Below, piece by piece: positions 1-31,161 of a stretch of DNA of 31,161 nucleotides. The position numbers were made by a program, and so were the translations under genes. A model generated the notes under the pieces. That model searched no databases. It was not told the DNA's origin and was given only the letters and a program-made list of their open reading frames with translations. Where the stretch lies: positions 1-31,161 of IMG/VR virus record IMGVR_UViG_3300017744_001918; one strand, given 5' to 3'. Source of the DNA: a virus. Each line of letters starts with the position of its first letter. The first letter of the stretch is position 1.

Positions 1-321
1 ATCTCTGTCTTCTCTTCTTGTCATATGATCAAATACACAATGAAGTATTTCGTGTGCTATAACGAATTCAATTTCTTTAGATGTCATCTTGCTGAAAAAC
101 TCTGTGTTAAAAAATAAGTTTCTACCATCAGTTGCGGCAGTTGGACACCACTCATCACACTCTTTAATCTGTAATCTTGTAGCCATGTTACCAAAAAACG
201 GATGTCTTAATAACAGTCCTACTCTAGCAACCACAATTTTATCAATAACTTCTGCTCTAAGGTGTTTTAACTCTTCTGGACTTAATTCTTTTTTTTCTAT
301 CTCTAAAGTGTCTGTGTTCAT
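1..321 (-). CDS. Putative metal-dependent peptidase, VWA-like family (N-terminal part)
   Basis: The first 107 codons of a gene that runs off the left edge. The sequence ends just after a zinc-protease HExxH motif (AHEILHCVFDH, about residues 89-99). The layout resembles the DUF2201/COG3864 family of predicted metallopeptidases, which carry a VWA-like domain further on; that part is outside the window. Such proteins are usually encoded beside a MoxR-type AAA+ ATPase, and one lies directly upstream. The ATG at 321 has no Shine-Dalgarno sequence; a TTGACT-17-TATAAT promoter ends 6 nt before it, so the message may be leaderless. The role in the phage is unknown. Family call fairly sure; peptidase activity is inferred. 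Confidence 0.7.
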   Translation of the reverse strand, partial: MNTDTLEIEKKELSPEELKHLRAEVIDKIVVARVGLLLRHPFFGNMATRLQIKECDEWCPTAATDGRNLFFNTEFFSKMTSKEIEFVIAHEILHCVFDHMTRREDRD

Positions 322-327
322 AATACT

Positions 328-356
328 ATTATACTTTCTTTTGGTAAATTAGTCAA
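328..356 (-). promoter_or_regulatory. Sigma70-like promoter, predicted leaderless
   Basis: On the minus strand, -35 TTGACT (351-356), a 17-nt spacer and -10 TATAAT (328-333). Only 6 nt (AGTATT) separate the -10 box from the ATG at 321, so the expected transcription start is the A of the start codon. No ribosome binding site fits between. Confidence 0.75.
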
Positions 357-367
357 CTCTTTTTTGG

Positions 368-396
368 TATAGGGCACCGGTAAAAAGTGCCCTATA
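368..396 (-). other. Intergenic hairpin between MoxR and the peptidase gene
   Basis: A perfect inverted repeat: TATAGGGCAC at 368-377 pairs with GTGCCCTATA at 387-396 around a 9-nt loop. It lies after the MoxR stop and before the promoter of the peptidase gene. Read on the minus strand it is followed by ACCAAAAAAG rather than a T run, so it is not a classical intrinsic terminator. It could stabilise the 3' end of the MoxR transcript or bind a protein. Confidence 0.6.
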
Positions 397-406
397 TTCA
401 ACACTA

Positions 407-1519
407 TTATTTGATGCTTTGAGCGGCAGTAATATATTTGCCGTATTTTTCGTGGAATTCATCAAAACATTTGACTGCATCAGGATCAATCGGTAATTGA
501 TACTGAGTTAATGCCATCTTGATACCCATAACAACAAGTTCTGTATCAAAATTATCCATCATAAATCTAAGAAATTTATTAACTTTGTCATTAAACTTCT
601 TATCTTTTTTGTCATTTGCTTCTTTGAGTTCATAACATAGTGAAACCGTAAGCGAGTACATTGCTGATATTTCTTTCGATTTCAGTTCTGTTATTTTACC
701 TTCAAGTATGTCTGAAGGATTAGGTAACTGTGAAGCCACCTTTCTGTGAGCCATGAACTTAACTGCAAGTCCTTCACCCACTGCACCACTGACCAAGTCA
801 GTTATAGTGTTTTCATCTAAATCATCTGAAAGTAATTCACTCACAAATGACCAAGATCTCGGAGTAGCAAACGACCTACTTGGTGATTTAGGATCAAAGT
901 CGTATAGGTCCTTCTTGCTAAAAGTTAGATATCCAACAACGTCTTTGTTCACATTGTTAGCCACTGACCATTCAAACCAGTCTTCAAACTCTGCTTTCAT
1001 TTCTAAGTGGATAAATCTGTTTGCCAACGGAGCAGGCATTCTGTATACAACACCTTTGTCTGCCTCTCTGTTACCAGCCGCTACAATCAATACATTGTCA
1101 GGCAATTCATATTGACCTACTCTTCTGTTTAATATAAGTTGATAAGCCGCCGCCTGTACTGAAGGTGCCGCAGAATTCATCTCATCTAAAAACAATATCA
1201 TATGCTTATGTTTTTTAGCCAATGCCTGTGTAGGCAATTCTGACGGACTTGCCCAAGTCATATTGTTTTCTTTAGAATTGTAATAAGGAATACCTTTAAT
1301 ATCTGTAGGCTCCCATAAACTTAATCTAATATCAATTACTTTGGCATTGATATCTTTACCAATTTGGTGAATAACATCTGATTTACCAATACCTGGGCCG
1401 CCCCATAAAAATATTGGTCTTTTGATTTTTAATGCGTGTAAGATACTTGCTTTTGCTTTATTAGGCGAAAGTTGTCTGCTTGTAAGACCAGCATCTTGTG
1501 TTTTACTTTGTTTTACCAT
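407..1519 (-). CDS. MoxR-like AAA+ ATPase
   Basis: A 370-aa ATPase. Walker A is GGPGIGKS (residues 40-47), Walker B is ILFLDE (about 108-113), the sensor-1 Asn is in AAGN (150), and a likely arginine finger is in ANRF (about 168). MoxR ATPases work with VWA or metallopeptidase partners as chaperones that remodel or activate protein complexes; the partner gene lies directly downstream at the window edge. The ATG at 1519 has a strong GAGGAG ribosome binding site and its own promoter at 1553-1581. The substrate in infection is unknown. Could also be annotated simply as a phage AAA ATPase. Confidence 0.88.
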   Translation of the reverse strand: MVKQSKTQDAGLTSRQLSPNKAKASILHALKIKRPIFLWGGPGIGKSDVIHQIGKDINAKVIDIRLSLWEPTDIKGIPYYNSKENNMTWASPSELPTQALAKKHKHMILFLDEMNSAAPSVQAAAYQLILNRRVGQYELPDNVLIVAAGNREADKGVVYRMPAPLANRFIHLEMKAEFEDWFEWSVANNVNKDVVGYLTFSKKDLYDFDPKSPSRSFATPRSWSFVSELLSDDLDENTITDLVSGAVGEGLAVKFMAHRKVASQLPNPSDILEGKITELKSKEISAMYSLTVSLCYELKEANDKKDKKFNDKVNKFLRFMMDNFDTELVVMGIKMALTQYQLPIDPDAVKCFDEFHEKYGKYITAAQSIK

Positions 1520-1552
1520 TTTGTACTCCTCGTTAATTTGTTGTTATACTTA

Positions 1553-1581
1553 ATAATACATTCTGGTAGTTCAAAAGTCAA
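1553..1581 (-). promoter_or_regulatory. Sigma70-like promoter of the MoxR gene
   Basis: TTGACT (1576-1581), 17-nt spacer, TATTAT (1553-1558), then a short leader with GAGGAG before the ATG at 1519. It sits in a 109-nt gap between two genes, one of the larger gaps in the window. Confidence 0.7.
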
Positions 1582-1628
1582 CCGCGAAGAAGTCAAGGTT
1601 TATGCGGGTTCTAGCGTCTGTGGATAAC

Positions 1629-2018
1629 TTATTCTGATGTTTCTAGCCTAGAAAGTGCTTTATTGATACCATATTTTCGAATATCTCCAGAAAACAGCAT
1701 TAATTCCATTGCTTTCTTTTCGTTGGTAACAATTACACCATCATCTGCTAGGTAGTAAGGACAGTTTATATATTTGTCTAGGAATATTATAGTTTGAGTG
1801 GTAAGATTAAAATCAATAGGAAATGGTACATCATATGTTTGTAGTTGTAACTTTTCTTTAATAAACTCCAAACCAGCATCAGTCAATCGTAAACCTCCTG
1901 AACCTTTGTCCCTAGTGTTCTTCCACCAAGTTGGCATATACTCTTTTAGAGTGTTTTCGCTGATACCTATTTCAGCCTGTTTTAAGAATATTTTGGTGTA
2001 GGTTTCTTTCCAGTTCAT
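1629..2018 (-). CDS. Conserved-looking phage protein of unknown function
   Basis: A 129-aa soluble protein with no motif I can assign. The N-terminal third is basic, and a segment around residues 44-55 (LRLTDAGLEFIK) resembles a winged-helix wing/helix, so nucleic acid binding is possible but unproven. Its ATG overlaps the stop of the upstream gene (ATGA), so the two are translationally coupled. The stop is followed by the gap that carries the MoxR promoter. Confidence 0.7.
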   Translation of the reverse strand: MNWKETYTKIFLKQAEIGISENTLKEYMPTWWKNTRDKGSGGLRLTDAGLEFIKEKLQLQTYDVPFPIDFNLTTQTIIFLDKYINCPYYLADDGVIVTNEKKAMELMLFSGDIRKYGINKALSRLETSE

Positions 2019-2305
2019 TTTTCACTGACAGTTTCACCCTGGGTCAATTTGACCACCGTGAAGTCTTCAGTGTTGAACATGGTGTTCAATTTCTTCGCTA
2101 GATTGAATGCGTGTCCAGGATTTGAAAACGATACTTTTTTGTATTTTGGACCCGGGTAGTTATTCAGCATATTTGCTGATTTTAAATTGAATGGTTTTTG
2201 TTTGTAGAATACTGCCCATATACCTTCAGCCGCAAGTACCTGTTCGCTCTTGTAAGATTTGCGATCAGTGAATTCCAGTAAAATAGTCGGTTTAGGTCTA
2301 CTCAT
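2015..2305 (-). CDS. Hypothetical protein
   Basis: A 96-aa basic protein without recognisable motifs. It starts at an ATG 10 nt after a GATAAATA octamer and has no clear ribosome binding site. It overlaps the next gene by 4 nt. Function unknown. Confidence 0.65.
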   Translation of the reverse strand: MSRPKPTILLEFTDRKSYKSEQVLAAEGIWAVFYKQKPFNLKSANMLNNYPGPKYKKVSFSNPGHAFNLAKKLNTMFNTEDFTVVKLTQGETVSEK

Positions 2306-2315
2306 GTTATATGAG

Positions 2316-2323
2316 TATTTATC
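2316..2323 (-). promoter_or_regulatory. Candidate T4-type late promoter
   Basis: The octamer GATAAATA on the minus strand lies in the 33-nt gap before the gene starting at 2305. It matches the NATAAATA form of the T4 late -10 element (T4 itself: TATAAATA). A single octamer in AT-rich DNA is weak evidence. Confidence 0.4.
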
Positions 2324-2338
2324 TATTTTATGGTAGTA

Positions 2339-2578
2339 TTAAAGATTACCGCCGTCTACTTTTATTTCGATTGCTTCGGCTTCAGTGGTAGTTTTTTGTG
2401 TCATTAGACCCTCATAGTTACCCGCTAAACGGGCCAACACTGTTGCTAGGCTATACGTGACTTGCTTGGCTGTGTTGATGTCTAAACGCACTTCTTTTTG
2501 GTTACTGAGGTCAGCACCTTTAACTTGTTGTATAAATTGTTGTAAACTGGCTGTGTTAATAGGTTCGTTTGTTGGCAT
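2339..2578 (-). CDS. Small hypothetical protein
   Basis: A 79-aa acidic protein, probably helical in the middle (about residues 34-58). Its ATG lies 23 nt inside the end of the upstream gene in another frame, with GGAG about 10 nt before it, so translation is likely coupled. No family recognised. Confidence 0.65.
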   Translation of the reverse strand: MPTNEPINTASLQQFIQQVKGADLSNQKEVRLDINTAKQVTYSLATVLARLAGNYEGLMTQKTTTEAEAIEIKVDGGNL

Positions 2579-3053
2579 TGCTTAACTCCGTTTTCATTTC
2601 TAATGATGTTCTAAATGGGCCTTTAAAAGGATAACTGTCCAATGTTAATAATTTAGGACAATAACTTCTTACCCAACCTTTTTCAAACTGAATAACATAG
2701 TATCCAGCACAATATAAACTTTTTGATTTTTTACTTTTATTAAACAAAGGTAATTTACGTTTTACATCAAACACCATATTATAAGGTTTAAACTTTGACG
2801 GATAATCATAAACTGAATTATCTTCATTTTCTTTTTCTTCTTTTGGAGCACTGATTGATGAACCCCACATCCATTCTCCATTAAAATTCTTTTGGAGTTG
2901 TTGTTGAGTGTCGAATATTCTAGTACCATCGGAACAACTAAACATATATCTTCTATCTTCTTGTCTACATATCGTTCCTACTTTTTCTCCATCAGATTCT
3001 AATATCCAGAATCTGTTCTCTAATATCGGCTTTGCAAAAAATTTATTTGTCAT
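2556..3053 (-). CDS. Hypothetical protein
   Basis: A 165-aa protein rich in aromatic residues. The C-terminal half contains YCAGYYVIQF and GWVRSYCPKLLTL, and the pattern looks like a compact beta-rich domain. Two cysteines here (about 115 and 132) might bind a metal, but there is no standard motif. It starts at an ATG overlapping the stop of the nuclease gene (ATGA), with GGAGGCG as ribosome binding site. Function unknown. Confidence 0.68.
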   Translation of the reverse strand: MTNKFFAKPILENRFWILESDGEKVGTICRQEDRRYMFSCSDGTRIFDTQQQLQKNFNGEWMWGSSISAPKEEKENEDNSVYDYPSKFKPYNMVFDVKRKLPLFNKSKKSKSLYCAGYYVIQFEKGWVRSYCPKLLTLDSYPFKGPFRTSLEMKTELSNANKRTY

Positions 3054-4048
3054 GCTGTCGCCTCCTCTTTAAGTTTATATTTTGCATTTAATGGTTCTGC
3101 ATATGTTTGTGGGTATTCTGCAATTTTTTGCATATCCCATTTAGCACAAAATTTTATTAATTTTAATCCTACTTGTTCAACAGTTTTAGGTTTAACATTG
3201 TTGATAGTATCCTCAATCAATGTTCTTATTTCCTTAGGTTGTGCTGTCAAGTCACACAAGGTTACATTTCTTTGAAAGTCTTCCATAACTCTATGCTCGT
3301 CGCCGTTATGGTCAACCCAACGTTGTAGCATCATGTTATTCCAGTTGTATCCTTTAGAATCTCTGTCTTCGAATGCATCTTGTAAACCAACCTTCTTTTT
3401 AGTTCCTTTTGTTCTAACACCAGGATAAGCACTGAATACATTATCAGCAGTATCGCCTCTCATACATTTTTCAAACAATAACCATTGAGGATTAGGTGCA
3501 GGTTTTTCTTCTTTAGTCTTTTTATCTATTACTCTATTTCCTTTTGCGTCAAAATATCCTTCATGAGTGATTGTAGTTTCAGTTATGCCGTTATACTGAC
3601 ATACATTAGGAGCAATCAATTGAGCAAAGTCTCCATCTGTTGAAACAATAATATGATTATCATTTGGATGCGATTGAACCCAGCCTGCAATTAAATCATC
3701 TGCTTCAAGTTGAGGATTTTGAATAGCAGTGCAGTTTGTTTTTGTGTCTATAAATTCTTTGAAATTATCAAATGTTTCCCAAAATACTAAATCTTCTTCA
3801 ACTTCTTTTTCTGTTCTGGCATCTCTAGCATTTTTTCTATTACGTTTATAAGGTTCATAAAAGTCTTTACGCCAACTTCTACCTTCCAAACAAAATACAA
3901 CATGGTCACCTTTAAAATCTTGCCATACTTTACGGATACTGTTTAATGTAATATGTAGAGCCATTCCTATCTTAGAATCCAAATCACTCTGTATTGCGTG
4001 TTTGGCTCTAAAAAATGTATTGGCTGTGTCTACAATTATATAATTCAT
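3050..4048 (-). CDS. rnh: 5'-3' exonuclease / RNase H, T4 Rnh type
   Basis: A 332-aa flap-endonuclease-family (PIN-like) nuclease. Acidic metal ligands are visible in order: D7 (IIVDTAN), the LEADD motif (114-118), STDGD (136-140) and RGDTADN (197-203). A helix-hairpin-type segment follows at about 208-222, and the Arg/Lys-rich arch region is at 57-72. T4 RNase H (305 aa) removes RNA primers from Okazaki fragments and adjacent DNA, which fits the replication genes elsewhere in the window. A TTG one codon upstream is possible, but the ATG at 4048 overlaps the preceding stop (TGATG) and is the better start. Confidence 0.87.
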   Translation of the reverse strand: MNYIIVDTANTFFRAKHAIQSDLDSKIGMALHITLNSIRKVWQDFKGDHVVFCLEGRSWRKDFYEPYKRNRKNARDARTEKEVEEDLVFWETFDNFKEFIDTKTNCTAIQNPQLEADDLIAGWVQSHPNDNHIIVSTDGDFAQLIAPNVCQYNGITETTITHEGYFDAKGNRVIDKKTKEEKPAPNPQWLLFEKCMRGDTADNVFSAYPGVRTKGTKKKVGLQDAFEDRDSKGYNWNNMMLQRWVDHNGDEHRVMEDFQRNVTLCDLTAQPKEIRTLIEDTINNVKPKTVEQVGLKLIKFCAKWDMQKIAEYPQTYAEPLNAKYKLKEEATA

Positions 4049-4278
4049 CAATCAATATCTACTCTAACTATGTGTTTTCTTAATTCTTTTACAAAGAACT
4101 CTAACTTATCAATCATACCGATTAGGTCTTTGTCCGTGATATACCTGCTACGTTCTTTAAGTCTATCATATTCTTTGATTGATATTTGCACCATAGGACC
4201 ATAGTTGTCTTTATGTCCTACACTCTCGTTTTCCATAGAGGAATCCAGTGCTCTTTGTTTTTCGTCTGAGTCTGTCAT
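4048..4278 (-). CDS. Small hypothetical protein
   Basis: A 76-aa charged, probably helical protein (coiled-coil-like heptads around residues 36-68). It has a good AAGGAG ribosome binding site before the ATG at 4278, and its stop overlaps the start of the nuclease gene. It may be a partner of the nuclease, but only the position suggests this. Confidence 0.65.
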   Translation of the reverse strand: MTDSDEKQRALDSSMENESVGHKDNYGPMVQISIKEYDRLKERSRYITDKDLIGMIDKLEFFVKELRKHIVRVDID

Positions 4279-4288
4279 TTTTATCTCC

Positions 4289-4684
4289 TTAACTTATTTC
4301 TGACTTATCGTCACTTAAATTTTTAGTATTAATGTATCCAGCACCTCTTGTTGGATCTAATCCTTCTTCTTGAAGAATGTTTTGGGCTATTGTTCTGAAC
4401 CAACCATCTACTATTTGTTCATTTGTTTCGCCTTTATATCCTGCGTCCAACAATTTTTCAATGAATTCATTGTTCCAATCTAATTCAAAGAATCCATTTC
4501 TAATGTTTTCCTGATTAATTTTTGTATCTAACACAGCAACCCAAGGTTCTCCTTTTGCTGTTGCTTGTTCTTTTTCTTTCATTAATGCTTCTAACTTTGG
4601 ATTTTTACTTGTTTCTTCAGAAGTTGTTTCTTTCTTCTTAATAAACTTGTCCTTTACTTGTTTAATTTTTTTAATTATGTCCAT
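4289..4684 (-). CDS. Hypothetical protein
   Basis: A 131-aa protein with a Lys-rich N-terminus (about residues 1-30) and a more ordered core (about 45-115) containing FFELDWNNEF and an acidic helix. The ATG follows GGAG at good spacing. It lies between QueE and the RNase H block. No family I can name. Confidence 0.65.
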   Translation of the reverse strand: MDIIKKIKQVKDKFIKKKETTSEETSKNPKLEALMKEKEQATAKGEPWVAVLDTKINQENIRNGFFELDWNNEFIEKLLDAGYKGETNEQIVDGWFRTIAQNILQEEGLDPTRGAGYINTKNLSDDKSEIS

Positions 4685-4716
4685 TTTTGTTCTCCATTTT
4701 GTCTTTGTTTATCTTA

Positions 4717-5613
4717 TCAAGTCCCCCAGGCATTTCCGAATATGTCGACGTGTAGTCTTGGAGTGTATCTCCATCCTCTTGCCATTGCAAGTTCGGCGAC
4801 TTTTTTTGTGTTGAGGATATATGTTTCTGATCTTCCTCCCAGTGGCATGACATAAACGGGAACGTTGATTCCCACTTGATTGTACTCGGCAACTGCTTTT
4901 GAAACTTCGTCAACATCGGAAGCATCAGCGACCACAAATTTGAAATACATTTCACTATTAGGAATCCCGTTATAAGACCTAGCAATCTCAGGTTTGATAG
5001 CAGTGTTCCAAGGCTCACCCGATACGGAAAGTTTCGGAGAGCAACTCCAAGTGACTTGGAATTTGTCTTGTTTTCTAAGATAGTCTTCAAAATCCTTGTG
5101 TAAAGTCTGCGTTGTATTTGTCTCGAAAGTAACATTTTTTAAATCCTTCATTCTTGGATGTTCAAATAATTCAATGTAAGTTCTTTGCCATCCCAACAAA
5201 GGCTCACCGCCTGTTAATATAAAGTGTACATCTTGTCCATTAGACATTGTCCACTTGCCTTCAGGAGTTAATGATAACACATGATCCACCACTTCGTCAA
5301 TAGTCTTGTCCATCATAAACTTTTTGAACTCAGGGTATATACTGGCATAAGTGTCACAGCCTGTATGTACTATTGGCAAGTCTTCAAACTTTTCCACTTT
5401 GTCAGTAATCCCTGCGTCCAATAACTCTTTAACTTCCGGATTGTATTTTATTCCTTGTTTTAGTTTTTCTGCTCTATTTGGTTCTTTAGCCAAACCAAAA
5501 TTCATACAACGAAAGTTACAACCGAATGTTCGTAAGAACACACTTGGTACTCCAACAAAACGTCCTTCGCCCTGTACAGAGTAAAATGCTTCTGAATATC
5601 TAAGTTTAGTCAT
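4717..5613 (-). CDS. queE: 7-carboxy-7-deazaguanine synthase (QueE), radical SAM
   Basis: A 298-aa radical SAM enzyme that contracts 6-carboxy-tetrahydropterin to 7-carboxy-7-deazaguanine on the way to preQ0. The N-terminus has the QueE signature (FYSVQGEGRFVGVPSVF, 10-26). The cluster cysteines are unusual: C32 and C36 (GCNFRC), but the third expected position is Phe; GCDT, the usual end of the motif, appears only at C86 after an insertion of about 50 residues. The TGGEP loop for SAM binding is at 134-138 and the end is GNAWGT. The start overlaps folE by 8 nt with AAAGG before it. Family certain; activity likely if C86 is the third ligand. Confidence 0.92.
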   Translation of the reverse strand: MTKLRYSEAFYSVQGEGRFVGVPSVFLRTFGCNFRCMNFGLAKEPNRAEKLKQGIKYNPEVKELLDAGITDKVEKFEDLPIVHTGCDTYASIYPEFKKFMMDKTIDEVVDHVLSLTPEGKWTMSNGQDVHFILTGGEPLLGWQRTYIELFEHPRMKDLKNVTFETNTTQTLHKDFEDYLRKQDKFQVTWSCSPKLSVSGEPWNTAIKPEIARSYNGIPNSEMYFKFVVADASDVDEVSKAVAEYNQVGINVPVYVMPLGGRSETYILNTKKVAELAMARGWRYTPRLHVDIFGNAWGT

Positions 5614-6280
5614 GACCTTTCATGCTCATACAAATATCATAAAACTCTTTCTTAAGAGGAGCATGACTATCAAATGCACCTAGCATGATAGCAGTAGTCA
5701 TATCAGATTCATGTTCTCTTACACCTCTGTGTGTCATACAATGATGTTCTGCTTTAACCATCACAGCCACATTAGGAGTCTTTGCATATTTTTGTAGTGC
5801 TTCAGCAATCTGTGTTGTCATTTCTTCTTGTATCTGAGGTCTTTCAGCAATATGATGAACTATTCTATTAAATTTAGATAATCCAATAACTTCTTTTTCT
5901 GGAAGAATACCTATCCAACATTTACCTACAATATTCTGAAAATGGTGAGCACAAGTTGATTTTATACTAACTGGACCACTTGTGTATAAACTTCTGTAAC
6001 CCATATTAGGAAAAGAAGTAACTTTAGGCGGTTGTACAAATCTACCACCAAATATTTCTTTTATGTACATTTTAGCAACACGTCTTGCAGTTTCTTTTGT
6101 GTTGTGATCATTTTCAGTATCAATCACTAATGCATCAAGAACACCTCCAAAATTTTCTTCAACTTCTTTTTGAAGTTCTTCCAGTTCACCTTGCTCTATA
6201 AAATCAGCGATATTATCATTACTGTGAAATCTAATATCTTTTTCCTTAAGCCTTTGTCTTATTCGTTCTGATGCTTTCAT
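5606..6280 (-). CDS. folE: GTP cyclohydrolase I
   Basis: A 224-aa enzyme, close to the 222 aa of E. coli FolE. It converts GTP to 7,8-dihydroneopterin triphosphate, the first step of both folate and 7-deazaguanine synthesis. The zinc ligands fall at the E. coli positions: C110 and H113 (STCAHHF) and C181 (EHHCMTHRG); catalytic His residues are in the same motifs. GLSKFNRIV (133-141) is also typical. It is coupled to queE by an 8-nt overlap and starts at TAATG with GAGGGAC upstream. With QueE next door the purpose is most likely preQ0 synthesis rather than folate. Confidence 0.95.
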   Translation of the reverse strand: MKASERIRQRLKEKDIRFHSNDNIADFIEQGELEELQKEVEENFGGVLDALVIDTENDHNTKETARRVAKMYIKEIFGGRFVQPPKVTSFPNMGYRSLYTSGPVSIKSTCAHHFQNIVGKCWIGILPEKEVIGLSKFNRIVHHIAERPQIQEEMTTQIAEALQKYAKTPNVAVMVKAEHHCMTHRGVREHESDMTTAIMLGAFDSHAPLKKEFYDICMSMKGHD

Positions 6281-6492
6281 TAGTCCCTCTTGATATATTT
6301 TTCTAAAACTTCTAATTGATCATGATATTCAGCAATCACTTTTAATTCTTTTTCTATAGTTTCAAGAATGTCTCCGTGTTCACCAATTCCCACAGCCTTT
6401 TCCATATAGATTTGCACATTTGTTACGTGTTTTTCTATATGTCCTTTGGCGTGTGCCACCATTGCATCATATATATTTTGTCTACTTGCCAT
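6280..6492 (-). CDS. Small helical protein, unknown function
   Basis: A 70-aa His-containing, predicted all-helical protein, first gene of the folE-queE transcription unit. It has a GAGGAG ribosome binding site and a promoter at 6517-6545. The pattern looks familiar from marine T4-like phages, but no function is known to me. Confidence 0.7.
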   Translation of the reverse strand: MASRQNIYDAMVAHAKGHIEKHVTNVQIYMEKAVGIGEHGDILETIEKELKVIAEYHDQLEVLEKYIKRD

Positions 6493-6516
6493 AGTTTTTT
6501 CTCCTCTGTTGTTACT

Positions 6517-6545
6517 ATATTAACAAATTTTGTCCAATTTGTCAA
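6517..6545 (-). promoter_or_regulatory. Sigma70-like promoter for the folE-queE operon
   Basis: TTGACA (6540-6545), 17-nt spacer, TAATAT (6517-6522). It overlaps the last codons of the SGNH protein gene and would drive the 70-aa gene, folE and queE. The -35 box is perfect; the -10 box matches 4 of 6. Confidence 0.6.
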
Positions 6546-7128
6546 TGATTTGTTTAAGAACAATTTGGTTTCCTTCGGGAGTATAATGGTTAATCTCTCC
6601 TCTATGCTCGGGCCAAATATCTGTTAAATCTAATGTGTTTTTTTCACCAGCAAAATGGTTGCTAATGCTGAAATTATCTACTGCCAAATACGGTATTGTA
6701 ATAAATCGATTTATTTCTTCACGTGTAATTTGGTAAAGGTCTTTTTGGTATTCGTCATCGTAATGATGATAAAACCAATTTTTTGCAGTTTTTAATCTAG
6801 GATTAAACCAATCAAATTTGTTTGCGATATCGGAATATATTAAATCGCAGTTTTCATGTAAACCTTGTTTGTGTACAGGATGTTTAGGTGTGTGTATTCT
6901 ACTAGGACTGGTATGACACACAATCACGCAATCATAATTGTTAACCCAATAAGAATCATGAGCACTTACATTGTGTAATTGTTTCAGTATTTTGTATTCG
7001 CCTACACCAGCCTGAGCCACATTGTTTACAGCATGAGTTTCAGACAGTATAAGAGGCCAACCTATTCCTTCACCGTTGGGCCATTCACAACCAAAACTGT
7101 CGCCTGCTATTAGTATTCTTTTAGCCAT
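6520..7128 (-). CDS. SGNH/GDSL-like hydrolase family protein
   Basis: A 202-aa protein beginning with the block I motif IAGDSFG (residues 7-13), where the Ser would be the nucleophile. Near the end, GEINHYTPEGNQIV provides the block V His, but the usual Asp three residues before it is not conserved. SGNH enzymes cleave acyl or acetyl esters, often on glycans. It overlaps the neighbouring SGNH gene by 19 nt, so the two probably act together. Whether it is active and on what is unknown. Confidence 0.72.
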   Translation of the reverse strand: MAKRILIAGDSFGCEWPNGEGIGWPLILSETHAVNNVAQAGVGEYKILKQLHNVSAHDSYWVNNYDCVIVCHTSPSRIHTPKHPVHKQGLHENCDLIYSDIANKFDWFNPRLKTAKNWFYHHYDDEYQKDLYQITREEINRFITIPYLAVDNFSISNHFAGEKNTLDLTDIWPEHRGEINHYTPEGNQIVLKQIIDKLDKIC

Positions 7129-7928
7129 TTCAAATATTCTGTTGCTATCAATTTATGATATTGATTGTTAAAATGTTCTTTGTCTTCAATAAAATAATCT
7201 TCTGCTTTATGTCCTAATGTATTTAGATGTTGTTCCACACTCTGGTTCGCTCTTTTCATGGTATCAATCTTACCAAAATAATCTGTATCACTGGGCCATA
7301 CACCTCTGCTTCTAAAATTAAACACATACAACTTTGCGTTGTTTTCTGTACACATCTTATCCCACATATACATATTTTTTAAAAATTCTCTTTTTTCTAT
7401 CACTGTATTGCATTCATAAAACAGTTTCACAGACATATAAGAATCTTTTCTTAAATCAGGTGACGTTAATCCATGCTCTGCTGAAAATCCAATGCTTGGT
7501 ATCTTTTTATAATCATCTCCGACAGGCTTTTGTAATATTTGCACAGTGTTTCCTGCCACAGGTTGATCAGAAAATTTTCTAACATTTTCAGTTGACTCTG
7601 GATGTTCGTATGTAAATTGATCTAATGGATCTGCTTCATGTTTTAAATCAGGGTCGAAACTTAATTCTATTCTGTTCAACGGAGCCAAACATATAAACAC
7701 TTCATCTATATCATTGTATTTAGAAAACATATTAGCCAACCAAGTTGTGTATAGATTATTTGTTGCACCAGGTTGTGCATAAATTACAATATCCTTGTTG
7801 TGTATTTCAGAATATTTTACTGCATAATTGTTTTCGTTCCAGAACGTAAAACTGCCAGGACCAATTTTTCCTTCAATGGTCTTATATCCTACTGTGTGGC
7901 TATCGCCTATAAAAAGTGTTCTACTCAT
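7110..7928 (-). CDS. SGNH/GDSL-like hydrolase family protein
   Basis: A 272-aa protein starting with IGDSHTVGY (block I, nucleophile S10). A candidate block III Asn is in CLAPLNRIE (about 80-88), and DKEHFNNQYHKLIA near the C-terminus has the D-x-x-H pattern of the catalytic pair. All SGNH positions therefore look occupied. It is coupled to the 2OG oxygenase gene by a 4-nt overlap. A role in glycan deacylation is plausible given the nearby glycosyltransferase and sugar dehydrogenases, but this is inferred from context. Confidence 0.72.
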   Translation of the reverse strand: MSRTLFIGDSHTVGYKTIEGKIGPGSFTFWNENNYAVKYSEIHNKDIVIYAQPGATNNLYTTWLANMFSKYNDIDEVFICLAPLNRIELSFDPDLKHEADPLDQFTYEHPESTENVRKFSDQPVAGNTVQILQKPVGDDYKKIPSIGFSAEHGLTSPDLRKDSYMSVKLFYECNTVIEKREFLKNMYMWDKMCTENNAKLYVFNFRSRGVWPSDTDYFGKIDTMKRANQSVEQHLNTLGHKAEDYFIEDKEHFNNQYHKLIATEYLKWLKEY

Positions 7929-8491
7929 TGTTTTACCTTTAAATCAAAGTTTGCAATACAACGTGGGCCGTTTTTAGGAATACCGCCTCCATGCTTTATT
8001 TTACCATCAAAGATAATTGCTCTACCTTTTCTTGGTTCAACTGATTTTATAATTTTTCCATCATTGTCAAAAAATACTGTATCACCATCAGCATCATTAA
8101 TAAAATAAATCACAACCATGTGTTCAACTTCTATATCAATGTGAGGTGCATAATGTTTTAAATCTGTTTGGTGTGGCACTGTGATAAACACTCTTGCTAA
8201 CATAATATTTTGCAATATTAAATCATTTACATTGCACAAAGCCTGAGCCACCATTCCGAAATTATCAAGATGTTTACTGATTGATGTATGTGATTTAAGC
8301 AAATGTACAAAACTTAATGGCGGTTGATTTGTTTCTTTAGCAGTTACTTCATATTTGCATTTAAAATTAACACTGGGATCAATAAACTCTTCACCCTTGC
8401 TTTTAACACCTAATGTAATTAACTCAAGATGATCTTGCAAATAAGCAGGTATTAGATCATCATAAACTTTGATAAATGGTTCATTATTCAT
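7925..8491 (-). CDS. 2-oxoglutarate/Fe(II)-dependent oxygenase
   Basis: A 188-aa double-stranded beta-helix oxygenase of the prolyl-4-hydroxylase/PiuC type. The iron triad is H117-x-D119 (PHIDIEV) and H167 (KIKHGGG), with R177 (GPRCIANF) positioned to bind 2-oxoglutarate. Such enzymes are frequent in marine myoviruses; substrates are mostly unknown. An in-frame start 11 codons earlier exists, but the ATG at 8491 has AAGGGGAT at good spacing and only an 8-nt overlap with the HIT gene. It could hydroxylate a protein, sugar or nucleotide. Confidence 0.83.
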   Translation of the reverse strand: MNNEPFIKVYDDLIPAYLQDHLELITLGVKSKGEEFIDPSVNFKCKYEVTAKETNQPPLSFVHLLKSHTSISKHLDNFGMVAQALCNVNDLILQNIMLARVFITVPHQTDLKHYAPHIDIEVEHMVVIYFINDADGDTVFFDNDGKIIKSVEPRKGRAIIFDGKIKHGGGIPKNGPRCIANFDLKVKQ

Positions 8492-8867
8492 TTTTTGTGT
8501 AATCCCCTTTGCCTGGTATAACATTCCTTACACCACCTTTGGGATTTTCACAATCACCTTTTTTCCTAGGAATAAGATGAACGTGTGGATACATCACAGT
8601 TTGTCCTGCCGCTTCACCAACATTGATCCCAACATTGTATCCGTCAACAACACCTTTGGCAACATTGTCATTGCCTATTTTAATTGCAAGTTCAACACAT
8701 CTAATAAGTCTTTCTTGTGTTGCTTCTTTAGGCACTATTAAAGAATGTCCTTCTGTAACTGGATATCCGTCATTGTACCACATCATATCTTTAAAATCAT
8801 ATACAACGTCAGTCCAAGGTGCTCTGCCATCTTCTCTTGCTTTTTCTAATGTGTCTACTTTTATCAT
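8484..8867 (-). CDS. HIT family nucleotide hydrolase/transferase
   Basis: A 127-aa histidine-triad protein. The triad region GQTVMYPHVHLIPR (88-101) keeps the nucleophile His (H95) and the last His (H97), but the first His is a Tyr (Y93). HIT enzymes hydrolyse or transfer nucleoside phosphates such as Ap4A or AMP conjugates. The ATG at 8867 overlaps the phosphoribosyltransferase stop (TAATG); a start 10 codons upstream lies inside that gene and is less likely. A consensus promoter 47 nt ahead (8921-8949) could drive HIT separately. Confidence 0.85.
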   Translation of the reverse strand: MIKVDTLEKAREDGRAPWTDVVYDFKDMMWYNDGYPVTEGHSLIVPKEATQERLIRCVELAIKIGNDNVAKGVVDGYNVGINVGEAAGQTVMYPHVHLIPRKKGDCENPKGGVRNVIPGKGDYTKNE

Positions 8868-9316
8868 TACCACTGTTCCCAAGGAAATACAATCCACTGC
8901 GGATTTTCCTCTTTGTTTATATTATAGCACCAATAATCTAATGTGTCAAACTTGCTTGGCTCATTGTGTATGATTGCGGCTGTTTTTACTCTATCTTCTC
9001 CACCAAAATTTTCACGAATGAATTTGAATGTATTACCAGAATCATTAATGTCGTCTATTATCAATATTTTTTTTTGAAATGCATAGGCTTTTTCTAGATT
9101 ACGTAAATCTGGTTTTGCTTTATGATCTCTCAATCTAACATCTAATGCTTCATGTGGTATATGTAATCGATGACTCATATACACACCCGGAATACATCCA
9201 CCTCTGTTAATACCCATAACAAGGTCAGGTTCAAATCCATCTTTACCCATTTGCTCACAGATTTTATCCATACCGTTTCGAATCTGTATCATTGTAAAAT
9301 AAACTTTATTGTCCAT
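8867..9316 (-). CDS. Purine-type phosphoribosyltransferase
   Basis: A 149-aa type I PRTase. The PRPP-binding motif ILIIDDINDSGNT lies at 84-96 and the substrate loop MGINRGG at 34-40. The length and motifs resemble xanthine-guanine or hypoxanthine PRTases (Gpt/Hpt), which turn free bases plus PRPP into nucleotides. Together with the GMP reductase at 20.6-21.6 kb it suggests salvage of host purines. Base specificity cannot be read from the sequence. It starts at TAATG with AGGAG upstream. Confidence 0.85.
   Translation of the reverse strand: MDNKVYFTMIQIRNGMDKICEQMGKDGFEPDLVMGINRGGCIPGVYMSHRLHIPHEALDVRLRDHKAKPDLRNLEKAYAFQKKILIIDDINDSGNTFKFIRENFGGEDRVKTAAIIHNEPSKFDTLDYWCYNINKEENPQWIVFPWEQW
8921..8949 (-). 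promoter_or_regulatory. Consensus sigma70 promoter inside the phosphoribosyltransferase gene
   Basis: Perfect TTGACA (8944-8949), 17-nt spacer, perfect TATAAT (8921-8926), with an extended -10 TGC. It points at the HIT, 2OG oxygenase and SGNH genes and gives a leader of about 47 nt before the HIT ATG. Confidence 0.78.
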
Positions 9317-9696
9317 TAATAGTTCTCCTCATCTGGGTTTTTAGAACAGTAATCTGTATAACAGATTCTCCAAACGTTCTTGAATTTTTCGTATGCTATT
9401 TGTAATGAAGGATAATCGTCACACACTTTATCTATAGTTTCTAAAGTTGGTACTGTGTCTTCAAAAGGTTTACCAGGTAAGTAATCTTTAAATGTCATAT
9501 TTTCAAAACCTTTACCTGCATCTTCTCCAAAGTCTAGCGGTGCACTTCCTATCATACCTGAAGGTGTAACTCCCATAGGATCCATTTCGTAATTTATTGT
9601 AATACTTTCTGATGGACCTGCAATGCCTGGTGACAGAGAATCTTCACTAACACTCCATACTTCTTTAACTTCGTCTTTATCTTTTTTACTCGCCAT
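9316..9696 (-). CDS. Hypothetical protein
   Basis: A 126-aa acidic protein. The first 60 residues are Ser/Gly/Pro-rich and probably disordered; the C-terminal part (about 65-126) looks folded and has two Cys (about 112 and 117). Its ATG is 11 nt inside the end of the glycosylase gene with GAGGAG before it. Function unknown. Confidence 0.65.
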   Translation of the reverse strand: MASKKDKDEVKEVWSVSEDSLSPGIAGPSESITINYEMDPMGVTPSGMIGSAPLDFGEDAGKGFENMTFKDYLPGKPFEDTVPTLETIDKVCDDYPSLQIAYEKFKNVWRICYTDYCSKNPDEENY

Positions 9697-10090
9697 ATAA
9701 ATTTAACTCCTCTATGATATATCTATTAAGTTCATGATCACCAACATTCGTTGGTACTTCATTTTTATAAAACAATTTATAACTGTCTGAACCGTATTTG
9801 CCTATGCCGTATAACTCTGTGGCATCATCACCGTTCCAACCGCTAAATTGTTGACTCATTCTGTATATTCTTTCTGCTTTCTTTTTTTGCATTCCTAATG
9901 GCTTGAGTATTTTCTCAAGATCAGAAATGTTTGCAGAACTGAGAAGTTCTGTGTGTGTTGCCCATTTTTTAAACAGTTTAGGCAGTACTGCTTTGACTTG
10001 TTTACGATTAGTTTGATTCAAGCAAATAACACCCACCATGTGTTGCCAAGTGTTTGAAACTTGTTGTTGCACCATCAAGTCTTCACGCAT
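9686..10090 (-). CDS. MBD4-like HhH-GPD DNA glycosylase
   Basis: A 134-aa single-domain glycosylase. The hairpin ELYGIGKYGSDSYKLF (92-107) followed by GDHELNRY (117-124) closely matches the catalytic domain of vertebrate MBD4 (as I recall it, LHGIGKYGNDSYRIF and EDHKLNKY). D118 is in the catalytic Asp position. The N-terminal WQHMVGVICLNQTNRKQV (15-32) also fits MBD4. MBD4 removes T or U from G mismatches. No iron-sulfur cluster cysteines of Nth/MutY type are present. It is coupled to clpP (TAATG). The phage substrate may be deaminated bases or a special modified base; this is unknown. Confidence 0.82.
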   Translation of the reverse strand: MREDLMVQQQVSNTWQHMVGVICLNQTNRKQVKAVLPKLFKKWATHTELLSSANISDLEKILKPLGMQKKKAERIYRMSQQFSGWNGDDATELYGIGKYGSDSYKLFYKNEVPTNVGDHELNRYIIEELNLYGE

Positions 10091-10653
10091 TAGTATAACT
10101 CTTCTACTTTGTCACAAATTTTAAGTCTCTTTGCTTCTTTGGCAGATAACCAAACGTCTTGCGGTGGAAGTAAAATTTCTCTTATCTGCTTCTCGCTCAT
10201 ACCAATACATTTTTTGTAGTGTTCAATCATTCTGTTTGTGCTCAATTCAAACTCTTTAACTCTTGCATACAGTTCATGTTCTTTTCCTGCACTGCCCCAA
10301 CTGTATTGGTGTGATAGTATTGCTGTGTTGGGTGTTAATATTCTTGAGCCTTTTTTCCCTGCTATGAATAATAAAAATCCACACGAAGCAATTAATCCTA
10401 ATCCCACAGTTTTAATTGGTATAGTACTTGCTTTCATTGTGTCAATTAATGCAAATGCGGCGTGAACATCGCCACCTGGTGAATTAATAATTAAAGTTAA
10501 TTGTGGAAGTCTTGTTTCTGCTAGATTATGATTCATAATCCAAGTTAAACAATTTCTACAAGACTCCATTGTAATTTCTTCCATTAAAACATACACACCA
10601 TTAGATGCTAGATGATTTTGTGGAACTGGTGTTGATAAACCTTTTTTAGCCAT
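10090..10653 (-). CDS. clpP: ClpP-family serine protease
   Basis: A 187-aa ClpP-like peptidase with an intact triad: S90 (GLIASCG), H115 (AILSHQYSWG) and D166 (PPQDVWLS). INSPGGDVHAAF (56-67) forms the oxyanion region. Length is near that of bacterial ClpP without its propeptide. No prohead or portal gene is next to it, so a ClpP-like auxiliary protease acting with host ClpX/ClpA is more likely than a maturation protease. It overlaps the glycosyltransferase gene by 8 nt. Confidence 0.9.
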   Translation of the reverse strand: MAKKGLSTPVPQNHLASNGVYVLMEEITMESCRNCLTWIMNHNLAETRLPQLTLIINSPGGDVHAAFALIDTMKASTIPIKTVGLGLIASCGFLLFIAGKKGSRILTPNTAILSHQYSWGSAGKEHELYARVKEFELSTNRMIEHYKKCIGMSEKQIREILLPPQDVWLSAKEAKRLKICDKVEELY

Positions 10654-11722
10654 TTGATACTACTCCATATAGTTTGTTACCTGAAAAATATTGATTTTTC
10701 AGTTTTGTTTTTTGTTTTAAAACAGCAGGAGCATATTTCGAATAATTTTCCATATAGTCTTCAATCTTTGCCATTAACTGTTTTTTGTTTTTTCTGTAAG
10801 TTTCCATATTCTCGGTCCAATCACTTGGATATAAGAATTCATTTATTGCCATTTCTTTATAACTTAATCTATTAGGCATCATTGGAATAACTCCAAGTAT
10901 AGCACCTTCATACCAACTGATACCTAATGTTTCCTGTAAATTAGCAGAGAACATTAATTTTGCTTGACCTAGTAAGTTGTGATATTCATTTTTAGTTAAA
11001 GGCTCTTCTTGACAAGTAACAAATTCATATTGTGGTAAAGAGTTTTTTAAATCTTGAAATATAGCAGGTTGTTTTTCAGGAGCCAATCTGTGTGGGAAAA
11101 GAATGATATTTTTCTTATCCATATTCTGATACATATCCAAAGTGTTTTCCATGTACTCCATGGGCCAACCTACTCTACATACCTTGTTACCTTTTGGAGC
11201 ATTTAAACCTACATACTGTTCTGCTTTTGTAAATGTTTCACAGAATAAATCAATATGAAAGTCTGTGGCATAAAAATTATTATCAAACACATCAAACATT
11301 GCTTGTTCAGTGTTTCTAACCCAATCTGCACTTCCAATCAATCTGCCTAAAAAGTCTTGTGGATCATATGAACCGGCGTGCCACATACCACCTATTTTAA
11401 TTTTTACTTTTAACAGTTCTGCCATATACTTCAATTGTAGTACTGTTGGATTCCATGCGTCTGTGTACAAGAAGTAATCGCCATCTTTTATTTTGCCATC
11501 GCAGAACAGTTTACCTATTTGTTGCATTTGATTGGCTTTGTAAACATTAGTACCACCAAAGTTTAAAAATGCTCCAGGTGTAGTTGCTTGTGGAGTATCG
11601 CCACCACTGATAGATACAACATCTGAATTAGTAGCACGTTTGAGTTGTTTAGGAAGATTGTACTTCCACTCTTTCGTGTACCTTGTGTCAACTGCTTCTA
11701 AATCTACAATATAAACTGTCAT
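10646..11722 (-). CDS. GT-B fold glycosyltransferase
   Basis: A 358-aa protein with two Rossmann-like halves. The C-terminal half has the GT4-like layout: FPHRLAPEKQP (209-219) for donor phosphate binding, and an acidic motif around residues 264-280 with E264 and E272 (ETLGISWYEGAI). The acceptor is unknown: DNA bases (as in T4 glucosyltransferases), host glycans and virion proteins are all possible. Sugar dehydrogenase genes follow upstream in the same direction. It is coupled to the small membrane gene before it by an ATGA overlap. Confidence 0.75.
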   Translation of the reverse strand: MTVYIVDLEAVDTRYTKEWKYNLPKQLKRATNSDVVSISGGDTPQATTPGAFLNFGGTNVYKANQMQQIGKLFCDGKIKDGDYFLYTDAWNPTVLQLKYMAELLKVKIKIGGMWHAGSYDPQDFLGRLIGSADWVRNTEQAMFDVFDNNFYATDFHIDLFCETFTKAEQYVGLNAPKGNKVCRVGWPMEYMENTLDMYQNMDKKNIILFPHRLAPEKQPAIFQDLKNSLPQYEFVTCQEEPLTKNEYHNLLGQAKLMFSANLQETLGISWYEGAILGVIPMMPNRLSYKEMAINEFLYPSDWTENMETYRKNKKQLMAKIEDYMENYSKYAPAVLKQKTKLKNQYFSGNKLYGVVSNG

Positions 11723-11886
11723 TTGTTTTCCATATTAAAAATAAAACTTAATCCGGCAAATGCTATGAATGACATAAAGCAAATGTCACTCAGCATTTCA
11801 TTGCCATTGCCTGTCAATGGATGAGGCATAGTAATACTATACCCTATCAGACAAACAAAAGCAATAATGCCGAACACGTATGTCAA
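11719..11886 (-). CDS. Small two-helix membrane protein
   Basis: A 55-aa gene filling the gap between the QueD-like gene and the glycosyltransferase. It reads from a TTG at 11886, preceded by GAGGA seven nt upstream, to a TGA that overlaps the next ATG (ATGA). Two hydrophobic segments (about residues 3-19 and 35-51) should span the membrane. An inner ATG at codon 20 lies 6 nt after TATAGT, with a weak -35 (TTGCTT) 17 nt before that, so a shorter leaderless form is possible. Function unknown. Confidence 0.6.
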   Translation of the reverse strand: MTYVFGIIAFVCLIGYSITMPHPLTGNGNEMLSDICFMSFIAFAGLSFIFNMENK

Positions 11887-11889
11887 GGA

Positions 11890-12273
11890 CTAGTCCTCAA
11901 CATGGTAGATGGTCTCACTACCATTTTCACCATCTTCGCTAACGTTGATGATAATCTCTCTACCTGGATATCTTTTAGTAATTGTTTCATATAGATCATC
12001 ACTTATCATTTCGCAAGATTTATAATCTAACTGTAAAGTTTTTTCTGCATACAGTTTTTCTAACCATCTTTTGAATTGAATAAATTCGATGTCTCGATCA
12101 TCGTGAAATACTTCTATTTCTACTTTAAAATGAAATATATGTCTGTGAGGATATCCTAAAAATGATACATCATATTCATCACCTGTTGCTAACTTTGGAT
12201 CATCCAATGCCGCAGGATATTTATGAATGCCTTCTTTTTTAAATGTTACCCATATAAATGTTTTTTTATTCAT
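11890..12273 (-). CDS. QueD-like (6-carboxytetrahydropterin synthase) T-fold protein
   Basis: A 127-aa protein whose motif order fits QueD/PTPS: a first His (H17), then PHRHIFHFKVEIEV (42-55), corresponding to the HGH zinc motif, DIEFIQFKRWLEKL (61-74) for the helix after the acidic strand, LDYKSC (82-87) near the LDH motif, and NVSEDGENGSETIY. The three zinc His can be placed. The catalytic Cys is not obvious, and the usual LDH His is Tyr84, so activity may differ. Between FolE and QueE this enzyme would make 6-carboxytetrahydropterin. It has its own consensus promoter 5 nt before the ATG. Homology is moderate. Confidence 0.58.
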   Translation of the reverse strand: MNKKTFIWVTFKKEGIHKYPAALDDPKLATGDEYDVSFLGYPHRHIFHFKVEIEVFHDDRDIEFIQFKRWLEKLYAEKTLQLDYKSCEMISDDLYETITKRYPGREIIINVSEDGENGSETIYHVED

Positions 12274-12278
12274 AATTA

Positions 12279-12307
12279 ATTATAGCAATTTTATTCGTCT
12301 GTGTCAA
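12279..12307 (-). promoter_or_regulatory. Consensus promoter, predicted leaderless, of the QueD-like gene
   Basis: Perfect TTGACA (12302-12307), 17-nt spacer, perfect TATAAT (12279-12284), extended -10 TGC. The -35 lies within the last codons of the upstream gene. Only 5 nt separate the -10 box from the ATG at 12273, leaving no room for a ribosome binding site. Confidence 0.78.
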
Positions 12308-12818
12308 CGTCAATTACTGTGTCTCCCACATATTCTTTCCAATCTGTATAGTGCATATCTTTTGTAATTTCATTAAGATTTCTACTCCAAACACCTGTGT
12401 TTGAATGTCCCCACGTCACATCATCTATTTTAAGAGTAGCATTACCATTTACTTTGTAAATGTTTGGAATTTTGGCACTTATCATTGGAATAAACTTTTT
12501 ATAACTCATTAATCCTGTTTGAGTAACTTGTTCCATATATTCTATACCAAAATCAAGAGTAATCCAAAAATCCTTATCTAACAATGATTTAATCATGTCA
12601 TACCAAGGTTTTAAATCTTCTTCAGAATTAACAATGAAACTTTGACTTGTTCCGAAATATATGTGCTTTGCTTTGTGTTCAGTTGCCAATTTTTCAATTT
12701 CTTCAGCGGGTCTAACACCTACAACAAACAATGTCTGCCAACCTTTTGCTACTGTGTTTTCTATTTCTGTACCTGTGAAATATATTACCTGTTTCCTTTT
12801 TGCTGTGTCTAAAGCCAT
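12291..12818 (-). CDS. Hypothetical protein beside the QueD-like gene
   Basis: A 175-aa soluble protein with an alternating strand/helix pattern (for example TLFVVGV, HIYFGTSQSF, FWITLDFGI) suggesting an alpha/beta fold. I do not recognise a family. It overlaps the dehydrogenase gene by 10 nt and its last codons contain the -35 box of the QueD-like gene. Position makes a link to 7-deazaguanine or sugar metabolism possible. Confidence 0.7.
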   Translation of the reverse strand: MALDTAKRKQVIYFTGTEIENTVAKGWQTLFVVGVRPAEEIEKLATEHKAKHIYFGTSQSFIVNSEEDLKPWYDMIKSLLDKDFWITLDFGIEYMEQVTQTGLMSYKKFIPMISAKIPNIYKVNGNATLKIDDVTWGHSNTGVWSRNLNEITKDMHYTDWKEYVGDTVIDVDTDE

Positions 12819-13711
12819 TCTATATATCCTCTGCTGTATCCTGGCATTCTTTGATTGCTTTCTTTAAAAGCATCTTGCCATTCAGTTTTTCTATCATATC
12901 CTTTGCTCCAAAATTTATCTATGTTCAATGCACCTTTTTCAACCATGTTCACTGCTGTCTTCATACATCTTTGAAAATCTTTTTGTCTAGGAGATGGAAA
13001 TATAACAGTGACAGCATTCCATAACAGTTTGCTAAATGATGTTGTAATTTTATTTGTTTTTTCTGCACCTAGCACAATTAATCCTTCTGGTTTTATAATA
13101 TCTCTTACAAACACTTCATCTCTAGTGTTTAAATCAATCACAATATCATAAGTGCCTTCAAAGTTATCTTTTAAACTCTTGCCCCAACGTTCTTTGTTGT
13201 GACTGCCTATTACATCTATTTGAAAGAAATAGTTGGCAGTTAAGTATTGATATACTACCCAAGATAAAAATCCACTACCTATAATGGCAATTCTGGCATC
13301 TTTGCTATTGCGTTTTTCAAATTGATGTTCGTCTTGCATTACTACATTCAAACCACAAGCAACTGGTTCTATGATGTATTTAGGGTCTGCTTCAGGAACA
13401 CTAACATACGTTCCTTTATCAGCATTGTATTGATCAGCATAAGCAGGTTCACCTCTTGTTGCAACATAATCTCCTACGTCAATGTCTTTTACTTCACTGC
13501 CTATTTCTAATACTTCACCTAAACCTTCATGACCTTGCATACTCAAAGGAAGTGGACCAAAGTCACCGTTCATCATATCTACATCACTTCTACATACACC
13601 TGTATAGATGCTTTTTACTTTTATTTGATCAGGTTTAATATCAGGCACTTCAAATTCACCTTCTTTGAATTCACCTTTACCTTCAGTGTATAATATCTTT
13701 ACTTTTGTCAT
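12809..13711 (-). CDS. Zinc-type medium-chain dehydrogenase
   Basis: A 300-aa MDR-family oxidoreductase. The catalytic zinc site is visible as C40 (GVCRSD), H61-E62 (GHEGLGE) and E115 (IEPVACG). The Rossmann glycine motif IIGSGFLSW is at about 143-151. The four-Cys structural zinc lobe is missing, and the protein is shorter than the usual 340-350 aa. It overlaps the Gfo/Idh/MocA gene by 29 nt. The pair may oxidise or epimerise a sugar or polyol; the substrate is unknown. Confidence 0.83.
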   Translation of the reverse strand: MTKVKILYTEGKGEFKEGEFEVPDIKPDQIKVKSIYTGVCRSDVDMMNGDFGPLPLSMQGHEGLGEVLEIGSEVKDIDVGDYVATRGEPAYADQYNADKGTYVSVPEADPKYIIEPVACGLNVVMQDEHQFEKRNSKDARIAIIGSGFLSWVVYQYLTANYFFQIDVIGSHNKERWGKSLKDNFEGTYDIVIDLNTRDEVFVRDIIKPEGLIVLGAEKTNKITTSFSKLLWNAVTVIFPSPRQKDFQRCMKTAVNMVEKGALNIDKFWSKGYDRKTEWQDAFKESNQRMPGYSRGYIEWL

Positions 13712-14594
13712 TAATTTTTTCCTGTATGTATAAATCTTGTTCTAATTGATTGTTCCAGAAAACATCATCTTCTAGATGTATCAAACTATTTTTAATCATT
13801 TCTTCATATGCTTGTTCTGGACATAATCCTAAAGATATTGATTCTAAATGTGATTCTCCGTTTTTGTAAAAATGTATAGCCATGTCATCGTGTAAGTTAT
13901 TTTTCCAATTAGCATACAGTATATAGGTTTTGTTACCATCTGTCAATTCCATAGTGGCTGAATCATCTACATCATAAACTCCATTTTCATTGACAACACC
14001 ATAATCTGTGCCTGTACAATCCGACAAGTTCCATCTTTGCTCTGTGTGATACTTTTGAACTTTAAAATCTTGATACGTGTTTTTGTTTACAGACATCATT
14101 ATACTCATTAAGTGAGGTAATAGATCTCTACTCACACCACCAAATGCTTTGCTCTTATCTGTAAACCATGTTCCAGGTCCTGGAATTCTATTTTTGTTTA
14201 CCCAATTAATCTGTATCATATCACTTGCTTCACAATTTTCTGCTATCTGTTTGATATTGTTTCTCCACTGATTGTTCTTTGTCATCATAAATCTTGTTGA
14301 CTTATTTAGGTTCGTAAGCAATCGCCAGTGATTAATTGTTTCTACACCTGGCTTCTCTACAAACACAATCTTTGTATGATCTGCTAATTTTAATGCTGTC
14401 TTGTAGTGTAAATGATTAGGTACACATACATGAGCAGTATCGAATGAGTTGTGAGCAGATATGGCTGTTGTAAGTTCTGTGAAGTCTGCATTAGAATCAG
14501 GATTTATATCCACAGTGATAACTTCATGTCCCATTCTTTTAAGAATGTTGACGTATAACTGTCCGAATCCTAATCCAACAACCAAACTTTTCAT
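13683..14594 (-). CDS. Gfo/Idh/MocA-family oxidoreductase
   Basis: A 303-aa NAD(P)-dependent oxidoreductase. The nucleotide-binding loop is VVGLGFGQLY (5-14), VCVPNHLH (56-63) follows, and the family signature E80-K81-P82 (VFVEKPG) is intact. The C-terminal half is the usual alpha/beta dimer domain. Members act on nucleotide sugars, inositols or glucose. Coupled to the zinc dehydrogenase gene, it probably belongs to a sugar-modifying set that may feed the glycosyltransferase at 10.6-11.7 kb. Confidence 0.85.
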   Translation of the reverse strand: MKSLVVGLGFGQLYVNILKRMGHEVITVDINPDSNADFTELTTAISAHNSFDTAHVCVPNHLHYKTALKLADHTKIVFVEKPGVETINHWRLLTNLNKSTRFMMTKNNQWRNNIKQIAENCEASDMIQINWVNKNRIPGPGTWFTDKSKAFGGVSRDLLPHLMSIMMSVNKNTYQDFKVQKYHTEQRWNLSDCTGTDYGVVNENGVYDVDDSATMELTDGNKTYILYANWKNNLHDDMAIHFYKNGESHLESISLGLCPEQAYEEMIKNSLIHLEDDVFWNNQLEQDLYIQEKINDKSKDIIH

Positions 14595-14597
14595 TGC

Positions 14598-14801
14598 TTA
14601 TAGTGTTTCCTGCATTTTCTTTAACTGTGTTTTCAAAAACAGTTTCATTTTTTTAAATTTTAAAAGTAGTTGTTTGCCGTCCCATGATCTATCATATGAA
14701 CGTTCTGATTCCATTTGGTCTACTTTTCCTTTGTACCAGTGGTACTCTTTCTCGATTGCTTTTACTTTTTTACTTTTATTTGCCATTTTATGCCTCCTCA
14801 A
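14598..14801 (-). CDS. Small basic coiled-coil protein
   Basis: A 67-aa Lys-rich protein, predicted to be one long helix. It starts 14 nt inside the end of dpdA in another frame with GAGGCAT upstream. A better start may be the second ATG (codon 6, at 14786). No family recognised. Confidence 0.6.
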   Translation of the reverse strand: MRRHKMANKSKKVKAIEKEYHWYKGKVDQMESERSYDRSWDGKQLLLKFKKMKLFLKTQLKKMQETL

Positions 14802-16266
14802 ATAGATTAGAAAACTGTGTACTTGCGTTCACAGTCTTTTTACCTGTTGCACCTCTAGTGCCAATAATTGACATCCAGAATCTTGAAAACTCTTCGATTA
14901 CCATATTTGCCTCATCTCTACTGCTTGTGGCAAATATAGCATTTACAATATCTTTAAAAGCAATTCTATCAAATTTTTCTTCAACTAGCATTTTAGGATT
15001 TAAACCAGCATCATATTTTCTATTTGCTTCTTGTACTGCTGAAATATGCGTCCAAACATTGTGTGCCATTTGTAGTGTATAACTGAATGAATCCCAAGAA
15101 GTTTTACCTTCGTTACCCATTTTGTTTAAATCACCAGGCTTGTAACAAGTAATATCCTTCAGCATTAATCTTTTGCTGACTGCACTGTCTAAAAAATTAT
15201 CAAAGATGCCTTTTTCTAATACAGCATCTCTAAACAATTTTGTTTCAGTTGAAAAATCTTTATTGTCAACACTTGGTTGCATTCTATAAGTCCATTTCTT
15301 TTTGTCTTCAATTTCAATGTCAGTGTATATCTGTCCGTTTGCACTTGCTAAAAAAGGTGAAGCACAATCAAATGTAATCATAAAGTTTGGATTGTGATAC
15401 TTTCTAATTGCTCTTTGAACATCTGTTAGTAGCACTGCCCACTCTAATTTACTTGTACCTAAGAAGTGCATCACATCATGTACACCTTTTTCTAGTAAGC
15501 CGTCAAATCTCAAAGCCACTAGACGTTTCAATGCCAAATGTATATCACACATATTCTGACCACCCATTGCCCAACCATTAAAGTGTGTGCTAGGATGTAT
15601 CTTTGGATCACAATAGTCTTTCATTTGTGTGTACCAATCGTCTGCTTGTTGGAAGTTTTCACCTTGCAGTACATTTAAAAACTTACAATTACCATTTCTA
15701 TTTTTCATAAAATAGTCGTTGTTAATTTTTGTACCATCAACTGCTTCTTGATATGAACTGATTTTACTTGCCGCCGCACCCGCAGGAGAACGAGATACCC
15801 AAGCAGGTATATCCAATATCATACCATAGTCCATATTACCATCCATAAACGCCAACACTTGTTCACGTTTCTTTTTAGCCTTAGGACAATTAGAATCTTT
15901 CCAATCACCTTCCCAAACACCTTTACCAATCTGGAAACCACCTGAATCGCCAAGTACCCAATTGTCTTTTCTGTCTCTATTTCTAATAATATCGTCTCTT
16001 ACAGAAAAGTGATCCATATTCAAATCAGCATGACCCGCCGAATATAAATGCCACTTGTAATAGAAATAAGTGTCTTTGGAACTCATATAATTCATTCCTT
16101 CAACACCATGTTCAAAGTTTTGAGGTACTCTTTCAGGTTTTATGTAGTCTTCTTGATGTCTTGCTTTACCAAGATCCCTAGCATAAAAACTGCTTAATGC
16201 AGGAAGAAAAGTTGCATAGTCTTTCTGCTTTTCAGTTAGATTATCAGTTGGTATCTTCTTATCCAT
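14788..16266 (-). CDS. dpdA: TGT-like DNA 7-deazaguanine transglycosylase (DpdA family)
   Basis: A 492-aa tRNA-guanine transglycosylase homologue. TGT landmarks in order: LGDSGGFQIG (105-114, general acid/base D107), LDIPAW (151-156, D152), NVLQGE (198-203), GWAMGG (231-236), VMHFLGTSKLEW (265-276) and the nucleophile D300 in FDCASPF, followed by NGQ. The C-terminal zinc motif (CxCxxC) of tRNA-acting TGTs is not visible. Phage DpdA proteins exchange guanine in DNA for a 7-deazaguanine and protect against restriction. FolE, QueE and a QueD-like protein in the window support this. It lies 3 nt after the clamp gene. Confidence 0.85.
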   Translation of the reverse strand: MDKKIPTDNLTEKQKDYATFLPALSSFYARDLGKARHQEDYIKPERVPQNFEHGVEGMNYMSSKDTYFYYKWHLYSAGHADLNMDHFSVRDDIIRNRDRKDNWVLGDSGGFQIGKGVWEGDWKDSNCPKAKKKREQVLAFMDGNMDYGMILDIPAWVSRSPAGAAASKISSYQEAVDGTKINNDYFMKNRNGNCKFLNVLQGENFQQADDWYTQMKDYCDPKIHPSTHFNGWAMGGQNMCDIHLALKRLVALRFDGLLEKGVHDVMHFLGTSKLEWAVLLTDVQRAIRKYHNPNFMITFDCASPFLASANGQIYTDIEIEDKKKWTYRMQPSVDNKDFSTETKLFRDAVLEKGIFDNFLDSAVSKRLMLKDITCYKPGDLNKMGNEGKTSWDSFSYTLQMAHNVWTHISAVQEANRKYDAGLNPKMLVEEKFDRIAFKDIVNAIFATSSRDEANMVIEEFSRFWMSIIGTRGATGKKTVNASTQFSNLFEEA

Positions 16267-16269
16267 ATA

Positions 16270-16998
16270 CTACTTTGTTTGTGCAGGCAATATGTAATTG
16301 TATTCACCAATTCCACTATCTACTGTAATCTGCATTGCTCCTTGATCAGAAATACTCATTTTAACTTTCCCATCAAGACTTAAAATACTGATTACTTGTT
16401 GTATCGGCCAACTCCAAGTGTTTTTTAATTCACCTGTTATATCAGATTGAAATACAAATGATCCTGCGTGTGAATTAGCATCACCAAAATAAAACATCAA
16501 TGTATTATTTTCTGTCTTCACAGTAAACACAGTTTCTTCAACGTGTGCCGCCGCCTGTAATTTTAATCTTTGTATTGCCGCAAGTTTAGGTTCAAAATCA
16601 ATATCCCAATTAGATCCTTTAAATTTAACAGATTTTAATTTTTCATTAATAATTTCAGTACTCATAAATCTGTAATCATTTTTAAAATCACCACCTGCAT
16701 TTTCAAAGTGAATATGCGTTGGAATAGTTTTGCCATTTCTCTCTGCTGACTTAACTTCGATCTTTGCTTCTTTTTGATACTCTGGACATTTCAAGTGCAA
16801 AGCCAATTTGTCTAAATTAGGCATACCAAATACACCATCAAATTCATTTACTTTATTATTTGTGTTTGCTGAAAGAATAACTGATCTGTCTTCAGCCATA
16901 CTTTCTATTTTTGTTTGTTCTTCATTGCTTACTTTTACAAGGCTAAGAAATCCTAGCGAATGTGTATGTGCAACGATGTCTTGTAAGATGTCTTTCAT
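16270..16998 (-). CDS. 45: Sliding clamp, T4 gp45-like
   Basis: A 242-aa protein similar in length to T4 gp45 (228 aa). It shows the repeated beta-alpha-beta pattern of a two-domain clamp, for example NLDKLALHLKCPE (about 61-73), and ends with a strand EYNYILPA like the gp45 end. It would ring the DNA and tether the polymerase. The gene lies two genes downstream of gp43 in the same direction, as expected. It has a strong promoter of its own at 17022-17050 and an AGGAG ribosome binding site. Sequence identity to T4 is low by eye, so the call rests partly on context. Confidence 0.78.
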   Translation of the reverse strand: MKDILQDIVAHTHSLGFLSLVKVSNEEQTKIESMAEDRSVILSANTNNKVNEFDGVFGMPNLDKLALHLKCPEYQKEAKIEVKSAERNGKTIPTHIHFENAGGDFKNDYRFMSTEIINEKLKSVKFKGSNWDIDFEPKLAAIQRLKLQAAAHVEETVFTVKTENNTLMFYFGDANSHAGSFVFQSDITGELKNTWSWPIQQVISILSLDGKVKMSISDQGAMQITVDSGIGEYNYILPAQTK

Positions 16999-17021
16999 AT
17001 TATTATTCTCCTGTTTATTAC

Positions 17022-17050
17022 ATTATATTTAGGTTTTGACGAAAAGTCAA
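17022..17050 (-). promoter_or_regulatory. Sigma70-like promoter of the clamp-dpdA unit
   Basis: TTGACT (17045-17050), 17-nt spacer, perfect TATAAT (17022-17027). It lies in the 55-nt gap after the exonuclease gene and would drive the clamp, dpdA and genes beyond. Confidence 0.76.
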
Positions 17051-17053
17051 TGA

Positions 17054-17602
17054 CTAATTGTTCCATCTTGATTTCACTCCAAAATGTTTATAAGCCTTCT
17101 GCACACTTTTGGCTTGAAAATAACAATCAGCCAATGCGTTGTGTAGTGACATTTGTATGTCTTTTCTTGGATCTTTTGGTAACATATTGAATAGAGTTCT
17201 TGAATCTCTAATTTGCCAATAGTTCCATGGGACTGGTTGTCCCAATTGAGCATACAAATTCTGTAATATGGCGTAATCAAAAAGTGGACCTTGGCACCAT
17301 AATTCGTCTATGCCTACACACCATTTGTTTAATTGTTTTACCATACTGTTTAATGAAACTCTATCTTCATCTCCTAGTGCTTCATCTCTAATTTTTTCAT
17401 CTTGTCGACCCCACCATTCTAAAGTGCCTTCATCAACGTGTCGACTTAATTCACTTTGTTCATCTACATCTACTCGTAGGTACAATCCTGCGTGTGGTTC
17501 TGAATCTGTATAAGGATCAAACTTTATAGCACCCAATGTCAATACAGTAGCATCTGGTCTGGTGCTTAATGTTTCTAAATCTATCATTCCGTGTACAGCC
17601 AT
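17054..17602 (-). CDS. dexA: 3'-5' exonuclease, DexA/DnaQ-like
   Basis: A 182-aa RNase H-fold exonuclease of the DEDD(h) group. D8 and E10 (MIDLETL), D109 (LFDYAIL), H154 (SLHNALAD) and D159 supply the five expected catalytic residues. T4 DexA degrades single-stranded DNA from the 3' end; this protein is shorter than DexA (227 aa). It is encoded directly after the polymerase with no gap, with GGAGGA as ribosome binding site. Confidence 0.85.
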   Translation of the reverse strand: MAVHGMIDLETLSTRPDATVLTLGAIKFDPYTDSEPHAGLYLRVDVDEQSELSRHVDEGTLEWWGRQDEKIRDEALGDEDRVSLNSMVKQLNKWCVGIDELWCQGPLFDYAILQNLYAQLGQPVPWNYWQIRDSRTLFNMLPKDPRKDIQMSLHNALADCYFQAKSVQKAYKHFGVKSRWNN

Positions 17603-20272
17603 CTATCCTCCAAAATCAAATAGGTTGTTAAATGTATTTTTGCTTTCAGTTGACTTGATATCCCAACCTAATACTCCAAGCAAGTTGCCTAATTTGTTAT
17701 CAATTATTGTGCTTTCCATTGTAGCATCATCAAATGGCAATTCTTTAAACCATTGTGGAATATGCAATTCGTCTACAGGATATGCAACACTAGTAAAGTC
17801 CAATGGATTCTTTTTCAATTTACATACAATTACTTTCATGCCATCCATAATTTCTTGTGAATACTTGTCGCTGTTCATACGTTTAAGTGTGTTCCAGTTG
17901 ATACTTGCTCTAACGTGTCCAGGCATATTTGCTTTACCTTGACGTGCTTCTTTTTTAGCATATTCGCCTATGTTGTTTGCTCTACGTGGAGATCCTTTCT
18001 CCCAGCCAGGTCTAGTTTTAAACTCATTTCTGAATTGTGTGATTTTATCCAACACTTGTTCTTCTGTGTTATTGTTCAGCACCATTAATAATAATTCAGA
18101 TAAAAAACTTTGAATATAAACAGGAGTATCTGATCTTTTTAAATCTAGTCCCATTGCTTTAATTTTTCCACTTTTGCCTTCTTGATCAGTTCTAAATCCT
18201 TCTAGGTCATATATCAATATGGCATATCTTTTCTTTGTAATAAACAAACCTGATGTTGCCACACTTTCTCTACCTGCTTGAATAACTTCTGCTCTTGATC
18301 TCATACAATGAAATGCTTGTCCCATAAACTTTTTAAATGAATTGTTCACTTCACCTACCACTTGATCATACAGTTTTACAACACTTTCTTTAGTCCAAGG
18401 AATTTTTCCTTCGTCTATTTCTTTTTTCAATACTTCATATGCTGAAAAGTATGCTGAATCTGTATCACCATATATCATTGCTTTACCAACATGGTTGTAT
18501 TCACCTGTTATCACTTCATTGATCTTGGATGCCATGTGTTTAGATATCTGTCTACCTGACAGTGTAGTTGATTGTCCAATACGTTTATCAAAGAATCTAC
18601 AACCAGGATTAAGAATAGCACCATACAAACTGTTTAGGTTAATCTTTTTAACAAGTTGTCTTTTATCCCAGAATTCTATTTCTGCATCGTTTTTTGCTTC
18701 TTTGGCTTTCTTCAACATAGCCTGCATATCTTTTCTTTCTTTATACCAACGTGCAAGTAGTCCAGGTATTACACCTTCAAACTCGCTTGTAAATATTGTT
18801 CCGTTTGCACTTATCATCATTGGATTATTACTTTCGAATATCATTTTGTAAATTTCAGCACCACTCATAACATCTGATTTGCCATCTTCCCAGTCTACAT
18901 TAATACTGATATCTTTTCTTTTCTCCATTACAGCATCATACTCTAATGATCCAAAATGGTTTTCCCATGCACCAGCAAATGATTTTTTTTGCAATGTCAT
19001 TTGTTCTTCAATATAGTCATCTGTGTATGTTGGTCTCAGTTGTCCCATTACACATTCAGGAGCCATGTTCAAGGCTCTAATTACAGAAGGATATAGTGAA
19101 TTAATATCCATTGATCCTATCCAACTATGTAATCCTTTTCTTGGATATGCCACATAAGCACCTGCGGCAGTTGTTGAATTTTCATCTCTCTTTGGTCTGT
19201 TGGGTACTTGTACTCCTCGTCTGTGTGCTTCATTTATAATTGCTTGTTCTGTAACTGCAACTGCTCCTAGAGTAGTTTGAAGTAATACTGTATTGGCGTG
19301 TGCCAGTTCATTTGATAGTGCTATAAATTTTAACTTTTGATCCATTTTATCCAACAGTGCAACGTCTTGTCTGTTGTATTCTATAAATGTTCTGAAGTCT
19401 TGATTGTAAAGTTGATCTAAACTGCCTTCATACACAGTTTTCTTTTCACCTATTTCATGTTCACCAATAGCATCTAGTCTATAAGAATGTCTTTCTTCAT
19501 ATGTGTATTTTCTGTAAAGTTCTAGTGAATCTAAATGCACTCTACCAACCAAGTCATATGTTTCTTGTTCTCTACCATATCTTTCAAAAGTTCTTTTCTT
19601 AGGCATTTGTTTCCACAAACACAAACGTCTTGTGTCATCTTTGCTCATTACTTTTTTAATTCTGTTTATGATGTATGGTAAGTCATAACCTTCTGAATTC
19701 CATCCTGATATTACATCAGCATCTTCAATGATATCTAAAAATGCTTTGAGCATATCTGCTTCGTCTTTGTAAAGATACACATTGTCTATGCCTTTTGTAA
19801 GTTCTTTGGCTTCTGTTATGTCCATTGTTTTAGGTGGTATAGCAAACGTAACCATAGTGCCTAGCCATTGTAATGAAACTGTGATTGCTGTGATTGGCAT
19901 GAAAGGATCGCTGGGTTGACTAAATCCTTTTTCAGGATCAAAGTCTGCTTCAATATCAAAAAATGCTATATTCAAATCAGGTGCATCTTGATTCAAATAG
20001 TTTTCACTTAAACATTGATAGATAGGATTTATATCTGATTCGAATAATGTTTTGTTTCTATTAATTGCAAGTTCTTTATGAAAATCTTTTGTGTTCTTGG
20101 AAACAATTCTACTTAAAGGTTTGCCTGTGGTACTTTTAAACTTGCCGCCTGGATCTTCATGATAGAATGTATATTTGATTGGATATTCTTTGAATATTCT
20201 TTCTTTGTTTTGTCGTTCAACAACTCTTATGATATCAGAATTTCTGTCAAAGTATCCGTCTATGTAACTCAT
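17603..20272 (-). CDS. 43: DNA polymerase, family B (T4 gp43-like)
   Basis: An 889-aa replicative polymerase, near T4 gp43 (898 aa). The proofreading domain has Exo I FFDIEAD (D106, E108), Exo II NSEGYDLPY and Exo III YNRQDVALL. The polymerase domain has motif A DINSLYPSVI, motif B KKINLNSLYGAILNPG and motif C IYGDTDSAYF. The last residues NNLFDFGG resemble the clamp-binding tail of gp43. The ATG has AGGAGA before it. The promoter lies in the preceding gene (20356-20384), and the leader carries two 14-nt repeats. No split, intein or frameshift is seen. Confidence 0.97.
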   Translation of the reverse strand: MSYIDGYFDRNSDIIRVVERQNKERIFKEYPIKYTFYHEDPGGKFKSTTGKPLSRIVSKNTKDFHKELAINRNKTLFESDINPIYQCLSENYLNQDAPDLNIAFFDIEADFDPEKGFSQPSDPFMPITAITVSLQWLGTMVTFAIPPKTMDITEAKELTKGIDNVYLYKDEADMLKAFLDIIEDADVISGWNSEGYDLPYIINRIKKVMSKDDTRRLCLWKQMPKKRTFERYGREQETYDLVGRVHLDSLELYRKYTYEERHSYRLDAIGEHEIGEKKTVYEGSLDQLYNQDFRTFIEYNRQDVALLDKMDQKLKFIALSNELAHANTVLLQTTLGAVAVTEQAIINEAHRRGVQVPNRPKRDENSTTAAGAYVAYPRKGLHSWIGSMDINSLYPSVIRALNMAPECVMGQLRPTYTDDYIEEQMTLQKKSFAGAWENHFGSLEYDAVMEKRKDISINVDWEDGKSDVMSGAEIYKMIFESNNPMMISANGTIFTSEFEGVIPGLLARWYKERKDMQAMLKKAKEAKNDAEIEFWDKRQLVKKINLNSLYGAILNPGCRFFDKRIGQSTTLSGRQISKHMASKINEVITGEYNHVGKAMIYGDTDSAYFSAYEVLKKEIDEGKIPWTKESVVKLYDQVVGEVNNSFKKFMGQAFHCMRSRAEVIQAGRESVATSGLFITKKRYAILIYDLEGFRTDQEGKSGKIKAMGLDLKRSDTPVYIQSFLSELLLMVLNNNTEEQVLDKITQFRNEFKTRPGWEKGSPRRANNIGEYAKKEARQGKANMPGHVRASINWNTLKRMNSDKYSQEIMDGMKVIVCKLKKNPLDFTSVAYPVDELHIPQWFKELPFDDATMESTIIDNKLGNLLGVLGWDIKSTESKNTFNNLFDFGG

Positions 20273-20287
20273 TTGTTCTCCTTTTTG

Positions 20288-20330
20288 TCATTTGTGGCTG
20301 ACAAAATACCAAATAATCACTTGTGGCTGA
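20288..20330 (-). repeat. Two direct repeats in the DNA polymerase leader
   Basis: TCAGCCACAARTGA occurs on the minus strand at 20317-20330 and 20288-20301, differing at one position and 29 nt apart. Both lie between the predicted transcription start (near 20349) and the ATG at 20272. A short hairpin (GGCT/AGCC, 20325-20337) overlaps the first copy. T4 gp43 represses its own translation by binding a hairpin in its leader, so an operator is plausible. Confidence 0.65.
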
Positions 20331-20336
20331 TTGAGC

Positions 20337-20570
20337 CTAACGCAAATAATATAACAGTATACCACCTAAACCGGTAATTGTCAATACTAAATTTGTTGTT
20401 ATTAGTGCAGGTTCTTTCCAAATTAATGAAACAATTAACCAAACTACTCCGCCCATTGCTAAAAGTATTGGTCCTATTGGATAAAGTTCTGGAAAACCTG
20501 CGTTAACGAACGTTCCTACAATTAAAGTAAATGTAGCAATCCATTTTAAAGTTTGATCAATTTTTTTCAT
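20337..20570 (-). CDS. Small membrane protein
   Basis: A 77-aa protein with three hydrophobic segments (about residues 10-26, 32-50 and 55-75), so an inner-membrane protein is likely. The ATG at 20570 is preferred; a TTG three codons earlier is the alternative. It overlaps the GMP reductase gene by 14 nt. Its last codons carry the predicted DNA polymerase promoter. Function unknown. Confidence 0.7.
   Translation of the reverse strand: MKKIDQTLKWIATFTLIVGTFVNAGFPELYPIGPILLAMGGVVWLIVSLIWKEPALITTNLVLTITGLGGILLYYLR
20356..20384 (-). promoter_or_regulatory. Predicted promoter of the DNA polymerase gene
   Basis: Perfect TTGACA (20379-20384), 17-nt spacer, TATACT (20356-20361, 5 of 6) with an extended -10 TGG. 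It is embedded in the 3' end of the membrane protein gene and predicts a leader of about 77 nt. Confidence 0.72.
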
Positions 20571-21609
20571 ATCTGTCAAATACTCTGTTGATTACATTGT
20601 TCACTCTAACAAAGTGTGCCGCTTTTGGCATATCTTTAATTCTTCTTGCTCCAATGTAAGTACAAGTGCTTCTTACTCCACCTAATATTTGTTCAACAGT
20701 CTCTCTGACTGGGCCTTTATCTTCTAGTGTTACTGTTTTGCCTTCTACGCCTCTGTATCCGTCTTTTCTTTGTCCGTGTGTGTTTAATGCTGTCTGTGAA
20801 GCCATGCCATAAAACACCCTTTTACCATCTTTTAACTCTAATTCTGATTCATCATGTCCTGCTAACATTCCACCTAGCATAACAAAATGTGCACCACCGC
20901 TTAATGCTTTTGCAACATCACCTGGTTGTGTGCAACCTCCGTCTGCAATAATATGACCACCAACACCATTTGCGGCATCTGAACATTCCATAATTGCTGA
21001 AAACTGTGGAACGCCAACTCCTGTTTGTGTTCTTGTAGTACATACACTGCCTGGACCTATACCAACTTTAACAATGTCAGCACCTTTTATAATTAATTCT
21101 TCAGTCATGTTTGGCGTCACAACATTGCCAGCAATGATTATTTTTTCTGGATATTCTTCTCTAATTTTTGTTACAAAGTCTACAAATGATTCATGATAAG
21201 CATTCGCAACATCAATTGTTATACAAGGTATATCAGGAAATGATGACATCACTTGTTTTAATGTTTGGTAATCTGTAGCATCTTCGTTGTGTATTGCTCC
21301 AGTGCCTACACAGGCAGAAACATATTTAAATTTAAGTCCTGTGCCTGCCGCCTGCTTCCAATCATCTAATGTATAATGCTTTCTAATTACTGTAAGCATT
21401 TTATATTCTTGTAGTACTCTTGCCATAGAAAAAGTTCCTACACCATCCATATTGGATGCTACAATAGGAACATATGATAATTCTTTACCACTGTTTCTAA
21501 ATTTAAATTTTCTTAAAATGTCAACGTCACGTCTTGAATTTAATGTGGATCTTTTAGGTTGTAGCAATACGTCTGAATAATCTAAATGTATGTTATAATC
21601 AATTCTCAT
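20557..21609 (-). CDS. guaC: GMP reductase
   Basis: A 350-aa IMPDH/GMPR-family enzyme, length as for GuaC (about 347 aa). It reduces GMP to IMP with NADPH and releases ammonia. The catalytic Cys is C190 in GIGPGSVCTTR, E289 (GVEGKTV) corresponds to the GuaC catalytic Glu, and GGCTQPGDVAKA and ILGGVRSTCTYIGA are GMPR-like. There is no CBS domain insertion, unlike most IMP dehydrogenases, which supports GMP reductase. It would rebalance purines from guanine toward adenine, which suits an AT-rich phage. A consensus promoter inside the preceding gene may drive it. Confidence 0.92.
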   Translation of the reverse strand: MRIDYNIHLDYSDVLLQPKRSTLNSRRDVDILRKFKFRNSGKELSYVPIVASNMDGVGTFSMARVLQEYKMLTVIRKHYTLDDWKQAAGTGLKFKYVSACVGTGAIHNEDATDYQTLKQVMSSFPDIPCITIDVANAYHESFVDFVTKIREEYPEKIIIAGNVVTPNMTEELIIKGADIVKVGIGPGSVCTTRTQTGVGVPQFSAIMECSDAANGVGGHIIADGGCTQPGDVAKALSGGAHFVMLGGMLAGHDESELELKDGKRVFYGMASQTALNTHGQRKDGYRGVEGKTVTLEDKGPVRETVEQILGGVRSTCTYIGARRIKDMPKAAHFVRVNNVINRVFDRYEKN

Positions 21610-21898
21610 TAAAAAAGTCCTTTATGTTTACTGCTCTATCATCAACCCAAACATCATATACCGGTTTCTTCATATTGATTGAAGTGTGTTTTACTCCCCA
21701 ATCGTTAAGTTGCTTGTTGGTAAGTTCTGTCCAGTCTATTCCAGAATTACCACCTCTTGCTGTCCAATAATGGAGTTCATGTCCTTCATCAAACAGTTTG
21801 TTCAACTTTGCAATCCGTTCCATATCGGGTTGACTTTGTTCGTAATTGCTATCTTTATTATAGCAAATTGTGTTATCGATGTCAACCATATACTTCAT
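21599..21898 (-). CDS. Small HAD-superfamily phosphatase
   Basis: A 99-aa HAD-like protein with a minimal cap. Motif I is VDIDNTI (nucleophile D6, acid D8), motif II is YWTARGG (about 45-51), and motif III/IV is DVWVDDRAVN. The ATG at 21898 overlaps the preceding stop (TAATG) with GAGGT before it; an upstream in-frame start lies inside the previous gene. Substrates may be small sugar or nucleotide phosphates. A promoter sits within the codons of motif I. Confidence 0.8.
   Translation of the reverse strand: MKYMVDIDNTICYNKDSNYEQSQPDMERIAKLNKLFDEGHELHYWTARGGNSGIDWTELTNKQLNDWGVKHTSINMKKPVYDVWVDDRAVNIKDFFNEN
21857..21885 (-). promoter_or_regulatory. Consensus sigma70 promoter inside the HAD gene
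   Basis: Perfect TTGACA (21880-21885), 17-nt spacer, perfect TATAAT (21857-21862), extended -10 TGC. The boxes are encoded by codons of the VDIDNTICYN motif. It points to guaC and the genes beyond. Confidence 0.76.
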
Positions 21899-22188
21899 TA
21901 CCAGTACCTCATTGCTATACCAAACCCAAGAATATTCATGCAAAGGAAATAACTAACCAACATTGTGGGCCAGACTAATTTTCTTCTGTAAAAAGTGAAT
22001 ATGGCTAATGCTGAACCTATTATGAAAAATGGATAGACAATACGCATATCGGGATCTGTGGCATTAAGTGCCAACGTCATACTTGCAACAATGTTTACAA
22101 CTGTACTGATCATTTCCAACCAGAAGCATAACTTGTCTTGCTTGTATGACTCTTCGAAGTATCTGATTATTTTATTTGTCTTTGCCAA
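21898..22188 (-). CDS. Small membrane protein with TTG start
   Basis: A 96-aa protein with about three hydrophobic segments (residues 22-42, 48-66 and 73-92). The reading frame is closed just upstream by TGA, so translation must start at TTG (22188) or much later. It overlaps the DsbA-like gene by 17 nt and may be translated by coupling. Function unknown. Confidence 0.65.
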   Translation of the reverse strand: MAKTNKIIRYFEESYKQDKLCFWLEMISTVVNIVASMTLALNATDPDMRIVYPFFIIGSALAIFTFYRRKLVWPTMLVSYFLCMNILGFGIAMRYW

Positions 22189-22432
22189 CTGCGATAATCA
22201 AGTTTTCTAACGAATCAAAGTCGTCTGAATATTTGTGCCATTCACCTTTATGAGCAATCTTAATTGCTTTGTTAATCAGTGATGGTTTAACTTCTAATTC
22301 TTCGGCAACCGCTTTCACAGTGTCTTTCAAACCTGAACTTAAATCTTCAACTTCAGAAAGCACATTGGCTCCTTCGTCGATGATCCTTTTCAGTTTTGCT
22401 TGTTCTTCTGGACCGTATGTTCTTGCTGACAT
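22172..22432 (-). CDS. dsbA: DsbA-like double-stranded DNA-binding protein
   Basis: An 86-aa charged, mostly helical protein similar in size to T4 DsbA (89 aa), a double-stranded DNA-binding protein implicated in late transcription. Shared features are the acidic N-terminal helix, a central segment around KAVAEELEVKPSLINKAI and a Lys/His-containing end. The start has AGGAGA. The match is moderate. Confidence 0.6.
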   Translation of the reverse strand: MSARTYGPEEQAKLKRIIDEGANVLSEVEDLSSGLKDTVKAVAEELEVKPSLINKAIKIAHKGEWHKYSDDFDSLENLIIAVGKDK

Positions 22433-22433
22433 A

Positions 22434-22856
22434 TTATTCTCCTTTGTATGAGTCTAGTGTTCTTTGAAATTTACCTGCGTGTGACTTCTCTGCTTTTGCT
22501 AGTGTTTCAAACCAATCAGCAATTTCTTCAAAGCCTTCGTCTCTAGCAGTTCTTGCCATACCAGGGTACATATCTGTGTACTCATGTGTTTCACCTTTGA
22601 TTGCAGATTTAAGATTATCTTCTGTTTCACCCATCTTTTCACCTGTTGCTGGATCTCCAACTTCTTCTAGGTATTCTAGATGTCCGTGTGCGTGTCCTGT
22701 CTCACCTTCTGCTGTGCTTCTAAATACTGCGGCAACATCTGGTGCTCCTTCGATGTCTGCCTTTTGAGCAAAGTAAAGATATCTTCTGTTTGCTTGGCTT
22801 TCACCTGAGAATGCATCTTTTAAGTTTTGTGCTGTTTTACTTTCTTTTAGTTCCAT
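22434..22856 (-). CDS. Rubrerythrin-like diiron protein
   Basis: A 140-aa ferritin-like protein with the rubrerythrin ligands: E19 (FSGESQAN), E52 with H55 (EGETGHAHGH), E89 and E92 (KGETHEY), and E123 with H126 (KAEKSHAGKF). The rubredoxin domain of classical rubrerythrin is absent, so an outside reductant is needed. Rubrerythrins reduce hydrogen peroxide. It follows the peroxiredoxin gene by 12 nt with an AAGGAG site, forming an oxidative-stress pair. Confidence 0.9.
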   Translation of the reverse strand: MELKESKTAQNLKDAFSGESQANRRYLYFAQKADIEGAPDVAAVFRSTAEGETGHAHGHLEYLEEVGDPATGEKMGETEDNLKSAIKGETHEYTDMYPGMARTARDEGFEEIADWFETLAKAEKSHAGKFQRTLDSYKGE

Positions 22857-22868
22857 CTTTTTCTCCTT

Positions 22869-23462
22869 TTATATATTACTATGGACTATGCCTGAGTAAT
22901 CTCCATAATTTCCTGTTTTAAATTCTTGGTCTAGATACTCAATCATATTATCTGGCGTAGATTCAATGTATGGGTCATCATCTATACCTTCATTGTTTAT
23001 GCCTGGCTCTTGCCACCATTTTTCTACAACGCCGTCATTTATAACTGCCATATATCTCCAACTTCTATTTCCGAAGCCTAAATGATTTTTACCAATAAGC
23101 ATACCCATAAATCTTGTAAAGTTTCCAGATCCATCTGGAATCATTTTTACGTTTTTTATATTCATTCTATCTGCCCATGCATTCATTACAAATGAATCAT
23201 TCACTGACACACAATATATTTCATTAACACCCATACCTTTAATGTTATTGTATTCTTTTTCGAAACCTGGTAGTTGCTGACTTGAACACGTAGGAGTAAA
23301 TGCTCCTGGTAAACTAAAAATTACTACTCTTTTATCTTTGAAATATGAATCAGTTGTTGCGTTATGCCATTCTCCACCAATTGCACAACCGTCGTCTGTT
23401 TCAACTGCATCGCCTGTTCTCACTCTGAATGTTACTTTTGGGATTTTGAATCCTTCTATCAT
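22869..23462 (-). CDS. Peroxiredoxin, Prx5-like
   Basis: A 197-aa thioredoxin-fold peroxidase. The active site PGAFTPTCSS (52-61) contains the PxxxTxxC motif with the peroxidatic C59, and an Arg (about R128) lies in NRSWRY. It reduces hydrogen and organic peroxides using thiols. It has its own promoter at 23498-23526. Together with rubrerythrin it may protect the host or phage DNA from peroxide. Confidence 0.9.
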   Translation of the reverse strand: MIEGFKIPKVTFRVRTGDAVETDDGCAIGGEWHNATTDSYFKDKRVVIFSLPGAFTPTCSSQQLPGFEKEYNNIKGMGVNEIYCVSVNDSFVMNAWADRMNIKNVKMIPDGSGNFTRFMGMLIGKNHLGFGNRSWRYMAVINDGVVEKWWQEPGINNEGIDDDPYIESTPDNMIEYLDQEFKTGNYGDYSGIVHSNI

Positions 23463-23497
23463 AAAATACTTTACCTTTTTAAAAATTAATAATACTT

Positions 23498-23526
23498 ATT
23501 GTACTTAATTCTTATGATAAAGTCAA
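23498..23526 (-). promoter_or_regulatory. Sigma70-like promoter of peroxiredoxin-rubrerythrin
   Basis: TTGACT (23521-23526), 17-nt spacer, TACAAT (23498-23503) in the gap between two genes. It would drive the peroxiredoxin, rubrerythrin and probably the dsbA-like gene. Confidence 0.7.
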
Positions 23527-23528
23527 GT

Positions 23529-24182
23529 CTATTTTTTGGCTGGGCTGTCTTTTTCTTCGTAGAAATAATCGTTTGAATCACCAAAAGTTACTGTGCTTTC
23601 GTTTTCACAGAAAAACTCTTTGGTACTAACTTGGAAGTCTGGTCTTTTTAGTTCTGATGCAGTCAATGATTGTTCGAACCAAAGCATTCTATTGTTTGGT
23701 TGTGCAAAGTATTGACCATTGATAAGTCTACCAAAATTGTGCTGTTTGTGTTCGCTTGGTACTTCTGAAACTCCAGTGTTCACAGAGTTTGCATCACCGT
23801 GGCAAGCATCTATTGTGAAAAGGTATTCGCCTTTCATTCTGCCACCACCCTTTAACATAATTTCTACATCACAATTTTTAAGCATGGATTTTGTCCACAC
23901 TTGAATGTTGCTACTGAAACTATCCCAAAGTTCTAATGTGCTGAGTGGTAATTGTTCTTCTTCTTTGATGTCTTTACGCCATACAAATGCGGATAAAGGA
24001 AACTTGTCGAAACAAGCACCATACTCTGGAAGGTATGCTTCAAACATTAACGCTCTGCCTTGTACTGATTTTACAGCAAGAATTACTGCTTCAACAAATT
24101 CGCCATAGCCTCTTTCAAGGTCGTGTAAGTATTCTTTACGAACCCAACATTTTGTATATGGAATATTTGCAACAAAATTCAA
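23529..24182 (-). CDS. Hypothetical protein with TTG start
   Basis: A 217-aa soluble protein without a motif I recognise. It starts at TTG (24182) with GAGGG seven nt upstream. Mixed alpha/beta composition, with the final 15 residues highly charged. It follows a late-type octamer and may be a late or virion-associated protein. Unknown function. Confidence 0.7.
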   Translation of the reverse strand: MNFVANIPYTKCWVRKEYLHDLERGYGEFVEAVILAVKSVQGRALMFEAYLPEYGACFDKFPLSAFVWRKDIKEEEQLPLSTLELWDSFSSNIQVWTKSMLKNCDVEIMLKGGGRMKGEYLFTIDACHGDANSVNTGVSEVPSEHKQHNFGRLINGQYFAQPNNRMLWFEQSLTASELKRPDFQVSTKEFFCENESTVTFGDSNDYFYEEKDSPAKK

Positions 24183-24209
24183 AACACCACCCTCTTTGTT
24201 AATGTAATG

Positions 24210-24217
24210 TATTTATT
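24210..24217 (-). promoter_or_regulatory. Candidate T4-type late promoter
   Basis: AATAAATA followed by CATTACATTAACAAAGAGGG before the TTG start at 24182. The same arrangement (octamer, CATTA, AACAAAGAGG) occurs at 26614, which strengthens both. Confidence 0.58.
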
Positions 24218-24238
24218 TAAAATTGTATCTTGTGGTGA

Positions 24239-24376
24239 TTAAACAGTCTTGTGACAGTTTCTGATTGACCATCCATAAAAGTTAACTTTGCTGGCAACTT
24301 TCATGTAGAACCTTGTGATGTCCTTTTTAACTGGCATTAAGTATGGTACGTTTCTCTGTCTATTTCTTTTGATCAT
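24239..24376 (-). CDS. Small basic protein next to the ACP gene
   Basis: A 45-aa gene filling the space between the ACP gene and the promoter of the 217-aa gene. Its ATG overlaps the ACP stop (TAATG), typical of coupled genes here. It is strongly basic with several aromatic residues and one Cys near the end. Too short to assign. Confidence 0.55.
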   Translation of the reverse strand: MIKRNRQRNVPYLMPVKKDITRFYMKVASKVNFYGWSIRNCHKTV

Positions 24377-24594
24377 TATTTTTGCTCTACTAGATTAATT
24401 AGATCTTGAACAGTCTGGACTTTGTCACCATCGTCCTCTGATATTTTTACACCTGTGGCTTTCTCTACCTGTATCACCAGTTCTACTGTGTCAAATGGAT
24501 CTGCACCTAAATCATTCACTAGGTGTGCTTCTGGAGTTACCTTACTCTCCGCAACGTCTAGGTGTTCTGCTATAATTTTAATTACTGCTTTCAT
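24376..24594 (-). CDS. Acyl carrier protein homologue lacking the carrier serine
   Basis: A 72-aa protein with typical ACP length and acidic four-helix pattern. The motif that carries 4'-phosphopantetheine, normally GADSLDTVEL, reads GADPFDTVEL (30-39): Pro33 replaces the Ser, encoded by CCA instead of TCA. It should not be loadable as a carrier. It may act as a decoy or adaptor on host ACP partners, or be decaying. It overlaps the flanking genes by TAATG on both sides. Confidence 0.85.
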   Translation of the reverse strand: MKAVIKIIAEHLDVAESKVTPEAHLVNDLGADPFDTVELVIQVEKATGVKISEDDGDKVQTVQDLINLVEQK

Positions 24595-24998
24595 TATTTT
24601 TTCTTCTTTTTAGTGGCAACGTTGATTGCTTTGCCACGTCTATCTGGATTGGGATCTTTTCTTCTTTTTCTTGCCGCCGCACTTGCTCTGCCTTTTTTGC
24701 CTAATGCGTATGCCTTCTTGGCTGGTAAGCATTTAGGTTTACCTTCGCCATCTGATTTGCCACCACATGAACCTCTGATTTTTCCACCAGGTCCCATGCG
24801 TACCCATTTTTGTTTGAACCATTTTTTAAGATTTTCGTCTAAGGATTCGTCTAGTAGTATATCGTGACAGTTTACACAGAAGTCAATGTGTTCTCTTTTA
24901 ACACAGTTGGGTACACGTTTTCCGAACATGGTCTTCATGCCCTTCTTTGTGTAACCTTTCCAGCAACGTGTTCCTTCTAGGATTTCGTTTACCTTCAT
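24594..24998 (-). CDS. Basic Cys-containing modular protein, possible capsid internal protein
   Basis: A 134-aa protein with Lys/Arg-rich ends and nine Cys. It starts MKVNEILEG, similar to T4 capsid-targeting peptides with an I-L-E prohead-protease site. A first module (about residues 10-30, CWKGYTKKGMKT) is followed by cysteine pairs CVNC, CGGK and PKCLP, then a very basic end. It may bind DNA inside the capsid. The role is inferred. Confidence 0.6.
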   Translation of the reverse strand: MKVNEILEGTRCWKGYTKKGMKTMFGKRVPNCVKREHIDFCVNCHDILLDESLDENLKKWFKQKWVRMGPGGKIRGSCGGKSDGEGKPKCLPAKKAYALGKKGRASAAARKRRKDPNPDRRGKAINVATKKKKK

Positions 24999-25825
24999 TA
25001 CTTCTTACTCTTGTTGCCCCAATTCTTAGCACCTTTTTTACGGCACTGTACTAGAGCACCAGAGGCATAGGCTGAAGGCCAAACTTTATATCTTGCTTTG
25101 ACTTTGTGATAGCAGGCATCTTGTTTCTCTGCTAATGTATCGAATTCTTCTTCTGTAATTGCTTTACCAACTGATTCTTCTAAAGATGTAAATGATTCTT
25201 TTTTCTTTTTATTGTGCTTGTCTTTGATTGCACCAATCTCTTCTGCACTAGCACCTTTGCCAGCGGCACTTTGAATCTTTTTCATTCCGTCTTTGCCGTA
25301 CTTCTTAACTCCGGCTTTATACATTATTCCAGATTCGTCTGTTGATTGATCAGTCTTTTTTTTTGAAGATTCTTTTAATTTATTTTGTAATTTACTTGCT
25401 AATGATTCTTTGTAATCCACTGCATCTTCAACTGGTTCAGTTTTAGGTTCTACTGGTAACTCAACGTTGTCTTGAGGCATCATTTCATATTCCATGTAGT
25501 GTTTCACCGAACTCAAATAGTCTGCCGCTTTAGTAATCTTAGCCGCTACCCAACCTTCTAAACCTTGTTCTTCTGAAACATTTTTTAATATGTCGTGCAG
25601 TTTAATTGAATATTTTGCCGCTTTGTATAAATCTGATCTTGCCATTTGCACTTCATGATCCATTTCCGCTTTGTGAGCCATCAGTGCTAGGTCTTCTGTC
25701 TGTACGTCTTTTTTAGAATCTTTTTTAGTGCTTTTACCGTTCTTCTTTGCTAATGCGTCAATAGCCGCTTGTGGCATTTTGCCTTCTTTAGCAACGTCTT
25801 TTTTTGTTAAATCTGAATGTTTCAT
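24998..25825 (-). CDS. Modular structural-type protein
   Basis: A 275-aa protein built from apparent modules. Residues about 46-120 form a helical domain (HEVQMARSDLYKAAKYSI, then a GLEGW motif). A second module follows around MYKAGVKKYGKDGMKKIQ, and a Cys-containing end (YKVWPSAYASGALVQCRKKG) closes it. Lys-rich linkers separate them. Such modules recur in marine T4-like phage late genes. It begins just after a late-type octamer. Function in the virion is likely but not shown. Confidence 0.6.
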   Translation of the reverse strand: MKHSDLTKKDVAKEGKMPQAAIDALAKKNGKSTKKDSKKDVQTEDLALMAHKAEMDHEVQMARSDLYKAAKYSIKLHDILKNVSEEQGLEGWVAAKITKAADYLSSVKHYMEYEMMPQDNVELPVEPKTEPVEDAVDYKESLASKLQNKLKESSKKKTDQSTDESGIMYKAGVKKYGKDGMKKIQSAAGKGASAEEIGAIKDKHNKKKKESFTSLEESVGKAITEEEFDTLAEKQDACYHKVKARYKVWPSAYASGALVQCRKKGAKNWGNKSKK

Positions 25826-25830
25826 AGTAA

Positions 25831-25838
25831 TATTTATC
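25831..25838 (-). promoter_or_regulatory. Candidate T4-type late promoter
   Basis: GATAAATA overlaps the stop of the upstream small gene and ends 5 nt before the ATG at 25825. If used, the message would have almost no leader. Confidence 0.4.
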
Positions 25839-26064
25839 TCTTTATTGGAGCACCAAAAACTGAGGTACCTTTCATGTCCAGAGCATTGTCAGTTGGTTTT
25901 TGCATCTTTGCTTTGGGTGGCATTGCCGGAGCACCTTTTTTGCCATAGGCATCACGTGCTTTTTTGTTGCCTATTGCTATGTGTGGATTAGCCACTGTTG
26001 CAATACTGCCAGCCGATGTAGCACCTGCTGTTGCAACTTCTGATATAATGTCTCTGATACGCAT
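25834..26064 (-). CDS. Small protein with capsid-targeting-like N-terminus
   Basis: A 76-aa protein starting MRIRDIISEVATAG, with I-S-E then V as a possible cleavage site. The rest is Ala/Gly/Lys-rich, low in structure. The ATG at 26064 is chosen because it lies 4 nt after the preceding stop with GGCGGT upstream; a longer in-frame extension would run through the previous gene. Unknown function. Confidence 0.55.
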   Translation of the reverse strand: MRIRDIISEVATAGATSAGSIATVANPHIAIGNKKARDAYGKKGAPAMPPKAKMQKPTDNALDMKGTSVFGAPIKR

Positions 26065-26068
26065 AATG

Positions 26069-26251
26069 TTATTTACCGCCTTTATGTAAATTTTTAACAC
26101 GTTTAGATGTGGTGTATTTTGCGTGTGGTACTTTGAGGTTCTTTTTACCGTATATGTCGCCCACTTTGTGCGTGTATACCAGCATTTCAGGATCCAATCC
26201 ATAATGATAGTCCACACGGGCTTCTACCATTTTGAAATCCTTATAACGCAT
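26069..26251 (-). CDS. Small protein with capsid-targeting-like N-terminus
   Basis: A 60-aa basic protein starting MRYKDFKMVEARVD, close in pattern to the T4 internal protein leader (MKTYQEFIAE). A prohead protease might cut after M-V-E. The remainder is Lys/His/Tyr-rich. It sits between two tiny genes with spacings of a few bases. Confidence 0.55.
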   Translation of the reverse strand: MRYKDFKMVEARVDYHYGLDPEMLVYTHKVGDIYGKKNLKVPHAKYTTSKRVKNLHKGGK

Positions 26252-26252
26252 A

Positions 26253-26345
26253 CTACTTGAATTTTTTCTTAATTTTGTCTACAAGTAAACTTACTTTAGA
26301 ACAAGTGTACCACGTTTTCAACTTCTTTTTTGCTTTCTTCCACAT
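26253..26345 (-). CDS. Very small basic peptide gene (tentative)
   Basis: An ORF of 30 codons fills the 95-nt gap between two genes, starting one base after the preceding stop (TAATATG) and ending one base before the next ATG (TAGTATG). The product is amphipathic and Lys-rich (MWKKAKKKLKTWYTC at the N-terminus). There is no clear ribosome binding site. The tight fit is the main argument. Confidence 0.42.
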   Translation of the reverse strand: MWKKAKKKLKTWYTCSKVSLLVDKIKKKFK

Positions 26346-26346
26346 A

Positions 26347-26589
26347 TTACAATAATTTTTTTAGCATTATAATACCGTTGTCTATAATTGCTCTTTCTTC
26401 ATAACTACCACCAGATCCAACTTCACCGGAGCCCGATGTTAATGCTTCTAAACCTTCTACGTATTTTGATTCTGTGATGTCACCAGATTCAAATCTAGTT
26501 TTTAATGATAATAATGATGATGCTGTTTCTTTGACCCAACCTGTTCTTGAATCACGAGCATTTACTAATCTATCTAAAAATTCAGCCAT
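26347..26589 (-). CDS. Small hypothetical protein
   Basis: An 80-aa protein with two helical halves separated by a Gly/Ser-rich segment (about 52-62). It has a GAGGA ribosome binding site and a late-type octamer 24 nt before the ATG. It ends in a hydrophobic/basic tail. Unknown function. Confidence 0.62.
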   Translation of the reverse strand: MAEFLDRLVNARDSRTGWVKETASSLLSLKTRFESGDITESKYVEGLEALTSGSGEVGSGGSYEERAIIDNGIIMLKKLL

Positions 26590-26613
26590 TGTTTATTCCT
26601 CTTTGTTATAATG

Positions 26614-26621
26614 TATTTATT
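26614..26621 (-). promoter_or_regulatory. Candidate T4-type late promoter
   Basis: AATAAATA overlaps the stop of the preceding gene and is followed by CATTATAACAAAGAGGA before the ATG at 26589. It shares octamer and leader with the site at 24210. Confidence 0.58.
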
Positions 26622-26934
26622 AAGATTTGCTTCTGCCAGACTTCATATTAGCACACCAATGATACATTTTACCCTTTTCTCCACCGTATTTTTTGGCTTT
26701 TGTACGCAATGATGATACACTACCATTGCAACTGGCCCCTGCTTTTTTCACTCTACCTGGTCTGCTTTTACCTTTTTTCTTGCCGTCTGCAAAGTTTTCG
26801 TTGGCTTTATTATTGCCCACATTTTTGAAACCAAATCTATTATTAGGACCTGTGCCTTTTTTATGTATTAAGCCTTGTGGCTTGATAGTTTGAGGCATGA
26901 TAATCCAATCAGCAATGACGTCTCTTATTTTCAT
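26620..26934 (-). CDS. Basic modular protein, possible capsid internal protein
   Basis: A 104-aa Lys/Gly-rich protein. It begins MKIRDVIADW, resembling the other leaders but with Asp instead of Glu at the possible cut. The C-terminal half is a compact basic module with two Cys (GRVKKAGASCNGSVSSL, then MYHWCANMKSG). It overlaps the nucleotidase gene by ATGA. Probably virion-associated; inferred. Confidence 0.58.
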   Translation of the reverse strand: MKIRDVIADWIIMPQTIKPQGLIHKKGTGPNNRFGFKNVGNNKANENFADGKKKGKSRPGRVKKAGASCNGSVSSLRTKAKKYGGEKGKMYHWCANMKSGRSKS

Positions 26935-27656
26935 CTTAGTCTAGGTGGGTTACCTTTTTTGTCTATTTTAAATCCAAACTTTGCCGCTTGACGTTGTGTT
27001 TCGCCTGGCTTTACATCTGCGGTTGTATTTTGTTTTGTAATAATTCCAACACCTTCTTGTTTTGATTGATGTTGCTTTGTGTATGTTTCTAATTCTGATT
27101 TAATTTTGCTTAATGAATCCCTATTTGCTTGATACAATATTCCAAAGCCACCTGCACTGTTCCATTTTTGTATATTGATTGGTCTATCATCTATTAAAAT
27201 ATTAGGCTGTTTAGTTTGTTTGTTGATAGCATAAGATTCTTTTCTACCAGTGATAATTGTTTCTGCAGGCTGTTCAATGTTTTTGCTGATCCATACTTTT
27301 TTCCATTTGGCTGAATTGGCATTGTCGCCTCTTAATGGTGAAGAACAAATACTGAACGTTCCACCTGTAAATTTTTTAACCAAGTCAATTAATTGATCTG
27401 CACTTGTAAATTTTGGCAAAGTTTCAAAAAAGTTTGTGCCAGTAATTTTTTCAATTACTTCTGCTTTTAAATCTTTAGTTCTATCTGATGTAAGTTCTTT
27501 CCAGTGTTTAACACCATAAAGTTTTTCAATACCACCGAAGAAGTCAGCCATAACTCCGTCCATGTCTAAATATACAATTGGTTTAGTTTCCATATCTTCA
27601 TTATACAACTTTTTGTTGTATTTGTCAATATTGGATTCTAAGTCCAAAATACGCAT
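26931..27656 (-). CDS. HAD-family 5'(3')-deoxyribonucleotidase-like protein
   Basis: A 241-aa protein. Motif I is YLDMDGVMADF (29-39, D31 and D33), motif II is CSSP (104-107), and motif IV is LIDDRPINIQKW (154-165). This is the NT5C pattern, an enzyme that dephosphorylates nucleoside monophosphates. The C-terminal tail (about 210-241) is a basic module typical of this gene block. The first 21 residues precede the normal HAD start; codon 22 is an ATG placed 6 nt after a perfect TATAAT, so a shorter form (219 aa from 27593) may be made from a leaderless message. Confidence 0.78.
   Translation of the reverse strand: MRILDLESNIDKYNKKLYNEDMETKPIVYLDMDGVMADFFGGIEKLYGVKHWKELTSDRTKDLKAEVIEKITGTNFFETLPKFTSADQLIDLVKKFTGGTFSICSSPLRGDNANSAKWKKVWISKNIEQPAETIITGRKESYAINKQTKQPNILIDDRPINIQKWNSAGGFGILYQANRDSLSKIKSELETYTKQHQSKQEGVGIITKQNTTADVKPGETQRQAAKFGFKIDKKGNPPRLR
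27600..27628 (-). promoter_or_regulatory. Consensus promoter inside the nucleotidase gene, predicted leaderless
   Basis: Perfect TTGACA (27623-27628), 17-nt spacer, perfect TATAAT (27600-27605) within codons 10-19. Six nt later comes the in-frame ATG at 27593, just ahead of the catalytic HAD motif. Confidence 0.72.
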
Positions 27657-29311
27657 TAATTGAAACCTAAATGTGTAACTTCTGGGTATTTTGATTTGAT
27701 TTTTCTGGCAAGTTCGTTGTGCAGTTTAACCTGTTGGTTCATATATCCTTCAGGTTTGCCACCTGATATCATTGTAGGACCATCAGGATTTTTATCTATT
27801 GTTGTAGGTTCTTCTGGAGATTGTTTACCAATATTCTTTTTCAACCATTGTGTTGAAACACCAATAAATTCATCTACAGGTACAGCACTCATATTTTCAA
27901 AATCTCCGCTGTAACCTAATCCAGTTAGAAATTCTCTCATGCTGGCATTACTCAAGTAAGGAGTATCCAACTCTTTATCTTTTGCCCAAGCCATTGGAAA
28001 TTCATACACAGTAGTTTTCTCTCCATCAAAATCTTTTTCAGTTTTAAAATAAGGAATCATTGATGCACCTTCTTTAACTGAATCGTCATTGTCTATAGAA
28101 GTCAACTGTGGTTGAGGTTGTTGTCCAGTTTGTTGTCCAGTTTGTTGTGCAGGTTCTTGGTCAGGACTTAAATTTACTTTACCAAGTTCAATAGCAATTT
28201 TATTTAAATTTCCTTTTAATGTACCTGCTGAGACTTTTGATCCTGGTGCAAACATTTTCTTTAAATCACCTTGAGCATCCATTCTTTTAAAAGCATCAGG
28301 ATGTCTCGGAGCAACATATTTTCTCAAATATGCTACAACTAAATCTGCAGGATATCCCTGAGACACATCTGTTTGATTTAAACCTGCCACGGTGTTAATG
28401 TCTTTGAATAAAGTATCCATTTGAACTTTTGCTTGATCATCTGCTTGAACTTTTGCCGCTGTTGCTGGATCATACAATGCTCTGACTTGATCTGGTACAA
28501 TTTTTCTGCCTGCCGCTTTTAAAGTGTCTAACCAACCTTCATCCAGATAAGTTCCTTCAGATGTTTGTTTATTCATTGTGATTGTAAACTTGTTGCCTTC
28601 GAAATCTACATCTTTACCTGTAATTAATTTGTACATCTTTGCCAACAGTCTATTATCATATTCTGGTCTGCCATGTCCTTTTTGAGGTTCTTTAATTTTG
28701 TCTGCTAACATTTGAACAAATGCTGATTTGTCTAAACGCATTTCGCCTTCGTTAGTTTCTTCTGTTCTTAATGCTGATCTTTTAAATCCTTTTTGAATAA
28801 AATCTTTTTCACGTTCTGCTGGAATCATAATTGTTTTACCATCTTTGTGAACATATAAAGTTTTACCCATTGCTCCTACTCTTTTCATATCTGTAGGCTG
28901 TACACCATCTTCTGTTTGAGATTTGCCTTTTTGAACTCTATCAAAATAGTGTGAACTCATATTGCCGTAGCCGTGTCTCCAAGCCATCTGTCTTAAAGTT
29001 TTTTCATCTGAATCTTTAAATCTATCTGCAAGTTCTTGGTCAGTCATATCAGCATATCTTTGTTTGCTTTTGATAACTGATGCTGGCATTCTTTCTTGAA
29101 CATTGTCTTCTGTTCTTAAATTTTTCTCAGCCCATCTACGTAATTCTTCTTTTCTTTTGGCTATCACAGCCTGCGTTCTAGCATCACTCATTCTAGGATC
29201 TTTTTGAATGTCTTGTAATGAAGCCATTTTGGCTTTGTAATCATCTCTGTCTTTTGGATCAGGTTGATTTGCTATGTTAAATTCTACTAAAAATAAATCT
29301 CTTAATTTCAT
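27656..29311 (-). CDS. Large repetitive late protein, possible capsid internal protein
   Basis: A 551-aa hydrophilic protein. It starts MKLRDLFLVEFN, with L-V-E as a possible protease site. A Gln/Gly/Pro tract (TGQQTGQQ, about residues 392-400) separates a charged first part from a more folded C-terminal domain (about 410-551). No enzyme motif is seen. It overlaps its neighbours by ATGA/TAATG. A role inside the virion is plausible from the leader and location only. Confidence 0.6.
   Translation of the reverse strand: MKLRDLFLVEFNIANQPDPKDRDDYKAKMASLQDIQKDPRMSDARTQAVIAKRKEELRRWAEKNLRTEDNVQERMPASVIKSKQRYADMTDQELADRFKDSDEKTLRQMAWRHGYGNMSSHYFDRVQKGKSQTEDGVQPTDMKRVGAMGKTLYVHKDGKTIMIPAEREKDFIQKGFKRSALRTEETNEGEMRLDKSAFVQMLADKIKEPQKGHGRPEYDNRLLAKMYKLITGKDVDFEGNKFTITMNKQTSEGTYLDEGWLDTLKAAGRKIVPDQVRALYDPATAAKVQADDQAKVQMDTLFKDINTVAGLNQTDVSQGYPADLVVAYLRKYVAPRHPDAFKRMDAQGDLKKMFAPGSKVSAGTLKGNLNKIAIELGKVNLSPDQEPAQQTGQQTGQQPQPQLTSIDNDDSVKEGASMIPYFKTEKDFDGEKTTVYEFPMAWAKDKELDTPYLSNASMREFLTGLGYSGDFENMSAVPVDEFIGVSTQWLKKNIGKQSPEEPTTIDKNPDGPTMISGGKPEGYMNQQVKLHNELARKIKSKYPEVTHLGFN
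28117..28152 (-). repeat. Short in-frame tandem repeat
   Basis: Three copies of a 12-nt unit (ttgttgtccagt on the plus strand, last copy with one change) encode the Q-Q-T-G repeats of the 551-aa protein. The length could vary by replication slippage without shifting the frame. Confidence 0.7.
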
Positions 29312-29517
29312 TTCTTTCTACTCCTAAACTGTACAGGTCCAGTCATATATGGTTTTGAGAACCACAATTTAAACCAATCTGGATCACCTGGTTTTAAGCC
29401 TAGTTTTCTTTCCTTTTTTCTCAAAGCAGTAGCAGTTTGACTAATGTTCTCTCCCATAGAAGGTTCATTACTCTCTGTGCCAATGCCGGCTAAACGTTTT
29501 AAATCGCTTATGTTCAT
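29308..29517 (-). CDS. Small basic modular protein
   Basis: A 69-aa protein starting MNISDLKRLAG. Its second half is a module (KPGDPDWFKLWFSKPYMTG) ending in basic residues. The ATG overlaps a perfect TATAAATA octamer, so if that late promoter is used the transcript would start inside this gene or serve genes downstream. Unknown function. Confidence 0.6.
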   Translation of the reverse strand: MNISDLKRLAGIGTESNEPSMGENISQTATALRKKERKLGLKPGDPDWFKLWFSKPYMTGPVQFRSRKK

Positions 29518-29524
29518 ATTTATA
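29517..29524 (-). promoter_or_regulatory. TATAAATA, T4 late promoter consensus
   Basis: A perfect match to the T4 late -10 element whose last A is the A of the ATG at 29517. The expected start would fall a few bases into the gene, so it probably serves the 551-aa gene and beyond, or it is chance. Confidence 0.45.
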
Positions 29525-30095
29525 CTGTCACAGGATTTAATTTAAGTCCTGTTCTCACTTGATTATACATTTCTTCTGCTGTTTTAGGGTCTATAGGTAC
29601 AGCATTTATAAAAGTGCTTTTGTCTCCACGAGCGGCTAAATCACGCATTTTTGAAGCACTCATGCCTTCAAGACCTTGTGCATCAGGATCACGTTCGCCT
29701 GCACTCACTACTTTTACTGAATTAAAGTTATATTCTTTACCATTGTACTTGTTTAATAATTCATTGAATTGATTTACTCTATCAGAACCTGCCACATATA
29801 TGATATTCGTGTAACCCATTTGTTCTAATTTCTGCATGGCTTGTACCCATGTTCTTACTGCTTTGTCACCAACTTTTATCATTGGAAACATTTTTTGAGC
29901 AAAGGTTAATTTTTGTGAAAATGTTAATGGATCTGTTTTTGCGTTTTGAGTGTGTGTTACAAAAATAAAAGGATCACCAGGTTGTGCTTTGATGACTTCA
30001 CCTATTTTTTTGTGTCCTGCTGTTGGAGGATTCATTCTTCCAAAGGCGAATACAGCAGTCTTATTTGGTGCTTCTAGTATCTCCGTGATCAGCAT
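29520..30095 (-). CDS. Nucleotidyltransferase (cytidylyltransferase/NMNAT-like)
   Basis: A 191-aa adenylyl/cytidylyltransferase. FAFGRMNPPTAGHKK (16-30) contains the T/HxGH motif (H28), and MSASKMRDLA (145-154) is the [IM]SxSxxR motif that binds the nucleotide phosphate. Relatives make NAD, CDP-lipids or FAD; the substrate here is unknown. It begins MLITEILEA, with I-L-E as a possible prohead-protease site, so the enzyme might be packed in the capsid and injected. It starts 2 nt after the previous stop with GAGAAG upstream. Confidence 0.8.
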   Translation of the reverse strand: MLITEILEAPNKTAVFAFGRMNPPTAGHKKIGEVIKAQPGDPFIFVTHTQNAKTDPLTFSQKLTFAQKMFPMIKVGDKAVRTWVQAMQKLEQMGYTNIIYVAGSDRVNQFNELLNKYNGKEYNFNSVKVVSAGERDPDAQGLEGMSASKMRDLAARGDKSTFINAVPIDPKTAEEMYNQVRTGLKLNPVTV

Positions 30096-30097
30096 GA

Positions 30098-30403
30098 TTA
30101 CTTCTCATCTTCTTTTTCAGCATCCATCATTCTTTGCATAAGCAAAGTTTTGTCTTGTGTAGTTATTTGATCTGCTATCTGTTTTGGAATCTTGTACTTT
30201 GTACAATATTCTTTGATGCATGAATCTATTAAAGGCATAACTGCTTCGTTATCGCCTGTTTGTTTGCACTTGTTCATTGTGGGATAATAATTTTTTCTAT
30301 AAAACTCATCATCGTTAATCATGTAAAAGTACATATCATCTAATAGATCATAATCTAAAGTAGGTTCTTGTTCTATCTGATTGAATTCGTTTAGTCTTAC
30401 CAT
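30098..30403 (-). CDS. Hypothetical protein
   Basis: A 101-aa acidic helical protein with Cys around residues 44 and 65. The ATG at 30403 overlaps the end of the upstream gene and has GGAG nine nt before it; a TTG five codons earlier is less likely. Its N-terminus (MVRLNEFNQIEQE) is somewhat like the neighbouring leaders. Unknown function. Confidence 0.62.
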   Translation of the reverse strand: MVRLNEFNQIEQEPTLDYDLLDDMYFYMINDDEFYRKNYYPTMNKCKQTGDNEAVMPLIDSCIKEYCTKYKIPKQIADQITTQDKTLLMQRMMDAEKEDEK

Positions 30404-30984
30404 TTTCTGCAACTCCAATATCTTGCTTTTGTTCTAGGTCCTGGATTAGCACAGTTGTGTCTTGCTCTAAATGATCTACGTCTTGCTGGATTAGATTTTT
30501 TAATTCTCATATTCGGATCACCAAAGTTTACTTTTTTAATATTTTTTGTTTTTGGATCACGAACATATACTTTAAACTTTTTAACATCTCCTTGCATAGG
30601 CTTACCAAGTGAAACTTTTCTACCTCTGTATTCTGCTTCATCTAATGTTTCATCTTCGCTGAACCACATATCACCGTATGCTTCAAAGAAAGCATCACCT
30701 TCGTATGTTTCTTCCATTGGGTCATTATCACTTACTTCAACAACATAATCTTTTAATCCTTGTTTATTGTAAACTAATTCTAAGTCTTCAACGAAGTCAT
30801 CTGATTCTTCAACATCTAATTGTCTGTGTAACTCAACAGTCAATACGTGTTGTCCGTCAGTGTTTTCATATGTAAGATATTTTGTTTCATCTTCCAACAA
30901 ACCAATTGTGCTTAAATTGACTGCTGTGTTAATTTCGTCTTCTGTAAAAGGCGTGTCTTTAATTATGTTTATATAGTGATGCAT
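30397..30984 (-). CDS. Protein with basic Cys-containing C-terminal module
   Basis: A 195-aa protein with an acidic first part (about 1-120) and a strongly basic end. The final 60 residues (KKVNFGDPNMRIKK, then ARRRSFRARHNCANPGP and ARYWSCRKW) form a module that I recall from marine phage late proteins; the Cys and His may bind zinc. The acidic/basic halves suggest interaction with DNA or capsid proteins. It ends overlapping the next gene. Confidence 0.65.
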   Translation of the reverse strand: MHHYINIIKDTPFTEDEINTAVNLSTIGLLEDETKYLTYENTDGQHVLTVELHRQLDVEESDDFVEDLELVYNKQGLKDYVVEVSDNDPMEETYEGDAFFEAYGDMWFSEDETLDEAEYRGRKVSLGKPMQGDVKKFKVYVRDPKTKNIKKVNFGDPNMRIKKSNPARRRSFRARHNCANPGPRTKARYWSCRKW

Positions 30985-30987
30985 AGT

Positions 30988-31161
30988 TTAATGATTTAAT
31001 AATATACTGTTAATTGTTCCATCTGTGTAGGAAATACTTGCTCTTAACCACACAAAGTTTCCTGTAAAATTGTACACGAAAGCACCGTCTTTACCGGCAG
31101 TTGTACTGTCATATAAAGTACCATCAATATTGAACCAATCAGCAGTTGCTGGTGTTGTTGC
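30988..31161 (-). CDS. C-terminal end of a probable structural protein
   Basis: The last 57 codons of a gene that begins beyond the right edge. The end, with GNFVWLRASISYTDGTIN and a final Asn-His, has the beta-rich pattern typical of phage virion proteins. It is separated from the next gene by 3 nt. The rest of the gene is needed for a firm call. Confidence 0.6.
   Translation of the reverse strand, partial: ATTPATADWFNIDGTLYDSTTAGKDGAFVYNFTGNFVWLRASISYTDGTINSILLNH

Follow-up and report, generated by a model that had tools for sequence, protein, structure and literature searches.

A block of genes in this marine myovirus fragment quite probably constitutes a head-cargo cassette, in which at least four proteins (starting at 24998, 26064, 29311 and 30095) bear T4-type capsid-targeting propeptides. 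The leader tag itself is known from T4; what is new is the enzyme cargo in this lineage, together with a protein that mimics the N-arm of the major capsid protein. What we observe are the leaders, their conservation and clustering, the protease and capsid genes of the lineage, and a shared cleavage-site sequence. Packaging is well supported, although packaging and cleavage in this phage are themselves inferred.

The window, by which we mean the whole stretch of DNA analysed, is the entire 31,161-base IMG/VR record IMGVR_UViG_3300017744_001918, and nearly every one of its genes lies on the minus strand. Of the long relatives, G024 (148 kb) is the closest, with matches to 51 window genes, the majority at >85% amino-acid identity; G001, G011, G022, G026 and G025 come next. 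Isolates gave short or distant matches only, and the single DNA similarity to known phages is a short rubrerythrin match. Gene starts are computed; the start codons are backed by tight coupling to the preceding stop codon (the two overlap, or are separated, by a few nt) and by conservation in the loci L002-L004. The coordinates by which an earlier note on this DNA named the cassette genes, retained here, are the high (5') ends of minus-strand genes. A slash within a leader marks the putative cut.

24376-24594: ordinary acyl carrier protein (ACP) adjoining the block; its N-terminus, MKAVIKIIAE, matches I/L-x-E
24594..24998, minus strand: very basic protein, 134 aa, with a CWKGYxxxG.....RVPNC module; leader MKVNEILE/G; PHROG_727 (5.3e-20); net charge +26 after the leader
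24998..25825, minus strand: basic cassette protein, 275 aa, without a leader match (MKHSDLTKKDVAKEG); has a KARYKVWPSAYASGALVQCRKKGAKNWG module
25831..25837, minus strand: ATAAATA, late-promoter-like, 13 nt upstream of the 275-aa gene
25834..26064, minus strand: 76-aa protein, mimic of the capsid N-arm just past the putative protease site; leader MRIRDIISE, then VATAGATSAGSIATVANP
26069..26251, minus strand: basic protein, 60 aa; MRYKDFKMVE/A; net charge +7 after the leader
26614..26620, minus strand: ATAAATA, late-promoter-like, upstream of the 80-aa gene at 26347-26589
26620..26934, minus strand: very basic protein, 104 aa; MKIRDVIAD/W, with Asp replacing the putative cleavage Glu; net charge +20 after the leader
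26931..27656, minus strand: 5'(3')-deoxyribonucleotidase-like HAD protein, 241 aa; PF06941, PHROG_2643; N-terminus MRILDLESN
27656..29311, minus strand: modular protein of unknown function, 551 aa; leader MKLRDLFLVE/F
29308..29517, minus strand: cassette protein, 69 aa, MNISDLKRLAGIGTE..., without the strict site; conserved in the lineage
29520..30095, minus strand: nucleotidyltransferase, 191 aa, a HIGH-superfamily 'cytidyltransferase'; leader MLITEILE/A at 30072-30095; PHROG_3041 (3.2e-51)
30098..30403, minus strand: acidic cassette protein, 101 aa, MVRLNE..., a marginal match

The acidic 101-aa protein is probably not cargo. The KARYKVWPSAYASGALVQCRKKGAKNWG module of the 275-aa protein stands directly after a leader in L011 and L048.

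The earlier note had read leaders ending in I/L-x-E on four proteins; these leaders, of 8-10 residues and strict in their I/L-x-E, are exactly as claimed: MKVNEILE/G (24998), MRIRDIISE/V (26064), MKLRDLFLVE/F (29311) and MLITEILE/A (30095). Its two near matches are likewise confirmed as such, MRYKDFKMVE/A (26251) ending in MVE and MKIRDVIAD/W (26934) in IAD, so that neither meets the strict I/L-x-E. A similarly worded strict leader, MRYSDFKLVE/G, stands on a 489-aa protein of G022, and orthologues of the 104-aa protein have the strict site (MKIRDIVE/R in L002/G001 and MKIIDIIE/R in G024). In T4 IPIII, an Asp at the cleavage position stops cutting and leaves targeting unaffected (PMC9026906); by analogy, MKIRDVIAD/W may be a comparable case, targeted and uncut.

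It could be objected that such leaders are mere coincidence, AT-rich coding and the compositional bias of N-termini often yielding starts of the MK-hydrophobic-acidic type. By itself, I/L-x-E is indeed common, being found within residues 4-12 of 49 of the 426 genes outside the block (pooled), about one in nine, and with this background of ~10% even the neighbouring ACP has a match. The full grammar, M[KRL]xx[DE][IL]x(1-3)E, speaks against that objection. Derived solely from the four window leaders, and applied to five genomes held out from it (G011, G022, G026, G027 and G028) with the neighbourhood set by the position of the enzyme and not by leaders, it is met by 14 of 129 genes at most 9 kb from the nucleotidyltransferase versus 2 of 718 elsewhere (Fisher p = 1.8e-10), and by 3 of 6,027 internal methionines. 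Moreover, the Ile/Leu and the Glu are conserved over 35 distinct leaders of the enzyme (see below). Coincidence is accordingly strongly disfavoured, to the point of being scarcely credible, and, judged from the sequences, the joint pattern is not due to chance. When N-termini near the cassette were compared with distant ones by average similarity, only two of six genomes gave a significant result, many of the neighbours being leaderless. This test was dropped, as was a unified looser pattern covering both T4 and the window, which produced too many false positives.

Conserved leaders are found on otherwise unrelated bodies, a criterion that we consider met by the held-out grammar together with identical leaders on unrelated neighbours. 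Thus, in G011, MRLREIFE begins both a GH19/LysM endolysin-like protein and the nearby nucleotidyltransferase. The leaders of G026 are MRLRQLFKE (on a DUF6267 protein), MKLRQLFE (nucleotidyltransferase), MRANEFITE, MRAKEIFE, MRAKEFIKE and MKINELLTE, and those of G022 are MLLRELFE, MKVNEITE, MKIRDIINE and MKIHDIISE. Among the leader-bearing proteins of the relatives are some with peptidoglycan-acting domains (GH19, LysM, PG-binding); the GH19/LysM protein of G011 would be an unexpected head cargo, for which we have no explanation. The 551-aa protein of the window varies from 357 to 782 aa among close relatives, with whole modules gained or lost; it has no Pfam or PHROG match, tblastn found no relative of it among isolates, and its structure prediction is too poor to be usable (mean pLDDT 49).

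A leader of this kind would require a T4-type prohead protease, which the earlier note expected in the rest of the genome. For the lineage this expectation holds, T4-type gp21 being present in the relatives G025-G029, but the gene is absent from the 31-kb window (a fragment) and from G024. A PF03420 search of the window record and a PF03420/PF07068 search of G024 were both negative; neither sequence contains gp21 or gp23, since both are fragments that do not reach the head genes. G024 ends ~10 kb past the left edge of the window, and in G026 the head genes lie ~50 kb further. The head genes are thus known only from relatives with 21-28 window genes in common. These five related contigs have T4-type gp21 and gp23, with gp22- and gp68-like genes between or adjoining them, and their gp21 retains the T4 catalytic His85/Ser140. 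Four of them (G025-G028) also have the leader cassette, on one contig with gp21, gp22 (scaffold) and gp23 (major capsid protein). In these same four, the gene right after the portal, at the position of T4 gp67, starts with M[IL]LRELFYF or MLLNEFIYF, worded like the cargo leaders.

The nucleotidyltransferase meets the criterion that we used for the HIGH superfamily, namely motifs of the (H/T)xGH and S-x-S-K-x-R types: its PPTAGH and GMSASKMR are invariant or nearly so, and its fold is Rossmann-like. The best Foldseek matches are to PPAT/CoaD and the fold is nearest to PPAT/NMNAT (the substrate is not determined); a search of PDB sequences with the enzyme's profile gave no match. In the predicted structure the leader lies outside the fold, with a mean pLDDT of 53 for residues 1-10 and mostly >90 for the body, whose first strand begins at residue 13. 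An alignment of 35 nucleotidyltransferases has only two conserved residues ahead of the enzyme fold, M1 (invariant) and E8 (nearly so), and the I/L-x-E at the end of the leader (I/L6, E8) is retained in 33 of the 35 distinct leaders of the closest enzymes. The middle residue varies freely (F, V, Y, T, K, I, L or N), which is the stated specificity of gp21 (PMC9026906). Homologues further removed carry T4-like leaders (MKFSEFLREA, MKFKDFINEN, MINSFKNYLVEE) or else start directly at the fold, and the leader is therefore an add-on. Some Kyanoviridae enzymes, those of P-HM2 (MKKVYVTFGRLNPP) and S-PM2, are leaderless, and packaging is thus not universal in this family.

Evidence from virions is available for cyanophages; no virion proteomics exists for the window's own lineage. 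In S-CREM2, the proteins identified in virions include the cytidylyltransferase gp154, the SAM hydrolase gp6, the APH-like kinase gp14, the Cas9-like nuclease gp12 and hypothetical proteins (PMC10665884). We find that gp154 begins with MKNFSSFLTE/A, gp6 and gp14 with MKDFDSFLEE and MKRFDAFLTE, and the hypothetical virion proteins gp13 and gp136 with MKDLHSFLTE and MQTFSMFFSE; gp12 has an internal LRFASFMAE/A. A pattern derived from T4 picks out seven S-CREM2 genes, of which five are virion-detected (p = 0.011, or 0.0015 without tail and neck proteins), and in T4 itself (60-157 kb) it marks IPII, IPIII, Alt, gp24 and gp2, all of them head proteins. Two more nucleotidyltransferases reported in virions, S-SCSM1_91 and S-SZBM1_140 (PMC9602691, PMC9146016), have the T4-like leaders MKSFLQFLKE/A and MRFRQFIIE/A. 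The comparison with internal proteins of related phages that the earlier note proposed is favourable to it: T4 head proteins and three cyanophage virion nucleotidyltransferases carry such leaders. The cyanophage authors concede that contamination by co-purification could account for the enzymes in their virion preparations (PMC10665884, PMC9602691). Our literature search combining the capsid targeting sequence with cyanophages returned only a T4 review, and hence that literature does not seem to connect the leader with cyanophage virions.

With respect to known systems, the T4 proteins IPI, IPII and IPIII resemble the window proteins in their N-terminal leader of ~10 residues ending in I-x-E (MKTYQEFIAE/A in IPII/IPIII), their diverse small bodies following a conserved leader and, as far as the window's relatives show, the T4-type head genes. 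However, the window leaders are of the MKIRDI/MLLRELF type, with 8-10 residues, and form one cassette whereas the T4 genes are scattered; moreover, the targeting residues of IPIII are 4 and 7 (PMC9026906), while the leader hydrophobics of the window are at 3 and 6, and packaging and ejection are only inferred for the window. T4 Alt, a packaged ADP-ribosyltransferase, is similarly an enzyme with a short leader (MELITELFDE, close in style to MLITEILE), but the window enzyme is a nucleotidyltransferase for which there is as yet no evidence of a host target. The gp21-cleaved T4 vertex protein gp24 starts with MAKINELLRE/S, resembling MKINELLTE of G026 and the window leaders, although it is a shell protein and not cargo. 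S-CREM2 gp154, S-SZBM1_140 and S-SCSM1_91 share the enzyme family, a T4-like leader and detection by virion mass spectrometry; they differ in belonging to Kyanoviridae of cyanobacteria and in the wording MKxFxxFLxE, and their new N-termini have not been reported. Finally, two other Kyanoviridae show the same arrangement: Melnitz has MQGFKTFLSE and MINFSKYITE on unrelated neighbours and MKKFSEIIE on the nucleotidyltransferase, and C48C1 has MLDFKNFITE and MLSFKQFVSE on neighbours of the enzyme, whose annotated start lies inside the domain. Both are of a different phage family, however, and we saw no proteomics for either.

The 76-aa protein provides a link between the leaders and the capsid. 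In the window it reads ISE/VATAGATSAGSIAT. In the capsid protein of the lineage, Y[LI]xE lies near residue 41 and aligns with FLTE65/A of T4 gp23; the consensus of this region over 80 loci, LxE/[ST]ATAGATSAGN[VI]AT, shows little variation. An HMM of six capsid arms, run against all 40,737 ORFs of the sequences analysed with the reversed set as control, retrieved the capsid proteins and then the 76-aa family (8.4e-6 in G024, 1.1e-4 in the window), with ~30 non-capsid ORFs at E <=0.05 and zero matches among the reversed ORFs; wherever a match extends to the Glu, this residue is in the same register. Because the 76-aa protein and the capsid cleavage site share this register, there is strong support, at the level of sequence, for the leader Glu being the putative protease site. 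In cyanophages, an independent profile of their own, quite different capsid arms found S-CREM2 gp160 (5.5e-8), a reported virion protein (PMC10665884), and S-SCSM1_97 (9.5e-8), annotated as a virion protein in its record. The capsid-arm mimic is a new observation in its own right, and we found no description of it as a cargo-loading route in the literature that we searched.

Two further suggestions of the earlier note find no support in the form that it gave them. It had proposed that the nucleotidase (27656) might also be injected. This protein satisfies our NT5C/HAD criterion (PF06941 at 25.7 bits versus a cut-off of 24.8, PHROG_2643 at 1.5e-25, and a DMDGVMADF motif), but its N-terminus (MRILDLESN) has no I/L-x-E site; written as MRILDL[ED]S, it represents only the first half of the leader pattern, and the D/E at residue 7 is not conserved. 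As leader-bearing cargo it is rejected on sequence; its context leaves packaging undecided and, as matters stand, unproven. The HAD protein of L046 has a proper leader, MKIYDLFE. The late promoters cited for late expression are also weak support: ATAAATA occurs six times in the window, below the chance expectation of 15.5; all six copies are on the coding strand, and no more than two of them stand immediately ahead of a block gene. In G024, late-promoter-like sites of the TATAAATA type precede 2 of 13 block genes versus 27 of 226 overall, and we have discarded the promoter count as evidence of late expression.

The core claim of the earlier note, that these are capsid-internal proteins with T4-type leaders cut after I/L-x-E, the nucleotidyltransferase included, is borne out by the gp21, gp22 and gp23 genes on the cassette contigs of relatives, the register of the capsid site, the homologues in virions and the head proteins marked by the T4 pattern, with cleavage and packaging remaining inferences. 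We envisage that the leader, a tail without structure and with hydrophobics at ~3 and 6, would attach to the scaffold core during prohead assembly, so that the cargo would be built into the prohead; a T4-type gp21 would then cut after I/L-x-E, releasing the mature protein within the capsid, alongside the DNA. The mature basic proteins (net charges +26, +8, +7 and +20 for 24998, 26064, 26251 and 26934) would lie among the packaged DNA, and the strong basicity of several mature products fits, as basic proteins would be expected there. Like Alt in T4, the nucleotidyltransferase would be a packaged enzyme; soluble enzymes would leave the capsid with the DNA, and this one would probably enter the next host. 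Ejection and injection into the host are, however, only inferred. As a possible rather than a probable extension, which we advance tentatively, T4-like marine phages may have a dedicated cargo cassette, where an arbitrary body enters the head once it is fitted with one of two parts: a short leader that is cut off, or a duplicate of the capsid N-arm straight after the protease site. After cleavage, the mimic would attach its cargo to the inner wall of the capsid (or would compete with the arm of the capsid protein), different phage groups would have made mimics of their own arms independently, and enzymes (the nucleotidyltransferase and, in a cyanophage, also a SAM hydrolase, a kinase and a Cas9-like nuclease) would be carried along with the DNA on delivery.

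Alternatively, the 76-aa protein could have arisen by partial duplication of the capsid gene, followed by decay, and have no role in the head; T4 does have partial duplicates (the alt.-1/alt.-2 annotation). We regard this as unlikely, though not negligibly so, in view of its conservation in distant relatives with the leader and the Glu register intact, and of the two cyanophage arm mimics that are virion proteins. It is rather improbable that the nucleotidyltransferase is an ordinary late enzyme of NAD, CoA or NDP-sugar metabolism, with an N-terminal tail that does not serve packaging and virion homologues that are contaminants. HIGH-superfamily enzymes can make NDP-sugars (PMC7824862), leaderless homologues such as that of P-HM2 exist, and the contamination raised by the cyanophage authors is a legitimate concern. 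Yet virions of three different cyanophages have yielded the enzyme, in every case a leader-bearing member, and the S-SCSM1 neighbours 89, 90, 92, 93 and 97 are likewise annotated as virion proteins. Finally, the leader could truly be a sorting tag common to these proteins and yet direct them elsewhere, to the tail tube, the baseplate hub or an assembly site within the cell, in which case cleavage, if any, would be incidental; the GH19, LysM and PG-binding proteins with leaders in the relatives would fit tail or lysis functions. This we find distinctly improbable, since I/L-x-E is the gp21 motif, the site is in register with that of the capsid protein, and in T4 the T4-derived pattern marks head proteins only.

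Packaging in the head, which we prefer, would provide a sequence rule predicting which proteins, enzymes included, travel in the heads of marine T4-like phages. It offers an explanation for the published and so far unexplained nucleotidyltransferases, kinase, SAM hydrolase and Cas9-like nuclease in cyanophage virions, and can be tested at once on the cultured phages S-CREM2, S-SCSM1 and Melnitz. If it is functional, the capsid-arm mimic would add a second means by which cargo is loaded.

Further genes carrying the putative T4-type capsid-targeting leader occur in related viruses. In G024, the nearest long relative, a second group of them (115373-119951; loci L289 and L290) lies far from the first cassette, with the leaders MKIRDITE, MKITEIVTE, MKAKEFIKE and MRLVEFKE, the last on a DUF6267-like protein. 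In G011, an endolysin-like protein with GH19 and LysM (52407-53576, L093) has an 8-residue leader identical to that of the nucleotidyltransferase. Low-complexity proteins with leaders are also encoded 8-9 kb upstream of the prohead protease gp21 in three relatives:

G025, 123818, MKIAELITE
G026, 154705, MKLYEVLLE
G027, 130765, MKISDITNE

These are presumably head or neck cargo of unknown identity. Residues 17-25 of gp12 (L108 7704-10313), the Cas9-like nuclease whose presence in S-CREM2 virions has been reported, are leader-like (LRFASFMAE|A, the bar marking the presumed cut); a short N-terminal extension precedes them, the Leu codon is CTG, and this extension is possibly the product of a misplaced start codon.

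Four regions of the window deserve comment:

4717-6280, GTP cyclohydrolase I (PF01227, 2.3e-45) and an adjoining gene
14788-16266, 492-aa protein
24376-24594, an acyl carrier protein of the phage, adjoining the cassette (PF00550, 3.5e-10)
27656-29311, 551-aa protein

The loose I/L-x-E match at the N-terminus of the acyl carrier protein is a chance one. The 551-aa protein is built as a mosaic: among phages that are elsewhere mostly >85% identical, modules have been added or dropped, and its size ranges from 357 to 782 aa (compared with L002-L004 and G024). We tentatively take the gene beside GTP cyclohydrolase I, radical-SAM-looking, to be QueE-like, and the 492-aa protein recalls DpdA/TGT; a Pfam search gave no match for either. 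7-Deazaguanine DNA modification is possible.

Across the G024 genome, 27 of the 226 genes have the late-promoter-like motif ATAAATA no more than 60 nt upstream, versus 2 on the opposite strand. The motif is thus not peculiar to the cassette, and this strand excess makes it likely that T4-type late promoters are present in the lineage.
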